From the NCBI GenBank assembly GCA_002839605.1, contig PGYK01000010.1, forward strand, positions 62,001 to 126,000: a DNA stretch of 64,000 nucleotides, in the 5' to 3' direction. Of the stretch, positions 1 to 64,000 are shown in pieces; positions within the stretch are counted from its first letter, which is position 1, and the number at the start of each line of letters is the position of its first letter. The DNA comes from Methanomicrobiales archaeon HGW-Methanomicrobiales-3. Its GTDB lineage: Archaea; Halobacteriota; Methanomicrobia; Methanomicrobiales; Methanospirillaceae. The position numbers were made by a program, and so were the translations under genes. The notes beneath the pieces are model-generated. The model saw only the letters and a program-made list of their open reading frames with translations. It was not told where the DNA came from and made no database searches.

Positions 1-118
1 GCACCCGGCAGCGTGAACCGGAACACCGTACCTTTCCCCACACCATCCGACTCCACCCGGATCTTCCCGCCATGGGCTTCAATGATCCGCTTTACCGTGG
101 CAAGGCCGGTGCTAATTC
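1..118 (-). pseudogene. Truncated C-terminus of a sensor histidine kinase
   Basis: Reading leftward, this stretch encodes the G2 box and last strand of a HATPase domain: [16 protein letters not shown] followed by FRFTLPG, running off the left edge of the window. It is nearly identical to the tail of the intact kinase whose 3' end lies at about 742-870. On the N-terminal side (right of 118) the similarity stops abruptly and no H, N or G1 box follows, so at most the last 45 residues remain. It lacks all catalytic parts and should be inert. It may be a duplication scar left when the adjacent toxin-antitoxin pair arrived. Confidence 0.8.
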
Positions 119-170
119 CCCATACCCGTAACAGTCGTGAGAGATTACCTGTGCGAAAAAGAATTAATGC

Positions 171-416
171 ATGAATACCGATGATGTGTATATGAAATCG
201 ATCCATGTTCCCATCATAATCGAAACTGATGAGGATGGGGTCTTCATCGTATCATGCCCCCAGTTCAAAGGCTGCCATACGTATGGAAAAACCATTGATG
301 AGGCACTTGTCCGCATCAGGGAAGTTATTGAACTGTGTATGGAAGATTCGGAGGCATCAGACCACCTCAATACATTTGTGGGATTCCGCGAAGTTGAGAT
401 TGTCTCTGGTGCGTAA
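171..416 (+). CDS. hicB: HicB-family antitoxin
   Basis: This 81-residue protein matches the HicB antitoxin fold. It has an N-terminal beta strand ([16 protein letters not shown]), the family signature [18 protein letters not shown], and an acidic helix ([11 protein letters not shown]). HicB normally neutralises the HicA mRNA interferase and represses its own operon. There is no long C-terminal DNA-binding domain, so any autoregulation would rely on the short partial domain. The gene overlaps hicA by one base (TAATG), which indicates translational coupling. The start is uncertain: the ATG at 171, or the ATG at 192 with a TATA-like AATTAATGC about 27 bases upstream. The latter would suit a leaderless mRNA. 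Confidence 0.85.
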
Positions 417-655
417 TGCTTCCAATAATGAAGGGAAAAGATCTGGTTGCTCTTCTTGAGACGATAGGTTTTACTGCCATCCGCCAGAGAGGATCTCATG
501 TCCGGATGAAATCTGATGATGGCAGGTTCACCTCTGTACCTGTTCACAGCGGAGAGGATATACCAAAAGGGCTGCTGCGAAAGATAATCCGGGAAGATCT
601 TGAAATTACCCTTGAAGATTTTGTGGATGCTTATGAAAAATATAAGGGGCATTAA
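416..655 (+). CDS. hicA: HicA-family mRNA interferase toxin
   Basis: This is a 79-residue double-stranded RNA-binding-fold toxin of the YcfA/HicA family. The core reads MKGKDLVALLETIGF, then RQRGSHVRMKSDDGR, where the histidine of GSH is the expected catalytic residue, then VPVHSGEDIPKGLLRKI. HicA proteins cleave mRNA when not held by HicB. The order here is antitoxin first, the reverse of the commonest arrangement, and the ATG overlaps the hicB stop. A second in-frame ATG at 428 gives a more typical MKGK start. The pair sits between two copies of the same kinase 3' end, which suggests acquisition by recombination. Confidence 0.85.
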   Translation: MLPIMKGKDLVALLETIGFTAIRQRGSHVRMKSDDGRFTSVPVHSGEDIPKGLLRKIIREDLEITLEDFVDAYEKYKGH

Positions 656-727
656 GTATTCCCTTACAAAACCAGATTTGGATGCCGTTTTTTATTGTGA
701 AAGAGAATGACTGATACCTGACTTCAT

Positions 728-3340
728 TCACTCGTTTTCCGGTGCCCCCGGCAGCGTGAACCGGAACGTCGTCCCCTTCCCCACACCTTCCGACTCCACC
801 CGGATCTTCCCGCCATGCGCCTCGATGATCCGCTTTACGGTGGCAAGACCGATGCCGGTGCCGGGAACCTCCGGGTGGAAACGTTCGTAGAGCCCGAAGA
901 CGTTTGCAAGGTTCTCCCCTTTTATGCCCATGCCATTATCCCGCACGAAAATGACCGGGGCTCCTGCCTCATGCTGTACCCCCACTTCCACCCGGGGCTC
1001 TTGCTGGTCGCCCATGAATTTGACCGCGTTGTCGAGCAGGTTCGTCATCACCTGCAGGAGACGCTGACGGTCACCCAGCACCACGGGGAGGTTGTCCGAA
1101 ATGACCAGCGTAACACCGCGTTCTTTTGTGGTGGCGTCCAGCATCCCTGCTGCTTCCCGGGCAAGATCCGTAAACGGGATTTTGACCGGCGTATCAACGG
1201 CTTTCCCGCTCCGGGAGAGGGCCAGCAGGGTTGTTATCAGCCCCTCCAGTTTTTTCGCTGATTCAGATATCCGCTGGATATCCGTGGTCACCCGGTCGGT
1301 ATTGCCGGATTTCATATCATCTTCAAGCAGGGCGAGGAATGCCCGTATGGCAAGGAGCGGGCTTTTCAGATCATGAGACACCGTGTACGTGAACCGGTCA
1401 AGCTCCGCATTCTTTTGGGCAAGTTCGTTAATGAGGGTCTCCCGCTGCTCTTCCGCACGTTTCCGGCCGGTGATGTCAAGGAAACAGACAAGACTTGCGA
1501 TCAGATGATCCTGGCCATCAAAGACCGGTGTTCCGAATATCTCGAGGAGAACGCGGGTCCCGTCGGGGTGGACAACCTCCATGTCATCAGCATAGCTGCT
1601 CTCGCCCCGCATACCCTTAATAATCGGCATGGTATCCGGGGGATACCGTTCAGAGCTGCCGGACCGGAATGCTTCATAGACCTCGGCAAGGTTTTCGCGG
1701 GATGCATCCGGCAAAATACCCCTTCCAAGGAGACGACCCGCGGCCGTATTGGCAACGATCGGCTTTCCGGTCGGAACCTCGACCATGAATATGCCTATCG
1801 GGATGGTGTCAAGCAGCGTATTGAACAGCCGGTTCCGGGTGGCAAGCTCTTCTGTTTGCTGCCGGAGAATGTCATCCATCCGTTTCTTTGCGGTGATGTC
1901 CATGATATTCCCGCAAACCCGTACAATCCGGCCGTCCTGCAGTTCCGGCCTGCCCATGGTCCGCACCTGGATCTGCTGGCCGTCTGCCCGGAACAGTTCG
2001 AGCTCAAGATCATATGGTTCGCCCTGCTCATGACAGCGCCGGAAGGCTTCGCTGATCACCGGCATGTCCCGGGGCGCATAGAACTGGATATCGCGGCTGA
2101 CTTCGGTTGGATCGAAATCCTTCCCAACGCCATAGATCCGGTACACTTCATCGGTCCACGTGACCCAGCCGGTGGCGACATCGTATTCCCAGCCACCTAA
2201 ACGGGAGATCTCCTGCGTCTCGTTGAGAAGGGCATGGGCTTTTTTTATGGCTTCTTCGGCCGCTTTTACACGGGTGATGTCCCGTGCTGCTGCAAAGACC
2301 CCGCGGATAGTCCCTTTGCTGTCGTGATAGAGAGTTGCATTGTACAAAACCGGCAGGGTATGCCCGTCCACATGCCGCATCTCAAGGGGGTAATCAATCA
2401 CCGTGCCTTCTGTAAAGACCCGGCTGTACCCCTCGCGGGCCACCTGCGGTTCGGTGAAATAATCACAGAAATCAGTACCTATCAGTTCATTTCTTGTGCG
2501 GCCGGTTGCTTTCTCGGTTGCGGCATTCACATCCTGGATCTTCCCCTCCGGGCTGATGGTCACCAGCGGATCGGGACTTGCTTCAATCAGGCTCCGGTTG
2601 TAGAAACTCGATTCAGCAAGTGCGCTCTCTGCCTCCTTTTGGGGAGAGATGTCCTCGATCTGGGCAAGGAAATGGCGCAAGCGGCCCTGAGAATCGCGGA
2701 TTGCCGTTACCCGCAGATGCCCCCAGAGAATGCTCCCGTCTTTCCTTACATACCGTTTTTCCGTGTCATACACCGGAATTATCCCGGCCACCAGCTGGCG
2801 GATATTCTCAAGGTCGCCTGCCAGGTAATCGGGATGAGTAATCTCCTGAAAGGAGATCTTCTGCAGTTCGTCTTCTGAATAACCGGTCATGGACATCCAT
2901 GCCGGGTTAACCGAAAAGAACCGGAAATCCGGCGTGACAAGGGCCATACCGATCGGGCTGCTCTCAAAGATCTTCCGGAACCGCTCCTCGTTCTCCCGCA
3001 GGGCTTCTTCTGCATCCCTGCGTTCGACAAGATATACCACTATCGCTGCGATGCCGATAAACACGAGTGCCCGGAGGAATGCACCTCCCAACTCTTCGGG
3101 ATTGCCCGGCACCAGCATCACAACCAGCCCGAGGTAGAGCAGGCTGAGCAGAAGAGAGAGCCAGAACCCTTTTTTCCGGTAATGGTACGCAAGGAGCACG
3201 ATCGGCAGGTAGTAGAGGTGCATGAATATTATCGTGATCCCCTGCGACAGGCAGTACGCAGTGATGAGCAGGACGGCACATGACAGTACAAGAATTACCG
3301 CCCGCCATGCATTCTCGGTTAACGTGAGTTCAGTCCGCAT
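728..3340 (-). CDS. Membrane PAS sensor histidine kinase
   Basis: This is an 870-residue kinase. Four to five hydrophobic segments come first, including an HLYYLPIVLLAYHYRKKG-type stretch shared with other proteins in this window. Four PAS domains follow (about residues 120-600). The HisKA H box SHDLKSPL has its phospho-acceptor near His656. The HATPase domain has N box NLLDNAVKF, G1 DNGMGI and G2 GTGIGL. It should autophosphorylate in response to an unknown signal at the membrane. The chosen ATG at 3340 has GGGAGG nine bases upstream; a longer reading frame to 3469 would run deep into the upstream kinase. It overlaps that gene by 11 bases, so the two are co-transcribed. No partner response regulator is adjacent. 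Confidence 0.9.
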   Translation of the reverse strand: MRTELTLTENAWRAVILVLSCAVLLITAYCLSQGITIIFMHLYYLPIVLLAYHYRKKGFWLSLLLSLLYLGLVVMLVPGNPEELGGAFLRALVFIGIAAIVVYLVERRDAEEALRENEERFRKIFESSPIGMALVTPDFRFFSVNPAWMSMTGYSEDELQKISFQEITHPDYLAGDLENIRQLVAGIIPVYDTEKRYVRKDGSILWGHLRVTAIRDSQGRLRHFLAQIEDISPQKEAESALAESSFYNRSLIEASPDPLVTISPEGKIQDVNAATEKATGRTRNELIGTDFCDYFTEPQVAREGYSRVFTEGTVIDYPLEMRHVDGHTLPVLYNATLYHDSKGTIRGVFAAARDITRVKAAEEAIKKAHALLNETQEISRLGGWEYDVATGWVTWTDEVYRIYGVGKDFDPTEVSRDIQFYAPRDMPVISEAFRRCHEQGEPYDLELELFRADGQQIQVRTMGRPELQDGRIVRVCGNIMDITAKKRMDDILRQQTEELATRNRLFNTLLDTIPIGIFMVEVPTGKPIVANTAAGRLLGRGILPDASRENLAEVYEAFRSGSSERYPPDTMPIIKGMRGESSYADDMEVVHPDGTRVLLEIFGTPVFDGQDHLIASLVCFLDITGRKRAEEQRETLINELAQKNAELDRFTYTVSHDLKSPLLAIRAFLALLEDDMKSGNTDRVTTDIQRISESAKKLEGLITTLLALSRSGKAVDTPVKIPFTDLAREAAGMLDATTKERGVTLVISDNLPVVLGDRQRLLQVMTNLLDNAVKFMGDQQEPRVEVGVQHEAGAPVIFVRDNGMGIKGENLANVFGLYERFHPEVPGTGIGLATVKRIIEAHGGKIRVESEGVGKGTTFRFTLPGAPENE

Positions 3341-6300
3341 GGGTTGCATCCTCCCGCTCCCCGGAACTTCCCGCTCCCGGCAGCGTGAACCGGAACACCG
3401 CACCTTTCCCTTCGCCTTCGGATTCCGCCCATATACGGCCACCGTGGGCTTCGATGATCTTCCGGACAATGGGAAGACCGATGCCGGTACCGGGCGCCGT
3501 CACATCGAGACGCTCGAAGAGGTTGAAGATCCGGTCCAGGTACCGGGGATTGATCCCGATACCATTGTCTGCAACAAAGAAGACCGGATCCGCCCCGCCC
3601 TGTTCGGCACCGATCCTTATCACCGGATGTTCCTGAGCGCCGGAGAACTTGGCTGCATTTTCGATGAGATTGATCATCACCTCGCGGATACGGGCATGAT
3701 CCACGAACACGTCCGGAAGATCAGGGGCGATCTCGACTGTCACCCCCCGTTCGGCAAGCGGCATGGCAAGAAGGTCCACGGCTTCCCGGGCAATGGTACC
3801 AAACGCCATTTTCTGCGGGGGGTTTGAGATCTTCCCGACCCGGGCAAGTTCAAGGAGATCGGAAAGGAGTGCCTGCATAGTATCGGCAGCGGTGATGATA
3901 CGGCTGACATCATTTTTGAGCAGCAGCGGATCATCATTCTGCGCATCGCCTTCCAGCAGCCCGGCAAAACCTTTGATGGTGATGAGCGGGCTTTTTAAAT
4001 CGTGCGATACCGTGTAGGTGAAGCGTTCGAGCTCGGCATTCTTCAGTTCGAGTTCTGCGATGAGTTTCTCACGCTGCATCTCCATATCCTTCCGGTCCGT
4101 GATATCAGTAAAAACCGTGGCAAACTGCCCCTGTTTCGGACGGTACGCCCGTACTTCATACCACTTTTTCAGATCCCGGCTGAAATTTTCAAACAGTTCC
4201 GGCTGTCCCGACAGGGCAACACGCCCGTACGTCTCGATCCAGTACGGCTCTGTACCGGGAAGTACCTCCAGAACCGCACGATTGATAATATCCGCAGCAG
4301 AAAGGCCGGTCATTGCCTCAAATGCCGGGTTGACCATCAGGAACCGGTAATCAACCGGAATGCCGGCATCGTCACAGATGATCTCGTGCAGGGCAAAAGC
4401 AGCAGTGACATTCACAAAGAGCTCGCGGTACTTCTCCTCGCTCTTCCGCACGGCATCCTCAGCCATCTTCCGATCGGTGATATCCTGCCCCTGCGCAATG
4501 GTTGCAACCATCGTTGTCGTGTCCAGAGCATAGATCGTTGCCGAATTCCACAGCACGATCCGCACCTCGCCGGACACGGTGAGGATCGGAATCTCGACCG
4601 TCTCCCACCGCTCACCGGCAACGGTTCTTTGTATCTGGTTTAACGAGCTTGCCCGGCTCTCTTCCGGGAAGAGAAGAGCAAGAGGGCTGCCGAGGACCTC
4701 GGCTTCGCTCCTGCCGGTCAGGCGCTCGAACGCGTGGTTGAACCGGGTGATCCGGAATTGCGGGTCCCAGACAATGATCGGGACATTGGCATAATTGAAC
4801 AGGTTCTGGAGGTAATCATTGGTCTCCCGCAGGGCATCCTCGGCGGTCCTGCGTTGTGTGATGTCCTGGATAACCCCGACAACTTTGAGCGGATTGCCCC
4901 CCGCATCTTTTTTGAGCCGGGCGATCGACAGGATCATTTTCTGCGGGGTACCATCAACCGGATTGATGGCAAATTCAAGATTGTACTCCCTCCCATCCGC
5001 GATCAGGTCAACAAGAGCCTGGTGGACACGCTCACGTTCACCAATGCAGGCTTCGATCTGGTCGATGGGGAACTCGCCCGCGACCGGGGGCAGCCCGTAG
5101 ATCCTGGCTGCTTCCGCGGAACCCCAGATTGTGCCGGTCGCAAGATCGTACTCCCAGCCGCCAACGTGGCCGATCTCCTGGGCCATGATGAGTCGCGCTT
5201 CACTCTCGCGGAGCGCGGTATCTGCCGTGCGTTTCCGGATATGGTTCCAGACGCCCTGCATCAGGAGCGTGAGGTTATCCACATCGGCCTGTGTGTAGTC
5301 CGCGTCCTTGTTGGCAACAGCACAGACCATCACGATCTGTGCCCCGTCAAAGATCGGCACCGAGACGAACCGGCTGACCGGCACATGCCCCGGGGGGAGA
5401 CCCTTCTTTCCCGGTATCGGGGCGGCATAATCGTTGACCACCTGAGGCTTGCGCTGCCGGACCGCTTCAGCCCAGATGCCGGCCCGTGCAACCGGGAAAT
5501 GGAGGGGAGCGGCGGCAACCGAACAGTCCTTCATCACCGACTTTGACCAGGCCGTGATCTCAAAGACCGATTCATCCGGTGTCATCACACCGAGAAAGGC
5601 AAGAGGACTTCTCGTCATCCGGCCCGCGGCTTCAAGCACAAAGTCGGCAAGTTCCTGTTCCGTTGCAGACTCCATCTCATAAAGCCGCAGCAGCACCCCC
5701 ATCCGCTCCCGGTCCTGCTCCTCGTACTCCCGCCGGCTTGCCTCAGCCGCGAAGAGGGACCGGTAATAGTATTTCTGGCGGCGCTGCCAGAGAAGGCCGG
5801 TAACAACAATCGCTCCGGCCAGCGTGCCGATGACCAGTGCGATGATGAGCCCGGAACGGGTACGCCATGTGGCATATGCTTCCGCAGTATCCACCTTGGC
5901 CACCATGAACCAGGGCGAGCCGGGGATGGGTTCAAGCACGGAAATGACATCGGTGCCACGGTAATCCTTCCCGGAAAATGTACCGGTAGTTCCCAGCACC
6001 GCCATCACCGCGGGAACCTCAGACTGCGTGAGAGGGATGGTCAGGTTCAGCGCGGAACCCGGCTGGTGCCGGAGATCGTTCAGGAAAAGGACGTGATCGC
6101 CCTCCCGCATAACGAGCAGGGTCTCGGCGGTTTCGCTGGGCACCGGCCAGGTCTGGATGTACGGGTACAGGAATTCTTCGGGATCAATGGAGAGGATCAC
6201 CGCCCCGACCGGTATTTTCTGGCCGTCACGATCCAGCATGAGCGGCGCAATGACACTGGTATGGATCTGCCCGGTCTGAAAAAACCGGTGGAAATCCGTC

Positions 6301-6761
6301 AGGAGGGGCGCCCGCGTCATGACGGATTCGGCTACCTTCCCCCTTACATCCGGAGTAATTGTGGCAACCCCGGGATCAAGGCTGAGCCGGACCTCCCCGT
6401 CCGGGTCCACGAGGATGACATTCTGGTAATGAGACGAGGTATTCATCTCCCGGAACCGGCCAAGGATCTTCTCCCTGCTTTCCATGTCTCCGTCCCGGAG
6501 GTACTCATCGACTCCTTCGATGAGAAACGGGCTTGACGAGAGCACCCGGGCATCAAAGAGCCGGTCCTCCCGCCATGCCGCGATCTGCCCGGCCTTTAAC
6601 GAGGCGATCCCGGTAAGGTCCCGGGTCACCTGCGAGGTAATCTGCTCTTCCTGCGCCTGGTACAAGAGGGCTCCTCCAAGGAGGATGGCAAGAAAGAGGA
6701 GGAGCATGGCAACGATGAGGCCATACGGGGGTTTATCCGGTGGAACACCCGCAGGCGGCAT
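3330..6761 (-). CDS. Membrane Cache/GAF/PAS sensor histidine kinase
   Basis: At 1143 residues, this is a large two-transmembrane kinase. The first segment (YGLIVAMLLLFLAILLGG) and a second near residue 310 bracket a periplasmic domain of about 270 residues with a Cache-like layout. A GAF-like region follows, with FVSVPIFDG near its end, then three PAS domains. The C-terminal kinase has H box SHDLKSPL, N box NLIENAAKF, G1 DNGIGI and G2 GTGIGL. It senses an extracellular ligand by inference only. It is the upstream gene of a two-kinase operon, and its C-terminal 60 residues closely resemble those of its neighbour, so they are recent paralogues in the catalytic part. A purine-rich AAGGGAATT precedes the ATG. 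Confidence 0.9.
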   Translation of the reverse strand: MPPAGVPPDKPPYGLIVAMLLLFLAILLGGALLYQAQEEQITSQVTRDLTGIASLKAGQIAAWREDRLFDARVLSSSPFLIEGVDEYLRDGDMESREKILGRFREMNTSSHYQNVILVDPDGEVRLSLDPGVATITPDVRGKVAESVMTRAPLLTDFHRFFQTGQIHTSVIAPLMLDRDGQKIPVGAVILSIDPEEFLYPYIQTWPVPSETAETLLVMREGDHVLFLNDLRHQPGSALNLTIPLTQSEVPAVMAVLGTTGTFSGKDYRGTDVISVLEPIPGSPWFMVAKVDTAEAYATWRTRSGLIIALVIGTLAGAIVVTGLLWQRRQKYYYRSLFAAEASRREYEEQDRERMGVLLRLYEMESATEQELADFVLEAAGRMTRSPLAFLGVMTPDESVFEITAWSKSVMKDCSVAAAPLHFPVARAGIWAEAVRQRKPQVVNDYAAPIPGKKGLPPGHVPVSRFVSVPIFDGAQIVMVCAVANKDADYTQADVDNLTLLMQGVWNHIRKRTADTALRESEARLIMAQEIGHVGGWEYDLATGTIWGSAEAARIYGLPPVAGEFPIDQIEACIGERERVHQALVDLIADGREYNLEFAINPVDGTPQKMILSIARLKKDAGGNPLKVVGVIQDITQRRTAEDALRETNDYLQNLFNYANVPIIVWDPQFRITRFNHAFERLTGRSEAEVLGSPLALLFPEESRASSLNQIQRTVAGERWETVEIPILTVSGEVRIVLWNSATIYALDTTTMVATIAQGQDITDRKMAEDAVRKSEEKYRELFVNVTAAFALHEIICDDAGIPVDYRFLMVNPAFEAMTGLSAADIINRAVLEVLPGTEPYWIETYGRVALSGQPELFENFSRDLKKWYEVRAYRPKQGQFATVFTDITDRKDMEMQREKLIAELELKNAELERFTYTVSHDLKSPLITIKGFAGLLEGDAQNDDPLLLKNDVSRIITAADTMQALLSDLLELARVGKISNPPQKMAFGTIAREAVDLLAMPLAERGVTVEIAPDLPDVFVDHARIREVMINLIENAAKFSGAQEHPVIRIGAEQGGADPVFFVADNGIGINPRYLDRIFNLFERLDVTAPGTGIGLPIVRKIIEAHGGRIWAESEGEGKGAVFRFTLPGAGSSGEREDATHAD

Positions 6762-6941
6762 AGAATTCCCTTATCCATCTCACCGTAAAAAACTTCCTCA
6801 TTAAAAAACCGGGCGAATCGGGGGCAGGCTACAGCGGAATATCCAAAAGAGAACCGGCCGGGTCCTGTCGTGCAATGCCCCTTTCAGGCAGCATTCCGAA
6901 AACGGGCATTTCACGGAGCCGGATATTGCCTGTACGATGAT

Positions 6942-9938
6942 TCAGGAGTCACGGGAAATGCGGTACCCGCCTTTCGGCACCACGATCTCGAACCGTGCCC
7001 CCTTCCCCGGCTCACCAGTTTCCGTGATCGTGATGCCGGTAATGGACAGGATCTCACGTGAGAGGAAGAGGCCAAGACCGGTATGTTTGCCAAAGCCCCG
7101 TTCAAAGAGCCGTTTCTTGTCATCCATTGAGATCCCGGCGCCGTTATCCTGGACGGCGATCACGAACGCGCCGTCCGATTCCGCTCCTGTGATCCTTATC
7201 TCCGTCATCCCCGGTCCCCCGTACCGGAGCGCATTCTCGATCAGGTTGTAAAAGACCTTCTCGAGCAGCGGATCGGCATACACTTCACTCCCCGGAACCT
7301 CTGCGATAATACGGATATCGCGGAGGGCAAGAGATGAAATTGCTTTTTTTATCCCGTCATCGATATCCTGCCAGACCGGGGCTTTCACCCCGAGATCCTG
7401 GTACTCTTTGGTGAAGACGATCTGGCGCCCGATGGCATCTGCCGCACGCTCCGCTTTGAGGATGTATTCCGAGGTCTGTGCTGCATCCTCAAGGGTCTCT
7501 TTTGAGAGTTCCAGAAACGCCTTTAACGAGAAGAGCTGGTTGTTGATGTCATGCCGGGTTATACTCGAGAGCAGGTTCAGTTTCCGGTTCACCTGCAGGA
7601 GCGCCTCCTCAGCCTGCCGGCGGGCCTGGATATCATAACACGATCCAATGTAGCCCGTAAACACCCCGTCCGGCGTATAGAACGGTTTCCCGCAGTCATT
7701 CAGCCAGTGGAAGGAGCCGTCATGGTACCGGAGCCGGTACTCCATCTCGAACGGTTTTCGCAACGAAAAATTGTCACGATAGATCGTCAGGCACCGGTCG
7801 AGATCTTCCGGGTGCACGCCCTCTACCCACCCGTCCCCGAGCTCCTGCTCAAGGCTCCGGCCGGTAAACGAGAGCCAGTCGCGGTTGAAATAATCGCATT
7901 TCCCGGAGACATCCGCACGCCAGATTGGGTTGGGGAAGTCATCGAGGACTTTTAAGTAAAAGTCCCGGGCCTTCCTCAGTTCGTCTTCCGCCAGCTTGCG
8001 CTCAGTGATATCCCGTGCTGCTGCATAGATGAGGTTTTCGTAGGGAAAGGACCGCCACTCAATCCACCGCCAGGAGCCATCTTTGCACCGGTACCGGTTC
8101 TCAAAACCGGTCACTTCCCGGCGATTTTTCAGATCCTCAATTGCCGCAAGAGTACTATTCATATCATCGGGATGCACGAAATCCAGAAACCGGTGCGCCA
8201 TCAGGTCTTCTAAAGAGTACCCCAGCGTGGTTTCCCAGGCCCGGTTCAGCTTGCGGAAATACCCCTCCTTGTCGGCAATACAGAGGAGGTCGAGGGCAAC
8301 CGTAAAAAACTGGTTGAGTTCTTCGGTTGTCTTTTGCAGGGCTGTCTCTGCCAGTTTCCGTTCGGTCACATCCTCAAAGACCGCAACAAAGTAATCCTTC
8401 TGAGGGGAGAAGACCGAGACTTTCAGCCATTTATTGAGCGGCAAAAAATCGATCTCGAACTTCTCCGGGTTCCCGGTCATTGCAACGCGGCCGTACGTGG
8501 CAAACAGTTCCGGGTTCAGGGTGCGAATACCGGGAATCGCTTCAAGTACCCGTTTCCCTGCTATGTTCTGAAGGCCGGTCAGGTCGCCAAAGGCACGGTT
8601 GACATCGAGATACTCCCAGTCCACGGGTGTTCCCTCAGCATCGTAGATCATCCGGCAGTAGGCAAACCCCTCAAGCATGTTCTCAAACAGGGTCCGGTAT
8701 TTCTGTTCGCTCGCCGTAAGGGCATCCTCCGCCCTCACACGCTCAATGACATGGCCCATCCGCCCGGCAACAGCAGTGATAAGATCCTGCTCCTCCGGCA
8801 GGAACGGGTCAATTCCTCCGCCCGAAAGATCTTGAGAGTAACTGACCTCCACGCGGCCGGCCGTCTTGCCCCGTACACGGATATCCTGGCCCAGCATGTG
8901 GGGCGTCACAGAGAAACCGGATGACGTATACTCCACACCGTCAAATTCGATCCGTGCCCCGCTGATCTCCGGGTATTGCATGGCAGGGGGGATGAGCGCG
9001 ACCGTCTTTTCAAGGATTGCGGGAATCGAGGAACCCTCCTGCTCCACCAGGGATGAGATCCGGTACAGGCAGGTGAGTTCCTTGATCCGCTCATTCAGGA
9101 CATGCTCGTTCATCCGTATCTTGCGCAGGAGGAGGTCGTACGGCCGGGTCAGGGCAATGACCACGAACGCCCGGTAGAAGAGGTACACCGAGAGGAGCCG
9201 GAAGAGGTGGCCGAGCATATTCATGAACCCGTACACGCTCACGTAGGACGTGAACGCCAGTTCCCCGAAGATGAGGAAGACCTGTGCGGCAATCAGGTAA
9301 CGCCATACTGAGGGATCGAAATGCTCCCGTTTCCGGTACAGGATCACGATGGTGGCTGTCAGGATGAGCGAGATGAGGTACTCGCTGTAAATCTTGAAGG
9401 GGGTGAGCCCACTCCCCTCACCATAACACTGCGGGAAATTCTGCCAGGTGAAGATACTCAGAAAAATAAGAGCTGTGGCAACTGAGCAGGCCGCAATGAT
9501 GACAGGTGCATCATACGTTTTCCTGCGGGTGATGAATCTCCCGATGAAGAGAGTGGCGATGAGGAACGCGATGCTCTGGAAGTACCGGGCAGCGATCCAG
9601 AGCTGGGTGGGGAGATCGGCACTGGTACCGAAGATCCCCATGCCCTTGTACGCAAGGGTATGAACGAGATCGATGCCCCCGATGAACAAAAACGAGATCC
9701 CCACGATCAGGAAGAACCCGTCTGGGACAACCTTCCGGGTGTTCCAGATGATGATGAATATCGCAAACGCAACGGCGATGCCAAAGAACTCCACGAACGT
9801 ATGGAAGAGGAGGAAATTCTGCGTGCTGATGAACCAGAGGACAAGGAGCATCGCAAGCACCCCGGCCACCTGAATGCCATACCCCGTACGCAGCCAACCC
9901 GCGATCCTGCGGGCGTTCACGGTATTATCCTCAGCCAT
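6942..9938 (-). CDS. MASE3-type membrane PAS histidine kinase
   Basis: This 998-residue kinase begins with a seven-segment membrane sensor of the MASE3 type (about residues 12-265, including FLFIGGIDLVHTLAYKGMGI). A weak GAF-like region and three to four PAS domains follow. The histidine box has the methanogen form SSITRHDINNQLFSLKAF rather than the SHDLKSP form of the two neighbouring kinases. The ATPase domain shows NLIENALRYG, DNGAGI and GLGLFLSREI. Ligand and output are unknown. GGGGGAG lies just before the ATG, and a TATA-like CCTTATAACC at 9981-9990 on the same strand is a plausible promoter. It is separated by 180 bases from the next kinase, so it is probably a separate transcription unit. 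Confidence 0.9.
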   Translation of the reverse strand: MAEDNTVNARRIAGWLRTGYGIQVAGVLAMLLVLWFISTQNFLLFHTFVEFFGIAVAFAIFIIIWNTRKVVPDGFFLIVGISFLFIGGIDLVHTLAYKGMGIFGTSADLPTQLWIAARYFQSIAFLIATLFIGRFITRRKTYDAPVIIAACSVATALIFLSIFTWQNFPQCYGEGSGLTPFKIYSEYLISLILTATIVILYRKREHFDPSVWRYLIAAQVFLIFGELAFTSYVSVYGFMNMLGHLFRLLSVYLFYRAFVVIALTRPYDLLLRKIRMNEHVLNERIKELTCLYRISSLVEQEGSSIPAILEKTVALIPPAMQYPEISGARIEFDGVEYTSSGFSVTPHMLGQDIRVRGKTAGRVEVSYSQDLSGGGIDPFLPEEQDLITAVAGRMGHVIERVRAEDALTASEQKYRTLFENMLEGFAYCRMIYDAEGTPVDWEYLDVNRAFGDLTGLQNIAGKRVLEAIPGIRTLNPELFATYGRVAMTGNPEKFEIDFLPLNKWLKVSVFSPQKDYFVAVFEDVTERKLAETALQKTTEELNQFFTVALDLLCIADKEGYFRKLNRAWETTLGYSLEDLMAHRFLDFVHPDDMNSTLAAIEDLKNRREVTGFENRYRCKDGSWRWIEWRSFPYENLIYAAARDITERKLAEDELRKARDFYLKVLDDFPNPIWRADVSGKCDYFNRDWLSFTGRSLEQELGDGWVEGVHPEDLDRCLTIYRDNFSLRKPFEMEYRLRYHDGSFHWLNDCGKPFYTPDGVFTGYIGSCYDIQARRQAEEALLQVNRKLNLLSSITRHDINNQLFSLKAFLELSKETLEDAAQTSEYILKAERAADAIGRQIVFTKEYQDLGVKAPVWQDIDDGIKKAISSLALRDIRIIAEVPGSEVYADPLLEKVFYNLIENALRYGGPGMTEIRITGAESDGAFVIAVQDNGAGISMDDKKRLFERGFGKHTGLGLFLSREILSITGITITETGEPGKGARFEIVVPKGGYRISRDS

Positions 9939-10022
9939 TACTCCCCCATGAAAAGATACGCTATGCCATTCTTGATCTGTCAGGTTATAAGGTTTTTTTG
10001 CGTATTTCTTTAAAAAACAGGC

Positions 10023-10033
10023 AAATTATATAC
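10023..10033 (+). promoter_or_regulatory. Archaeal box A (TATA) for the PAS sensor gene
   Basis: AAATTATATAC is centred about 29 bases before the ATG at 10057. That spacing places transcription initiation at or next to the start codon, so the mRNA is probably leaderless. No Shine-Dalgarno sequence precedes this ATG, which agrees with that. Confidence 0.6.
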
Positions 10034-10056
10034 CAAGCGGCGCTAATCACCATTCC

Positions 10057-11019
10057 ATGAAGTGCCTTATCCGGGAAGAGTGGACAGGAACACCGGCAAA
10101 GATCGGTTTGCTGGCAGTCCTCACCATCATCCTTGCAGTCGTGACCTATTTCTGCCTGACCAGCAACCAGCAGGTACTGTTCACGCACCTCTATTACATC
10201 CCCATCATCCTTGCTGCTTACTGGTACGGAAGACGGGGCGTCCTCTATGCAGCCGGCCTTTCGGTCATCTACCTCTGGGCAGTCTTTGCATTCAGCACCG
10301 TAGATACGCAAATCATCCTCGCTGCTTCCGGACGGGCACTCTTCTTTATCGGGATCGCGCTGGTCACCTCCCTCCTTTCCATCGCCATCCAACGCCAGCA
10401 GGAATCGATCACCCGCTCAGAAGAGAAGTTCCGGGGTATCTGGGAGAACATCCAGGCAGCGGTCATCCTTGTGGATCCAGAGACCCATACCATCATTGCC
10501 GCAAACCCGGAAGCCGTAAAGATGACCGGCTTTTCCGAGGCCGAGATGACCGGGCATGCCTGCCATAAGTTCGTCTGCCCGGCCGAGCAGGGCAAATGCC
10601 CGATCAGCGATCTCGGGATGAAGGTGGACCGGGCCGAGCGCGTCCTCCTTGCCCGGGACGGCAAGAGCGTGCCGGTGCTCAAAACGGTGACCGATATGAC
10701 GGTCGGGGGAAAGCGGGTCTTTATTGAGAGTTTCATCGACATCACACCAATGAAGGAAGCCGAGAACACCCTGCTTGCCTTTATCCGGGAAGCCACGCTC
10801 CGTACACGGAACCCGCTGGAACTGGTGCGGGACAACCTGCAGGAACTCGAAGAGGACCTCAAAGGACGCGATACTACCCCCGACTATATCGAAACAGCCC
10901 TCGCCGTCCAGGAGAAGAACCTGGGCGCGATTGTAACAAACCTCCAGGACCTCGAACGTGCCATCGTTGATAAAAGAACGGAGATCCCCGATGCACTGCG
11001 GGAATACCTCAGGAGGTGA
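10057..11019 (+). CDS. Membrane PAS sensor without kinase domain
   Basis: This 320-residue protein has four hydrophobic segments (residues about 17-110), including HLYYIPIILAAYWYGRRG, which resembles the N-terminus of the kinase at 728-3340. One PAS domain follows (about 115-235) with an inserted Cys pair (CHKFVCPAEQGKCP). The last 80 residues form a helical, HisKA-like dimerisation segment (FIREATLRTRNPLELVRDNL) in which the usual histidine is absent and no ATPase domain follows. It cannot be a classical kinase; it may signal through a partner. The next gene starts 10 bases downstream, so the two are an operon. The Cys cluster could bind a redox or metal cofactor, by inference. Confidence 0.75.
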   Translation: MKCLIREEWTGTPAKIGLLAVLTIILAVVTYFCLTSNQQVLFTHLYYIPIILAAYWYGRRGVLYAAGLSVIYLWAVFAFSTVDTQIILAASGRALFFIGIALVTSLLSIAIQRQQESITRSEEKFRGIWENIQAAVILVDPETHTIIAANPEAVKMTGFSEAEMTGHACHKFVCPAEQGKCPISDLGMKVDRAERVLLARDGKSVPVLKTVTDMTVGGKRVFIESFIDITPMKEAENTLLAFIREATLRTRNPLELVRDNLQELEEDLKGRDTTPDYIETALAVQEKNLGAIVTNLQDLERAIVDKRTEIPDALREYLRR

Positions 11020-11029
11020 AAAGTAAATA

Positions 11030-11602
11030 ATGGCGGATTTTTCGATGAGCGGGGACGACAAGCGCATCATCCTTGCGCTCTCCCCGTCCCGCACCTACCG
11101 GGAGAACACCATCCGGATGATGCGGGAGATCCAGAAGGATCCGGACCTGCGGGTCATTGTCATCTGTGTCAACCAGCCGGCAGCATTCCTCTCCGAGTAT
11201 TACCAGAAGAACGGTATCGACACCAGCCGGATTTTCTTCATCAATGCCATTACGCAGTATGCCACCGGTACAGCACCCGCCCCCCTCGAAAACTGCCGGT
11301 TCGTCTCAAAACCCAATGACCTGACCGCCATGGGCATCGCGGTAACGACCATCTTAAAACAGTTCGAAGGGCAAAAAACGGTCATCTTCCTTGACTCGGT
11401 CAATGCCATGCTCATTCACTCGAGTTCGGCCGACCTGACTAAGTTCATCCATTTCATCATCAGCAAACTGCGGATCCTGAGCATCGCCGGAATCCTGCTC
11501 GCAGTGGAGAAGGGTCTGGATCCGGTCCTCCTTTCCCAGCTCTCAACGTTTGCCGACGACCTTGTCGAGTTTCCGGAAGGCAATACTCCCCAAAAAGAAT
11601 AA
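11030..11602 (+). CDS. KaiC/RAD55-like protein lacking Walker A
   Basis: This 190-residue protein has the alternating beta-alpha pattern of a RecA/KaiC domain: RIILALSPSRTYREN where the P-loop would be, and TVIFLDSVNAMLIH as a Walker B-like strand. No GxxxxGK[ST] is present, so ATP binding in the usual way is unlikely. Related degenerate RecA-fold proteins are frequent next to PAS sensors in methanogens, and the role is unknown. A strong GGAGGTGA, formed partly by the stop codon of the upstream PAS sensor, lies about 11 bases before the ATG, so expression is coupled to that sensor. It faces the next gene tail-to-tail with only 23 bases between them. Confidence 0.6.
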   Translation: MADFSMSGDDKRIILALSPSRTYRENTIRMMREIQKDPDLRVIVICVNQPAAFLSEYYQKNGIDTSRIFFINAITQYATGTAPAPLENCRFVSKPNDLTAMGIAVTTILKQFEGQKTVIFLDSVNAMLIHSSSADLTKFIHFIISKLRILSIAGILLAVEKGLDPVLLSQLSTFADDLVEFPEGNTPQKE

Positions 11603-11625
11603 TTCCACGAAAAAAACAAAAACCG

Positions 11626-13122
11626 TTATGGCACCGGGCAGCCGGCAATCCGGAATTTACCTTTCGGTACACGGATCTCAAACCTTGCCCCCTTGCCCGC
11701 TTCGCTCGTTTCCGTGATCGTGATGCCGGTGATCGCAAGGATCTCGCGGGAGAGAAAGAGCCCAAGACCGGTATTGTGCCCAAACCCGCGCTCAAAGATC
11801 ATGGCTTTGTCCTCGGTTGGTATCCCCCTGCCATCATCTTCAACCACGAGAGAAAGACCCTGGTCAGATTCCTGCGCCGCAATGCATATCGACGTCATGG
11901 CCGGCCCCCCGTATCGCAGCGCATTGTCGATCAGGTTATAGAACACCTTAGCAAGAAGCGGATCCGCATATACTTCAAGACCCGGGCACCGGGTTGTGAC
12001 CGTTATCTCGCCAGCCGGCAGTTCTGACGTTGCCCCGTGGACAAGTGCCTCGATATTCTGCCAGATGGGGGACTTCACACCCATATCCTCGTAATCGCGG
12101 GTGAAATTGATCTGGCGTTCAATGGTTTGGGCAATCTTTGACTCCGCAAGGATAAATTCCGCCATCTGGGTGGGATCGGAAAGAGAATCCTCACTCAGGT
12201 GGATGTACGCCTTGAGCGCCATGAGCTGGTTGCGGATATCATGCCGTGTCATGCCCGACAGCAGGTTGAGTTTTTTATTGGCATTCCGCAGGGCATCTTC
12301 TGCATGGCGGAGGCTGGTGATATCATGGATGATCCCCTCGACTCCCGCGATCTGCCCATCAGAATCACGGTAATAATGGCTGTTGGTGAGCGTGTACCGG
12401 AGCGAACCGTCCCGGACTTTAATGGTGAGGGGAAAATCAGAGACCGCGCCGCTCTTCTCAAGGGCTGCCTGGATCTCACGGTATTTTTCCGGTTCTGCAC
12501 ACAGGGAGACGGCGTCTCTGCCAAGGAGATCTTCCGGTGCCTCATACCCTAAAAGGCGTGCTCCTGCCGGGTTGAGCATCGTTACCTTCCCGTCACTATC
12601 GGTCCGGAAGAACAGGTCCTGCATATTCAACAGGATGCGCCGGTACTTCTCCTCGCTCTTTTTTAAGCGTTCATTTGCCTCGGCAAGTTCCCCCGTCTTA
12701 TTGGCAAGCCATTCCTGGAGGGTGCGGTATTCCTGCCGGAACGCCAGATCAAGCCCGAACTTGTAGAGCGCAATCTCGATCTCGGTCCGGATCGCCCGTT
12801 CATCATAGGGTTTGATGAGGTACCCGTAGGGCCGGGTCTTCTTTGCCCGCTCGACCAGTTCCGGGTCCGCGTATGCCGTAACAAAAATGATCGGAACTTC
12901 ATGGCGGCTGAGGATCTGCTCGGCTGCTTCGATCCCCGTTATTTTTCCGGAAAGGTTGATATCCATCAGGATCAGGTCCGGGGTTGCCGCATCGGTCATC
13001 ACGATGGCGCGTTCCCCGGTTGTTGCAATACCTGCTACCTGGTACCCGAGCGAGATGAGGGTATCCTGTAAGTCGATTGCCGCAATCTTTTCATCCTCGA
13101 CGATAAGGATAGATTTTTTCAT
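11626..13122 (-). CDS. Receiver-PAS-histidine kinase hybrid
   Basis: This 498-residue cytoplasmic protein has no membrane segment. An N-terminal receiver domain (MKKSILIVEDEKIAAIDL, phospho-acceptor Asp in ILMDINLSG, conserved Lys in YLIKPYDE) is followed by a helical linker. One PAS domain follows (about 165-275), then a kinase module with the H box SGMTRHDIRNQL, N box NLIDNALRYG, G1 DDGRGI and G2 GLGLFLSREI. An upstream kinase could phosphorylate the receiver and so switch its own kinase domain. Its catalytic part is most like the MASE3 kinase at 6942-9938, not the two SHDLKSP kinases. Confidence 0.9.
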   Translation of the reverse strand: MKKSILIVEDEKIAAIDLQDTLISLGYQVAGIATTGERAIVMTDAATPDLILMDINLSGKITGIEAAEQILSRHEVPIIFVTAYADPELVERAKKTRPYGYLIKPYDERAIRTEIEIALYKFGLDLAFRQEYRTLQEWLANKTGELAEANERLKKSEEKYRRILLNMQDLFFRTDSDGKVTMLNPAGARLLGYEAPEDLLGRDAVSLCAEPEKYREIQAALEKSGAVSDFPLTIKVRDGSLRYTLTNSHYYRDSDGQIAGVEGIIHDITSLRHAEDALRNANKKLNLLSGMTRHDIRNQLMALKAYIHLSEDSLSDPTQMAEFILAESKIAQTIERQINFTRDYEDMGVKSPIWQNIEALVHGATSELPAGEITVTTRCPGLEVYADPLLAKVFYNLIDNALRYGGPAMTSICIAAQESDQGLSLVVEDDGRGIPTEDKAMIFERGFGHNTGLGLFLSREILAITGITITETSEAGKGARFEIRVPKGKFRIAGCPVP

Positions 13123-13247
13123 GCACCCTCGCGTTAAGAGTCAATAGGAAACGCGTCTTAATAACGTTTGGGAAGGGATTTGGAAAATTCCCAACAGACC
13201 GGTAAAGAGGTTTTTTCGGGGGCAAGATATCGTTCCTGCCCGCCCGG

Positions 13248-13342
13248 CACTTGCGTCACATTGCATGCCATTTCCGTAATCTTTTTTCTGTACAATTTTC
13301 TCGTAAGAGATCCCGGAAAAAGGGTACATAGTGACGCAAGTG
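13248..13342. repeat. 12-bp perfect inverted repeat, 71-bp spacer
   Basis: CACTTGCGTCAC at 13248-13259 is the exact reverse complement of 13331-13342, and a further TGACGCAA half-site follows at 13341-13348. The structure lies in the 369-base gap upstream of the receiver-kinase gene (13123-13491), which otherwise holds no gene I can support. It could be a pair of binding sites for a dimeric regulator or a long-loop stem. GC-rich arms bracket an AT-rich middle. Confidence 0.55.
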
Positions 13343-13491
13343 ACGCAAAACCACTTTTCCTCCTTCTGCCTCATCCGGCCATAGCAAGCACATCCGGATT
13401 CTCCCGCAGGGCTCCGGCCCGTATCCCGTAATCAGGCCGGATCGCAGGATGAGAACCCGTCATCGGGAAAATGAAAAAGAGTTGGGGGAGC

Positions 13492-13848
13492 TCAGCACTT
13501 TGCTTCGCACGCGAAGGCTTGTGAGGGATCGCTGTACATTTCGCACTGCTCCACGCAGGTTTTGCAGATCCCGAATTCGGGATCCAGGACAAGCGTACAG
13601 CTGTCCCCGCTCACGTCACACCGGGCGTACTGCCTGCACTTGTCACCGAGCCGGTACGAGAGATCGCAGACCTCGGGGGCATCGGCACCGCAGGCAAGGT
13701 CGAGCCCGTGGCAGGTTGTGAACCCGCAGGATGCGGGATCGGGCGGGGGAGCCGGGTTGCCGGGCGATACGGAGGTGCATCCTGCCACGCAGAGAACTGC
13801 GATGAGCAGGACGAACAGAAAAACGGAACGGGGGACCGGGGGTTTCAT
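13492..13848 (-). CDS. Cys-rich lipoprotein
   Basis: This 118-residue protein has a lipoprotein signal (FLFVLLIAVLCVAGC, lipobox Cys about residue 24), a short Pro-rich linker and about 14 cysteines in the mature part (for example CGFTTCHGLDLACG and CKTCVEQCEMY). Such a density points to a disulfide-stabilised or metal-binding extracellular domain. I do not recognise the family. The ATG at 13848 is preferred to an upstream TTG because the signal peptide then begins MKPP. A TATA-like CCATAAATAG at about 13888-13897 on the minus strand would give a leader of some 20 bases. The gene stands alone. Confidence 0.7.
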   Translation of the reverse strand: MKPPVPRSVFLFVLLIAVLCVAGCTSVSPGNPAPPPDPASCGFTTCHGLDLACGADAPEVCDLSYRLGDKCRQYARCDVSGDSCTLVLDPEFGICKTCVEQCEMYSDPSQAFACEAKC

Positions 13849-13909
13849 GGACAATCACATCGGTGTATGGCAGAGATTCCGTTCCCGGGCTATTTATGGA
13901 TTTATCTGA

Positions 13910-13927
13910 CTGCGAAAAAATTCGCAG
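13910..13927. promoter_or_regulatory. Short hairpin upstream of the lipoprotein gene
   Basis: CTGCGAA and TTCGCAG form a perfect 7-bp stem with an AAAA loop. It lies about 60 bases upstream of the Cys-rich lipoprotein gene, just beyond the candidate TATA box. It could be an operator; this is positional inference only. Confidence 0.3.
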
Positions 13928-14087
13928 TGATCGCGAGGAACATGCAGTCATACGGGATGAGTCTTTTCCGGCTCGTGGAGAAACGCTGACGAAAATCCTA
14001 CATAATATGAATTGGTGTGTTCCTTAGCTCAAGGCACCTCACAGGGAACGGCAGGATAATTTCCGGCCCGGGAAATCGGTAATTGAT

Positions 14088-14118
14088 GCCGCCGCGGGGC
14101 GCCCTTCGGGGCGGCGGC
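14088..14118. repeat. GC hairpin repeat, copy A
   Basis: This is a 31-bp GC-only palindromic element beginning GCCGCCGCGGGGCGCCC and ending GGGGCGGCGGC. It is identical, in inverse orientation, to the hairpin in copy B at 17928-17958, and the shared AATTGA flank extends the match. It lies in the 513-base gap 13849-14361, which also contains the hairpin at 14210-14240 and no gene I can support. Confidence 0.8.
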
Positions 14119-14209
14119 CGTTCATCCCATTCAGGGTAGAGGAGCAATCTGTCCCAATCATTATATCATTACGCTCTTCTCATGGGAAATTCTCCTTCCG
14201 GGTCATTTC

Positions 14210-14240
14210 CCCCCTTGGGCCAGCCCTGCCCCCAAGGGGG
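14210..14240. repeat. 10-bp stem hairpin
   Basis: CCCCCTTGGG (14210-14219) pairs perfectly with CCCAAGGGGG (14231-14240) across an 11-base loop. Similar AAGGGGG...CCCCCTT hairpins occur inside the two long repeats at about 25.7 and 51.4 kb, so this may be a partial relative of that family. Confidence 0.55.
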
Positions 14241-14361
14241 TGGGGGCGCATGCGATGCCTCCGTATTACCTGTACGGGACACTCCGAAAAAAAATTTTTT
14301 CACAAAACAATTCCTTTCCGGAGTATCCCGTCCATACTCGGTTCTCAGGACCCGTTTTTCC

Positions 14362-14703
14362 TCAAACTCCGGAGAGCACATGGTTCAGCGCAATAACGGC
14401 AACCAGCCAGAACAAAAACGCCCCGCCAAGACTGGGGAGCACCGGGTAGCGTGCCATGAGGAGCCAGAGCACAAGGATGAAGAGGACCGTGGGGATGGCA
14501 AACCAGAACATGGAGATGAGGAGCTCCCGCGACGTTGCCTGCCCGGCATCTGAATACGTGAAGGCGAAGGCGAGCAGGGTCGTGATCGGGGCTGCCGCAA
14601 GGATCCCGCCATATTTCGGGTCAACCTGGAGGGCAAGCCAGGTCACGCCGACGATGATGCTGCCGCCAACCAGGAACCGGATGATGAAGAACGACAGGTC
14701 CAT
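14362..14703 (-). CDS. DUF3147/GlpM-family membrane protein
   Basis: This 113-residue protein is four hydrophobic helices with short loops. The first helix contains FFIIRFLVGGSIIVG, and GGILAAAPITTLLAF matches the conserved GxxAAxP region of the DUF3147/GlpM family. The family has no established biochemical function; a small-solute or glycerol-metabolism role has been suggested only for bacterial relatives. A TATA-like GGGTATATC about 32 bases upstream of the ATG (14731-14739, minus strand) and the lack of a ribosome binding site suggest a leaderless message. It is transcribed divergently from ycaO. Confidence 0.7.
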   Translation of the reverse strand: MDLSFFIIRFLVGGSIIVGVTWLALQVDPKYGGILAAAPITTLLAFAFTYSDAGQATSRELLISMFWFAIPTVLFILVLWLLMARYPVLPSLGGAFLFWLVAVIALNHVLSGV

Positions 14704-14862
14704 GAATATCAGATCCTGTTGTCGTTTGAGGATGATATACCCTTAAGCCGGCAGCAGTACGGGCGTGCCGGGCGAGGCCGTAAAATGGGCATGTATAAAC
14801 CCCTGAAAGGATCACATAATCTGTATCCAGCCGGTTTCAGGGCCGGTAATTACGGTGACCCC

Positions 14863-16077
14863 ATGCAGCTGAAATCCTGCAAGAAAACTTACAACAACGA
14901 GACACAGCGGGCAACCCCGCTTGATGAGACCCTTGCCCGCATCGAGCCCCTCGTCCCGGCAGCCGGCATCACCCGGGTTGCAGACATAACAAGCCTCGAC
15001 CGGATCGGCATCCCGGTCTTCTCCTGCATCCGGCCCACGGCAATGGACGGCGCCATCACGGTCTATAACGGCAAAGGCGCAACCATCGAGGAGTCACGGA
15101 TCTCCGCCATCATGGAGGGGATCGAGCGGTACTCCTCCGAGATCCATGACAGGACGCCCGAACTCGCCCCGTACGAGGTGATGCGGATGCAGGGATTAAA
15201 CGTTCTCGATCCAAAAGACCTGATCCTGCCGGAGGGGGCCGAGGCCGACAGGCTCATGTCATGGACCCCGGGCTGGGACATTGTGAGGGACGAGGAGATC
15301 TGGGTCCCGGCCAATGCCGTCTTCCACCCGCTTCCGCCCCGCTACCGTGGCCCGTTCCGGACCAGCACCAACGGGCTTGCCTCCGGTAACACCATCGAAG
15401 AGGCGGTCTTCCACGCCCTTTCGGAAGTGATCGAGCGCGACGCATGGTCGCTGGTCGAGGCAAGCCGGGACACCGGGCCGGCCGTTACCCTGATGACCGA
15501 CCCGACAATCCTTGCCATGCAGGAGAAATTTGCACAGGCACAGGTCGAGGTGACGGTCCGGGACATCACCAGCGACATCGGGATCCCGACGATGGCGGCA
15601 GTCTCCGATGACGTGCTCTTGAAAGATCCGATGCTCCTCACCATCGGGATCGGGACGCACACCAGTGCACGGATCGCCGTGATGCGGGCGCTCACGGAGG
15701 TTGCCCAGAGCCGGCTCACCCAGATCCACGGTGCTCGCGAGGACACGACGCTTGCAGAGATGCGCAAGAAGATGGGCTATGACCGGGCAAAGCGGATCAA
15801 TGGCTACTGGTACCGCGACAACGGTACGATCGAGTACGGGAACGTGCGGTCCTCCGATACTGACGATTTCAAAAAGGACATCGAGAACATCATTGACGCT
15901 CTCAAAAAACAGGGCATGGACCGGGTCATTGTCGTTGACCTGACAAGAGAAGAGATCGGCATGCCGGTTGTCCGGGTGATCGTGCCGGGCCTCGAGGTCT
16001 ATGCCATGGACCCCGAGCGCCGGGGCGAGCGGGTGAAGAATGCAAACGATCATCGTCTTTCTCGGGCCCAGTCTTGA
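14863..16077 (+). CDS. ycaO: YcaO cyclodehydratase-like thioamidation enzyme
   Basis: This 404-residue YcaO-domain protein contains the ATP-binding helix region SRISAIMEGIERYSSEIH, the second signature FHALSEVIERDAWSLVE, and HTSARIAVMRALTEVAQSRL. In methanogens YcaO activates a peptide amide with ATP and, with TfuA, installs thioglycine in the alpha subunit of methyl-coenzyme M reductase. That function is known for the Methanosarcina proteins and inferred here from the pairing. The ATG at 14863 (MQLKSCKKTY) has GGTGA four bases upstream and matches the usual N-terminus; a longer frame from 14719 would add 48 residues of unrelated sequence. It overlaps tfuA by 38 bases. Confidence 0.85.
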   Translation: MQLKSCKKTYNNETQRATPLDETLARIEPLVPAAGITRVADITSLDRIGIPVFSCIRPTAMDGAITVYNGKGATIEESRISAIMEGIERYSSEIHDRTPELAPYEVMRMQGLNVLDPKDLILPEGAEADRLMSWTPGWDIVRDEEIWVPANAVFHPLPPRYRGPFRTSTNGLASGNTIEEAVFHALSEVIERDAWSLVEASRDTGPAVTLMTDPTILAMQEKFAQAQVEVTVRDITSDIGIPTMAAVSDDVLLKDPMLLTIGIGTHTSARIAVMRALTEVAQSRLTQIHGAREDTTLAEMRKKMGYDRAKRINGYWYRDNGTIEYGNVRSSDTDDFKKDIENIIDALKKQGMDRVIVVDLTREEIGMPVVRVIVPGLEVYAMDPERRGERVKNANDHRLSRAQS

Positions 16078-16690
16078 GCGGGAGGCAGCGGAGGCGATCC
16101 TCCCTACAGAGTACCGGCCGCCGGCCAAACGCGGCGATCTTCTCAGGGCTGCCCAGGACGGGGCTGCAATCATCGGCCTGATCGACGGGGTCTTCCACCA
16201 GGAATCGGCGGTTGCCCACCGCGAGATCCTTGCGGCAATTAAGGCGGGCGTTACGGTGGTCGGCGCTTCCAGCATGGGCGCCCTCCGGGCTGCCGAGATG
16301 GACACGCTGGGCATGACCGGTATCGGCGAGATCTACCGGATGTACAAGAGCGGGGAGCTGATCTCTGACGATGAAGTAGCCCTCGTCTTCGATCCCGAGA
16401 CAGGATTCTCCCTCTCCGAACCGCTCATCAATATCCGGTTCACGCTCCGCGAGGCCGAACGGCAGGGAGTCATATCGCCGGAAGATCATGCCACCCTCCT
16501 CACTGCGGCAAAATCGGTCTTCTACCCCCAGCGGACCTACGGGCGGATCGTATCTGCGGCCGGCGCTGCTCTTGGGTGGGAAACGCAGGAGCGGTTCCTC
16601 GTGTTTGTAAAGCTCCATGCGGTTGACCGCAAACGGGAGGACGCCATCGAATGCCTCCGGCACATTGCCCGGATTGACGGCAGGGTGTGA
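16040..16690 (+). CDS. tfuA: TfuA-like partner of YcaO
   Basis: This 216-residue protein carries the TfuA core: IIVFLGPSLEREAAEAIL, IIGLIDGVFHQESAV, and GVTVVGASSMGALRAAEMD, followed by GEIYRMYKSGELISDDEVAL. TfuA is thought to recruit or handle the sulfur donor for YcaO-dependent thioamide formation, and in methanogens the two are needed for the McrA thioglycine. The gene starts inside ycaO, in another frame, 38 bases before its stop, so the proteins are translationally coupled. The length is normal for the single-domain form. Confidence 0.85.
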   Translation: MQTIIVFLGPSLEREAAEAILPTEYRPPAKRGDLLRAAQDGAAIIGLIDGVFHQESAVAHREILAAIKAGVTVVGASSMGALRAAEMDTLGMTGIGEIYRMYKSGELISDDEVALVFDPETGFSLSEPLINIRFTLREAERQGVISPEDHATLLTAAKSVFYPQRTYGRIVSAAGAALGWETQERFLVFVKLHAVDRKREDAIECLRHIARIDGRV

Positions 16691-16737
16691 AGTCTCATAC
16701 GACCCCGCGGTCACCCGGCGGGATGGGCTGAGCAGGC

Positions 16738-16747
16738 AATTTATACC
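16738..16747 (+). promoter_or_regulatory. Box A for the AlbA_2 membrane protein gene
   Basis: AATTTATACC lies about 30 bases before the ATG at 16773 with no ribosome binding site in between, the arrangement expected for a leaderless archaeal transcript. Confidence 0.5.
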
Positions 16748-16772
16748 CCGCCATACAAACACCTCATCATCC

Positions 16773-17741
16773 ATGAACTTCACCCCCGGCTCTTCGGGTT
16801 ACACCCCCACCTCGCCCAATACAACCCGTCATACCGATTCCGTCCGGTACTGGGTGATTCTATCAATCACCCTCTCCATCACCGGCATCATGTACCTCTC
16901 GGTGGGGGAAGGGTACGGGGGCGTCATCCCGCAACTCTTCTACTTCCCCATCCTCTATGCCACGTACTTCTACCCGGACCGGGGAATCTTCGTTGCCCTG
17001 GCATGTGCGGCAGCATATCTTGTCGTCACTGCGCCTCTTCGTGCCCTAGACGACCCGTTCATTCTCGGCAGCATCGCCTTCCAGGCGATTCTCTTCCCGG
17101 CGCTTGCCCTTGTGGCCGCGTCAATCATCCGCCGGCAGGGTCTCCGGAGGTTCGTTATCCTCGAAGACGATTCCGGGGCGGTTGAGGCACTCATACGCGG
17201 GGGGGAGAACAACCATGTCGAGTTCAAACTCAAAAGCCTCTGGAGCTCGGACCTGACCAATGATGAGATCGCACAAAGCGACTCGGGGGACGTGAAACGG
17301 TACCGGAACAATGCCTCGAAGTTCATCGTTGCCCGCGCCATTGCGGGATTCCTCAATACCGGCGGGGGCGATCTCCTCATCGGTATCGAGGAAGACCGGA
17401 TAAAAAACAGTATTCGTATCGCAGGACTTGACGAAGATTACCAGAAAATGCATACCGAGGACCGGAACCCGGACGGGTACCGGCGCATGATCATCGAATC
17501 CGTGGTCCGGAAATTCCTGCCGGAGATCTTTGATGTGGCGGGCAGGTTCCTCCACCTCTCCTTTCCCATCGTTTCGGGAAAGACCATCTGCCATATCCAC
17601 ATCACCCCTTCGGACAAGCCGGTCTTTGTCCATGCCGGCAATGAGGAGCTCTTCTTTATCCGGACCGATGCCTCGACCCGGCCCATTGCGGGAAAAGCCC
17701 TCTCGGACTATATCCTTGACCGGTTTGCCCGGCAGGGGTGA
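16773..17741 (+). CDS. Membrane-anchored AlbA_2 (Schlafen-like) protein
   Basis: This 322-residue protein has three to four membrane segments (about residues 24-125) containing QLFYFPILYATYFYPDRG, the same kind of segment seen in the sensor proteins at 728 and 10057. A cytoplasmic AlbA_2/Schlafen domain follows: NNHVEFKLKSLWSS, then AIAGFLNTGGGDLLIGIEED, the conserved ExK and GGxLxIGV-like core. AlbA_2 domains occur in regulators and some nucleases acting on nucleic acids. Joined to a membrane sensor region, this may be a membrane signal-to-nucleic-acid switch, by inference. The ATG at 16773 is preferred to an upstream frame that overlaps tfuA. No catalytic assignment is possible. Confidence 0.7.
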   Translation: MNFTPGSSGYTPTSPNTTRHTDSVRYWVILSITLSITGIMYLSVGEGYGGVIPQLFYFPILYATYFYPDRGIFVALACAAAYLVVTAPLRALDDPFILGSIAFQAILFPALALVAASIIRRQGLRRFVILEDDSGAVEALIRGGENNHVEFKLKSLWSSDLTNDEIAQSDSGDVKRYRNNASKFIVARAIAGFLNTGGGDLLIGIEEDRIKNSIRIAGLDEDYQKMHTEDRNPDGYRRMIIESVVRKFLPEIFDVAGRFLHLSFPIVSGKTICHIHITPSDKPVFVHAGNEELFFIRTDASTRPIAGKALSDYILDRFARQG

Positions 17742-17890
17742 GGGAAAGGAGGAGTTTCCTTAAGAATTTCAGGAAGCTGAATTCTTCAGAGCCGATAATG
17801 GAGTTGGAGAAGTGGTGATTGGGTAATTATGCCCATCCTTCTTTGAATAAGCTCCCAGTTATCGGTTTACCTCGCAACTCATTGACCACG

Positions 17891-17968
17891 ATGGGGGCTG
17901 ATGCCCCCATACCCCCAAGCGAGGACTGCCGCCGCCCCGAAGGGCGCCCCGCGGCGGCTTCAATTACC
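17891..17968. repeat. Two-part GC hairpin repeat, copy B
   Basis: A hairpin of ATGGGGGCTGATGCCCCCAT (17891-17910) and ACCCCC is followed by the 31-bp GC palindrome at 17928-17958, which is the exact inverse of copy A. It ends in TTCAATTACC. It occupies the gap 17742-18185, in which I see no gene. Confidence 0.8.
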
Positions 17969-18185
17969 GTACCTCTCGACATTAACCTGATTTCCTCACT
18001 TTTAGTACAGGTCATACGTCATCATTGCATTGCGGGGATGTCCCTGTGGCGGGGGCAGAGCATTAGTGAGCCGGCAAGAGCGCCTGAATATTTTACTCTC
18101 ATAATTAACTGGACCGTCCTGAAATAACAGAAAATCGAGGTCAGGTTGCTCCTAGTTGTGTAAATTGAGCAATTATAAAAAAAAA

Positions 18186-18641
18186 TTACGGCAGGCTCTC
18201 GCAGACTTCACTATCTCCATCAGCATCGAGTCTGTGAATATCTCCGGCTCCTTGTGAAATGCAGTAATCGTAACAGGCTTGGGCTTCAGTTTTTTTCTTG
18301 AAATTCGAACAATTTTTTGAATCGCTCGTACATTCACAAGGTTTTGAAGTACTCGAAATTGTCGATTGGATTGTTTTTGTAGTCGAAGGAATTGTTGTAA
18401 CGGACGTCTTGATGGTAGTTGTGGTTGGCAGGGGTGTAATTTTTGACGTAGCTGGTTTCAGTGGAATTATTGTCGTGACAACAGTAGTGGTTTGAACTGG
18501 AGTACTGATTGTTGAAGTTGGATTTTCCGTGTGAACAGGCGTTGTGGGGACGGGAGTGGATTGAGCATTTTTTGAAGAAGTGCACCCTGATGCGAAGAGT
18601 AAAAGAATCAGAAAAATAACCAAGATTGTCCGATATGACAT
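18186..18641 (-). CDS. Thr-rich lipoprotein with Excalibur-like C-terminus
   Basis: This 151-residue protein has a lipoprotein signal (ILVIFLILLLFASGC), a 75-residue Thr/Ser/Pro stalk (stretches such as PTTTTIKTSVTTIPST), and a C-terminal module resembling the Excalibur calcium-binding motif. The module runs from NCSNFKKKTEAQACYDYC to HRLDADGDSEVCESLP. Excalibur domains are mainly known from bacterial surface proteins, where the DxDxDG loop binds calcium. The gene and its flanks are clearly richer in A/T than the neighbouring genes and it stands between hairpin repeats B and C, so acquisition by transfer is plausible. The cell-surface location is inferred from the lipobox. Confidence 0.75.
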   Translation of the reverse strand: MSYRTILVIFLILLLFASGCTSSKNAQSTPVPTTPVHTENPTSTISTPVQTTTVVTTIIPLKPATSKITPLPTTTTIKTSVTTIPSTTKTIQSTISSTSKPCECTSDSKNCSNFKKKTEAQACYDYCISQGAGDIHRLDADGDSEVCESLP

Positions 18642-18820
18642 ATTTGGATAAACGGATTCAGATCTGATAACAATTTTGATTTGATCAGAATGTACGAATC
18701 CAAAAAAAAACTACATCGTCAAAGCATTTTTCTCAAAAATCTGCTCGGGTGAAACGTGATTGAACGAGCATTCAGCCCAGAACCGTGAAAAACAACAAAT
18801 GAGTTTTTCAACCGATTTGA

Positions 18821-18895
18821 TCCGCCGCGGGGGCGCCCCGTCGGGGGCGGCGGGAGTTATCTTTTTAGGGGTATGGGGGTATCAACCCCCATCAA
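18821..18895. repeat. Two-part GC hairpin repeat, copy C
   Basis: The GC palindrome CCGCCGCGGGGGCGCC...GGGGGCGGCGG (18822-18853) is followed by GTATGGGGGTATCAACCCCC (18871-18890) and ATC. The order is the inverse of copy B. It lies just past the 3' end of the phosphatidyltransferase gene at 18931, in an AT-rich gap (18642-18930) that holds no gene. Confidence 0.75.
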
Positions 18896-18930
18896 TATTT
18901 CCTGGAGAGGGTCCCTGGAACAAAAAAATA

Positions 18931-19527
18931 TCACTCAACCTTTGCCCACACATACGCGAACCGCTGGAACGCGGTGAAGTGGCCGAAGATTCCAAAGAGG
19001 ACGAGCATCCACCCAATCCACGAGAGGCCGTAGAACGTCATCGGAAGAAGAAGTTCGACAATGCCCACGACCATGATGAGGACCAGGCGGTCGGCCCGGC
19101 CAAGGAGCCCGCCGTAATACCGGCCAACACCGACGGCCTGCGCCTGCGTGCCAAGATATGACGACATCAGGACACCGGTCAGGGCAAAAACACCGATCGG
19201 CCACGGGACCATACCCCCGGCAAAGAGACCGCAGATGATGAAGATGTCCGCGTACCGGTCCACGGCATGGTCGAGGAAATCACCCCGCTTGCTCTGAACC
19301 TTCATCTCCCGTGCAACCGCCCCGTCCATGGCATCGCAGAACGCGTTGAGCGCTACGGCAATGACCCCCCAGAGAAGCAGATTCTGCCAGAAGAGCACCC
19401 CGGCTGCTGCGGATGCCACGAGCGCGGCAATGGTGAAGAAGTTCGGGGTGAGCCGGCATTTTATTGCAATCGAGACGAGCGGGTCAAAGTATACCTTGAC
19501 ATGGGAACGGTACTGGTCGAGCGTCAT
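18931..19527 (-). CDS. CDP-alcohol phosphatidyltransferase
   Basis: This 198-residue integral membrane enzyme has the complete family signature: DAMDGAVAR, eight residues, then GDFLDHAVD, the metal- and CDP-binding aspartates. It has about five further hydrophobic segments. In archaea this family makes archaetidyl phospholipids by displacing CMP from CDP-archaeol; the length and operon position resemble archaetidylinositol-phosphate synthase, but the alcohol substrate cannot be fixed from the sequence. The ATG follows GAGGTGA by seven bases, and that site lies within the 3' end of the upstream kinase-like gene, giving tight coupling. It is the last gene of argD-hisC-kinase-pgsA-like. Confidence 0.85.
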   Translation of the reverse strand: MTLDQYRSHVKVYFDPLVSIAIKCRLTPNFFTIAALVASAAAGVLFWQNLLLWGVIAVALNAFCDAMDGAVAREMKVQSKRGDFLDHAVDRYADIFIICGLFAGGMVPWPIGVFALTGVLMSSYLGTQAQAVGVGRYYGGLLGRADRLVLIMVVGIVELLLPMTFYGLSWIGWMLVLFGIFGHFTAFQRFAYVWAKVE

Positions 19528-19529
19528 GG

Positions 19530-20039
19530 TCAGTTCACCTCAAGGAAAGCCGACCAGTCGATATGACCGAAATCGGCGGCAAGTTCGCCCTTGAAGAATC
19601 CTTCAATCTTGTCGGCACACCAGGCTGCATCGCGGCCGGTCGTGTCCAGCTCAAAGATCTGCTTCGGGTCGAACTCCTCGACCGTCTCGATCAGGCAGAC
19701 ATCAAGCGCTTCAGCCTCGGCATTCTCCTTGATCTTCGCAGGCCGGTACTTCCGCTGGGCGAGCCGTTTCTTCAGCTCGTCCGGGCGGCACCGGAGCACC
19801 ACGATTTTGTCGCACGGCAGATAGTGGGCCATGTGACCTTCGACAAAACCCTCCACGGGAATAAACTCCGCAGCCCAGCGGTCAACGTCAATGACCTGCA
19901 CATCCCGCTCCTCGTCGTCGCCATCAACATAGGGGGCAACGGTTGCAGCCTGGTGGACAACGGAATACCCGCGCCGGGCCAGCTCCTCGCCGATCATCGA
20001 CTTTCCTGTTCCGGGCGTTCCGGTGAGTCCGCACATCAT
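19530..20039 (-). CDS. Adenylate kinase-like (AK6/Fap7-type) P-loop NTPase
   Basis: This 169-residue protein starts MMCGLTGTPGTGKSM, a P-loop (GTPGTGKS) right at the N-terminus as in the archaeal AK6/Fap7 family of putative nucleotide kinases. Other family features are the DVDRWAAEF region and LRCRPDELKKRLAQRKY, a lid-like basic segment. Relatives act as adenylate kinase or in small-subunit ribosome maturation; which applies here is open. The start ATG at 20039 overlaps the hisC stop (ATGA), and a second ATG follows immediately at 20036. A longer frame inside hisC is not credible. Confidence 0.8.
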   Translation of the reverse strand: MMCGLTGTPGTGKSMIGEELARRGYSVVHQAATVAPYVDGDDEERDVQVIDVDRWAAEFIPVEGFVEGHMAHYLPCDKIVVLRCRPDELKKRLAQRKYRPAKIKENAEAEALDVCLIETVEEFDPKQIFELDTTGRDAAWCADKIEGFFKGELAADFGHIDWSAFLEVN

Positions 20040-21094
20040 ACCGCGTTGATCCCCGCAATGAACTGCTCGTTCTCCCAATCCTCACCGACATTGGCGCGGA
20101 TGTAGTGGTCTTCAAGCCCCGCAAAACTCCGGCAGGACCGGACAACAACGCCCTTCCGGGCAAGTTCGCCGACCATCTCGTCGCTCGTGTGAGGCGCAAC
20201 ATCGATCATCACGAAGTTGGCATCCGAGGGGAGGACCGAGTATTTTATCTCATCTGCAAAACGCTTTCTCCAGCGCCGGACATGCGCGATATACCGGTCC
20301 GCGTGGTCGTTGTCCGCAAGGGCTGCCGCTGCCGCTGCCATCGAGACGGAGTTGACGGCAAACGGGGTGCCGGCACGGGCATACCAGGGCGGGAGCCACC
20401 GGGGGGTGAACGCATACCCGACCCGGAGCCCGGCAAGGGAGTACACTTTCGACATGGTCCGGCCAAGAACCAGGTTCTCGTGCTTCTTCATGAGCGGGAT
20501 GTAGTCGATATCCGAAAACTCCACGTAGGCATTGTCAAGGAAGAGGAGCCCTTCGATCCCTTCAAGGATCTCCCGTATGGTATCGATACCCGTTGCATTG
20601 CCGGTCGGGTTGTTGGGCGAGCAGAGAACCGTGACTTTGGCATCCTTTGCTTCCCGGATCAGCTTCTTTGGATCAACCGAGAAGTCCGCCTCGCGGGGAA
20701 CCGTCACAACCCCTGCACCCTGCCCCATGGCAGAAAGCGCATAGAAGGAGAAGGTGGGAGTGGAGATGGTCACCTTCTCGCCCGGTTCCACGAGCGTCCT
20801 GAAGATGGTCTCGATGACGCCGTCCATGCCGACACCGGTCACGAAGTGCTCGTGCGGATAGTGGTTCCGGAGGGCCTGCATCAGGACGTTTGCTTTCTCA
20901 TCCGGGTAGCGGTTCACCGTCCGGAGCGCATCCTCAGCGGCTTTTAAGGCTGCCGGGGAGAGCGGCTCAGGATTCTCGTTGCTTGCAAGGCGGGCGATAC
21001 GGTCGATGCCGTACTCGCGGGCGATATCGTCCGCTTTTCTGGCAAACGCATACCCGCCCTGTTTCTTGTAGCAGGATCTAACCAAGAATTCCAT
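20036..21094 (-). CDS. hisC: Histidinol-phosphate aminotransferase
   Basis: This 352-residue fold-type I PLP aminotransferase has the substrate-binding region LASNENPEPLS, CSPNNPTGNATG, the LDNAYVEFSD aspartate region and the PLP lysine in GRTMSKVYSLAGLRVGYAF. HisC converts imidazole acetol phosphate to histidinol phosphate; a histidinol dehydrogenase gene (hisD) is elsewhere in the window. The gene overlaps argD by 17 bases and the following kinase gene by four, so all are one operon. HisC in archaea may also accept other amino acids, so the specificity is inferred from family similarity. Confidence 0.9.
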   Translation of the reverse strand: MEFLVRSCYKKQGGYAFARKADDIAREYGIDRIARLASNENPEPLSPAALKAAEDALRTVNRYPDEKANVLMQALRNHYPHEHFVTGVGMDGVIETIFRTLVEPGEKVTISTPTFSFYALSAMGQGAGVVTVPREADFSVDPKKLIREAKDAKVTVLCSPNNPTGNATGIDTIREILEGIEGLLFLDNAYVEFSDIDYIPLMKKHENLVLGRTMSKVYSLAGLRVGYAFTPRWLPPWYARAGTPFAVNSVSMAAAAAALADNDHADRYIAHVRRWRKRFADEIKYSVLPSDANFVMIDVAPHTSDEMVGELARKGVVVRSCRSFAGLEDHYIRANVGEDWENEQFIAGINAV

Positions 21095-22208
21095 TGAGAA
21101 CCTTCACAACCTGATCGATCTCGGCATCGGAGATGGTGAGCGGCGGGACCAGACGGAGGTTGCCATCCGCTGCGCAGTTGACAAGCACGCCTGCTTCAGC
21201 GCACTTCTTCTGGACATCGGGACATTTATCCCCGACCGTAATGCCGATCATCAGCCCGCGGACACGCGGGTTGTACTTTGCAAGCCCTGCCCGGAACCGT
21301 TCGCCTTTTGCGGCAACCGAAGGAAGCGTTTCCTCAATAACCCGGATCGTGGCAAGGGCAGTTGCGCAGGCAAGCGGCCCGCCGGCGAACGTGCTGCCGT
21401 GCTCGCTCTTCTTGAACTCGAGCCCTTCGCGGGCAACAAGCGCCCCCATGGGAAACCCGCTCGCAATACCCTTGGCGAGCGTCACGATATCCGGCTTCAC
21501 CTTCGTGTGCTGGATGGCAAGCCATGTGCCGGTACGTCCCATGCCGGTCTGCACCTCGTCCACGATCATCAGTGCGCCGGTCTTGTCGCAGATCTCCCGG
21601 ACCCCTTCAAAGAAGCTGTCCGGCGGGATGATTACGCCGGCCTCGCCCTGGATGGGCTCGACGATGACCCCGGCCGTGTCGCTGTCCACGACCTTCTTTA
21701 ATCCCTCAAGGTCACCGTAGTCAACAAAGGTTGCCGACATGCCGAGCGGCTCGAAGGGCTCGCGGATTGCAGGCTTGTGCGTAACGGCAAGCGACCCTAC
21801 GGTCCGGCCGTGGAACCCGTGGGCGAACGCGACAAACTTCTTCCTGCCGGTCCGCACCCGGGCAAGCTTGAGCGCCCCGTCAGTCGCTTCTGCCCCCGAG
21901 TTTGCAAAGAAGGCCTTGTGCATGCCCGTAACTTCCACGAGCTTCTTTGCAAGTTCTCCCTGGTGCGGGATATAGTAAAGGTTCGAGCAGTGGATGAGCT
22001 CGTGCGCCTGGTCGCAGAGAGCCTTGACAACGGACGGGTGGCAGTGGCCGGTGCTGCATACGGCAATGCCGGCAACGCAGTCGATATATTCCCTGCCGGA
22101 ACCATCCCAGACTTTTGACCCCTGCCCTTTCACGATCGCCATATCACGGGAGAAGGCGGGCATGTAGTAGCGTTCATCAAGCGTTTTCATCTGGCCTGTA
22201 TTGTCCAT
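21078..22208 (-). CDS. argD: Acetylornithine aminotransferase
   Basis: This 376-residue class III PLP aminotransferase has FANSGAEATDGALKLARV, the FAHGFHGRTVGSLAVTHK region, VIVEPIQGEAGV, LMIVDEVQTGMGRTG, and the PLP lysine in VTLAKGIASGFPMGA. It converts N-acetylglutamate semialdehyde to N-acetylornithine in arginine synthesis and may also serve lysine synthesis. AAGGATACACC precedes the ATG. It is the first gene of the argD-hisC-kinase-phosphatidyltransferase operon, transcribed away from a 54-base gap after guaAB. Confidence 0.9.
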   Translation of the reverse strand: MDNTGQMKTLDERYYMPAFSRDMAIVKGQGSKVWDGSGREYIDCVAGIAVCSTGHCHPSVVKALCDQAHELIHCSNLYYIPHQGELAKKLVEVTGMHKAFFANSGAEATDGALKLARVRTGRKKFVAFAHGFHGRTVGSLAVTHKPAIREPFEPLGMSATFVDYGDLEGLKKVVDSDTAGVIVEPIQGEAGVIIPPDSFFEGVREICDKTGALMIVDEVQTGMGRTGTWLAIQHTKVKPDIVTLAKGIASGFPMGALVAREGLEFKKSEHGSTFAGGPLACATALATIRVIEETLPSVAAKGERFRAGLAKYNPRVRGLMIGITVGDKCPDVQKKCAEAGVLVNCAADGNLRLVPPLTISDAEIDQVVKVLNGILG

Positions 22209-22262
22209 GGTGTATCCTTTTTTTATTCTGACTGTAACCCGTGTCCGGGTATTCTGGGCACG

Positions 22263-23180
22263 TTATTCGTACTCGATCGTTGCCGGCGGTTTGGCCGTAA
22301 TATCGTAGACAACCCGGGAGACACTCGGGATGTCAGCGGTGATCCGTGAACCGATTCTCGTGAGCTGGTCGAAGGGGATTTCGAGGGGATCGGCAGTCAT
22401 GCCATCCCGGGAATTGACCGCCCGGATCGCAATGATCCAGCCGTGCAGGCGGTTGTCCCCCTTGACCCCGGTGCCAAGACCGAGCAGTGCCGCAAAACAC
22501 TGCCAGGGCCGGTACTTCTCGACCAGTTCGTCTTCCACGATCCAGTTTGCTTCGCGGACAACAGCAACCTTCTCCCGGGTCACTTCGCCAAGAACCCGGA
22601 CGGCAAGACCAGGACCCGGGAATGGCATCCGGTGCTGGATCTCGGCTGGCATCCCGAGCGATCCGGCAACCTCGCGCACCTCGTCCTTGTACAGGTCGCG
22701 GATTGGCTCGATGACTTTGGTGAACTCGATATTGAGCGGCATCCCGCCAACGTTGTGGTGGCTCTTTATCCCGCCCTCGCTCTCGATCCGGTCCGGGTAG
22801 ATGGTCCCCTGCAGGAGACATCTGGCGCCCTGCTTCTTGGCCTCGCGCTCGAAAACCCGGATGAACCGTTCGCCGATAACCTTCCGCTTGGCTTCAGGAT
22901 CCACAACGCCGGCAAGTGCATCGAGAAACTCGTCTTCGGCATGCACGATATCAAGCTGGATATCCGAGAAGAGGGTGCGGATCCGTTCGGTCTCCCCTTT
23001 CCGCATCAGGCCGGTATCGATGTAGATGGGGATGAGGTTGTCCCCGATGGCTCGGGCGGCAAGAACAGCACAGACAGAACTGTCGACCCCGCCGGAGAGG
23101 GCCATGACAACCTTCTCGTTCCCCGCGGAAGTTTTGATCTCCTCAATGGCTTTTGCGATGAATTTTTCTGTATTGACCAT
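22263..23180 (-). CDS. guaAB: GMP synthetase ATP-pyrophosphatase subunit (archaeal split type)
   Basis: This 305-residue protein has the ATP-PPase loop [18 protein letters not shown] and the GMP synthetase C-terminal region ([38 protein letters not shown]). It makes GMP from XMP and ammonia. The glutaminase is a separate protein in archaea, and its gene is not seen in this window. It lies 12 bases after pyrG, with GGAG before its ATG, so the two amidating nucleotide-synthesis enzymes are co-transcribed. The length is typical for the split subunit. Confidence 0.93.
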
Positions 23181-23192
23181 ATGTCTGCTCCG

Positions 23193-24773
23193 TTATTTTG
23201 TCCGTTTGTTTGCCCTGCACGCTTCGACAAAACCGAGGTACGGCGGTGACGGTTTCGTTGGCCGCGACTTGAACTCCGGGTGGAACTGGGTTGCAAAGTA
23301 GAACGGGTGGGCAGGGAGTTCAAGGCACTCCATCCGGTTCTTGTTCGTTGCCGAGAAGACCAGCCCGGCCTTCTCAAGGGTTGGGATGTAGTGCGGGTTC
23401 ACCTCGTACCGGTGCCGGTGCCGCTCGGTGATCTGTTTCACACCGTAGAGCTTGTTGCACAGGGTCCCTTCGCGGATGTCTGCGGTATAATTGCCAAGGC
23501 GCATTGTCCCGCCGAGCTCGTTGACACCTTCCTGCTCAGGCAGGATGGCGATGACGTGCGTGCCCTCGCCAAACTCCTCGCTCGTGGCATCCGCGATGCC
23601 GGCTTTGTTCCTTGCGTACTCGACCGTTGCCAGCTGGAACCCGAGACAGAGACCAAGGAACGGGATGTTGTTCTCGCGGGCGAACCGGATCGCTTCGATC
23701 TTGCCCTCGATGCCCCGTTTCCCAAAGCCGCCGGGGATGAGGATGCCGTCATAGTCCTTGAGCGAGGCACGGTCGTACCGCTCGGCATCCAGCCAGGCGA
23801 TCTTCACTTCAGTGGAAAGCGACCGGCCGGCGTGCTTGAGCGACTCCTTGATGCTGATGTACACGTCCTCGATGCCGTACTTGCTCACGATGGCAACCGT
23901 GATCCGGTTCGTGTACTCCTTGTTGACGATCCGGTACCAGGTGGTGTCAACCTCTTTTTTGTCGAGACCGAGATGGGCGGAGAGGACGTCCGCGATGCCC
24001 TCTTTTTCCATCTCCATCGGCACCGCGTAAGTATCCGGAGCAGTTGCTGCCGAGATGACGGCACTCTGGGGCAGGTCGCAGAATGCCGAGATCTTCCGCT
24101 TGGTGCCGGCGCTGATCGGGTGCTCGCTCCTTCCCACGATGATGTCCGCGTGGAGTCCCAGTTCCCGCAGGGCCTTGACCGAGTGCTGGGTGGGCTTGGT
24201 CTTCATGTCGCCCATGGTGTCGGCGGGGATAAGGGTCACGTGGATCAGGATGTAGTCATGCGGCGGGAGCTCGCCCCGCATCTGGCGGATGGCTTCCAAA
24301 AACGGCATGCTCTCGATGTCGCCAACCGTGCCGCCGACTTCCACGAGACAGATATCAGCCTTTGTCCCGTCCGGGAACTCCTCCTCGGCAGCCTGCCGGA
24401 TGCAGGTCTTGATCTGGTCGGTGATGTGGGGGATGATCTGGACGGTCTCGCCAAGGAAGTCGCCCCGCCGCTCCTTCTCGATGACCGTGCGGTACACCTT
24501 GCCGGTGGTGATGTTGTGCGAAGCGGAGAGTTCGATGTCCAAAAACCGCTCGTAGTTCCCGAGGTCGAGGTCAACCTCGCTCCCGTCCTTTAAAACAAAG
24601 ACCTCGCCGTGCTGGGCCGGGTTCATGGTCCCGGCATCGATGTTTAAGTAGGGATCGATCTTGACAGCGGTGACCCGGTACCCCCGGTTTTTCAGGATCC
24701 GGCCAACCGATGCTGCCGTGATACCCTTGCCCAGTCCGCTCATCACACCGCCGGTAACTATGATGTACTTCAC
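23193..24773 (-). CDS. pyrG: CTP synthase
   Basis: This 526-residue enzyme has an N-terminal synthetase domain ([36 protein letters not shown]) and a C-terminal class I glutaminase with nucleophile Cys in [15 protein letters not shown] and His/Glu in [11 protein letters not shown]. It aminates UTP to CTP using glutamine and ATP. The GTG at 24773 is chosen because GGGGAG precedes it by about six bases and the product then begins MKYI-like, as in relatives. An ATG farther upstream would add an unrelated 12 residues. It is the first gene of pyrG-guaAB. Confidence 0.93.
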
Positions 24774-24887
24774 GAGATCTCCCCAGTTGCTGTACATTTT
24801 AGCACACAATCCTAATAGTGTTATCTTATTTATGGAAAATACCGGGGTGATTCCCGTCCGATTTTATCCTTGGTGACAGGATGGATA

Positions 24888-24898
24888 ACATTAATTTC
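24888..24898 (+). promoter_or_regulatory. Box A for the TPR membrane protein gene
   Basis: ACATTAATTTC is about 29 bases before the ATG at 24922, with no ribosome binding site, consistent with a leaderless transcript. Confidence 0.45.
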
Positions 24899-24921
24899 CC
24901 ACCAGCATCTACAGCTATGGC

Positions 24922-25614
24922 ATGAAAGGTAAGCAGATAGTCGCCATTCTGGCGATCCTCACGATGGTTGCCGTCTGCATGCTGCCCGTTGCAGCAGAGG
25001 AAGATGCAAAACCAATCACCGATGAAGCAACGATCTATTACAACAATGCACAGATCCTTATCTCCGATGGAGAATATGCCCGTGCACTCGAGTTCCTCGA
25101 CAAGGTCCTTGTGTCCAACACCACCCTTCTCGGGATGGGCGACGGCCTGATGTATACGTACAAGGACAGGATAGCGCTCCTCACCGATCTCGGTCAGTAC
25201 GAGGAAGCGATTGCCGCAGCCGACCAGGCAGCCGCTCTGTATCCACGCGAGCCCGCGATCTGGAACAACAAAGGCTGGGCGTATTACCAGATGGGAAAAT
25301 ATAACGAGGCAGCCGGGGCCTATGACCAGGCAATACAGGTGAACGCCACCTACCTGAAAGCATACCTCAACAAGGGCGATGCGCTGATGAAGGCGGGACG
25401 GCCCCGGGATGCGGCCGGTGCCTATTCAAAGGCGCTGGAACTCGACCCGGGCAACAGCCATGCCACGCAGGGCCTGAACGAGGCGCAGGCAGCAGCAGGG
25501 CCGGACATGCTCCTGCCGGCAGTTGTCCTTGTCATCATCGCCGGCATCATCATCTGGTATGTCAAGTTCCGCAAACCATCAGATGAGAAGTCCGCGGGAA
25601 GGGAAAAGAAGTAA
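24922..25614 (+). CDS. Exported TPR protein with C-terminal membrane anchor
   Basis: This 230-residue protein has a signal peptide (IVAILAILTMVAVCMLPVAA), three to four tetratricopeptide repeats (residues about 38-190, for example IWNNKGWAYYQMGKYNEAAG and AYLNKGDALMKAGRPRDAAG), a transmembrane helix (LLPAVVLVIIAGIIIWYVKF) and a short charged tail. The TPRs would face the outside and act as a protein-protein scaffold; the partner is unknown. Its stop is followed almost at once by a T-run and by the long non-coding repeat R1. It is transcribed divergently from pyrG. Confidence 0.8.
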   Translation: MKGKQIVAILAILTMVAVCMLPVAAEEDAKPITDEATIYYNNAQILISDGEYARALEFLDKVLVSNTTLLGMGDGLMYTYKDRIALLTDLGQYEEAIAAADQAAALYPREPAIWNNKGWAYYQMGKYNEAAGAYDQAIQVNATYLKAYLNKGDALMKAGRPRDAAGAYSKALELDPGNSHATQGLNEAQAAAGPDMLLPAVVLVIIAGIIIWYVKFRKPSDEKSAGREKK

Positions 25615-25617
25615 CCT

Positions 25618-25975
25618 TTTTTTTGCTTTCTTGCTCTGTAGGAATCATTCCCATTGCGTCCTTTTGTGGAATTGCGATGGTGACCCCCTCTCTCCCCCAG
25701 AGGGGGAGGCACCCCAAGGGGGCAAGCCCCCTTGACCCCCGGTTTCAATCATCCATTTTCAGGTGCACATTAACAGCCTGCTCCTCGGGGCGAGGGTCGA
25801 TGAGACCCCGAGCTCCCGTGGCCCCATCGCGACCCAATACAATCCATCGCAGGTTTTACCATGAAAAATAACTGAATCGGGTTAACAATCTCTCTTAAAC
25901 GAATGACGTTCCGGTTATTTTTCATGCTTCGGGCGTGAACTCCCGTTCATTGGCGTTTCTACGGAGCAGTTTTTT
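25618..25975 (+). repeat. Long intergenic repeat R1 (partner of R2)
   Basis: After a T-run, this segment shares a colinear series of blocks with 51335-51835. The blocks are TTGCTCTGT, ATCATTCCCAT, TTTTGTGGAATTG, a GGGGGCAAGCCCCCTTGACCC hairpin region, and the best block GCGAGGGTCGATGAGACCCC at about 25787-25806, followed by CGTGGCCCCATCGC and CAGGTTTT. Further on are TTTTTCATG, TTCGGG and CCCGTTCAT. Its hairpins include CTCGGGG...CCCCGAG. The whole gap 25615-26461 has no supportable gene; hairpin copy D lies in its second half. Confidence 0.75.
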
Positions 25976-26214
25976 TATTGAGACGTGGCTGAACCGGAAG
26001 GGTTCACACCCGATGCCTGAGAATCGGACGAAACTATGGACATTACCTTCCTCGACCGTATCCTTGCGCTCCTTATGGGGGCGGCGAGGTCCCCAATATC
26101 GCGCAATGGTCGGGCTGCAGAAGCGATAGGGTATCAGATGAGATCTCTCGCGAGACCCTCGAACTGGTGAATACGGTTAAAGCGTTTTTATGGGAAAAAA
26201 TGAAAAACGGATTG

Positions 26215-26290
26215 AGGCCGCCACGGGGGCGCCCCGCGGGGGTGGCGGAGTTCATCGTTATGGGGGTATGGGGGTATCAACCCCCATCAG
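26215..26290. repeat. Two-part GC hairpin repeat, copy D
   Basis: GGCCGCCACGGGGGCGCC...GGGGGTGGCGG (26216-26248) is followed by TATGGGGGTATCAACCCCCA. Orientation and order are as in copy C, with substitutions in both arms that mostly keep pairing through G-T or A-T pairs. Confidence 0.75.
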
Positions 26291-26461
26291 TAATTCCAAA
26301 AAGGGCCCATGGAAATTACCATGGCCTTACACATTTTCATCCTGTGTACTGGGTATCCTTCGGTATCTTGTCCGTTTAATGAGAATCATTGATCCACTTC
26401 AGATGCGCTCCAGCGCTTTCATCATGCAAAAAAATCGGATTCTCCAGAGCATATCTTTTCC

Positions 26462-26878
26462 TTATTTTTCCGCAGTCACCGCAAACGACGCGGTGGTCCG
26501 GGCAAGAACCGTCTTTTCAGGGTCGTCCAACCGGACAACGCTCTCCATGAATGCCACCCTGCGCCCTTTCCGGATAACCTGTGCCTCAGCCAGGATCGTC
26601 CCTTCCCGCACGCCCCGGATAAAACTGGTGGATTCCGAGATGGTGGCAATCCCCTCGCCCGGAGCAAGCCGTGTATAGAGCGCAAGCGCCATCGCCTCGT
26701 CAGCAATCGCGGCAAGCATCCCGCCCTGCAGCCAGCCGACACCGTTGTACATATCCGGCCGGACCGTCATCTTCAGCACGGCTTTCCCGTCGCCCTCGTT
26801 TTCCACGTCAATTCCCATCAGGCAGAAGAACGGGTTGGCAGAGCGCCCCTGTGCTTTGATTTTATCCAGGTAATTCAT
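26462..26878 (-). CDS. PaaI-family hotdog thioesterase
   Basis: This 138-residue single hotdog-fold protein has the family pattern MYNGVGWLQGGMLAAIADEA (the G-GG loop before the central helix) and closing strands (EAQVIRKGRRVAFMESVVR). Such proteins hydrolyse acyl-CoA thioesters, often aromatic ones; the substrate here is unknown. The usual His/Asn of HGG is replaced by Gln (LQGG), but the helix Asp in IADEAM is kept. AAGGGAAT precedes the ATG. It stands alone next to the repeat-rich gap. Confidence 0.8.
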   Translation of the reverse strand: MNYLDKIKAQGRSANPFFCLMGIDVENEGDGKAVLKMTVRPDMYNGVGWLQGGMLAAIADEAMALALYTRLAPGEGIATISESTSFIRGVREGTILAEAQVIRKGRRVAFMESVVRLDDPEKTVLARTTASFAVTAEK

Positions 26879-27045
26879 GATATTCCCTTTCAGGAAGGTA
26901 TTGAAGTATACAAGGATGAAGATTTTCGTTTCTTATCACGGCAGCAGTCATTTTGGCAGTATCCCCGTGCAGGATCCCGTCTTTGACAGGAGAGAGGAAC
27001 CAGAAACCTACCCTTAATATCCCGGGGCAGATACCTTTCCTGCAT

Positions 27046-27276
27046 ATGCAGGACAAGGAAACCAACGAGATGCTCGCTGACTTACTCTGGCTCAATGCCG
27101 TGATTGCCACCGAGCTCATCCAGATCACCGAGAACACATCCCAGATCCTCAGGAAGAGCGCACCCCCCGAGAGCTGCATCGTGGAGCACCACGAGCTCCG
27201 CAAGACCGCCCTTGCCATAGCCGAGAAGTACCGGCCCGGCACCATGCTCGGCCAGCACATCCTCAAGCACCAGTAA
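27046..27276 (+). CDS. Small conserved-looking helical protein, unknown function
   Basis: This 76-residue helical, soluble protein (DKETNEMLADLLWLNAVIAT, then CIVEHHELRKTALAIAEKY) has no family I recognise. The ATG at 27046 is chosen because a TATA-like CTTAATATC lies about 30 bases upstream, and extending the frame left would add a Pro-rich unrelated segment. Codon use is like the neighbours. It lies between the divergent thioesterase and the glycosyltransferase operon. Confidence 0.55.
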   Translation: MQDKETNEMLADLLWLNAVIATELIQITENTSQILRKSAPPESCIVEHHELRKTALAIAEKYRPGTMLGQHILKHQ

Positions 27277-27418
27277 CGTTATTGACCGGCCCGGGCAAAC
27301 GTACTCCGGACATTCCTGCCCGGGCCGGGTTCTGTTCCTGGCGTTTTGGGCATAACAACCGCAGGTACTGCCGGTTTGTTCATCCGGCAGACCCCTTGCA
27401 CACCGCTGAAGACATACC

Positions 27419-28126
27419 ATGACAACGACCGCCGTCCCCCCGTACAGCCTGGTCATTCCGGCCTATAACGAGGAGCACCGGATCTCGCTCTTTTTCGATT
27501 CCATCGACCATTTTGACGGCGAACTCATCGTAGTCTGCGACGGGATGGACCGGACCGCAGAGATCGCTGAAGGGATTGCCTCAAAAAGAACCGATCTTGT
27601 AATCCGGTGCCTCCGCTTCGACAAACGCCTTGGTAAAGGAGGCGGCGTGATTGCGGGACTTGCCGTGGCAAAAGCCCCGCTCGTGGGGTACGTGGATGCC
27701 GACGGATCTACCCGCATGGAAGAGATGATCCGGCTCTTCTCTTCCCTGTCGGGAGCTGACGGCGCGATCGGCTCGCGCTGGGTAGACGGGTCAACGCTGA
27801 AAGTGCGACAGGGATTCCTCCGCCGGATCGAGAGCCGGGGATTCAACCTTCTGATCCGGCTCCTCTTCGGGCTCTCCTTTCACGACACCCAGTGCGGTGC
27901 AAAGGTCTTTACCAAAGAGGCCATCGATGCGGTGCTGCCCGCCATGGTCTCGCACGGGTTCGAGTTTGACGTGGAACTCCTCTGGCGGCTCCGAAAGGCC
28001 GGGTTCCAAATCCAAGAGATCCCCATCGAATGGCAGAACAAGGGCGACTCCCGGGTGCAGAAGCGGGACATGCTCCGGATGCTTGCCGGCCTCTTCCGGA
28101 TCCGGTTTAACCGGGGGACGGCATGA
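27419..28126 (+). CDS. Family 2 glycosyltransferase (dolichyl-phosphate sugar synthase-like)
   Basis: This 235-residue GT-A glycosyltransferase has SLVIPAYNEEHRISLFF, the nucleotide-sugar aspartates in VDADGSTRMEEM, GAIGSRWVDG, and the late conserved SHGFEFDVELLWRLRKAG and IPIEWQNKGDSRV. The pattern resembles enzymes that load a sugar onto dolichyl phosphate at the cytoplasmic face, but the two extra C-terminal membrane helices of some relatives are missing. It may serve N-glycosylation or lipid glycosylation. Its stop overlaps the ATG of the following TPR gene (ATGA). It is the first gene of a four-gene run. Confidence 0.85.
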   Translation: MTTTAVPPYSLVIPAYNEEHRISLFFDSIDHFDGELIVVCDGMDRTAEIAEGIASKRTDLVIRCLRFDKRLGKGGGVIAGLAVAKAPLVGYVDADGSTRMEEMIRLFSSLSGADGAIGSRWVDGSTLKVRQGFLRRIESRGFNLLIRLLFGLSFHDTQCGAKVFTKEAIDAVLPAMVSHGFEFDVELLWRLRKAGFQIQEIPIEWQNKGDSRVQKRDMLRMLAGLFRIRFNRGTA

Positions 28127-29937
28127 TTCCCGCACCACCGGAAGACCAGAAAAAAAAGGCGTTCCGGCTCTTTGAAGATGGCAGGTACCTGGAATCATTA
28201 CAGTACTGCCAGGCGCTTGCGGATTTAAAAAAGGACCCGGCCATCGAGATACTTGCGGCAACCAATCTCTTCCTTGCCGGCAGGCTCGATGATGCCGAGG
28301 CAGCCTTCCTCGATCTTGCCCGCACCATGCCGGACTCGTCCTATGTCCACAGTTATCTGGCAAAGGTGCTCGAAGCAAGGGGGGATGAAGGGGCAACCGC
28401 CGAGTTTGCCCTGGCCGTCCACCTCGACCCGACCAACCAGGATGCCCTGCGCTCCTATGCCGCCTACCTTCTCGGGCACCGGGACTATCGGGGAGCAATG
28501 AGGGTGCTCCGCCGCCTTGTCCATATCAGCAGGAAGCCTGCGGATCTCAACAACCTGATGCGGGCACTCATCGAGATCGGCGACCCGGAGGAGGCACTGG
28601 CAGTCTTTTCGGTCATGGGCGAGGGAACCGGCCCATCATGCGAATATATCGATGCCCTTATCCGGACGGGGGACTACCCTTCTGCCGCTGAATCTGCCCT
28701 GGCACTGTACCGGACCAAAAAAGACCCGGACATGCTCAGGAAACATCTTGACGCCCTTTCCCGGTATGATCCCGCGTCATCGCTCGATGCCTACCCCGCG
28801 TATCTCGAAGAGTGTCCCGATGCAGGACTCCTCTGCGATTACATCCGGCTCCTGCAATCCACGGGAAACGATCGTGAAGCGCTGGCAGCAACCAAAAGGC
28901 TCCTGGCACGCGATCAAAAACCCGCATACCGGCTCCTGGAGTGTGACCTTCTTGCCCGGAACGGGGAGGATGAATCCGCCCTTGCTGCGTACGAACACCT
29001 GATCCGTGACGAGCTTGCCGCCAAAAACGATCTCGAAGAACTCGCGCGGATCATCGATCACTACCGCGAATTTTTGCTCAGTCGTGGGGACCCGGCAGGA
29101 TCGAAGAAGCGCTTCCTCGACCTTGTCTCGTCTGACGTGAACGTTGCAAGCCTCATCGGCACTGCCCGGTTCTGCCGTGATTGTGGCGATGCGGCTGAAG
29201 CCCGCTCATGGTTTTACCGGGCATACCGGGCAGACTTTTTTTTGGGGGGACTTGCCTATGCCCGGTTCCTCATCGAAGAGGGAGACGACCGCGAGTGCGA
29301 GAAGGTGATGCTCTACATCCTCGCAAACGTGAAGAAAGGATCGGATCTCACCCGGGTTGCTGCCGCAATCGTTGACGAGAACAAAAAGATGTTCCGGCTC
29401 AGGCGCTTAATGGACCAGCTGGTGAGACGGCTTGAAGAGCGGCGTCCCCAGCTCCATTCTGACGGGCTCGACCTGCTGGCAATGGCTTATTTTATCACCG
29501 CGTCCAATGCTCTGGAAGAGATGGACTTTGCCGGCTGCAAGTATCTCTGCCTTTCGGGGATGGACATCCTGCCCGCCCCTTCCCGCACCCTGCGTCTCGA
29601 AGACTTCCTCACCCTGGTCCGGGCCTGCAAGGAACGGTCGGTGGCTGACCGGCCAGCCCTCCATTCCCGGCCACAAAAAAAGAAGAAGGAAGCGGTGCCG
29701 CGGGCAGAGGCGCTCATACAGAAACTGGGCCTCACGGAACCCGAGCAGGAGATCGTTTCATTCCTCCAGGCCCACCGGAAGGCCACCGAGATGGACCTGC
29801 GCAAGGTGCTTGGCACGCGGCGGGTGGTGGGCATGGTGAATCTCCTCATCAGGAAGGCAGCAGGGCAGGGGATCTCCATCATCGAGAAGAAAGGGGTAGG
29901 CGAGGAAGGTGAAGTCTATGAATATACCGGAACCTGA
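28123..29937 (+). CDS. TPR protein with C-terminal winged-helix-like domain
   Basis: This 604-residue soluble protein consists mostly of degenerate tetratricopeptide repeats (from KKKAFRLFEDGRYLESLQYC through about residue 500) with no signal peptide. A linker rich in Lys/Pro (RPQKKKKEAVPRAE) precedes a terminal domain of about 70 residues, GLTEPEQEIVSFLQAHRKAT then MDLRKVLGTRRVVGMVNLLI, which has a winged-helix pattern. It could be an adaptor that joins protein partners to nucleic acid. It overlaps the glycosyltransferase by four bases and the downstream BREX-type ATPase by 20, so the three are translationally coupled. I do not know a characterised homologue. Confidence 0.7.
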   Translation: MIPAPPEDQKKKAFRLFEDGRYLESLQYCQALADLKKDPAIEILAATNLFLAGRLDDAEAAFLDLARTMPDSSYVHSYLAKVLEARGDEGATAEFALAVHLDPTNQDALRSYAAYLLGHRDYRGAMRVLRRLVHISRKPADLNNLMRALIEIGDPEEALAVFSVMGEGTGPSCEYIDALIRTGDYPSAAESALALYRTKKDPDMLRKHLDALSRYDPASSLDAYPAYLEECPDAGLLCDYIRLLQSTGNDREALAATKRLLARDQKPAYRLLECDLLARNGEDESALAAYEHLIRDELAAKNDLEELARIIDHYREFLLSRGDPAGSKKRFLDLVSSDVNVASLIGTARFCRDCGDAAEARSWFYRAYRADFFLGGLAYARFLIEEGDDRECEKVMLYILANVKKGSDLTRVAAAIVDENKKMFRLRRLMDQLVRRLEERRPQLHSDGLDLLAMAYFITASNALEEMDFAGCKYLCLSGMDILPAPSRTLRLEDFLTLVRACKERSVADRPALHSRPQKKKKEAVPRAEALIQKLGLTEPEQEIVSFLQAHRKATEMDLRKVLGTRRVVGMVNLLIRKAAGQGISIIEKKGVGEEGEVYEYTGT

Positions 29938-31219
29938 CAGGACCGACCGCGAGCGGCTCGAGAGCATCAATATCATCAACGCGCTCAGGCGGGGCACGGT
30001 CCCTGCCGGGGGCCTTGAGCGGATTGCTGTGGGCCTCGATATTGAAGAAGATGTCATCGCAAAGCAGCTCGATTACGTTGCGCTTGGCGGGGGCGACACC
30101 AAGTTTATCCGGGGCGAGTACGGGAGCGGCAAGACCTTCCTTGTTGCCCGGTCCCTTGAGATCGCCCGTGCAAAAGGGTTTGTCACCTCCCATGTTGTCA
30201 TCTCCTCGTCTGCACCGCTTCACAAGATCAAGAGTATCTACCAGCAGGTCTGTGCCGGTCTCCGCACCCGCGAGGAGGAGCACGCCCTCAAGACCATTGT
30301 TGATACCTGGCTTTTTTCCATTGAAGAGCGGCTCCTCTCGGCCAGCAACAACGAACTTGCCGATGCCGGCCTCGAAGAGGCGACCAGCCGGGAGATCGAG
30401 GCGGCACTTTCCGGCATCTCCGAGACAAACTCGGCCCTTGCTGCGGCACTCCGCACGTATTACAGGGCCAACAATACCGGCGACTTCCCGCTGGCGCAGG
30501 CGGCTCTCGGCTGGCTTGCTGCCGAACCCAACATCGGGCGCGACTTCAAGCAGAAGGCGGGGATCAAGGGGGATATCGACGATTCCATCGCCTTCCTCTT
30601 CCTCCGGGGCCTTGTTGCGGTCATCCACGGGGCCGGGTACAGCGGGCTTGCCATTGCTATTGACGAGATGGAGACCACCCAGGGACTCCAGCGGAGCCAG
30701 CGCGAGAAGGGATACCAGACGCTCGTGCAGGTCATCGATGCCCTTGACCGGGGCGATATGCCGCGCACGTACTTCCTCTTCACGGGAACTCCCGCCCTGT
30801 ACGACGGTTCCCGGGGGATCCGGTCGGTGCCCCCGCTCTTTGACCGTATCAGTATCGTTCAGACGGACGGGTTCCGGAACCCCCGGCAGCCCCAGATCGT
30901 TCTTGCAAAGTTCGACACCCCCCGGCTTGAACAGGTTGCCCTCAAGGTGATGGACGTGTACGCCCAGGCCTATGCGGAGCCGGACCGCGAACGGGTATCC
31001 CACCGCTTTATCCGGGCAATGATCAAGAAGATTACCACGCGCTTTGGCGGGCGCGTGGATATCATCCCGCGGATCTTCTTAAAAGAGTTTGTCGATATGC
31101 TGGACAAGTGCGAGATCTACGAGGACTACAACCCGTGGGAAGGGTACGAGTTCGACTTCGACCACTTAAAAGGGGATCTGAAGAAGGAGGAGGAGGCAGT
31201 CATGGTGGTGAAGTTCTGA
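29918..31219 (+). CDS. BREX-type (DUF2791) P-loop ATPase
   Basis: This 433-residue ATPase resembles the BREX system ATP-binding family (DUF2791, BrxC/BrxD-like). An N-terminal helical lead (LESINIINALRRGTVPAGGL) precedes Walker A GEYGSGKT (residues 66-73). Walker B is in GLAIAIDEME (about 243-252), with an arginine-rich sensor region at RSVPPLFDRISI. BREX ATPases belong to phage-resistance islands, but no methylase, PglZ, protease or helicase gene lies nearby, so this is an orphan or a differently built system. The ATG at 29918 has GGAAGGTGA five bases upstream; an earlier GTG at 29909 is less likely. It is coupled to the TPR/winged-helix gene. Confidence 0.75.
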   Translation: MNIPEPDRTDRERLESINIINALRRGTVPAGGLERIAVGLDIEEDVIAKQLDYVALGGGDTKFIRGEYGSGKTFLVARSLEIARAKGFVTSHVVISSSAPLHKIKSIYQQVCAGLRTREEEHALKTIVDTWLFSIEERLLSASNNELADAGLEEATSREIEAALSGISETNSALAAALRTYYRANNTGDFPLAQAALGWLAAEPNIGRDFKQKAGIKGDIDDSIAFLFLRGLVAVIHGAGYSGLAIAIDEMETTQGLQRSQREKGYQTLVQVIDALDRGDMPRTYFLFTGTPALYDGSRGIRSVPPLFDRISIVQTDGFRNPRQPQIVLAKFDTPRLEQVALKVMDVYAQAYAEPDRERVSHRFIRAMIKKITTRFGGRVDIIPRIFLKEFVDMLDKCEIYEDYNPWEGYEFDFDHLKGDLKKEEEAVMVVKF

Positions 31220-31263
31220 TTCCAGCCACCCACGGCGTTAAGAATAAACTCAGGCGCCGGTCC

Positions 31264-31842
31264 GTGCAGCTGCGATGGGTGATGCGCTTTGGGGTTCTGC
31301 TGGGGTGCTTCCTCCTCTGCATGCCAGCCGGGGCGATTCCTCTCCCGCCGGCATTCAACCTCACTGACGGCGCCCCGGTGGGACCTGCGAAGCTGACCAT
31401 CCATGCCTGGCCATCCGAGGCACGGGTGGGGGATGTCATTGTGCTGAACGGCACGGTGACCGGGATCAGGACCATCGCCGTCTACCTCTACGTCACCAGT
31501 CCCGAGCTCGACCCCCGCGGGGTTGCGCTCGAAAACCTCAATATTGCAGCAGGCCATGGGCTCTTCACTACGGCACCGGTCAAAATGAGCGATGGCACCT
31601 GGTCCTATGAATGGGACACGTCCATTATCGCCGGAAACCTGAACCCGGGTACCTATTCGGTCTATGTGGTCGCTTCCCCGCTCGACCGGCTCCGTTTTAA
31701 TCCCCAGGAAACGGCAGTTGCAGAGATCAGTTTCGCCCCGGCAGAACGTCCTCCGGCAGAAAGCCCGCTCCCGATGATGGCGACGGTGCTTTCACTCGCA
31801 ATTGCGGCCATTCTGTGTGCGACCGTAGCGCGGCGAACATGA
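31264..31842 (+). CDS. Secreted, membrane-anchored Ig-like domain protein
   Basis: This protein of about 192 residues has a signal peptide (MRFGVLLGCFLLCMPAGA), one beta-sandwich domain (KLTIHAWPSEARVGDVIVLN to GTYSVYVVASPLDRLRF), a Pro linker and a C-terminal membrane helix (MMATVLSLAIAAILCATVA). The strand pattern (GDVIVLNGTVTG...W SYEWDTS...AGNLNPGTYSVYV) resembles the DUF3821-type domains common on methanogen surface proteins. The start is ambiguous: GTG at 31264, or ATG at 31282 (186 residues). It follows the BREX-type ATPase by 45 bases in the same direction, but the function need not be linked. Confidence 0.65.
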   Translation: MQLRWVMRFGVLLGCFLLCMPAGAIPLPPAFNLTDGAPVGPAKLTIHAWPSEARVGDVIVLNGTVTGIRTIAVYLYVTSPELDPRGVALENLNIAAGHGLFTTAPVKMSDGTWSYEWDTSIIAGNLNPGTYSVYVVASPLDRLRFNPQETAVAEISFAPAERPPAESPLPMMATVLSLAIAAILCATVARRT

Positions 31843-32027
31843 GAAGAGAGTCAAAATTTTTGTAATTCAATAATCAGCGCCACCGTTTTTCCCACTATCC
31901 CCCTCATGGGGGACGACTGCACTATCGGTCATAGGGATCCACCCCTTTGGTTTTTTTCGTCTTAGGGGGAGGCCGGAGGGTAAAAAATTATGAAAGATTT
32001 ATCGACCCACAGGCGAAAGGGGATGAG

Positions 32028-32696
32028 ATGAAGGGAAATGCAAGTATCATTTTTGCTTTCGTGTGCATTGCGGCCATCATCAGTACCGGATGCATGGGAT
32101 CAGCACCAGCAGACATACCGGTACAAGAGGTTACAGCACCAGCAGCTTCGCCAGCAATATCACAAAATCTCACTCCAGCGGAATCTCCGGTTATTGAGAA
32201 TGTATCAGCCCTGAAAGAGGAGTCCACGAATGCTCCTGTCATGGAGAATACGACCGTACCAGCGGAGGTCAGTGCAACGATTCCGCCCATGAATGCCGAC
32301 CCGATCCTGCACCGCTATGTTTTCCGGTGGCCAAACGCGGTCGAGAACAACCTGTACGGGTATGAGTATAAGTTCTATCCTGATGGCTCTGTGATCTACA
32401 AATACGGCATTGTCACTGAGGTGTCGAGTAATCTTAAGATAAACCCCACCCAGCAGATGGGCGGAACCTGGACCAACATAGGTAACAGCAACTACCTGGT
32501 GAAGATCCTTCCTGAAGGAAAGAGCGGTCAGTATTACACAAGGGAATACACCCTTGTCCCCGAATATGAAGATCCCCTCTACCCGGGAAAAATATACAGG
32601 GAACATATCGAGAGCAATTATGAACGGGATGCCATCTTCCCGGGCTACGAGAAGACCGACCGGATGTATTTTCCCGAACGGGCAAAAATCGATTAA
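32028..32696 (+). CDS. Lipoprotein of unknown function
   Basis: This 222-residue lipoprotein has the signal IIFAFVCIAAIISTGC, a linker of about 75 residues rich in Ala/Pro/Thr/Val, and a C-terminal domain of some 130 residues with many aromatic residues (HRYVFRWPNAVENNLYGYEY, GGTWTNIGNSNYLVKI). The beta-rich pattern resembles a small ligand-binding or lipocalin-like barrel, but that is a guess. GGGGATGAG immediately precedes the ATG at 32028, which decides the start over a longer frame. It is followed by a 650-base gap. Confidence 0.7.
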   Translation: MKGNASIIFAFVCIAAIISTGCMGSAPADIPVQEVTAPAASPAISQNLTPAESPVIENVSALKEESTNAPVMENTTVPAEVSATIPPMNADPILHRYVFRWPNAVENNLYGYEYKFYPDGSVIYKYGIVTEVSSNLKINPTQQMGGTWTNIGNSNYLVKILPEGKSGQYYTREYTLVPEYEDPLYPGKIYREHIESNYERDAIFPGYEKTDRMYFPERAKID

Positions 32697-32973
32697 TCCT
32701 CTCTCTTTTTGACCGGGTTAGGCTGACAGGAACCTGATTCGGGTCAGGTCCCGAAGATGAGCGATACAGGAACAACGGTGCATACCGGTTCGTTCCCATC
32801 GCACAACTCCTGCGGCCAAAAAACAGCAGCGAAGGGGAAGGGGTCCGCGATACCCGGGTTCATGGAAGGCCGGAAGGGGACAATTCTTTCCGCATGAAAA
32901 TGAGATACTGGAATTTTTCAACCATTGGCCGGGTACCGCTGATGACCCCAGAACACGAGCGTCAGGGGGGATT

Positions 32974-33244
32974 GGGGGGGTCGCATGGGTACAGGTCTCG
33001 TTCCAATCCGGGGGTCCGTACGCTACAAGCCCGGCCCGGAAATTACCGTTTCCCATCCGTAATGAATGCGGAATATCTCCGGTTTTTTCACTGCATTCCT
33101 GCATGTGACATGCGGTCTCGATCGCATCTGTACCCACGCGACCCCCCCCTCACCCTGTTCTGATTTTTGCCAAAATTTTGATATTTTATGACGTGAACTT
33201 CCGGCAGATCCGGATCGGGACGGGTGGGGGGGTCATGCGGGTAC
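32974..33244. repeat. Three copies of a G-run motif with inverted orientation
   Basis: GGGGGGGTCGCATGGGTACA at 32974-32993 is repeated in inverse orientation at 33130-33149 (as GGGGGGGTCGCGTGGGTAC on the minus strand) and again forward at 33225-33244 (GGGGGGGTCATGCGGGTAC). The gap 32697-33346 contains no gene I can support. The copies could be regulator sites, foldback arms or relics of a small mobile element. Confidence 0.65.
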
Positions 33245-33346
33245 AAAAATTTCTGCTGCCGGGTCAGCCTAACCAAAAACGCTAAAGCCAGGGATTGCGC
33301 AGGAAGGGCCGGAGGAAGGGGATTATGAAAAAAGGGAGGGGAAAAT

Positions 33347-34591
33347 TTACAGTTCGCGCCGTACTCTTACCGACTGTGCATGGGCGTGGAGCCCTTCAGC
33401 CGTTGCAATCGTCTCGACAATATCCCCGATCGCTTCGAGACCGTCCCGGTCGATCATCTCGACCGATGCAGTCTTGCAGAAGTGCTGGACGTCAAGGCCG
33501 GAATACATCTTCGAGTAGCCGGCAGTCGGGAGACAGTGGTTGGTGCCAACCGCATAGTCCCCGCAGGCAACCGCGGAGTACTTGCCGACAAAGATGGCGC
33601 CGGCGTTCTTCACCCGGGTCACGACCGAGAGCGGGTCAGCAACCTGGATGGAGAGGTGTTCGGGGGCAACCACATCAGAGGCTGCACAGGCGGCGTTGAT
33701 GTCGTCAACAATGGTGTAGCCGGAGTTCTTGAGCGCCTCTATGATGATCTCCTTCCGGGGTGCCTCAGCAACCATCTTCTTGATCTCTTCTCCAACTTTT
33801 GCAGGAAGTGCCTTGTCGGTGGTGATGAGGATGCAGGCGGCGTTCGGGTCATGCTCAGCCTGTGCAAGGATATCGGCTGCAACGATCCGGGGGTTTGCCG
33901 TGGCATCCGCAATGATCCCGATCTCGCTTGGGCCGGCCGGGAAGTCGATCTCGGCATGCTCCCGGAGCATCATCTTGGCAAGCGTGACATAGATGTTGCC
34001 GGGCCCGACAATCTTCTGGACGGGACGGATGGACTCCGTGCCAAGCGCCATGGCAGCGATTGCCTGGGCACCACCGGCGCTGTAGATCTCGGTCACACCG
34101 GCGATGTCGAGGGCGACAAGCGTTAAAGGCTTGATGGGGGGCGGGGAACAGGCGCAGATCTCCTGAACGCCGGCAACCCAGGCCGGAACAGCGCACATCA
34201 GGGCTGACGAGGGGTACGCTGCCCGCCCGCCGGGAACGTAGATCCCGACGCGGTTGAGAGCGGTTGTTTTGACCCCGAGCACGATGCCGGGTTCCATCTC
34301 CTGAAGCCAGAGGTCCTTTGGCTTCTGGAGCTCATGGAAGCGTTCGATCCGGGCATGGGCTTCGACAAGAGCCTCGATTACCTCGACATCCACTTCGTCA
34401 TAGGCAGCCTCGCGCTGCTCTTCAGAGACCGCGATCTCTTCAAGATCACAATATTTCTTTGCCAGATCGCGGAGTGCTGCATCCCCCTCGTTCTGCACCC
34501 GCCCGATGATCTCTGTCACGGTCGTCCGTGCATCCTCGAGGCTCGTTTTCCGGGCGCCAAGCCATGCATCAATCCCGACTTCCTTCCACAT
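33347..34591 (-). CDS. hisD: Histidinol dehydrogenase
   Basis: This 414-residue enzyme oxidises histidinol to histidine in two NAD-dependent, zinc-assisted steps. Landmarks are VPGGRAAYPSSALMCAVPA, IDFPAGPSEIGIIAD, LAQAEHDPNAACILITTD, VAPEHLSIQV and the late TNHCLPTAGYSKMYSGLD. The length is close to the usual 420-430. It is a single gene, with no other his genes beside it; hisC is 12 kb away in the argD operon. No ribosome binding site is evident before the ATG, so the message may be leaderless. Confidence 0.93.
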   Translation of the reverse strand: MWKEVGIDAWLGARKTSLEDARTTVTEIIGRVQNEGDAALRDLAKKYCDLEEIAVSEEQREAAYDEVDVEVIEALVEAHARIERFHELQKPKDLWLQEMEPGIVLGVKTTALNRVGIYVPGGRAAYPSSALMCAVPAWVAGVQEICACSPPPIKPLTLVALDIAGVTEIYSAGGAQAIAAMALGTESIRPVQKIVGPGNIYVTLAKMMLREHAEIDFPAGPSEIGIIADATANPRIVAADILAQAEHDPNAACILITTDKALPAKVGEEIKKMVAEAPRKEIIIEALKNSGYTIVDDINAACAASDVVAPEHLSIQVADPLSVVTRVKNAGAIFVGKYSAVACGDYAVGTNHCLPTAGYSKMYSGLDVQHFCKTASVEMIDRDGLEAIGDIVETIATAEGLHAHAQSVRVRREL

Positions 34592-34683
34592 AGTGCGAAT
34601 ATCTTTGAGCAGGAAGGTTGTTAAGGTTTCGCTGTCGGAGATACCGGGGGAGGATACGGGCTGCCGGGACGGGTGAGGCTCCG

Positions 34684-34694
34684 GTTTTTATAAA
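34684..34694 (+). promoter_or_regulatory. Box A for the UPF0114-family gene
   Basis: TTTTTATAAAA is centred about 30 bases before the ATG at 34718, with no ribosome binding site between, as for a leaderless transcript. It lies in the short gap between the divergent hisD and the membrane-protein gene. Confidence 0.6.
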
Positions 34695-34717
34695 AAAAGC
34701 ACGTACCTGAATAAAGA

Positions 34718-35263
34718 ATGGATTCCCCTGGCCATGATAAGATAAAGACCGCTGATGAACAGCCCGTGTACGAACGGGCATTCGAATCGGCACTCTGGAG
34801 CTCCCGGCTCATCGTCCTCCTTGCAGTGATTTTCGGGACTATCAGTTCGATGCTGCTCTTCATCTCCGGATCGGTTGAGATCCTTGCAAGCATCTCCCAC
34901 TCGATCCACCTTTTTCCCCTTGAGATCGATTATACCGGCCTGCTCAGCGGCATCATTGGCGGCGTTGACCTGTACCTGATCGGCATGGTTTTGTTAATCT
35001 TCAGTTTCGGGATATACGAACTCTCCATCTCCAAGATCGACATAGCCCGGAGCTCGGAGTCCTACCACACCCTTCTTGAGATCTCCAACCTTGACGATCT
35101 CAAGAACAAGATCATCAAGGTCATCATCATGGTCCTGATCGTCAGCTTCTTCCAGCGGGTGCTCTCGATGCACCTGACTTCAGCCCTTGACATGCTCTTC
35201 ATGGCAGTCTCCATCGCAGTTGTCTGCATCGGGGTCTTCTTTCTCCAGAAAAACAAACTATGA
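34718..35263 (+). CDS. YqhA/UPF0114-family membrane protein
   Basis: This 181-residue protein has four membrane helices. The first follows FESALWSSRLIVLLAVIFGT; conserved family segments include DLYLIGMVLLIFSFGIYELS and LDDLKNKIIKVIIMVLIVSF. UPF0114 proteins are widespread in bacteria and archaea and have no settled function. The full length and all four helices are present. It starts from a leaderless-type promoter and is followed by a T-run after the stop codon (accctttttta). Confidence 0.8.
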   Translation: MDSPGHDKIKTADEQPVYERAFESALWSSRLIVLLAVIFGTISSMLLFISGSVEILASISHSIHLFPLEIDYTGLLSGIIGGVDLYLIGMVLLIFSFGIYELSISKIDIARSSESYHTLLEISNLDDLKNKIIKVIIMVLIVSFFQRVLSMHLTSALDMLFMAVSIAVVCIGVFFLQKNKL

Positions 35264-35385
35264 AATCCCTAACCCTTTTTTACCCATCCCAGACGGGACG
35301 GTTCCGTTCATTTTTCATTTTTTACTCTTCCGTTCACACCCTGATATGCAGGTTCCATCGTAACCGCTCCACTGGAAATGAAGGG

Positions 35386-35502
35386 GTATAAAAAGATGAT
35401 CAATTTGCCGGATTGGCAATTCGTTGCACTGCCAGGCAGGATTGGCAAAAAAACGCCCTGCCACTACGGGAAAAATACCAAAAAGGTCCGGACGGTTCCG
35501 GG
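35386..35502 (+). promoter_or_regulatory. Promoter and structured leader of the PH-like membrane protein gene
   Basis: GGTATAAAAAG at 35385-35395 is a strong box A, so transcription should begin near 35415-35420, about 85 bases before the chosen ATG. The segment contains the hairpin TTGCCGGATTGGCAA (35405-35419), the direct repeat GATTGGCAA (35411 and 35437) and a possible stem GGCAGG/CCTGCC (35432-35437 with 35456-35461). This is unusual in a window where most single genes look leaderless. Confidence 0.45.
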
Positions 35503-36582
35503 ATGAGTTCACCCATAAGGGATATTGCTGTTAAGAACGCAATAGAAAACAACAGAATGTGGTTTCTTATGGGCAGTCCGTATTTAAGCACGAATGAAAC
35601 GATCGTCCTTTCAGCGCATGACCTGATCATCAACACGGTATCCGCTGAGGCGATCCTCACCAACCAGCGCCTGATGCTCGTTGACAGGACTCATCCCCGG
35701 ATCCTTCCGCAGGACATCCCGTTTACCGCCATCGAAACCGTCACAATCGGGGATGAATCCGGTAACGATCCGGTTCTCTCCCTCTCCATTGTCACACCGG
35801 ACGGGACAAGGCAGCCACTCAGCATGGTCTTTCCGCAGAAGCCAAGAACCGAGCGCACTGCCGAGCGGGATGAGTGGGCAGCACGGATCCGTGAACTGAG
35901 CATAACTGCGCAGGGAGAGACCGGCGTGGTTGCCATGGAACTCTCCCCACCCTGGGTTCCCGGACCGATCCCGGAGGAGGTCATAACCGGCGAGGCTGAA
36001 GAGGTTGTCCCGGCAGGCACCCGGATCAAGGGCCCGTCGCTCTCCGAACGCAGGAACCGTGCAGCGGGTGCATCAAAAGCCCGTACGATCGGGATTCTGG
36101 TTGCGGCACTGCTCATCATCGCCGTTGTCGCGGGGGCGTTCATCTTCTATGCTCCGGCATTTACTCCCCAGACCCTGCCTCCCGCAACAACGCCACAACC
36201 AACGCCCCAGATGACCATGCCCCCCACGGCTGAGCCGACAGCCGAACCGCTCACCCCGGCACCTGAAGCACCAGAAGTCACTCCAACGCACATGGCAAGC
36301 GGGGTACCGCAGACCGGGGTCTGGCTGTTCGTGAAATATGACGGCAGTTATACGGGAACTGCCGGCGCACCGGGACGCTTCCGGGATGTTATCGGCACGG
36401 GCAACCAGTTCTTCCAGCTGGCAGTCAAAGACGAGATCGTGTCTGCCGCTATCACCAAAAATGACAATTCCGGGAACCTGTTAACCGTTGAATTTTACAA
36501 CGAAGGCGAGATGGTCAGGTCAGCAACCATGACCAAACCTGGCGGAACTCTGGAGACGAGCGTCAGCCTGAAGACCTCGTAA
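35503..36582 (+). CDS. Membrane protein with cytoplasmic PH-like and external beta domains
   Basis: This 359-residue protein has three parts. An N-terminal domain (LSTNETIVLSAHDLIINTVS, AILTNQRLMLVDRTH) has the pattern of bacterial PH-like domains. A single membrane helix (TIGILVAALLIIAVVAGAFI) and a Pro/Thr-rich stalk follow. The C-terminal domain begins GVWLFVKYDGSYTGTAGAPG and ends near TMTKPGGTLETSVSL. The topology is presumably PH inside, beta domain outside. The downstream gene has the same architecture, so they are tandem paralogues. The function is unknown. The ATG at 35503 is preferred to a TTG at 35413 because the PH-like region then starts close to the N-terminus. Confidence 0.7.
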   Translation: MSSPIRDIAVKNAIENNRMWFLMGSPYLSTNETIVLSAHDLIINTVSAEAILTNQRLMLVDRTHPRILPQDIPFTAIETVTIGDESGNDPVLSLSIVTPDGTRQPLSMVFPQKPRTERTAERDEWAARIRELSITAQGETGVVAMELSPPWVPGPIPEEVITGEAEEVVPAGTRIKGPSLSERRNRAAGASKARTIGILVAALLIIAVVAGAFIFYAPAFTPQTLPPATTPQPTPQMTMPPTAEPTAEPLTPAPEAPEVTPTHMASGVPQTGVWLFVKYDGSYTGTAGAPGRFRDVIGTGNQFFQLAVKDEIVSAAITKNDNSGNLLTVEFYNEGEMVRSATMTKPGGTLETSVSLKTS

Positions 36583-36677
36583 CCCTCTTTTTTCTCCTGC
36601 CGGAACCCTTCCGGATATACCTAAAAAGCATATCTGCCCGGAGAGCACACGGATCTAAAGAACGGTGTGAGGCTGGT

Positions 36678-38420
36678 ATGAGCGGACCCTATCTTGAGAG
36701 CGGTGAATCCATTGTCCTGACTACGGACCGGGTGAGTCTTGACAAGGCCACCTGGGAGGCGATGCTCACCACCCGGCAACTCATCTTAACGGACAGCGAA
36801 AATGCCCGGTTTGCGCCCCGGGTCATCCTTCTCACCAGCGTCAGTTCGGTCCGGAGCGGGATGGCAGGAACCGGTGAGCCGGTCATCATCCTCACCCACA
36901 CCCAGCCGGATGAGGATGACGTGCAGACAACCATCCTCCTCTTTATACAGGAACCCCAGGAGAACCGGAAACATGACCGGGACAGTTGGGTAAAAAAACT
37001 CATCGAGCTCTCCGTATCCAGCCGGGCTGATCATACCTCAGACAAAACCGCACCTGCCGGGACGGGGATACGGCCTTCGGTCCGGCGCTGGGTTGCCCCG
37101 GACATCGCCCGTCCCCGCCGGGAAAACTTCCCTGCACCGGAACCTCCGCGGGAGACGGAGATCACCATTGACGAACCGGAGCCGATTCTTGTCCCGAAAA
37201 TTTACCCTGCCATGAAAGAACCGGGTGAGCCGGAGGAAGACAAAACAGAATCTCCCGGACCGGAACGGTACGAAAACCGGGCATTCGGACAGGAACCTCC
37301 CCCTGATGGAATACCTGCGCCGATAATTCCGGTAAACCACGAATCTCCTGGTGAAAAACCTCCCGCACCTCCCGAATCGCTCTCAGCCTCGATCCGTGCT
37401 GCCGTGCGATCGCTGACCGGCCGGCAGGATCCCATCCCCCCTGCGGCAACCGGGAAGGACACTCATCCGGAAGAGGGCGTTCCTCCCTCTGACACGTCCG
37501 TTCGTCGCACATCTCCACTCCCCGAAAAAATGGATGAATCGCCGGTCACCGGACCCCGTGAGCAACCGGAACTCCATCCCCCGCCGGATCCAGGGGACAC
37601 GCTGCCGGCCTATCAGGAGATCGATTCCGGGGTGCGACGATCGTCAGCGATTCCGGAGCCTCCTCACGAGCCGGTAACCGACAACAGGGATGTGGATGCT
37701 GCACCTGGTGCAGGAACCGATGATGAGAGTGTCCCGGATGCGCAGGCAACCATCCCTGACAGGATGCCGGATGAGGTCGTGGCAGAGCCACCAAAAAAAG
37801 AGGCAGATCCGGTGGTAGTCGTCAGGTCTGAAGAACCACAGGCTCCCGCCATTCCCGCACAAAAACCAAAAGCTCCTCCGCCAGCAGCCCGTAATGGTGT
37901 CCGGCCTATCATTATCGCCGGGGCCATAGCCGCTATTGTGCTGCTGCTGATTGCGGCCATCCTGTTCATGCCGCCTTCCGATACACATCTGGAGGGAAAT
38001 GAACCGGTCACCACCCCACCCACCACGGTTCCGGTCACGACTCTCACCAAGGAGCCGGTTGTCACTCAGCCGCCAGTCCCGCAGGAAGGAGTCTTTGTCC
38101 GGATTATCTCTCCCGCGTACTATAGCGGAGAGGCCGGTAATCCTGAATATTTACAGCAGTTCTCGGGTTCAGGAGAAAAACTGGTCCGCATGCTTAATGA
38201 TGACGGGCTTGTCCAGGTCTCGGTGAAGAAGCAGGATTACACAATTGAGGAACTGCTCGTGGAGGTCTACAGGAACGGCACCCTTGTTACCGCACGATCC
38301 ACCACGGCCCCCGCAGGATCGGTGGTCCTGCTCATCGACCCCGCAACCGGAAACCCGCCGGGACTCCCCACGGCGGGTACAACGAACCCGGCAGGTACCG
38401 GCCAGCTCACCTATCACTAA
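36678..38420 (+). CDS. Larger tandem paralogue with PH-like and external beta domains
   Basis: This 580-residue protein repeats the architecture of its upstream neighbour. The N-terminal PH-like domain (YLESGESIVLTTDRVSLDKA, AMLTTRQLILTDSENARF) is followed by a very long acidic Pro/Glu-rich cytoplasmic linker (about residues 120-405) and a membrane helix (IIIAGAIAAIVLLLIAAILF). A Thr/Pro stalk leads to the external domain (GVFVRIISPAYYSGEAGN to APAGSVVLLIDP). The low-complexity linker, about 290 residues against about 40 in the paralogue, is the main difference. A GTGAGG site lies five bases before the ATG. The two genes are 95 bases apart and probably act together, perhaps in envelope sensing or assembly; this is inference. 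Confidence 0.7.
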   Translation: MSGPYLESGESIVLTTDRVSLDKATWEAMLTTRQLILTDSENARFAPRVILLTSVSSVRSGMAGTGEPVIILTHTQPDEDDVQTTILLFIQEPQENRKHDRDSWVKKLIELSVSSRADHTSDKTAPAGTGIRPSVRRWVAPDIARPRRENFPAPEPPRETEITIDEPEPILVPKIYPAMKEPGEPEEDKTESPGPERYENRAFGQEPPPDGIPAPIIPVNHESPGEKPPAPPESLSASIRAAVRSLTGRQDPIPPAATGKDTHPEEGVPPSDTSVRRTSPLPEKMDESPVTGPREQPELHPPPDPGDTLPAYQEIDSGVRRSSAIPEPPHEPVTDNRDVDAAPGAGTDDESVPDAQATIPDRMPDEVVAEPPKKEADPVVVVRSEEPQAPAIPAQKPKAPPPAARNGVRPIIIAGAIAAIVLLLIAAILFMPPSDTHLEGNEPVTTPPTTVPVTTLTKEPVVTQPPVPQEGVFVRIISPAYYSGEAGNPEYLQQFSGSGEKLVRMLNDDGLVQVSVKKQDYTIEELLVEVYRNGTLVTARSTTAPAGSVVLLIDPATGNPPGLPTAGTTNPAGTGQLTYH

Positions 38421-38492
38421 CCTTTTTGCTGTCGGGCCCCCATTGGCAGGACCCGAGCATTAATTACCCGATCCTTCAACTGTACATATACG

Positions 38493-39401
38493 ATGCGGAT
38501 AGAAACTGGCATTCACATGAAGGGCGGCGTCATCACCGAACGGGACGCTGATTTCTGCACGGTCCGGCTCCGGGCCCCTGCCGGGGTATTCTCCGTGGAC
38601 CATCTCCGGGGGATCGCCACGCTGGCAAAAAAGTTTGGCAATGGAGAGGTCCATGCAACCACCCGGCAGACCCTGGAGATCCCGCATGTCAAAGGTACAG
38701 ATCTCAAGAAGATCGCAAAAGCCCTTGAGAAGAACGGAACACCTATCGGCTCTGAAAAGGACGAGATCGTCAATATCATCGCATGCCCGGGAACAGACCG
38801 GTGCAAGTTTGCCAATATCGATACCATCAGTCTTGCAAAGAAGATCGATGCAAAACTCTTTGGAAAAGAGATGCCGGTCAAGATGCGGATCGCCCTCTCC
38901 GGCTGCCCGAATGCCTGTACGAGCCCGATGCTCAACGAGATAGGCATCATTGGCAGGATCACACCGGTCCGGACCGCTGAACGACTCTGTACCGGTTGCG
39001 GAAACTGTGTCTATTACTGCAAGGAAAATGCGATTAAGATCAGAAACGGCCTGTCGGTGCTTGACGAGGCAAAGTGCGTCCAGTGCGGGGTCTGCGTCCA
39101 GTCGTGCCACTATGATCTTGTCAAAGCAGAGCACCGCCACTACCTGATCACCGTTGGCGGCAGGCGCGGGAGGCACCCGAAAATCGGGCGAAGTCTCCTC
39201 ACGGTCGAGACCGAGGAACAGGTTCTCTTTGTGATCGACAAGATCGTTGACTGGGTGTACCGGCGGGCATGGAGCGGTCGCCTTTTGTCTGAACAGCTCG
39301 ATGATCTCCATTTCGACAAGTTCCGCGAGGAGATCGTTAAGAAGGTGCCTGAAGCAAAGCCGGTCGTGGATGAGGCGACCAGGGCGGAAATGGAGGTTTA
39401 A
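38493..39401 (+). CDS. Small siroheme sulfite reductase-like protein with ferredoxin domain
   Basis: This 302-residue protein of the small dissimilatory-sulfite-reductase-like class is found in methanogens. A ferredoxin-like half (residues 1-70) precedes the siroheme/Fe4S4 ligands in CPGTDRCKF and SGCPNACT. Two [4Fe-4S] motifs follow, CTGCGNCVYYC and CVQCGVCVQSC, inserted before the C-terminal part. Such proteins are about half the size of full assimilatory reductases and their substrate (sulfite, nitrite or other) is unproven. A TATA-like GCATTAATTACC lies about 30 bases before the ATG. The gene is single and converges on the formylmethanofuran dehydrogenase operon. Confidence 0.85.
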   Translation: MRIETGIHMKGGVITERDADFCTVRLRAPAGVFSVDHLRGIATLAKKFGNGEVHATTRQTLEIPHVKGTDLKKIAKALEKNGTPIGSEKDEIVNIIACPGTDRCKFANIDTISLAKKIDAKLFGKEMPVKMRIALSGCPNACTSPMLNEIGIIGRITPVRTAERLCTGCGNCVYYCKENAIKIRNGLSVLDEAKCVQCGVCVQSCHYDLVKAEHRHYLITVGGRRGRHPKIGRSLLTVETEEQVLFVIDKIVDWVYRRAWSGRLLSEQLDDLHFDKFREEIVKKVPEAKPVVDEATRAEMEV

Positions 39402-39610
39402 CACCCCCGCAATTCTCGTTCCGATGCGTAAACCTTAGAACAACATTTCGGGTTGTGATGCCCCAAAAACTCAATTTTTAGGTGTCCGCCACTTTATGGA
39501 GGGCTCGTCCGCGGAGGTTCCAAACGGCTAAAAGATCCTCTTTCGTTTCCCGTAGTTCAGGGGTGAACCGTACCGGTTCCTGGGCGTTTCCGGACAGGAG
39601 AGAAAAAAAC

Positions 39611-39645
39611 GGCCCCTCCATTGCGGACGGGGCCTGATCCTTTTT
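39611..39645. terminator. Bidirectional hairpin terminator between convergent units
   Basis: GGCCCC (39611-39616) pairs with GGGGCC (39629-39634), with TCC/GGA extending the stem. On the plus strand it is followed by CCTTTTT. On the minus strand it is followed by GTTTTTTTCTC. It sits between the convergent sulfite reductase-like gene and fwdC and suits both. Confidence 0.65.
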
Positions 39646-39686
39646 AAAGCAAGTGTGTTAAACGGAAAAATTTTGGGACGAGAAGA

Positions 39687-40487
39687 TCAGATCTTCTTGT
39701 ACAGGTTGCCGTACACGACAACGCCTTTCTTCTTCTTGTGGCGCTCGCCCATGTCGCCGATAAAGTGGGCAAACCGTGCTTTGGTGCCATCGACTTCAAG
39801 CTCGACTTCGCCGTTGGGCTTGTAGCCGGGCATCATGACATCGATGGAGCCGAAGACGATGATGGTTCCTTCCACCATCTGGCCACCGAGCTTGCTCTTG
39901 GCATTGCCCTTGATGACAACCTTACCGCCCTCCGCATGAGTCATGACATGGACTTCGCTGTCGCCGTTGATAACGATCTCGCCACCGAGCATGTACATGC
40001 CCGTGTCGGAACCGGCATTGCCCTTGACAAGGATCTTCCCGCCGGACATGCCTCTCCAGTCGCCACGGTAGGCAGCGCCGAGATAGTTGCCGGCATTGCC
40101 TTCGATGGTCAGCTCTCCGCCTTTCATCGCGGTTGCCGCAAATGCTGCAACATCGCCCTTGACAAGGATCTTTCCGCCATTCATCCAGGCACCGACGTAC
40201 TGGTCGGTCGAGCCCTCGATGACCATCTCGCCGGCGGTCATCTTGAAGCCAAGATACTTGACCTTCTTGACGTCGCCTTTGACAACGATCTTCGTGTCAG
40301 CGGAGGTTGCACCCGCGTTGCCGCTGATCTCGAAGTACTTGCCGAGGGTTGAGGGGTTGTTCCCCTCAAAAACGGGGAGTTCTGCGATCTGGGCCGCATT
40401 TTTGCCGGCAAATGCATCGGTAGAGATGGTGTCTGCTTCAAGATACAGTGCAGGTGCATTTTTCATGGTAATGGTTACGGTTTCCAT
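39687..40487 (-). CDS. fwdC: Formylmethanofuran dehydrogenase subunit C
   Basis: This 266-residue protein is built of GxxxGxG-type beta-helix repeats (for example GGKILVKGDVAAFAATAMKG and GGEIVINGDSEVHVMTHAEG), like the glutamate synthase C-terminal domain. Subunit C is structural in the complex that reduces CO2 to formylmethanofuran, the first step of methanogenesis. It is the last gene of the operon (ferredoxin-D-B-A-C). The gap to fwdA is 12 bases. The sequence cannot tell the tungsten from the molybdenum isoenzyme for this subunit. Confidence 0.93.
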   Translation of the reverse strand: METVTITMKNAPALYLEADTISTDAFAGKNAAQIAELPVFEGNNPSTLGKYFEISGNAGATSADTKIVVKGDVKKVKYLGFKMTAGEMVIEGSTDQYVGAWMNGGKILVKGDVAAFAATAMKGGELTIEGNAGNYLGAAYRGDWRGMSGGKILVKGNAGSDTGMYMLGGEIVINGDSEVHVMTHAEGGKVVIKGNAKSKLGGQMVEGTIIVFGSIDVMMPGYKPNGEVELEVDGTKARFAHFIGDMGERHKKKKGVVVYGNLYKKI

Positions 40488-40499
40488 TTCTTCTCCACC

Positions 40500-42209
40500 T
40501 CAGTTGGTTGCATCCACCTCAATGGCGTACGGGTTCGGGACAAAGTGGTGTCCGAGCGCTTCGTAGTTGTTCTGCGTCATGCTGTAGTACTTGACAAACT
40601 TCTCGGCAATGTCGCGGGCAACCTGCGGGTTCTCCTTTGCCTTGACATTAACCCAGAGCGTGCGCTTGTGGCCGTTCGAAACGATCTCGCCGTTGCTGAC
40701 AACCTGGACACCGCTCTTGATGAATGCGGCGCAGCGGCTGAATGCCTTCTCGATGTCGTCGGGGTTCGCAACCGGCTTGTCGGGGTTGATGTTGTAGATG
40801 GCAACATCGGCGTCCATGCCGGGCTTTAAGCCGCCGACCATGGAGGCAAGACCAAGGGACTTTGCCGGGCCGGCACGGGTCATCTGGGCGAGCTCGTAGA
40901 GCGAGATCTCGCGGTCGAGAGCACCGATGCCGGTCTGCGAAAGAACCTTGTCCTTGTGCTTGAAGCTGTCGATCTGCTGCTTCCTTGCCTTCTCGGACAT
41001 CAGCCACTTGTAGACGCGGGGGTACCGGGTGAACGGTCCGGCGTTCGGGTGGTCGGTGGTGATGTAGCAGCGCATCGGGTCCTTCATCATTAAGGGGATC
41101 TCAAGACCGATTGCCCACTGGATGGCACAGACCGAGATGTTCGGGCTGTAGATGTACGGGACAACGCCGGCTGCGGTCTCGAGTTCGACATCACAGTTGG
41201 CCCACTTTAAGTGGTTGAGGCCGGTGAGGTGGTGCTCGAACGGGCCGTCTGCCGTCATCGTGGTGGTCTCGTCAAGGGTGACGTTACCGGTGTCGATGGT
41301 GATGTTCTTGTTCTTGTTGACGTAGTCGGTGATCTCCTTGGCACCGGACTCGAAGTCGCCCCAGTTGGTTCCCTTGTAGGAGTGGAACTGGGAGTGGGTG
41401 AGGTGGAGGACCTGCTCGCGGCCGAACTTGTTGTTGGCCTTGATGCCCTCCGCAAGCCTCATGGTGTCGAGGGTGGTCTCGTAGCATCCGGGGTTCCCGA
41501 GGTTGTTGGGGTGGATGTGCATCGAGTGCGGGAGGCCAAGATACTCGTTGGCTTCCATGAGCCCCTTGACGATCTCTGCGGGAGTGATGTCAAAGTACGG
41601 GACGGGATCGTTGACGGTGAGACAGTTCAGTCCCCAGCCCCAGGCTTCGGTGCCGCCGGGGTTGACAACCTTGACTGCGTAACCCTTGGTGACGTTGAGC
41701 ATCCAGGCAATGTAGGCTGCCGTGTTCTCGATCTCCTGGTTTTTGAGGTACTCGAGAACGAACCAGTTGTTGCCAAAGACCGGGAATGCGCCCTCATCGA
41801 TGATGGGGGTGTCGCGGATCTCCTCATGAACGTGGCGGGAGAAGAGCGGGGGCATGGCAGCTTCCATGGCAACGCCGAATCCCATCTTTGCATACTCGTA
41901 GCCGGTCTTGAAGGTGGTCGGGATCGATGCCCCGCTGCCCATCCGCTCCATGCCCTTTGTCGGGGTGCAGCTGAAGAGCTTGTCCTCGGGACGGTAGATG
42001 CGGCCGAGGTTGACCTTGGGCCCTGCAACGTGGGCGTGGATCTCCACGGCGCCTGCCATGACGGTCTTGTCCTTTGCATCGATGACCTTTGCACCGGATC
42101 CGACCTTGTCTACGATCTTTCCGTCCTTGATTGCGATATCCAACTTGTCGCCCTTGATTCCCTGCACCGGGTCAAAGACGTGGCCGTTCTTGATGATATA
42201 TTCAGACAT
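40500..42209 (-). CDS. fwdA: Formylmethanofuran dehydrogenase subunit A
   Basis: This 569-residue amidohydrolase-type subunit moves formate onto methanofuran at a binuclear metal centre. The HxH metal motif is in AGAVEIHAHVAG (His58 and His60), with DTGNVTLDETTTMTADGP and TTDHPNAGPFTRYP further on. In the known complex, formate reaches this site through an internal tunnel from subunit B. The ATG at 42209 lies one base beyond the fwdB stop; reading further upstream would invade fwdB in another frame. The length is as expected. Confidence 0.95.
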   Translation of the reverse strand: MSEYIIKNGHVFDPVQGIKGDKLDIAIKDGKIVDKVGSGAKVIDAKDKTVMAGAVEIHAHVAGPKVNLGRIYRPEDKLFSCTPTKGMERMGSGASIPTTFKTGYEYAKMGFGVAMEAAMPPLFSRHVHEEIRDTPIIDEGAFPVFGNNWFVLEYLKNQEIENTAAYIAWMLNVTKGYAVKVVNPGGTEAWGWGLNCLTVNDPVPYFDITPAEIVKGLMEANEYLGLPHSMHIHPNNLGNPGCYETTLDTMRLAEGIKANNKFGREQVLHLTHSQFHSYKGTNWGDFESGAKEITDYVNKNKNITIDTGNVTLDETTTMTADGPFEHHLTGLNHLKWANCDVELETAAGVVPYIYSPNISVCAIQWAIGLEIPLMMKDPMRCYITTDHPNAGPFTRYPRVYKWLMSEKARKQQIDSFKHKDKVLSQTGIGALDREISLYELAQMTRAGPAKSLGLASMVGGLKPGMDADVAIYNINPDKPVANPDDIEKAFSRCAAFIKSGVQVVSNGEIVSNGHKRTLWVNVKAKENPQVARDIAEKFVKYYSMTQNNYEALGHHFVPNPYAIEVDATN

Positions 42210-42210
42210 G

Positions 42211-43527
42211 TTATGCTGCCCCCTTGAGTTTCCTGAGCCGGTCACGAACCATGACGAGGAACTGCTCGTCCGTGAGCATGCCCTCCGGCGGCTCGACAAC
42301 CTTGCGGCAGTCGATCGGGACATTGTCCATACGGTAGCAGTTGCCGCCGCATTCGACACCGTTGAAGGCAACGGGGACGTGGAGCTTGGAGACACCCGAA
42401 GTCGGGGTCAGGTGCGGGTCGATACAGACCGAGTCAACCTTTGCAATGCCCTTGACAGCGCTGATCGGGAAGTGTGCACCCGGGTCGCTGCCGATGGTGA
42501 ACATGGCATCGACTTCCCCGCGGGTGAGGAGATCGATCGAGCTCGAGTCGCCCGGGTTATACCGGGCAAAGCCGCGGGTCAGGTCAACGGAGTACGGGAA
42601 CCCGAACTGCCAGGCAAAGACTTCTCCGGAGCCGGTCACATTGTAGTGGCCCCGCATCGGCATGATCGAGTATTTCGTGTACTCGTTGAGATCCTTGGTC
42701 AGGGCGATCGCCTCATCGATGTTGTGGTTCTTTGAAAGGGACTGGGTGACACCCATGCCGAAGAAGATGATCCCGAACCGGCCACTCTTTAAGATATCGG
42801 CGACCTCGCGGATCTTCTCTGCCGGGATACCGGCAACTGAGTCGGGGAGCCACTCACCTTTGAGGGCAACACGGAGTGCGTTGAGGAGTTCGTAGTCCCT
42901 GCCCTGCTCAATCTGCAGGTGGACATCTGCCATCTTGGAGGTGTCGGTGCAGCGGGGGTCAACGACCACGAGTTTGCGGCTCATCTGTCCCTTGCCGGTG
43001 AAGAAACCACGGGGGAAGATGGAGTACCGGGACATGTGCCGGGGGTGGGCGTGGGCCGGGTTGCAGCCCCAGAAGATGACGCGGTCGGCACGGTTCTTGA
43101 CCTCCCCAAGGGTACAGGTCGGGAGACCGATGTCCTGGACTGCGATAAGGGTGGTGCCGTGGCAGACTGCTGCGGTGTTGTCACAGCAGGCTTTGGCGAT
43201 CTCGGCGATCTCATTTCCTACGCTCTGGGCTTCGCAGTTGGTGGAGGACCAGCCGTACATTAAAGGCTTCTTTGCCCCGGCAAGCATCTTTGCGGTATAA
43301 TCAGCAGCCTCATCGTAGCTGATATCTTTCCAGCTGCCGTCAGCCTGCCGGAGCCGCGGTTTTGTCACGCGGTCAGCGGACTGGGAGTGGAGGAACTTCT
43401 CGGTGCCGATGACACAGGCATTTGCCACTTCGAGAAGTTTCTTGCCATCATCGGAAACGACTACTTCGACATCGTCGCAGAGGGTTCCGCAGAACGGGCA
43501 GATGACGTCGGTAATGGTCTTGGTCAT
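42211..43527 (-). CDS. fwdB: Formylmethanofuran dehydrogenase subunit B
   Basis: This 438-residue molybdopterin/tungstopterin catalytic subunit reduces CO2 to formate. Cluster ligands are in ICPFCGTLCDD with the fourth at Cys38. The metal-ligating position is Cys122 in AAVCHGTT, so this is a cysteine and not a selenocysteine enzyme. Other marks are IFWGCNPAHAHPRHMSRYS and FTIGSDPGAHFP. The ATG overlaps the fwdD stop (ATGA) and GGTGATGG precedes it. The neighbouring moeA genes would supply the metal-cofactor step. Confidence 0.95.
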   Translation of the reverse strand: MTKTITDVICPFCGTLCDDVEVVVSDDGKKLLEVANACVIGTEKFLHSQSADRVTKPRLRQADGSWKDISYDEAADYTAKMLAGAKKPLMYGWSSTNCEAQSVGNEIAEIAKACCDNTAAVCHGTTLIAVQDIGLPTCTLGEVKNRADRVIFWGCNPAHAHPRHMSRYSIFPRGFFTGKGQMSRKLVVVDPRCTDTSKMADVHLQIEQGRDYELLNALRVALKGEWLPDSVAGIPAEKIREVADILKSGRFGIIFFGMGVTQSLSKNHNIDEAIALTKDLNEYTKYSIMPMRGHYNVTGSGEVFAWQFGFPYSVDLTRGFARYNPGDSSSIDLLTRGEVDAMFTIGSDPGAHFPISAVKGIAKVDSVCIDPHLTPTSGVSKLHVPVAFNGVECGGNCYRMDNVPIDCRKVVEPPEGMLTDEQFLVMVRDRLRKLKGAA

Positions 43528-43931
43528 CCTACCATCACCCCGCACTGCTTCTGGACGAGCTCGATGCCGAGAAGGACCGGCTCATCGATCGCAACTTCCA
43601 CGGTAACGGGCGTGCCCTTGAATGTCGGCATGCCGGTTGAGTAGGTGTTGGGGTTCACAATCGAGTTTGCCCACGGGCCCATGGGGATAAAAGCGACACC
43701 CGGGTGGGGTCCCTGCGTGGCTTCGACAGCTTTGACGACGACGCTGCCATAGTCACTGGTGACCTTCACGTTGGTGTTCTTCCATGCGCCAAGTGCTTTT
43801 AAGTCGGCCTTGTCCATCTCGATGATGCCGCAGGCGGTGCGGTACGAAGGCTTCTCCTTGCCGCTCTCGATTGCAACACCCTGCTGGATGGTCCTGCCGG
43901 AGATCAGGTTAACTGATATTGTTTTTGCCAT
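43524..43931 (-). CDS. fwdD: Formylmethanofuran dehydrogenase subunit D
   Basis: This 135-residue protein equals the C-terminal dinucleotide-binding domain of molybdopterin oxidoreductases, encoded separately (VNLISGRTIQQGVAIE, VTSDYGSVVVKAVEATQGPH, VAFIPMGPWANSIVNPNTYS). It completes the active site of subunit B by binding the pterin guanine dinucleotides. GTGAGG lies six bases before the ATG. It follows the ferredoxin gene by 15 bases and overlaps fwdB by four. Confidence 0.93.
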   Translation of the reverse strand: MAKTISVNLISGRTIQQGVAIESGKEKPSYRTACGIIEMDKADLKALGAWKNTNVKVTSDYGSVVVKAVEATQGPHPGVAFIPMGPWANSIVNPNTYSTGMPTFKGTPVTVEVAIDEPVLLGIELVQKQCGVMVG

Positions 43932-43946
43932 GCTATTCCTCACTTT

Positions 43947-44207
43947 TCAGGCCTCGGTCGGGATCATCTCTCCCTTGCCGGAGAGTCGGATTACATCCAT
44001 CGGGCAGGCATTCACGCAGACACCGCAGCCGGCGCAGAGCTCGGCCTTGACATCCAGGTGAATGGACTTACCGTTACGGACTGTATAGATCTTCTCCTTG
44101 GTTGCGGGATCGACCGTATACAGTTCGAGTGCATCAACCGGACATGCAACGACACAGTTGCCACAACCGGTGCATTGCTCCATGTTAATATGTACAGAAA
44201 ACGCCAT
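43947..44207 (-). CDS. fwdG: 2[4Fe-4S] ferredoxin of formylmethanofuran dehydrogenase (FwdG-like)
   Basis: This 86-residue protein has two complete cluster motifs, CTGCGNCVVACP and CAGCGVCVNACP, separated by an insert of about 25 residues. It matches the small ferredoxin subunit encoded at the head of fwd/fmd operons, which passes electrons to subunit B. The large polyferredoxin subunit F is not encoded here. The ATG at 44207 is favoured over a GTG at 44216. It is the first gene of the operon, so its leader and promoter lie in 44208-44330. Confidence 0.8.
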   Translation of the reverse strand: MAFSVHINMEQCTGCGNCVVACPVDALELYTVDPATKEKIYTVRNGKSIHLDVKAELCAGCGVCVNACPMDVIRLSGKGEMIPTEA

Positions 44208-44330
44208 GCGTATCACACACTTGTCGTCGTAAACAGTAGGTTGAGTTGCTGGTCAGTTAAAGGTTTCTTTATGCACAAATGTTTAATTTCGATAAGTTAA
44301 GTTAACACAAAAATTTGTTGAGGCACGGGC
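44208..44330 (-). promoter_or_regulatory. Promoter region of the formylmethanofuran dehydrogenase operon
   Basis: This AT-rich stretch has a box A-like GCATAAAGAAAC (about 44263-44274, minus strand). Upstream of it, ACAAAT and ATTTGT arms enclose a run of TTAACTTAACTTA-type repeats. TGTTTAATTT (44280-44289, plus strand) recurs at 60305 upstream of a binding-protein gene. The rest of the gap to 44549 shows no gene. Confidence 0.4.
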
Positions 44331-44549
44331 GCTTAACCCGTCCCGGCAATATATTTTCCGGGCCGGGTAAAAATGAGGCGCAGCCGGATTCGAAAAATCT
44401 GGCTGGATTGCCAGAACCATGCTACACCAGAAACGGTCATGGTTCAGGAATTTTTCACCTTTTTTGTTTTGCCAAAGAAATTCTCATGACCGCAGATGTG
44501 ACAAAAAGCACGTATCCATGAGAGAGAATCCTGCGCGGCCCGGGTGCCG

Positions 44550-46409
44550 TTATCCATCCACCTGGCGCATCCTGCCGGTCTCTTTTGTATCGTACCCGCC
44601 AAGCCGGGAAAGGATCTCTTTGAACGCGGAGGAACGGATTGCCTCAATTAACGAGACAAGCCGCGGGTCGTCCGCATGCTCGTTTCTGAAGGCAAGTTCA
44701 TAGCGCTCGTTTGCAACCGGAACAAACGGAAGCCCCAGCGCTTTTGCTGCACTGTACACGCACATCCCGGCATCTGCCTCCCCGCTCCTGACAGCAAGGG
44801 CTACGGCAATATGCGTGGTCACTTCCCGTTCATAACCGGGGATTGTGGCGGGGTTGATGCCGGTTTTGATGAGTTCGTGATCCAGGAGCATGCGGGTGCC
44901 CGAGCCCTTCTGCCGGTTGATGAACCACCTGCCCGGAAGATCCGACAATACAAGGCCGTCGTGCGAGACAATCCCCTGCTGCCGTTCGGCAATACAGACA
45001 AGGTTCACCGCGGCCCCGCCGAGATATTTTTTTATGTACGCGGTATTGTAGCTCCCGTCATCGGCAAGCAGGTGCGTGGGAGCTGCATGGCACTGGTTTT
45101 TTTTCAGGGCAAGGATCCCGCCCATGCTGCCAGCGTGCGTGGAGAGGAGTGAGACCCCCCTAAGCCGGATGAGATCGCACAGGTAGTCGATTGCAGGATC
45201 ATGGCTGCCGGTGATAAGGAGGGCCTGCTCCGCTTCCCGCTCCGGCACTATCAGCCGTGCATCGACAATGCTTCCCGCATCGAATCCCTCGGAGATCTTC
45301 GGGACGCGGATATACGCGTTGGCCCGGATACCGGCCATCTGGACACCGGCACCCTTGGACTGCGGTGACAGAACCCATCGCCCGCCAATGTTCCCAAGCG
45401 AACAGAGTACAAACTCGTCCGATCCGATCTCCTTTGCGATTGCGGTCGTGATCTGTGCCGGGATTTTCACTGGTTCCTTAACCGGCAGGCCATACGCTTT
45501 GAGGGAGGGGAGGACGATCTCGCGGAGTACGGTGAGTGCCGACAGGGGATAGCCCGGAAGGCCGATGACCGGTTTTTTCTCAATCCGCCCGATGATGACC
45601 GGTTTTCCCGGCTTCATCGCCACCCCGTGGACAAGCACCTCGCCAAGGCCTGCAATCACATCGGCAGTATAATCCTTTGTCCCGGCAGATGAGCCCGCCG
45701 AGACGATGACCATATCGTTCTCTTTGACCGCGAGACTGATGGCGTCACGGATCTTTTCGGGCACATCCTCTACGAAGGGATACCGGGTGCAGGTGGCACC
45801 GGCCTCTTCGAGCATGGCCTTTGCCATCACGGTGTTGCTCTCGACAACCTGCCCGGGTTTTGGCCGGGTCCCGTGAGCCACGAGCTCGCTGCCGGTGGGA
45901 ACGAGCCCGATCCTGACGGTCGTGGTGGAAACCTCCGTGATGCCATAGGTGGCAAGCGCACCGACTTCGTGGGACCGGATCCGGTGGGCGGACGGCATCA
46001 CCATCTCGGACTCGGCCAGGTCTTCTCCGGCCGGCCGTACATGCTGCCAGGGAGCAACAGCCTTCCGGATGGTGTACGCACCATCATGTTCCCATACGTC
46101 CTCGATCATGATCACCGCATCATATTCCGGGGGAACAACATTGCCAGTGTTGACCCGGGCTGCGTTTTGAAGCGTGACCGGCTGCTGCTCGGATGCACGG
46201 TTCGTCTCTGCACTCACCACCGCAATGCCATCCATGGCAGAGACATGGATCTCCGGAACCGAATATTTCGCAAAGATCGGTTCTGCGGTGATCCGGCCGG
46301 TAGCATCTTCAAGAGGGATCCGGATGACCGAAGGTTTTTTTGAAAACTCGCGGGCAAAGAGCGAGAGGGCATCGTCCAGACCAATAACCGAGAGGTATCG
46401 CTTCACCAC
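44550..46409 (-). CDS. moeA2: MoeA-type molybdopterin transferase fused to a PBP-like domain
   Basis: At 619 residues, this is a normal MoeA unit (residues 1-400: VSAMDGIAVVSAETN, VSAGSSAGTKDYTADVIAGL, GLPGYPLSALTVL) followed by about 200 residues of a periplasmic-binding-protein-like fold. That part includes LLITGSHDPAIDYLCDLI and RWFINRQKGSGTRMLLDHEL, as in bacterial molybdate-sensing MoeA fusions. MoeA inserts molybdate or tungstate into adenylated molybdopterin; the extra domain is thought to bind the oxyanion. GGAGGTGATCC, an unusually perfect ribosome binding site, precedes two adjacent GTG codons (46409 and 46406); either may be the start. It overlaps the upstream moeA by seven bases. 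Confidence 0.9.
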   Translation of the reverse strand: MVKRYLSVIGLDDALSLFAREFSKKPSVIRIPLEDATGRITAEPIFAKYSVPEIHVSAMDGIAVVSAETNRASEQQPVTLQNAARVNTGNVVPPEYDAVIMIEDVWEHDGAYTIRKAVAPWQHVRPAGEDLAESEMVMPSAHRIRSHEVGALATYGITEVSTTTVRIGLVPTGSELVAHGTRPKPGQVVESNTVMAKAMLEEAGATCTRYPFVEDVPEKIRDAISLAVKENDMVIVSAGSSAGTKDYTADVIAGLGEVLVHGVAMKPGKPVIIGRIEKKPVIGLPGYPLSALTVLREIVLPSLKAYGLPVKEPVKIPAQITTAIAKEIGSDEFVLCSLGNIGGRWVLSPQSKGAGVQMAGIRANAYIRVPKISEGFDAGSIVDARLIVPEREAEQALLITGSHDPAIDYLCDLIRLRGVSLLSTHAGSMGGILALKKNQCHAAPTHLLADDGSYNTAYIKKYLGGAAVNLVCIAERQQGIVSHDGLVLSDLPGRWFINRQKGSGTRMLLDHELIKTGINPATIPGYEREVTTHIAVALAVRSGEADAGMCVYSAAKALGLPFVPVANERYELAFRNEHADDPRLVSLIEAIRSSAFKEILSRLGGYDTKETGRMRQVDG

Positions 46410-47611
46410 AGGATCACCTCCACTTCACAACCCTGCTCAAGCCCCTCGGCACCGGCCGGGATACGGACAAGTCCGCTGCTCCGGACAAGGGTGTTGAGGA
46501 GACCGGATTTCCCAAAGAGCGGGGTTGCCACGCTGCCATCAAGAAGGACGCGGACATACTCCTCCCGGCCCCGCTGGGAGGGGATATTCACCGAAAGGGT
46601 TGCCTGTTTTGTCCGCTGGAGCGGCATCCTGACACTCAGCATCCGGTCAAGGAGCGGCCGGACAATGGCGATGAGGACAACGAACGCTGAGGCCGGGTGC
46701 CCCGGAAGACCAAAGACCGGTTTTCCCTCAATACGGCCGACAATGGTCGGCTTGCCGGGTGCAATGGCAATCCCGTGGACGAGCACCGCACCCATGGCCG
46801 CGATCGTGCCTGCGGTCATGTCCCGGTCATCCTTGGAACTTCCGCCGGAAAGGATTACAACATCGCATTCCGGTACCGCTTTTTTGAGCACGGCTTCAAA
46901 AGCCTCCTTTTCGTCACGGACGATCCCGTACACCTTGGGAATGCAGCCATAATCCGCAAGATACGCGGCAAGCATGGGCGCGTTGGCGTCCCGCACCTGC
47001 CCCGGCCCGGGCACCACGGTTGCCGGCACCAGTTCATTGCCGGTTGAAATGATCCCGACAACCGGTTTTCGTGCAACCGCAACCGCACCGCAACCGCACG
47101 CGGCCAGCACGCCGGCATCCTGCGGGGAGAGCCGGCGCCCGGGAGAGAAAACCGTCTCCCCTTTTTTAAAATCCTCATCGCGGAGGAGGACATTCTCCCC
47201 GCAGGCAGCAGGTTTCTTTACCAGCACCGTTTCTCCGGCCTCTTCAGTATATTCCACCATCACCACGGCATCGGCTCCCGCAGGAAGGACACCGCCGGTC
47301 GGGATATAGGCGCAGGTTCCCGGAATGAGCGACAGGGTCCCATCCGGCTGACCCATGGAGATCCTTCCGGTGCAGGTGAGGAGAGCCGGGATGGCGTCGC
47401 CGGCACCTGCGGTATCCGCAGCCCTGACCGCATACCCGTCCACAACAGAGCGATCAAATCCCGGGATATCCGAATCCGCCATAACCCCGGTGGCAAGGAT
47501 CCGGCAGGACGCAGATTCAACGGGTACCATTTCCGTTACGGGCTGGGGTGCGATGCCGAGGACGATAGTGACAGCATCCGCTACAGGAATTACGCTAAAG
47601 AACCTGCTCAT
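46403..47611 (-). CDS. moeA: Molybdopterin molybdenumtransferase
   Basis: This 402-residue stand-alone MoeA has FDRSVVDGYAVRAADTAGAG, the ILSGGSSKDDRDMTAG catalytic loop, HGIAIAPGKPTIVGRI and GLPGHPASAFVVL. It is the metal-insertion enzyme of molybdopterin cofactor synthesis. Two MoeA paralogues side by side are common in archaea and may separate tungsten from molybdenum, but that is unproven here. It overlaps the small upstream gene by four bases and the fused MoeA downstream by seven, forming a three-gene operon. Confidence 0.93.
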   Translation of the reverse strand: MSRFFSVIPVADAVTIVLGIAPQPVTEMVPVESASCRILATGVMADSDIPGFDRSVVDGYAVRAADTAGAGDAIPALLTCTGRISMGQPDGTLSLIPGTCAYIPTGGVLPAGADAVVMVEYTEEAGETVLVKKPAACGENVLLRDEDFKKGETVFSPGRRLSPQDAGVLAACGCGAVAVARKPVVGIISTGNELVPATVVPGPGQVRDANAPMLAAYLADYGCIPKVYGIVRDEKEAFEAVLKKAVPECDVVILSGGSSKDDRDMTAGTIAAMGAVLVHGIAIAPGKPTIVGRIEGKPVFGLPGHPASAFVVLIAIVRPLLDRMLSVRMPLQRTKQATLSVNIPSQRGREEYVRVLLDGSVATPLFGKSGLLNTLVRSSGLVRIPAGAEGLEQGCEVEVILW

Positions 47612-47790
47612 TTGAAGCAGCCCAGCTGGCAGGCCCGGATCTTGATCTTGTTCTTTGTCAGGTACGCACCAACATCCTTTCGGGAGACCTTCGCCTTCTC
47701 AGCGATATCGAATGCCTGGGGGCAGGTGATGGTCTCGGTAATGCCAGCTTCCTGGAGTGCGTTTTTTATCTTCTCGTCTGTCATGGTCAT
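47608..47790 (-). CDS. Small helix-turn-helix-like protein with CQLGCFK tail
   Basis: This 60-residue protein has helices ITCPQAFDIAEKAKVSRKDV and GAYLTKNKIKI with the spacing of a helix-turn-helix, ending in RACQLGCFK. I recall similar short proteins with a CxxGC[FL] tail beside molybdenum genes in methanogens, but know no proven role. The two tail cysteines plus Cys23 could bind a metal or sulfur species. It heads the operon and overlaps moeA by four bases, so it may be a cofactor or metal-responsive regulator or sulfur carrier. A GGTATACGC box about 28 bases upstream of the ATG at 47790 suggests a leaderless message. Confidence 0.7.
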   Translation of the reverse strand: MTMTDEKIKNALQEAGITETITCPQAFDIAEKAKVSRKDVGAYLTKNKIKIRACQLGCFK

Positions 47791-47994
47791 CAGTATTCTG
47801 TATACTTCCTCTTAGCGTATACCTGTTTTGGATTGACCATGCTCCACACATTTTTTTATAACGATCCTCGCCAGCGCAGGGAGCCGGGGAAGTCTTTTTG
47901 TTTACGGAAGGGAAAGGTTCCCGCAAACACACGATCCGCATTCCGTGAATGAAATTAAAAAAACGCAGGTGGTACAGGAAACGGAGCACGCAGT

Positions 47995-48258
47995 ATGGGA
48001 ACGAAGTATATTGACATCACCGGCCCGGTCAGTCCGTTCTGCCTGCTGACGGTACAACGAAAAGCAAAGGCTTTATTGCCGTCCGATGAATTGATCATTA
48101 CCTGCGATACCATCCCTGCTGCAACCACAACGATTCCCCGGATTGCCCGCGATCTGGACCTTGTTGTGGAATCGCGCCGGCTCTCACCGGAACGCTGGGA
48201 AATAACATTGCACAAGAACTGGACATTGCAGGCAGGGGGGAGCAGATCAAATCCATGA
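47995..48258 (+). CDS. TusA-like sulfur-carrier protein
   Basis: This 87-residue protein has the TusA/SirA pattern: a first strand (YIDITGPVSPFCLLTVQRKA) with a single Cys in place of the usual CP motif, and KALLPSDELIITCDTIPAAT resembling the second half. The conserved Cys-Pro is here Pro-Phe-Cys, so sulfur transfer through this Cys is likely but not certain. The next gene begins four bases before its stop and codes for a DsrE-like protein, giving a sulfur-relay pair divergent from the moeA operon. GGAG lies eight bases before the ATG. Confidence 0.7.
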   Translation: MGTKYIDITGPVSPFCLLTVQRKAKALLPSDELIITCDTIPAATTTIPRIARDLDLVVESRRLSPERWEITLHKNWTLQAGGSRSNP

Positions 48259-49502
48259 ATTCATATTTTTATCTCTTCTCCCATCCCCTGCCCCCGGAGC
48301 GACTCTCGTGGATCGAGGAATGCCTCAAGTTCTTCTTTGTCCAGCTCGCTCCCGAGACCCTGATGCACCAGAAGACACCGGGCAGCACCGTCTTTTCCTT
48401 CTTCTTGACCGGGGATGCCCTGTACAGCCTTGAAGATCCCGAGACGCTGCAAATCTGGAACATCATCCTCTCCTTCTCCCCGGTCCGGATTGTCTGTGAC
48501 CGGAAGGAACTTGATCTCCGGGGTGTTGGCATCGGACCGCTCCGTATGAGGTTTCCCGAACAGGTGATCGATACCAACAGTTGCGGGACTGACAGCAAAC
48601 CCTCGTTCTGGAAAGATCTTGCAACCGCTGCACGGCAGACCAAGCCACCGCTGCCGGGTACTATCGGCTGGCTCCAGACCGATTCGCCGTACATGAATCG
48701 CTCGGCGGAAAACGGCATCTCGTTTCTCTCATCGGGCCTTGACGAGCTGCTGTCGGCAGAACTTTACGCCTACCTTGACGGGGTGCATGTCAGCCATCAC
48801 GGCCAGCAACCCACGGATTCGGTAAATATCGGCGAGGGACTTGTCGCTTTGAGCGACCGGGCCACATCCAGAAAACTCGGTTTTTCAGCGATCGGGTGCA
48901 GCCGTTCGGCAGCTGCACGGGGCTACAGCACATGGGACGACGGGCAGGGGCAGGTGATCTCGACGTGCACGGTCAGGGCGTTCCGGATCCGTGAACTGAG
49001 CCAGATAATCGAGAGATTCCTCATGCCCCACATCATCCTCTCTTCGGATTCTGGGGCCTTCCCGCTTGAAAAAACAGGAGCCGGGCATACGTATGACCGG
49101 GCGGAGAAGGCCAGTAAAGCTCCCCCGGTGACAATTCTTATCACCAAAAGCCCGTATACTACCGGGACTGCTGCGGGTGCAATCTCTTTTGCCGTTGCCT
49201 GCGCCCATGCAGGCATCCTGACCCGGGTGGTCTTTATCGAGGATGGCATCTATGCACTGACCGGGAATCACCGGATACAGAAGAGTTCATCGGCGTTCAC
49301 CATCCAGGAGGTTATCAATGCGGTTGCAGGGAGCGAGAACCTCCATTTCTTTGCCTTTACCCCATCGCTCCAGAAGCGGGGCATTGCAAAGGAGCGATCG
49401 CTCAATGCGGTGCTGGATATCGGGTACCCGGGTCTTGGCAAGATCTTCTTCTACCCGCCGGGAAATGTGCAGGCTGATCATCAGCGGGTGCTGGTATTCT
49501 AG
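48255..49502 (+). CDS. Multi-domain DsrE-like protein
   Basis: This 415-residue protein has no signal peptide. Its last 130 residues have a DsrE/TusD-like core (VTILITKSPYTTGTAAGAIS, then FAVACAHAGILTRVVFIEDG). The middle third (ELLSAELYAYLDGVHVSHHG to GFSAIGCSRSAAARGYSTW) looks like a second, diverged copy that keeps a cysteine at the expected active position. The first 130 residues resemble a further half domain, IVCDRKELDLRGVGIGPL. DsrE proteins pass persulfide sulfur. The start codon overlaps the TusA-like gene (ATGA), so the two are made together. A role in sulfurating the molybdopterin enzymes encoded nearby is inference. Confidence 0.65.
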   Translation: MNSYFYLFSHPLPPERLSWIEECLKFFFVQLAPETLMHQKTPGSTVFSFFLTGDALYSLEDPETLQIWNIILSFSPVRIVCDRKELDLRGVGIGPLRMRFPEQVIDTNSCGTDSKPSFWKDLATAARQTKPPLPGTIGWLQTDSPYMNRSAENGISFLSSGLDELLSAELYAYLDGVHVSHHGQQPTDSVNIGEGLVALSDRATSRKLGFSAIGCSRSAAARGYSTWDDGQGQVISTCTVRAFRIRELSQIIERFLMPHIILSSDSGAFPLEKTGAGHTYDRAEKASKAPPVTILITKSPYTTGTAAGAISFAVACAHAGILTRVVFIEDGIYALTGNHRIQKSSSAFTIQEVINAVAGSENLHFFAFTPSLQKRGIAKERSLNAVLDIGYPGLGKIFFYPPGNVQADHQRVLVF

Positions 49503-49786
49503 GTCTTCTTTTTCCTTAATGCTGGTCGGCCTGAACAGCTGCAATGCACATCGTGTTAAGGATCCTCCGCGACGATCTCGCGGATGCACCACTCCAGTAA
49601 GTAAAACGGGGGGAACGGATCCCGCTCATCCCACACCAGTCATCGGGCACGTCCGTGAGCTTCTGTCTGGTTTTCGCTCTGGTTCCTTCTTCGTCATTTT
49701 TTTCAGACGTTCCCGGGGGGTGGCGTCTTCGCATCGACCGGAAACTGATGCAGAATCACTATCGCTTTCCTTTGAAGAGTTCGAAC

Positions 49787-50061
49787 TCAGGCAAACGCGA
49801 GATACAGGAAATTGACTCCCATGAGCACGATAACGACGCCAATAACCCGGTCAAATACCTCGCCACTCGCCCGCTCCTTCTCCTTCACCATTTTTCCCGC
49901 AGCACCACCAGCGAGCTGATGATGATGAGCGGGATGGAGAGGCCGACCCCGTACATCAGGATCGTCACTAGGCCAAGGCAGAGCACGCTGTTGCACGGGC
50001 AGATGCCGGCAATGAGTCCGAAGATATAGATGCCAGGAAGCGACGGGTCGAACGCCACCAT
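49787..50061 (-). pseudogene. Decayed CcdA/TauE-like membrane protein gene
   Basis: The reading frame from the ATG at 50061 gives FGLIAGICPCNSVLCLGLV, the first membrane segment of a methanogen cytochrome-c-biogenesis/thiol-transport type permease. It then jumps directly to a late segment, YGVGLSIPLIIISSLVVLRE, skipping about 130 residues. A frameshift near 49888 follows; the other frame continues KEKERASGEVFDRVIGVVIV and ends at 49787. Internal deletion plus frameshift make it non-functional. It sits in the gap 49503-50646. Confidence 0.7.
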
Positions 50062-50160
50062 GCAGGTCCTTAACAGATCATTGTGCATTACGAGAATTTG
50101 GTAAAACCAATAGTTGTCTAAAACATTATCAATCGCGGTTCGACCGGTCGATTCGATCGT

Positions 50161-50280
50161 GTCCCCTGCCCGACCCCCCTCGGGTTCCTGTGGAGGAAAA
50201 ACAGGAAAAATCTCGTCGGGGTTTCCACAGGAAATCGGGGTATTTTTTGCTGGTGCAAAAAGGGGGGTTGGGCAGGGGAC
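50161..50280. repeat. Nested inverted repeat (long hairpin)
   Basis: The outer arms GTCCCCTGCCCGACCCCCCT (50161-50180) and 50261-50280 are inverse copies with one mismatch in 20. The inner arms TTCCTGTGGA (50185-50194) and TCCACAGGAA (50223-50232) are perfect. A further copy of the arm, CCCCTGTCCGACCCCC, lies at 50484-50499. No gene is visible inside. It could be a non-autonomous mobile element or a structured RNA. Confidence 0.75.
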
Positions 50281-50646
50281 GCTATGAATTTTTTTTCCGG
50301 ACTCCTGCATTCACGCAAAGAAAAATTCGGGATCCGGATCCAGCTTTGAACATCACTTCTCCAGATAAAGTGGGTAGCAATACGACGTATTCTCGCGGCT
50401 TTCGCGGACTGAAAGCAGAGGTGCTGCATGCGTACTATTCTCCAGTTTTTTTTTCGCCATCGTGGCCCTCATAAACCTGCCGGCCCCTGTCCGACCCCCA
50501 AAAAAACCGAGAAGTACGGAAAACAACAAAACAAAAAACCGGGGCGTTTTTCCCCATGATCTCACCCGGATACCCGGATCAGGAAAAGGAGAGAATGACA
50601 CGCAGAAATGCAAACCATAATCAGTATCCCGAATATAACAGGATTT

Positions 50647-51327
50647 ATGAAACGCTCTGCCATTGCACTGATATTTGTCATTGCCTTCGTCATGCTCTGT
50701 GGGTGCACCCAGTCGCAGCCGGCCGCACCTCCCCAGCCGGTCGTGACCGCGGTACCAGCCACCCCGGAGCCTACGGAGACTCCCGCTGCACCCGGAATAA
50801 CCACTGCCGCACCGGTCGTCACCGTAACGGTTATCCGCCACGTTGAGGTCCAGAAACCATGGAAGGACAGCGATCTCCGCATTGCCTTCAGGGCGCCGTC
50901 AAGCTGGGAAGTCACGACCTGGCAGGTGGACCTTCCGGAGGGATCGCAGGGGATGGAGTACAAGACCCAGCTGGTTCCCGGCGATGTCTTCTACATCATG
51001 ACCTTCCCGATCTCGCGTAACCAGGACCAGGATTACCGGAACATCTTCCGGATGTGGGCGCCCGCACCGGTAGAGTCGACCGTCACCATCAACTCTATTG
51101 TCTTTGACCGTTTCGAGTCAACAAAAGAAGGGAAAACGCAGGTTGCCTATGTAGCCCGCAAATCAAGCGCAAACGATCTTGGGTATTCGAGCGTGATCTA
51201 CTTTGTTGCCGATTCAGCTAAGCAGTTCGAGAAGGACGACTTTGAAGATGTTGCCCGGTCGTTTGCCTACCTGAGCAAAGATACCGTAACTGCTGAACCA
51301 GGAAACGAGATCCCGCGGATACGGTAA
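50647..51327 (+). CDS. Lipoprotein with PsbP-like domain
   Basis: This 226-residue lipoprotein has the signal IALIFVIAFVMLCGC and a Pro/Thr/Ala linker of about 45 residues. A C-terminal domain of about 150 residues (LRIAFRAPSSWEVTTWQVDL to DFEDVARSFAYLSK) has the strand and helix order of PsbP/DUF1795-type folds often seen on methanogen lipoproteins. The function is unknown; ligand binding at the cell surface is a guess. The ATG at 50647 is chosen because the signal peptide then starts MKRS. Its stop is followed within 20 bases by a T-run and the long repeat R2. Confidence 0.75.
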   Translation: MKRSAIALIFVIAFVMLCGCTQSQPAAPPQPVVTAVPATPEPTETPAAPGITTAAPVVTVTVIRHVEVQKPWKDSDLRIAFRAPSSWEVTTWQVDLPEGSQGMEYKTQLVPGDVFYIMTFPISRNQDQDYRNIFRMWAPAPVESTVTINSIVFDRFESTKEGKTQVAYVARKSSANDLGYSSVIYFVADSAKQFEKDDFEDVARSFAYLSKDTVTAEPGNEIPRIR

Positions 51328-51334
51328 TTTTCTT

Positions 51335-51835
51335 TTTTTTTGCTCTGTTGAAATCATTCCCATGGTGTTATTTTGTGGAATTGTGAGGGTGACACCCACT
51401 CTACCTAAAGAGGAGGGGGGCACCCCTAGGGGGCAAGCCCCCTTGACCCATGGTTCTATCATTTTTGTTTCAAGAGCCCATTTACCTCCTGCACCACAAA
51501 GGCGAGGGTCGATGAGACCCCGAGCGCCCGTGGCCCCATCGCAGATCAATCTATGATTTCTGGCAGGTTTTCCCATGAAAAACAAATTATCAGAAAATAG
51601 ATTATGGGGGTTGAGACCCCCATACCCCCGGTTGCGATTCCTGCCGCCACCCCCGCGGGGCTTCCTGTGTGGCGGCCTCAATTCGAATTCATATCATACC
51701 TGGTAATCCGCCCCGTCGTGCCTCGCAAGAGACTTTGAGGCGGGGTAATCTTCCCCCAAAAATGAGTTAGTGTTTTTCATGATTCGGGTGTGAATCCCCG
51801 TTCATGCCTGTTTCTCCAGAGCATGAAACTGCAAT
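51335..51835 (+). repeat. Long intergenic repeat R2 (partner of R1), with hairpin copy E inserted
   Basis: It has the same order of blocks as R1: T-run, TTGCTCTGT, ATCATTCCCAT, TTTTGTGGAATTG, GGGGGCAAGCCCCCTTGACC, GCGAGGGTCGATGAGACCCC (about 51503-51522), CGTGGCCCCATCGC, CAGGTTTT and CCATGAAAAA. Here the two-part hairpin E (51603-51678) intervenes before TTTTTCATGATTCGGG and CCCGTTCATG. Similarity is patchy between blocks, as for a non-coding element. The gap 51328-52008 has no supportable gene. Confidence 0.75.
51603..51678. repeat. Two-part GC hairpin repeat, copy E
   Basis: TATGGGGGTTGAGACCCCCA is followed by TACCCCC, then CTGCCGCCACCCCCGCGGGG...GTGGCGGCC to 51676. Order and orientation are as in copy B. 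The second arm is disrupted (CTTCCTGTG in place of the GGCGCCCC core), so this copy is decaying or diverged. Confidence 0.7.
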
Positions 51836-52008
51836 CGCAATCCGATCTTGATCGCAGAACCGGATCCCGGATCTTCAGGGAAAATTGATGCCGGGTTGTT
51901 TGAATATAAAAACCCGGATCTGTTGTCCCGGCACGGAGAGCGTAAAACGGTGGGAACGGCGCAATAGTTTAAAAAGCTGTATTAACGAAAAGACAAAAAG
52001 TACATGAC

Positions 52009-52179
52009 ATGGCTGAAAAAAAGAAGTGCGAATACTGTGACAATGAGGCTATCGGATTCCAGTCACTTGAAGGCAGTTTTGCCTGGGTTTGCCGTGATCA
52101 TGCCGACAGCCTTCTTCTTGAACTCAAACCCGGCGAAAAGAAAGTATACGGCGCCTGTTACCTCGAACGCTACACCTGA
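52009..52179 (+). CDS. Tiny Cys-rich (zinc-ribbon-like) protein, copy 1
   Basis: This 56-residue protein begins MAEKKKCEYCDNEAIGFQSL, continues WVCRDHADSLLLELKPGEKK and ends CYLERYT. It carries a CxxC pair and a later CxxH, which suggest a small zinc site. It is clearly homologous, codon for codon, to the next gene at 52438 and keeps all four putative ligands, although a longer but meaningless frame overlaps it. AGTTTAAAAAG at 51967-51977 is a candidate box A about 38 bases upstream. The function is unknown; it could be a nucleic-acid-binding or adaptor mini-protein. Confidence 0.75.
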   Translation: MAEKKKCEYCDNEAIGFQSLEGSFAWVCRDHADSLLLELKPGEKKVYGACYLERYT

Positions 52180-52437
52180 TCCCGAATCTTCGTCTCGCGT
52201 TACGGGGATGACATCAGTTACCCGCCCACATTACCCATTTTTTCTCGCCGGTTCTTTCTCGATCCGGGGAAGAGACGATCCCTCGTGAGTTTTTAACCAT
52301 GATTCGTGAATAACTCCGGATTCATCACTCCGCACCCGCGTTTTTCCTTTTTTTCCGCCATATATCAGCCCCACTCCGCTCCGAATCGTGAGACAGACGG
52401 GAGGTATTAATGGAAGAAGACCCGGATACCTGTAGTA

Positions 52438-52620
52438 ATGGCGAAAAAACCAAAATGTGAATTCTGTGACAAGGATGCGATCGGGATCCAGTCACTCGGC
52501 TCCTGTGTTTCCTCGGTCTGCCGGGACCATGCCGACAGTTCCCTTCTCGCACTCAAACCCGGGGAAAAGCAGGCCTATGAATATTGTTACCTTGAACGAT
52601 TCGATACTGCCGATCAATAA
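52438..52620 (+). CDS. Tiny Cys-rich (zinc-ribbon-like) protein, copy 2
   Basis: This 60-residue paralogue of the upstream gene has KCEFCDKDAIGIQSLGSC, SSVCRDHADSSLLALKPGEK and EYCYLERFD. The CxxC and CxxH ligands are conserved between the copies, and selection on them implies both are expressed proteins. GGTATTAATGG at 52402-52412 lies about 31 bases before the ATG and there is no ribosome binding site, as for a leaderless transcript. The 258 bases between the two copies hold no gene. No family name is known to me. Confidence 0.75.
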   Translation: MAKKPKCEFCDKDAIGIQSLGSCVSSVCRDHADSSLLALKPGEKQAYEYCYLERFDTADQ

Positions 52621-52743
52621 TCGTTCTCATGATAACGATTACCGGGCGGGTTTTTGGTCCGGAATACGATCCTCCGGGGCAAAGCGGCTTTAAAAAAAAC
52701 AGCACCTGCTGATGCTATCGATCCCTGTAACAACAAAAAAAAA

Positions 52744-53997
52744 TTATTGCCCCTTGAAGGGGTTGAAGACATTCTCGTAGATCATGTCGCTTCCCGTCTT
52801 GTGGAGGCGCAGGCGCTCTTCCTTCTCCTCGGCATACGCCATGAGCGGAAGTTCCATGTCGACACCCGGGGTGTGGCCGAACATCTTCTCGAGTTCGACC
52901 TGCTGGGCGTGCATGAAGAGTGCATTCGGGATCTCTGACGGGCAGAGTTCCTGGCACTGGCCGCAGTTGACACAGGAGTCGGCAATGTGGGCGAAGCGGA
53001 TGAGGTGGAACATGAAGTTCGGGGGGACTTCGCCGGGCTTGACATAGGCCGGGTTCTTGGTCGTGCAGTCAACACAGTAACAGATCGGGCAGGCGCTGAT
53101 ACAGGAGTAGCACTTGATACAGCGGGAGGTCTCGGTCATGATCTTCTTTAACCGCTCCTTGCCCTCGCCAAGTGCTTCGAAGTCGTGCTTGCGCCACTTG
53201 TCGCCAAGCTTGAGCATTGCGCCCTCGACTTTCCCGCGGATCTCAAGACCCTTGGGGTTGGCAGCTTCGGTTGCAAGGATTCCGGACTTGACTGCGCCGT
53301 CGATGAGCTTGGCACCCTTCTCGGAGCAGACCTCAACGAAAGTAGCTTTTCCGGCCTTCTCGCCAATGACACCCCAGTTTCCGCAGGCAAGGTCTGCCTG
53401 CCGGGGGATCTTCATCTTGCAGCGGCGGCAGTTGCTGCGCCTTCCGTAGCCGGCTTCTTCGAGCTCGTCAACGGAGATGCCCTTGTGGCCGCCTTCGTAC
53501 TCGATGATGAACTGGCCCTTGTCGATCTCTTCCTTGTGGACGACATTGGGGTCAACGCCGTACTTGTCAGCGATCATCCTGCGGGCAAGGACCGGGCTGA
53601 CCGATCCACCACAGTTGACACCGATGAGGAGGATGTTGTCAAGATCGATCTGCTTCCTCTTGGCAAGTTCGTAGAACGCCATGGCATCGCAGCCCTTGAC
53701 CGTGACACCGATCTTCATGTTTGCGGCGCCGTCCATGTACTTCTTGATGAGCTTGGGCAGGAGCAGGGTACCGCAGTGGAGGGAGCCGGCAGTGTTTGCC
53801 AGTTCTTTAGGATCGGAGATCAGGACCGGCTTTGCATCGTACAGGTCGGTTCCCTTGGTGATGACCAGAACTGCATCCACTGCTTTTGACTCGAGTGCAT
53901 GCTTCCAGAGTGCGGTGACTGCACCGCCGAGCTCGGCCTTCTTCTTGATATCTGCGTCGTTGGTCCACGCGTAGAGCATATCGCCTTTCTTTGCCAT
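52744..53997 (-). CDS. fdhB: Formate dehydrogenase beta subunit (F420-reducing)
   Basis: This 417-residue protein of the FrhB/FdhB family passes electrons between the alpha subunit and coenzyme F420 through FAD. The N-terminal part contains LGGAVTALWKHALES and VTVKGCDAMAFYEL. The SNCRRCKMKIPRQADLACGN region holds one cluster site, and two [4Fe-4S] motifs follow, CIKCYSCISACP (about 293-304) and CVNCGQCQELCP (about 342-353). The ATG at 53997 is four bases after the fdhA stop. The length and motif order are those of methanogen FdhB. Confidence 0.93.
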   Translation of the reverse strand: MAKKGDMLYAWTNDADIKKKAELGGAVTALWKHALESKAVDAVLVITKGTDLYDAKPVLISDPKELANTAGSLHCGTLLLPKLIKKYMDGAANMKIGVTVKGCDAMAFYELAKRKQIDLDNILLIGVNCGGSVSPVLARRMIADKYGVDPNVVHKEEIDKGQFIIEYEGGHKGISVDELEEAGYGRRSNCRRCKMKIPRQADLACGNWGVIGEKAGKATFVEVCSEKGAKLIDGAVKSGILATEAANPKGLEIRGKVEGAMLKLGDKWRKHDFEALGEGKERLKKIMTETSRCIKCYSCISACPICYCVDCTTKNPAYVKPGEVPPNFMFHLIRFAHIADSCVNCGQCQELCPSEIPNALFMHAQQVELEKMFGHTPGVDMELPLMAYAEEKEERLRLHKTGSDMIYENVFNPFKGQ

Positions 53998-54001
53998 TGT
54001 C

Positions 54002-56062
54002 TCAGGCCTCCGTGATCTTCTCAAGTTTGCAGGCACAGGCCTTGAACTCGGGGATCTTTGCAACAGGGTCGAGTGCATTGTGCGTTAAGATGTTTGCTGC
54101 ACATTCCACAAAGTGGAACGGCATGAAGATGACACCTTTCTTGATGGTCTTGGTCACGCGGGCGCCTATCGTGATCTCGCCTCTGCGGGTGACGGCCTTT
54201 ACCATCTCCTTGTCCTTGATGCCAAGAGCTGCGGCATCCTCCGGGTTGATCTCAACCCAGCCCGTGGGCTCTTCGCGCTCAAGGTCCGGGGAGCGGCGGG
54301 TCATGGTACCGGTGTGCCAGTGCCAGATACAGCGGCCGGTGGTCAGGAGCAGCGGGTACTCTGCGTCCGGAACTTCTGCCGGGGGCTTCCACTCGATGGG
54401 GGTGAAGATGCCAAGACCGTCCGGGTGGGTGAACTTCTCCTTGTGCAGGATCGGGGTCCCCGGGTGCTCTGCGGTCGGGCAGGGCCAGTGGAGTGCCTCG
54501 GGCTTCTCGAGCCGGGCATAGTTCATGCCGCCATAGGACGGGGTGACCTTCGCAATCTCGGTGAAGATCTCTTCAGGGCTCTTGTACGGGAACTGCTTCT
54601 CGAATCCCATAACTTTTGCAAGTTCGCAGAAGATCTGCCAGTCTGCCTTTGCCTCTCCGGGCGGGTCCTGGGCCTTGCGCCACTTCTGGACCCGGCGTTC
54701 GGTCGAGGTCTGGGTGCCATCCTTTTCAGCATAACAGGCTGCCGGCAGCACAACATTGGCGAACTGTGCGGTCTCGGTCATGAAGATATCCTGCACGACC
54801 AGGAACTCAACGTTCTTTAATCCCTTTTCAACATGGTGGAGGTCCGGGTCGGAGAGCATCGGGTTCTCACCCATGATGTAGACGCACTTGACCTTTCCGG
54901 GCTCGTCAGCAAGGGTGTTGACGAGCGTGGTAACGGTCAGACCGACTTTACCCTCGGCAATCTGGCAGCCCCATGCATCTTCCATCTTCTTCTTCATGTC
55001 GGGGACAAGAACCGACTGGTACCCGGAGTACACATTTGCAAGGGCTCCCATATCGCAGGCGCCCTGCACATTGTTCTGGCCACGCAGTGCGCAGATACCC
55101 GTGCCGGGTCTTCCGAGGTTGCCGGTCAGCATCTGGATGTTTGCAACCGACTTGACGTTGTCGACACCGGTGGTGTGCTGGGTGATACCCATCGAGTAGA
55201 GGATCGCGGACTGGCCGGACTTCCCGAACCACTCGGCTGCCGTGATGATATCGGCTGCAGGAACGCCCGTGATCTTCGAGACATTCTCGGGGCTGTAGGT
55301 ATCCTTCATCACAACTTCTTTGACCTTCTCGTAATCCTTGGTCCGGTTCTTGATGAAGTCCTTGTTCTCCCAGCCGTTCTTGATGATCAGCTGCATGAAA
55401 CAGTTCAGGAGTGCCACATCGGTGCCGGAGTAGAACTGCAGGAACAGGTCAGCCTGCTTCCCGGTCGGGGTGAGCCGCGGGTCGGCGTAGATGATCTTAG
55501 CACCGTTCGCCTTTGCCTGCATGATGCGGCGGCCAATCAGCGGGTGCTGCTCGAACGTGTTGGTTCCGATGACAAGGAGACACTTTGATTCAGCAATGTC
55601 TGCAATTGACTGGGTCATTGCACCGGATCCAAACGCTCCGGCAAGCCCGACGACCGTTGACGCATGGCAGAGCCGGGCGCAGTGGTCGATGTTGGGGGTC
55701 TTCATGACCGCACGGGCAAACTTCTGCATTAAGTAGTTCTCTTCATTGGAGACACGGGCAGAAGCAAGGCAGGCACTCTGTTCACCCTGGTATTTCTTGA
55801 AATTCTCGGCGATCAGTTTATAGGCCTCGTCCCAGCTGGCCTCGACAAACTTGCCGTCCTTCTTGATGAGCGGCGTGGTCAGGCGGTCGGGAGAATTGAT
55901 GAACTCCCAGGCATAGTTGCCCTTGGGGCAGAGCTTTCCTTCATTGACCGGATTGCGCTGCCAGGGTTGGACGCCGACAACCTTCTTGTCCACGACGACA
56001 AGGTTGAAGCCGCACCCGGTCCCGCAATACGGGCATGTTGTTGGTACGTAATTGAATTCCAT
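54002..56062 (-). CDS. fdhA: Formate dehydrogenase alpha subunit (Cys type)
   Basis: This 686-residue molybdopterin/tungstopterin enzyme oxidises formate to CO2. Fe4S4 ligands are in TTCPYCGTGCGFN (Cys10, 13, 17) and GKLCPKGNYAWEF (Cys45). The metal ligand is Cys132 in CARLCHASTV, where some relatives have selenocysteine. LLVIGTNTFEQHPLIGRRI and the C-terminal GRCIWHWHTGTMTRRS agree with the family. GAGGTG lies six bases before the ATG. FdhAB can feed electrons to F420 or to the heterodisulfide reductase complex. It depends on the Mo/W cofactor genes 7 kb away. Confidence 0.95.
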   Translation of the reverse strand: MEFNYVPTTCPYCGTGCGFNLVVVDKKVVGVQPWQRNPVNEGKLCPKGNYAWEFINSPDRLTTPLIKKDGKFVEASWDEAYKLIAENFKKYQGEQSACLASARVSNEENYLMQKFARAVMKTPNIDHCARLCHASTVVGLAGAFGSGAMTQSIADIAESKCLLVIGTNTFEQHPLIGRRIMQAKANGAKIIYADPRLTPTGKQADLFLQFYSGTDVALLNCFMQLIIKNGWENKDFIKNRTKDYEKVKEVVMKDTYSPENVSKITGVPAADIITAAEWFGKSGQSAILYSMGITQHTTGVDNVKSVANIQMLTGNLGRPGTGICALRGQNNVQGACDMGALANVYSGYQSVLVPDMKKKMEDAWGCQIAEGKVGLTVTTLVNTLADEPGKVKCVYIMGENPMLSDPDLHHVEKGLKNVEFLVVQDIFMTETAQFANVVLPAACYAEKDGTQTSTERRVQKWRKAQDPPGEAKADWQIFCELAKVMGFEKQFPYKSPEEIFTEIAKVTPSYGGMNYARLEKPEALHWPCPTAEHPGTPILHKEKFTHPDGLGIFTPIEWKPPAEVPDAEYPLLLTTGRCIWHWHTGTMTRRSPDLEREEPTGWVEINPEDAAALGIKDKEMVKAVTRRGEITIGARVTKTIKKGVIFMPFHFVECAANILTHNALDPVAKIPEFKACACKLEKITEA

Positions 56063-56098
56063 GTATCACACCTCGTGACAGTTTCAGGTCTGGCAGAA

Positions 56099-56110
56099 CT
56101 GTATTTAAGC
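56099..56110 (-). promoter_or_regulatory. Box A of the fdhAB operon
   Basis: GCTTAAATACAG (minus strand) lies about 40 bases before the fdhA ATG, giving a short leader that carries the GAGGTG ribosome binding site. The AT-rich flank farther upstream (56150-56225) has a CTCAA...TTGAG hairpin and AAGTACATCTGGTTAA but no gene. Confidence 0.5.
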
Positions 56111-56322
56111 GTGCTGAAATTTTTGTGAAAAATGGGGATTAATGGTGGGTAGTGCCCATTTTCAGGCAGATTTTCGATTAATCTCAAAAAATTATTGAGT
56201 TTTTGAAATTAAGTACATCTGGTTAATTGGCAGGGACTTCCACCATTGACCGCGCATTTCACCGCGCAGGTACCTTTTACCATGAATTTTAAAAAAAAAA
56301 CGTCACCGCTCCTGTACCCGGA

Positions 56323-56820
56323 TCAATGAAATCTCCGGTCGGACCGGACACAGTCTGCCGTATGGCAGCAATGATCGAACCACCCCGCCTTTTCCATCGG
56401 GAAACTGTCGAATGCCGGGACGTACGGCTTGATGTCGAGAAGGGGAGTTCCATCAAGGATGTCCACATCCTCGATCCCGATCTCGTTCCCATTCACTGAA
56501 ACGAGGCGGACAACCGATAACCCGATGGCGTTCGGCCGCTTCGGCGCCCGGGTCGCGAAGATACCATGTGACTTGTCATCAAGGAACGGGACCACCTCAA
56601 GGGCATACCCGTTCACCCGGTGGAGGGCATAAATGAGGATGATCCGGGAGAAGCCTTCGAGGTCGCGGAGTCCGTCCCTGAATTCCTCTTTGAGGCTAAT
56701 CGAGCCCCGTATTCCCTTTGCACCGGCGGGCTGGATGGGCATACCGGCCAGATCCTTATGAGGCGAGTGGATGATGCCAATGGGAGTGAGGGAAATAACA
56801 GGTTCGTTTGTGGACATCAT
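56323..56820 (-). CDS. TrmO-family tRNA methyltransferase homologue
   Basis: This 165-residue protein of the TsaA/TrmO (UPF0066) family uses S-adenosylmethionine to N6-methylate t6A in tRNA in bacteria. Signature regions are PIGIIHSPHKDLAGMPIQPA, DLEGFSRIILIYALHRVNGY and FATRAPKRPNAIGLSVVRLV, followed by VDILDGTPLLDIKPYVPAFD. It is shorter than bacterial TrmO, which has a C-terminal extension, but normal for archaea. It stands alone after the fdh promoter region. Two ATG codons are adjacent (56820 and 56817). Confidence 0.88.
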   Translation of the reverse strand: MMSTNEPVISLTPIGIIHSPHKDLAGMPIQPAGAKGIRGSISLKEEFRDGLRDLEGFSRIILIYALHRVNGYALEVVPFLDDKSHGIFATRAPKRPNAIGLSVVRLVSVNGNEIGIEDVDILDGTPLLDIKPYVPAFDSFPMEKAGWFDHCCHTADCVRSDRRFH

Positions 56821-56871
56821 GACCGTTCACCAGAGCAGCGTGCAACGATACGATTAGTCACGGCTGAAATT

Positions 56872-57708
56872 TCAACCATTCGATGCGTTCTGCGCATTGT
56901 AATAATATACTCCCATCATGAGCCCCTGCGTGGAATAGCGGGGCGTTCCGAAAAAACTGATGGGATCCAGCATGACCGGGTGATGCACGATTGCCGGTGC
57001 CCCGTCGCGGTCATTCTCGGATCGGATCTCAACATCGGATGACCCTATCATCAATCCGAGGCAGGCACATATCCCCGCGATGCTGGCGGGGATGAGAAAT
57101 AATCCCGGTGAACTGCCGGAATACAAAAAACAAAAAATGATTCCCGTGATCGAGCAGTCAAAGTAATGGAACTGTGCGATTCTCCGGTCCGTTCCATCGC
57201 AGGGACGGATGGACCCGGAGATCCGCAGTGTACTGAACGGGAAGAAGGGACTGATCCCTTTGCGGGTGCACAGATCTTCAGCAAGGTGCAGGATCAGGCC
57301 CAGCAGAAGGCCGCCAAGAAATGCGGCAGGGATCACCATGGCGGCACGGCCCATCAGGACGCTTACCGGGATCAGGATGATCGCTGAAGCAACCAGGAAC
57401 AACGAGATGATCCCGGGGATGGAATGCGTCAGTCGCTTATCGTTTGAATCGATGGTAAGTCCTGCAAGGTGCCGGTATGCCCTGCACATCAGCGGGGTGC
57501 ACGCGACACTGCTGAACCGGGTGATCGTCCATGCGATCGTCCGGGCCTTCAGGCAGTGCGGCTTTTTCATCTGGATGTCCGGAAGGATTGTCCCGATACC
57601 GGCACCAAGGCAGATCACGAGGGTAAAGAGCACAGAGCCGGGGACCACGGCACTACAGAGTATGAGGGTACACAACAGGGTGAGTGCAAGGTGGTGGCGG
57701 GTTATCAT
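56872..57708 (-). CDS. YdjM/DUF457-family membrane metal-dependent hydrolase
   Basis: This 278-residue protein has about seven hydrophobic segments. The conserved family sites are the N-terminal HHLALTLL, GAGIGTILPDI, the DKRLTHSIPG histidine and LILHLAEDLCTRKGISPFFP. YdjM (DUF457) proteins are predicted metal-dependent membrane hydrolases of unknown substrate. The metal-binding His and Asp residues are all kept. The ATG is preceded by an AT-rich region (57840-57885) with TTTATAAATTTG as box A. It is transcribed in the same direction as, but apart from, the methyltransferase cluster. Confidence 0.75.
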   Translation of the reverse strand: MITRHHLALTLLCTLILCSAVVPGSVLFTLVICLGAGIGTILPDIQMKKPHCLKARTIAWTITRFSSVACTPLMCRAYRHLAGLTIDSNDKRLTHSIPGIISLFLVASAIILIPVSVLMGRAAMVIPAAFLGGLLLGLILHLAEDLCTRKGISPFFPFSTLRISGSIRPCDGTDRRIAQFHYFDCSITGIIFCFLYSGSSPGLFLIPASIAGICACLGLMIGSSDVEIRSENDRDGAPAIVHHPVMLDPISFFGTPRYSTQGLMMGVYYYNAQNASNG

Positions 57709-57885
57709 GGCAGATCGGGTTCGCTTCGCAGCCGGGGCACCGGGCAGCCGGTCCTGGATGGGACTTGAGGATACCGGTCCAAATACCGGCTATTCTGACC
57801 GGCGGGGCCTTACGGCATAGTACTTGGTATAGAGTAAACCGCGTTCTCTTATAATAGTTTTTGTTTAACAAATTTATAAAGTAAA

Positions 57886-58455
57886 TCAGAACTTTTTTAT
57901 TTCACGTTGATTGTATTCCTTGACACGGAAATGACCGGCATGACACCAATCGCCATGCAATCCAGATCCCTGTTCATCAGGCAGGTCGCCCCGGAAGTAG
58001 ACCGAACCGCGGCTGACCACGAGATCGACCGAGGCGTCGGGCAGCGGTATCTTCGCGACATCCCCGGCAAGCGGGATGACCTTCCCCTCAAGCCCCGCTT
58101 TGCGCAGGTTTTTTCCGATAATCTCCTGTACCTCCACTGACCGATCAAGGGCATCGACCTTCATTGCCGATGCCTGTGCAACGGCCATGGCGAGGTGCCC
58201 GGGCCCGCTGCCGAGATCATGACAGGTGCCATCCCGCCGCCCGAAACCCGTGAGGAAACACTCTGCGAGCACGGGGTACACGGGAGCAAAGAGGGTCTTT
58301 GCAATACGATCCATCCCTTCCGGGTCCTGTTTTCTTTCCACTGTCTTCTCATTCAGATCTGGTGCTCCATTGGGGGGTGCAGGTTGCCGGAGGTCTAATC
58401 CGTCACTGCCCCGGTTTTTAATGGATAAAGGAGATCCAGTACCCGGAATCGTCAT
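57886..58455 (-). pseudogene. Truncated SAM-dependent methyltransferase
   Basis: It encodes DRIAKTLFAPVYPVLAECFL, motif I (HDLGSGPGHLAMAVAQ) and VDLVVSRGSVYFRGDLPDEQ, very like the adjacent intact gene at 58418-59077. After SRGSVYF the similarity ends, and the C-terminal 35 residues are unrelated and Gln/His/Gly-rich. About 70 residues, including the beta strands that follow motif IV, are missing, so the gene is probably non-functional. No convincing start is seen: the frame opens at 58455 inside its neighbour, while homology begins near residue 48. It could instead have a new short C-terminus. It is a decayed tandem copy. Confidence 0.65.
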
Positions 58456-59077
58456 CGATTATGTCGTACTCAAAGATACCGGCAGCAGCAAGCGCCGACC
58501 GTGCGATATCCGGGGAACAGTTCCGGTACCACCCTTTTCGTTTCTCTTCCCATGACGGGTCGCGCTCCCGCATGGTCGTTGCAATCTCATCACGGAGCCG
58601 TGCGTTGCCAAACCCCCCGCCAACATATGCCATCCCGCCTTGTTTGAGCACTCGTTTGCATTCCAGGAATCCCTGCGACAGGTTACGCCAGAAAAAAAAC
58701 GAGCCCCGGCTCACGACAAGATCCAGCGATGCATCATCGAACGGGATGGTATGAACGTCGCCAAAAACAGGAACAACGCGCTTTCCCATCCCGTACTTCA
58801 CGATATTCTTCCCTGCGATCTCCTGCATTGGCCGGGAATTGTCCAGGGCATACACCCGGAGATCCGAGAGCGCGGCAAGGGCTATCGCGAGATGCCCCGG
58901 CCCGCTCCCGACATCGAGACAGGTGCCGTGGTCGATGCCGCTTCTTCTCAGGATCTGGTCTGCGATGACCGGGTAGATGGGGAAAAAGACCGTCTGGGCG
59001 ATCTCATTGTATGCGGCTGCGCTCTCACGGGTATGCCTGATGCCGATCTTTTTCATCGCTGCCAGGTGCCCGCCCAT
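58418..59077 (-). CDS. SAM-dependent methyltransferase
   Basis: This 219-residue class I methyltransferase has motif I CLDVGSGPGHLAIALAA, the acidic residue of strand 2 in RVYALDNSRPMQEIAG, DVHTIPFDDASLDLVVSRGS (motif IV) and LKQGGMAYVGGGFGNA. Substrate unknown. Its position between a metal-complex binding protein gene and other methyltransferase genes suggests it modifies a small ligand, by inference. The ATG at 59077 is chosen because GAGGTGA lies five bases upstream, while the frame itself could open a few codons earlier inside the upstream gene. Confidence 0.8.
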   Translation of the reverse strand: MGGHLAAMKKIGIRHTRESAAAYNEIAQTVFFPIYPVIADQILRRSGIDHGTCLDVGSGPGHLAIALAALSDLRVYALDNSRPMQEIAGKNIVKYGMGKRVVPVFGDVHTIPFDDASLDLVVSRGSFFFWRNLSQGFLECKRVLKQGGMAYVGGGFGNARLRDEIATTMRERDPSWEEKRKGWYRNCSPDIARSALAAAGIFEYDIIDDDSGYWISFIH

Positions 59078-59082
59078 GTATC

Positions 59083-60180
59083 TCACCTCAGTGCAGGGTC
59101 AAGCAGGCTCTCAACATCGCTGTCCGTGAGATCGTAGTGGTAGAATTTTGAGTAAAACTCTCTGGTGAGCGCCGGCATGTCAAGGTCGCTGAATTTCTCG
59201 GGATACAGGATCTTTGCCGTCCACGGTATACCGATGATCCGGTTGACACCCGGAGGGCGGTCGAACCAGGTGAACGGCGACTGCGGGACGAGATAGACCC
59301 GGCGGTTTTTGACGGCCGGAATATCTCTCCAGAGTGAATCGCGGAAAACAGCGGCATAAAAGGTCGGGTCGCCAACGATAATTACGTCAGGATTCCATTT
59401 TGTGACCTGCTCCATGGAGACCGGGGTCTGGCCCATGCCGGGCGTTATAGCGCAGTCGGCAACGTTGATACCCCCGGCAACTTCGATCAGTTCCGAATGC
59501 ATGGAACCGGTCGGATCGGTCAGGAGCCCCTTGGGGCCTTCCGCATAATAGACCCGCACTTTCTCCGGATCAGGGATGGACGCGACCCGCGAAGTCACCG
59601 TTGTGAGGACCCGGTTGTAATACTCCGAGAGCGAAGCTGCCTGTTCTGGTACGCCGAGCAGATCGCCGAGGAACCGGATTGAGTTGTCGTACTGGGTTGC
59701 AGTCCGGGCATCGAGGACACCGACACTGGGGATCGCACCGAACTTCTTCTGGCGCTCTTCAAGGGTTGCCTTGAAATCGCCAACACCGACATCGCCATCA
59801 ATGATGATATCGGGATCCATCTCGATGAACGTCTCGAAGTTACCGGTCTGCTTGCCAAACCAGCCGCCGACATTGGGGAGGGCCAGGTATTTTTCGGGCA
59901 TATAGACGTTCCCGTTCTGCTTGTTGGGTTCAAAATTCACCCCGATCAGTTTGTCCGGCGCAAGCACGAACACCGCGATGGTGGTCGGGGGTGCAGTACT
60001 GAGGACGCGGGAGACCGGCTGCGGGATCTCCAGGGTCCGGTTCACCATATCCGTGATGGTCCGCGTGTCCGGGGGTTGCTCGAAAACCGGCTGTGCTGTT
60101 GTTGTGCATCCCGAAGCGATGAGTACAGCACCGATGAGGAGAATGCATGCTGCTGGCAGAATGAATGTTCGCATATTCAT
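59083..60180 (-). CDS. ABC transporter substrate-binding lipoprotein (COG0614 type)
   Basis: This 365-residue lipoprotein has a signal with lipobox ACILLIGAVLIASGC, followed by the first lobe (TITDMVNRTLEIPQPVSRVL) of FepB/BtuF-type iron-complex or cobalamin binding proteins. The second lobe (VTKWNPDVIIVGDPTFYAAV, AVKNRRVYLVPQSPFTWFDR) ends with a C-terminal stretch (LYPEKFSDLDMPALTREFY) found in all three such proteins here. No permease or ATPase gene is in the window, so it may use one encoded elsewhere. GGAAGG lies eight bases before the ATG at 60180. Confidence 0.88.
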   Translation of the reverse strand: MNMRTFILPAACILLIGAVLIASGCTTTAQPVFEQPPDTRTITDMVNRTLEIPQPVSRVLSTAPPTTIAVFVLAPDKLIGVNFEPNKQNGNVYMPEKYLALPNVGGWFGKQTGNFETFIEMDPDIIIDGDVGVGDFKATLEERQKKFGAIPSVGVLDARTATQYDNSIRFLGDLLGVPEQAASLSEYYNRVLTTVTSRVASIPDPEKVRVYYAEGPKGLLTDPTGSMHSELIEVAGGINVADCAITPGMGQTPVSMEQVTKWNPDVIIVGDPTFYAAVFRDSLWRDIPAVKNRRVYLVPQSPFTWFDRPPGVNRIIGIPWTAKILYPEKFSDLDMPALTREFYSKFYHYDLTDSDVESLLDPALR

Positions 60181-60293
60181 GGTTGTGACCTTCCTGTTCA
60201 GAATGCCGGAAACAGAAGACCCCCTGCATGATAGGGGAGTGTCACCGGCATCAGGAGTGAGAATCCGTAGTAATCTCCGCCTGCCAATTTAAT

Positions 60294-60330
60294 AAACATT
60301 TTTGTTTAATTTTAGTACATTGTTAAAATT
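60294..60330 (-). promoter_or_regulatory. AT-rich promoter with inverted repeat
   Basis: The 14-base palindrome AAACATTTTTGTTT (60296-60309) and TTTAATTTTAGTACATTGTT lie between the two binding-protein genes. TTTATTAAATT on the minus strand is a likely box A for the gene at 59083-60180. TGTTTAATTT recurs before the fwd operon and TTTTTGTTTAA at 57856-57866. These could be shared operators. Confidence 0.4.
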
Positions 60331-60356
60331 TTTTAGTTGACAAAAAAGAGAGAGGT

Positions 60357-61421
60357 TCAAACCTTTGCCTTTCCACTCAGGATCTCCTTCACCTGCTCCG
60401 GTGTAAGCTCGTGCCCGAAGAACTTCCGGTAAAATGCAGCGGTCTCCTCTTCAAGATCGAGATCGGCAAAGGTTTCCGGGTAGAAGGTCTTTGCAGCCCA
60501 GAGCACGGTAAGGGGCGTCTCGATCCCGCGATGGCTCCAGATATGCGCACCCATGGGCGTGATATACACCCGCTTGTTCTTAATCGCATTCACGGTCGAG
60601 AGCCGGGTATCGTTGTATACCGCAGAAATTTCTCCATCATTGGCTACGATGAGGATATCGGGATTCCATTTGAGGATCTGCTCCGGCTCGATTGCCAGGC
60701 TGTCAGTATTCCTGGGTGTGCCCGTGACACTGATCCCCCCGGCTTTTGCTATCCACCAGTCGCCAATCTTATGCGGCACTTTCATCGATGTATGGGTGTA
60801 GTACAGAACCCTCGGGCGCTCGTTATCCGGAAAGCCGGCTACGCGATCATTCACCCGGGTTATGGTCGAATCGAAGAAATCCAGGTAATCGTCCGCCAAA
60901 TCCTGTTGATCATAGATCTCCCCCATCAGGGTCATCAGTTTCTTAACATCCTCGTTATCCACCCAGGAGAGGTATACGACGGTAAGGCCGCTCTTGTCAA
61001 GGGTGCTGACCGTTGCCGGATCCATTGTGAAGACAACATCGGGATCGGCTTTCATGATCTCCTCAACATTCGGCTCATAGGTGGAAGACTGCATCCCCGG
61101 CTGGTCTTTCAGGTTGGGGGCAAAGACATACTGATACTTCCAGCGCCCCTGCTTGATGAACGAATCCGGCAGCCCGTTAACTATCGTCCCGTTCTTCCCG
61201 AGCGCAAAGATAAACGAATGCTGGACCGGGACCGATCCGATCACCACGACTTTCTGGACGGGCGAGGGGATGGTAACGGTTCGCCCCATCATATCCGTGA
61301 CCGTCTTTGTCTTTTCCGCTGCCACTGCAGGATTGTTCGCAGCATAGACCGTGTATCCTGCGGCACAGAATACCAGAACCAGAACGATGCCGGTAAGTAT
61401 CAAAACAATTTTCTTCTCCAT
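60357..61421 (-). CDS. ABC transporter substrate-binding protein (COG0614 type)
   Basis: This 354-residue protein has an uncleaved N-terminal membrane helix or signal anchor (IVLILTGIVLVLVFCAAGYT) and no lipobox. The binding lobes include VTDMMGRTVTIPSPVQKVVV and LKWNPDILIVANDGEISAVY, and the C-terminal segment is FYPETFADLDLEEETAAFYR. Members bind metal-siderophore, cobamide or similar complexes; the ligand is unknown. The ATG at 61421 with GAGTTGAG upstream is better than a TTG at 61427. It is the paralogue of the genes at 59083 and 63460, with about one-third identity by eye in the conserved parts. Confidence 0.87.
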   Translation of the reverse strand: MEKKIVLILTGIVLVLVFCAAGYTVYAANNPAVAAEKTKTVTDMMGRTVTIPSPVQKVVVIGSVPVQHSFIFALGKNGTIVNGLPDSFIKQGRWKYQYVFAPNLKDQPGMQSSTYEPNVEEIMKADPDVVFTMDPATVSTLDKSGLTVVYLSWVDNEDVKKLMTLMGEIYDQQDLADDYLDFFDSTITRVNDRVAGFPDNERPRVLYYTHTSMKVPHKIGDWWIAKAGGISVTGTPRNTDSLAIEPEQILKWNPDILIVANDGEISAVYNDTRLSTVNAIKNKRVYITPMGAHIWSHRGIETPLTVLWAAKTFYPETFADLDLEEETAAFYRKFFGHELTPEQVKEILSGKAKV

Positions 61422-61465
61422 ACTCAACTCTCGCTTTTATAATTGTACATAACGATTATGCAACA

Positions 61466-62362
61466 TCAGTTAGTTCCGTCGTTCCGGATAATGATCCGGT
61501 CTGCCGATTTGCCAAAGAAGTGATAGCCCGATCCCCCCTCACTCAGGATGTCCAAAAGTTCATCCGGACGATAGACAAGATCACCCCCAAGAACAGAAAC
61601 GCCTCTTCGGAAGAATGCGCCCGGCAGCATGCTTGCGGTTGGCCCGACCACGACAACCTGTGCCCCGCGCTTCACCGCAGCAAGGATCGGCTCCAGTGAA
61701 TGGAACAGGATCGAGGTCCCGGTGACGACCAGCAGGTCGGCGTTTGCCACAACCTCTGCCGTACGCTCGACCGGCACCCAGAACGGCAGCTCGTCCTGCT
61801 TAAGGGTCCGGGGGTCCATCTCGATGACGGCATACGGTTTCCCGCGCTCCTTGAGCCGTTTCAGGATGGGCACCAGCGCCCCGACAACAACAACCTCGGC
61901 TTCGTCCGGGATCTCAACCGTATCGAGCGCATCGGACCCGCGTTCAATGGAATAATCCCGCGGCGGATCCTGATCCCAGCAGGACGCGGAGAGGGCATTG
62001 ACGACCGCGATGCCAATCGCCCGCTTGATCGGGCTTTTGTCAAAGACCGTCTCCAGGAAATCATCAACCGGTCTTCCCCGGAACTTTCCGGTCCACGGAG
62101 AAGCCCGCAGGGAGCTCGGGCAGCAGACCGCTTCCGGTATCTCTTTTATCGGCGTAAAGCAGAGCCCCCCGTGCCCGTTGCTCAGTTTGACCCCGCAAAA
62201 AAAGATCCCGATGACGACCCGCTCAACCGAAAGTGCGGCAAGCTCGTCCCCGAACCGGGACCGTATCTCCGCAATCGTCTCCCGGAGAATGGCCCCGTTT
62301 TCAAATGACGGGCTTTGATCGGGAAGACCGCCAGCCGTGCCGGAAGCCGCCTTCACCGGCAC
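61466..62362 (-). CDS. DUF364/DUF4213 'heavy-metal chelation' protein
   Basis: This 298-residue cytoplasmic protein has an N-terminal DUF4213 part (VVIGIFFCGVKLSNGHGGLC, then CFTPIKEIPEAVCCPSSL with three Cys) and a C-terminal Rossmann-like DUF364 part (VVVVGALVPILKRLKERGKP, DLLVVTGTSILFHSLEPIL, VVVVGPTASMLPGAFFRRGV). The family is predicted to chelate heavy metals and lies beside metal-transport genes in many anaerobes, but no activity has been shown. It begins with GTG, overlapping the upstream methyltransferase gene by 10 bases, and GGGTGTGA within that gene is its ribosome binding site. Confidence 0.85.
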   Translation of the reverse strand: MPVKAASGTAGGLPDQSPSFENGAILRETIAEIRSRFGDELAALSVERVVIGIFFCGVKLSNGHGGLCFTPIKEIPEAVCCPSSLRASPWTGKFRGRPVDDFLETVFDKSPIKRAIGIAVVNALSASCWDQDPPRDYSIERGSDALDTVEIPDEAEVVVVGALVPILKRLKERGKPYAVIEMDPRTLKQDELPFWVPVERTAEVVANADLLVVTGTSILFHSLEPILAAVKRGAQVVVVGPTASMLPGAFFRRGVSVLGGDLVYRPDELLDILSEGGSGYHFFGKSADRIIIRNDGTN

Positions 62363-63444
62363 GATTCACACCCGCACGATCCGTTATACTCAGGGACCGG
62401 GCCTTTGTGTTCCGGTACTTTCTCTGCAACATGGATATGGGACTCCCCGAAATTACTCCGGACGGTTGTTTTCTTTGTCACGACAAGCCCTTTCGAGAAC
62501 ATGCCGCTGGCAAAATCTTCCGGGTGGCAGAGCGGGTGCCCGTAGCTGTGGATCGAGCGGTCAAGCTCGCAGATTCCCGCCGATCCTTCGCCACAGACCG
62601 GGCCGCAGAACCAGTGGTTGGAGACAAAGAGCCCTTTTGGCCTCAGGCCCGCGGCAACCTTGCCGAAGATTGCGGGAAGATCCGCACGGAACTTGTAGAG
62701 CAGGTGGGAGATCATCACGATATCGTACCCGCTGCCGGGGTCGTCAGTGACGATGTCCCCGCCCCTGACCGTGATCCGGTCCTCCATGCCATAGGCGCGG
62801 ATAAATTCCTCAGTGATTCCGGTAACGTGAGGTTTGTCGAAGACGACTGCATGGAGCTTTGGATTCTTCTGGCAGGCGGCGATGGCATAGAGCCCGTGGC
62901 CTCCCCCGATATCAAGGAGCTTCGTCGCCGAATCAAACCCGTCCCATGCAGTAAGGATCGTTGTCACGTCCTGCACTTCCCCGCGGATTGTCCGCTCGGC
63001 AAGGGCCCGGAGGAACTGCGGGCCGGGGCCGGCGGAGAAACCGGTGTTTTTCGGGGAGGACAGGGCGAGGGTGTCCGAAAGATTGCTCCACGGGCCCTGA
63101 TCGTCCGATGCATTCAGGATCCAGTCCCCCTGGTATGCTGCGCTTCGTTTCACGAGAAGGCGGCCTGCTGTTGTGGTGTTAGCAAACCGGTCGTCCTTTT
63201 GCACGAGAAGGCCAAGTTCGACCAGGGTCTGGAAGAGGCTCCGGGTGAACATACCATTGATGGATAATGCACTCCCAATCTCCTCCCGGGTCGCCAGGCC
63301 GTGCTCGTCCAGCCAGTCAAAAAGGCCGAGCGAGAGTGCTGCATGGAGCACCTGGTAGGTTTTGTAGCCGCCAACAATACGGTCGATGGCGGAGATCTCC
63401 TCCCCCACCGCAATGTCACTGATTTCTGGTATCATGATACTCAT
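62353..63444 (-). CDS. O-methyltransferase-like protein with Cys-rich tail
   Basis: This 363-residue protein has a winged-helix dimerisation domain (TYQVLHAALSLGLFDWLDEH) and a class I methyltransferase domain with motif I KLLDIGGGHGLYAIAACQKN. These are typical of plant- and bacterial-type small-molecule O-methyltransferases. The extreme C-terminus, NGSCGCESCR, has three cysteines, which is unusual and could bind metal or a thiol ligand. Given the flanking binding proteins and the DUF364 protein, it may methylate a metallophore or cofactor precursor, by inference. The start ATG has GGGAG upstream. Confidence 0.78.
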   Translation of the reverse strand: MSIMIPEISDIAVGEEISAIDRIVGGYKTYQVLHAALSLGLFDWLDEHGLATREEIGSALSINGMFTRSLFQTLVELGLLVQKDDRFANTTTAGRLLVKRSAAYQGDWILNASDDQGPWSNLSDTLALSSPKNTGFSAGPGPQFLRALAERTIRGEVQDVTTILTAWDGFDSATKLLDIGGGHGLYAIAACQKNPKLHAVVFDKPHVTGITEEFIRAYGMEDRITVRGGDIVTDDPGSGYDIVMISHLLYKFRADLPAIFGKVAAGLRPKGLFVSNHWFCGPVCGEGSAGICELDRSIHSYGHPLCHPEDFASGMFSKGLVVTKKTTVRSNFGESHIHVAEKVPEHKGPVPEYNGSCGCESCR

Positions 63445-63459
63445 ACTCCAATACTCCCG

Positions 63460-64000
63460 TCATCCCTGGGGCGGGGTGTTAAGAAATGCGTCATACTCCG
63501 TATCGGTCAGCGCGTAGTGGTAGAAGGTCCGGTAGAATTCCTGCGTCTCGGCTCTCATGTCGATGTCTGAAAATTGTTCCGGGTACAGGGTCTTGGCGAG
63601 CCACAGGATGCCCAGCGGGGCTTCGGGCGAGGGACGGTCCCACCAGAACGATCCGATCGGGCAGGGATAGAGCTGGTTATTCTTTACTGCGGCGATGCTG
63701 CCCAGCTGGGCATTGGTCCTGACATCCCCGACCGGGATGAATGTCCCCTCGTTGCTGCTGATGATGATTACATCGGGATCCCACTTCACCACCTGCTCTA
63801 ACGAGGTGTCGCGATTCATCCCGAGATCCTCTGCAACGTTGATTCCCCCGGCTGCGGTGATATATTCCTGTCCCCACCACGCACCACCGTTGGTGTGCGT
63901 TGTCTTCCCGAGCATGTAGTAGACTCGTTTTCTCTCACTTGGGGTAATCTGGGAAACACGATCCTGGACAAGCGAGAGTTTTGCATCCCAGTACACGAGC
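63460..64000 (-). CDS. ABC transporter substrate-binding protein, C-terminal part
   Basis: This is the C-terminal 180 residues of a third COG0614-type binding protein; the reading frame stays open to the right edge of the window, so its start lies outside. It includes YYMLGKTTHTNGGAWWGQEY, VKWDPDVIIISSNEGTFIPV, AAVKNNQLYPCPIGSFWWDR and LYPEQFSDIDMRAETQEFYR. It matches the corresponding second lobe of the proteins at 59083 and 60357. It lies 15 bases upstream of the O-methyltransferase start, so the cluster is probably one operon. Confidence 0.85.
   Translation of the reverse strand, partial: LVYWDAKLSLVQDRVSQITPSERKRVYYMLGKTTHTNGGAWWGQEYITAAGGINVAEDLGMNRDTSLEQVVKWDPDVIIISSNEGTFIPVGDVRTNAQLGSIAAVKNNQLYPCPIGSFWWDRPSPEAPLGILWLAKTLYPEQFSDIDMRAETQEFYRTFYHYALTDTEYDAFLNTPPQG

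What the first reader, a model, noticed from the sequence alone, without database searches (positions are those of the whole stretch)
27419..31219. TPR/winged-helix protein coupled to an orphan BREX-type ATPase
Three genes overlap or abut (glycosyltransferase, 604-residue TPR protein with winged-helix tail, DUF2791 ATPase with intact Walker A and B). DUF2791 ATPases are known from BREX/Pgl defence, yet no methylase, PglZ, Lon-like or helicase gene is near. This may be a reduced or different defence or chromosome-maintenance module using a TPR/DNA adaptor.
Basis: partly seen in the sequence, partly recalled or inferred. Interest (0 to 1): 0.6.

Follow-up and report, generated by a model that had tools for sequence, protein, structure and literature searches.

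The report
Split BrxD-helicase module in methanogens
A pair of overlapping methanogen genes, a repeat-scaffold protein with a DNA-binding tail and an ATPase borrowed from a phage-defence family, turns out to travel with a third gene for a matching helicase elsewhere in the chromosome; all three are kept or lost together, so they very likely form one DNA-handling machine that databases mislabel as part of the BREX defence system.

Summary
A TPR-winged-helix protein (T, 28123-29937) overlaps a BrxD-family ATPase (A, 29909-31219) with intact Walker motifs; the glycosyltransferase is only a neighbour. T and A stay paired at one chromosomal site (pyrG...hisD) across three Methanomicrobiales families. 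T is not found outside this order in the phylum sample. The genome holds no PglZ and no second PF10923 gene, so this is not BREX, although A passes NCBI's BREX_BrxD equivalog cut-off. In 132 genomes at least 90% complete, T, A and H are all present in 83 and all absent in 49, with no exception. A Methanospirillum lineage has cleanly lost T-A at one site and H at another, while its sister keeps all three. Best reading: a vertically inherited adaptor-loader-helicase module, kin to the BrxD-BrxHI dyad of BREX-2/6 and SngB-SngC of Shango, with T in place of PglZ or SngA and the helicase supplied in trans. That T, A and H form a unit is well supported. Helicase loading, and a role in genome maintenance rather than defence, are inferred. 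New variant of a known kind.

The parts
28123..29937 (+). T: 604-aa TPR scaffold protein with C-terminal winged helix (adaptor)
   Evidence: ORF; TPR matches; AlphaFold pLDDT 90; full-length homologues only in Methanomicrobiales in the phylum sample
28123..29637 (+). TPR solenoid of T, residues about 1-505
   Evidence: AlphaFold secondary structure; Foldseek hits to TPR superhelices such as OGT and Naa15
29701..29934 (+). winged-helix tail of T, residues 527-604, the most conserved part, with motif LGTRRVxGxxNRxI
   Evidence: Alignments; structure; weak reciprocal best match to the C-terminal tail of BREX-6 PglZ
29909..31219 (+). A: BrxD-family (PF10923, ORC/Cdc6-like AAA+) ATPase, 436 aa from GTG 29909 or 433 aa from ATG 29918
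   Evidence: Pfam 434 bits; NCBIfam BREX_BrxD 408 bits, cut-off 350; PADLOC BrxD 412 and SngB 158 bits; tree
30113..30136 (+). Walker A of A (G69-T76, GEYGSGKT)
   Evidence: G69, G72, G74, K75, T76 invariant in 20 homologues; G69, G72, G74, K75 also invariant in the BREX BrxD and SngB sampled
30662..30667 (+). Walker B acidic pair of A (D252 E253)
   Evidence: Invariant in A, BREX BrxD and SngB sampled

Best explanation
T (TPR plus winged helix) and A (BrxD-family ORC/Cdc6-like AAA+ ATPase) are two components of a three-protein DNA-handling module whose third component, a BrxHI-type SF2 helicase (H), is encoded elsewhere on the chromosome (G000 C16:287481-289628, outside the window). Most likely mechanism: T's winged helix binds DNA and/or docks A, its TPR solenoid holds partners, A forms an ATP-dependent oligomer, and this assembly loads or activates H on DNA. 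The module is kin to the BrxD-BrxHI dyad of BREX-2/6 and to SngB-SngC of Shango, with T standing where PglZ or SngA stands in those operons. It has no linked effector, modification enzyme or mobility in the loci examined, and is inherited vertically in Methanomicrobiales. It most likely serves chromosomal DNA maintenance (repair or clearing of DNA structures); a constitutive anti-element role is second. Shown: T-A linkage, T-A-H co-occurrence and co-loss, intact catalytic motifs, family membership of A and H. Inferred: physical complex, helicase loading, DNA binding, biological role.
For: T and A were paired in all 23 loci read in detail, with gaps of -89 to +4 nt by longest ORF. In 132 genomes at least 90% complete, 83 have T, A and H and 49 have none, with no mixed case (Fisher p 2e-37, not corrected for phylogeny). 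All mixed cases are genomes under 90% complete. Clean empty sites: in G154 the glycosyltransferase abuts hisD without T-A, and thioredoxin abuts the next gene without H, while its sister G182 keeps T-A and H in the same contexts (sister support 100/100). The neighbour-gene tree needs at least three presence/absence changes. A is joined with BREX BrxD (100/98). H scores BrxHI 541, SngC 394 and lies in the BrxHI/SngC clade, apart from Lhr. Strong H (over 400 bits) in the phylum occurs only in these Methanomicrobiales. BrxD is described as an ORC-Cdc6 AAA+ ATPase tightly linked to BrxHI, a possible helicase loader (PMC12839542).
Against: Co-occurrence is correlated by descent; only about three independent changes support co-loss. 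H is unlinked to T-A in the genomes examined, whereas BrxD-BrxHI are normally adjacent. The A model is of medium confidence (pLDDT 78) and its PDB matches are weak (best E 0.003). The winged-helix link to PglZ is only suggestive (E about 0.07; hhalign probability 50%), fails for BREX-2 PglZ and is based on three BREX-6 sequences. Repeated loss shows the module is dispensable, which also fits defence.
Confidence: 0.6

Rival explanations
1. The module is an innate anti-virus or anti-plasmid system: a constitutive Shango-like defence that recognises foreign DNA through T and remodels it with A and H.
For: A and H belong to families otherwise known from BREX and Shango. True Shango loci have the same adaptor-ATPase-helicase plan. 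The module is dispensable and lost repeatedly.
Against: Fixed syntenic sites, vertical inheritance and near-universal presence in three families. No credible T match on plasmids. No linked nuclease, methylase or PglZ recognised in the loci compared. Mobile Shango copies coexist in the same genomes at other sites.
Confidence: 0.28
2. T-A is a split STAND-like transcription regulator: T binds a promoter through its winged helix, senses a ligand through TPR, and A is the nucleotide switch. H is unrelated.
For: ATPase + TPR + winged helix is the parts list of AfsR/MalT-type regulators (general knowledge). Foldseek hits of A include CED-4 and Apaf-1 besides ORC/Cdc6.
Against: A falls with BREX BrxD, not with STAND regulators. 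H co-occurs perfectly with T-A. There is no fixed target gene: the glycosyltransferase is retained without T-A.
Confidence: 0.1
3. Degenerate remnant: leftover BREX-2/6 genes drifting without function.
For: No PglZ in the genome; A exceeds the BREX BrxD cut-off.
Against: Catalytic residues are invariant across three families; helicase motif II is intact in 20 of 20 and motif VI in 19 of 20 H proteins; the new partner T is full length and conserved.
Confidence: 0.02

Closest known systems
BREX type 2 / type 6 BrxD-BrxHI dyad (with PglZ upstream)
   Same: A is a BrxD-family ATPase and H a BrxHI-type helicase. In BREX the gene upstream of brxD is pglZ, with a 4-nt overlap in several loci. PglZ of Type 2 ends in a winged helix (PMC12839542), as T does.
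   Different: No PglZ genome-wide; T (TPR plus winged helix) stands in PglZ's place; helicase unlinked; vertical inheritance in archaea, where Type 2 BREX is reported absent.
Shango (SngA TerB protein, SngB ATPase, SngC helicase)
   Same: Adaptor + DUF2791 ATPase + BrxHI-like helicase plan.
   Different: T has no TerB domain; A scores BrxD 412 against SngB 158, H scores BrxHI 541 against SngC 394; Shango is contiguous and sporadic, this module is split and near-universal in its families.
Archaeal ORC/Cdc6 initiators and helicase loaders
   Same: A belongs to the ORC/Cdc6-like AAA+ class; weak fold matches to ORC/Cdc6.
   Different: A lacks its own winged-helix domain (it would be supplied in trans by T); the proposed partner is an SF2 Lhr/BrxHI-like helicase, not MCM.
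Lhr-type helicases (including DEXH_lig_assoc, TIGR04121)
   Same: H shares DEAD/Helicase_C and the WH_Lhr domain; TIGR04121 is its best NCBIfam match at 256 bits against a cut-off of 850.
   Different: H is about 717 aa, groups with BrxHI/SngC and not with the genome's own Lhr.

Membership tests
BREX (type 2/6) | PglZ phosphatase/nuclease | tested here: not met
   PF08665: no match in own genome; own genus not among the 26 of 199 genomes with a match
BREX (type 2/6) | BrxD ATPase | tested here: met
   NF033438 408 bits, cut-off 350; joined with BREX BrxD in tree
BREX (type 2/6) | BrxHI helicase | tested here: met
   PDLC02503 541 bits, but at an unlinked locus
BREX (type 2/6) | PglX methyltransferase, PglW, BrxC/PglY in the locus | tested here: inconclusive
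   Only one PF10923 gene in the genome; none recognised in the syntenic neighbourhoods, but PglX, PglW and DUF6079 were not searched genome-wide
Shango | SngA with TerB domains | tested here: not met
   T has TPR and winged helix, no TerB match; hhalign of the T tail to the SngA tail gives nothing
Shango | contiguous SngA-SngB-SngC locus | tested here: not met
   Helicase lies on another contig; true Shango loci are separate in relatives
BrxD ATPase family (PF10923/NF033438) | family score plus Walker A, Walker B and conserved arginine | tested here: met
   R313 invariant in A, BREX BrxD and SngB sampled
BrxHI/SngC-type helicase clade (for H) | groups apart from Lhr, with helicase motifs intact | tested here: met
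ORC/Cdc6 initiator | AAA+ plus own winged helix, origin binding | not testable with these tools
   A has no evident own winged helix in the medium-confidence model; origin binding needs experiment
Mobile defence system | sporadic, mobile, island-associated | tested here: not met
   Fixed site and near-universal in three families; no credible plasmid T

The most novel reading that the evidence does not exclude
Methanomicrobiales carry a chromosomally fixed machine in which an ORC/Cdc6-like BrxD ATPase, given its winged-helix domain in trans by a TPR adaptor, loads a BrxHI-type helicase on the cell's own DNA. If so, the BrxD-BrxHI dyad would be a general helicase-loading platform with exchangeable adaptors (PglZ in BREX, TerB in Shango, TPR here), not a defence-specific part.
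Probability: 0.4. Interest if true: 0.78.

Novelty: new variant of a known kind. Interest (0 to 1): 0.6.

Why it matters
It separates the BrxD-BrxHI dyad, whose role inside BREX is unknown, from BREX itself: a three-protein version with no PglZ in the genome gives a minimal system in which helicase loading by BrxD can be tested. It also warns that NCBI's BREX_BrxD equivalog model labels a non-BREX gene in archaea: in a 393-genome sample of the phylum, all 55 genomes with a hit above its cut-off have that hit at the T-linked gene. It points to adaptor-ATPase-helicase triads as a recurring theme across several contexts.

Tried and rejected
(1) Glycosyltransferase as a component: rejected; it remains where T-A is gone. 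(2) A T remnant in L237: an artefact of the glycosyltransferase region read out of frame. (3) Homology of T's winged helix to SngA's TerB-C tail or to BREX-2 PglZ tails: no profile signal; only BREX-6 PglZ tails gave a weak reciprocal match. (4) PDB sequence search for A and for the winged helix: nothing significant. (5) T-A on plasmids: the T tail gave no credible hit; A's best plasmid hits are BREX-2/6 BrxD at about 34-40% identity. (6) More BREX-6 PglZ from viral contigs: one poor hit. (7) The thermosome search for an H empty site chose the wrong neighbour and was replaced. (9) Literature: five papers hold both 'BrxD' and 'BREX' and none was found linking BREX to this archaeal pair.

Full report
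OBSERVATION. The three overlapping genes are real: glycosyltransferase 27419-28126, T 28123-29937, A 29909/29918-31219. T has TPR repeats; its AlphaFold model (mean pLDDT 90.3) is an all-helical solenoid to about residue 505, a disordered linker at 515-526 and a winged helix at 527-604. A matches PF10923, now named BrxC_BrxD (434 bits), passes NCBIfam BREX_BrxD (408 bits, cut-off 350) and PADLOC BrxD (412 bits; SngB 158). Walker A (G69-T76) and D252-E253 are invariant in 20 homologues, and most of these plus R313 are also invariant in the sampled BREX BrxD and SngB.

NOT BREX. The genome has a single PF10923 gene and no PglZ; none of its genus sampled has PglZ. In a 393-genome sample of the phylum, 55 genomes have a hit above the BREX_BrxD cut-off, each at the T-linked gene in Methanomicrobiales. 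A 2026 survey reports that Type 2 BREX, the type that carries BrxD, was not found in archaea, and describes BrxD as an ORC-Cdc6 AAA+ ATPase tightly linked to BrxHI, possibly a helicase loader (PMC12839542). The best plasmid matches to A are BREX-2/6 BrxD at about 34-40% identity, with pglZ upstream, often overlapping by 4 nt, and in most of the annotated loci a helicase downstream. Tree: A is one clade, joined with BREX BrxD and apart from SngB.

CONSERVED PAIR. In 199 genomes of the order, strong T is found in 113 and strong A in 111, always in the same genomes except two incomplete ones with T alone. In the 23 loci where both were called, they abut or overlap. The site is constant: argD, guaA, pyrG, thioesterase, (UPF0058, DJ-1, glycosyltransferase), T, A, then hisD. 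Outside the order, matches to the T profile fall from 1e-154 to generic TPR noise at 1e-19. Genomes of three other families keep this synteny to varying degrees with T and A cleanly missing. A tree of neighbouring housekeeping genes needs at least three presence/absence changes; G154 (without) and G182 are sisters at 100/100.

THE MISSING THIRD PART. Searching T-A genomes with the BrxHI model found, besides ordinary Lhr, a helicase of about 717 aa (H) scoring 513-544 bits in most T-A genomes, 413 in G182, and no counterpart in G154, where the best hit is Lhr. In G000 it lies at C16:287481-289628, on another contig. Order-wide and compared by script: among 132 genomes at least 90% complete, 83 have T, A and H and 49 have none, with no mixed genome. 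Mixed cases occur only under 90% completeness. H usually sits just downstream of a thioredoxin gene in a stable neighbourhood. In G154 and in G177 thioredoxin abuts the next gene with H precisely absent, while G182 has it there. So one lineage lost T-A from one site and H from another while their neighbours stayed. H belongs with BrxHI and SngC, not with Lhr, has motif II in 20 of 20 and motif VI in 19 of 20 members, and strong H is confined to these Methanomicrobiales (the next group, at about 336 bits, is the helicase of a different DUF2791 triad in f12 genomes).

MECHANISM. Shown: operon-like linkage of T and A, three-way co-occurrence, co-loss, intact motifs. Inferred: A oligomerises with ATP and loads or activates H; T bridges DNA and partners. 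Supporting analogies: the BrxC AAA+ domain, of the same broad class, binds BrxB-PglZ, binds DNA and is ATP-regulated (PMC13326643). BrxD lacks its own DNA-binding domain, and Type 2 PglZ, its upstream neighbour, ends in a winged helix (PMC12839542). T likewise ends in a winged helix and likewise overlaps A. A profile of T's tail has as its best match, among 3,872 reading frames of the non-core loci searched, the BREX-6 PglZ that precedes BrxD (E 0.07), and the BREX-6 tail profile ranks T proteins next after its own member (hhalign probability 50%). This is suggestive only: three BREX-6 sequences, and BREX-2 tails show nothing.

ROLE. Fixed sites, vertical inheritance, near-universal presence in three families and absence from plasmids argue for chromosomal maintenance over a mobile defence system; repeated loss says it is dispensable. 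Bona fide Shango loci coexist at other sites in the same genera, so the two are not substitutes. I put maintenance ahead of defence, with moderate confidence.

LIMITS. Co-occurrence is shared by descent: about three independent changes carry the weight, and the Fisher p value ignores phylogeny. No complex could be predicted. PglX, PglW and DUF6079 were not searched genome-wide, and the window was not scanned exhaustively for methylases. Named relatives of A are Methanoregula, Methanolinea, Methanospirillum, Methanofollis, Methanocorpusculum and Methanocalculus records.

Noticed in passing
L086:6205-11500, L089:1000-6500, L232, L233, L234: A four-gene set: a protein of about 281 aa with no Pfam or PADLOC match, two successive DUF2791 ATPases and a BrxHI-like helicase, in several archaeal families; possibly an undescribed BREX/Shango relative.
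   Followed up: partly
L228, L229, L230 (f12 genomes): A three-gene set: 258-aa protein with no Pfam match, BrxD-like ATPase and a 714-aa helicase, with overlapping or near-abutting genes; its helicase is the nearest non-Methanomicrobiales match to H.
   Followed up: partly
L225:10608-21789 (Deinococcus psychrotolerans plasmid): A tandem duplicate of a BrxD-like ATPase, DEAD/DEAH helicase and HNH gene set, each preceded by a different protein annotated as hypothetical (the first with a coiled-coil-like sequence).
   Followed up: no
L083, L084, L085, L087, L090-L093 (also ATPase-helicase pairs in L082, L231): Shango loci (SngA-SngB-SngC) in Methanomicrobiales and other archaea, some in genomes that also carry T-A-H; family models were run on L082 and L083 only.
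   Followed up: partly
L235, L236 (G154, G047): PglZ proteins of about 870-890 aa in Methanospirillum-group genomes that lack T-A (G154, G177, G197), but also in G047, which has T-A; their system was not identified.
   Followed up: no
L076:10441-11403 and L242-L244: An OB-fold/HD protein (YhaM-like) is the co-oriented neighbour of A in some families and of the glycosyltransferase where T-A is absent.
   Followed up: no
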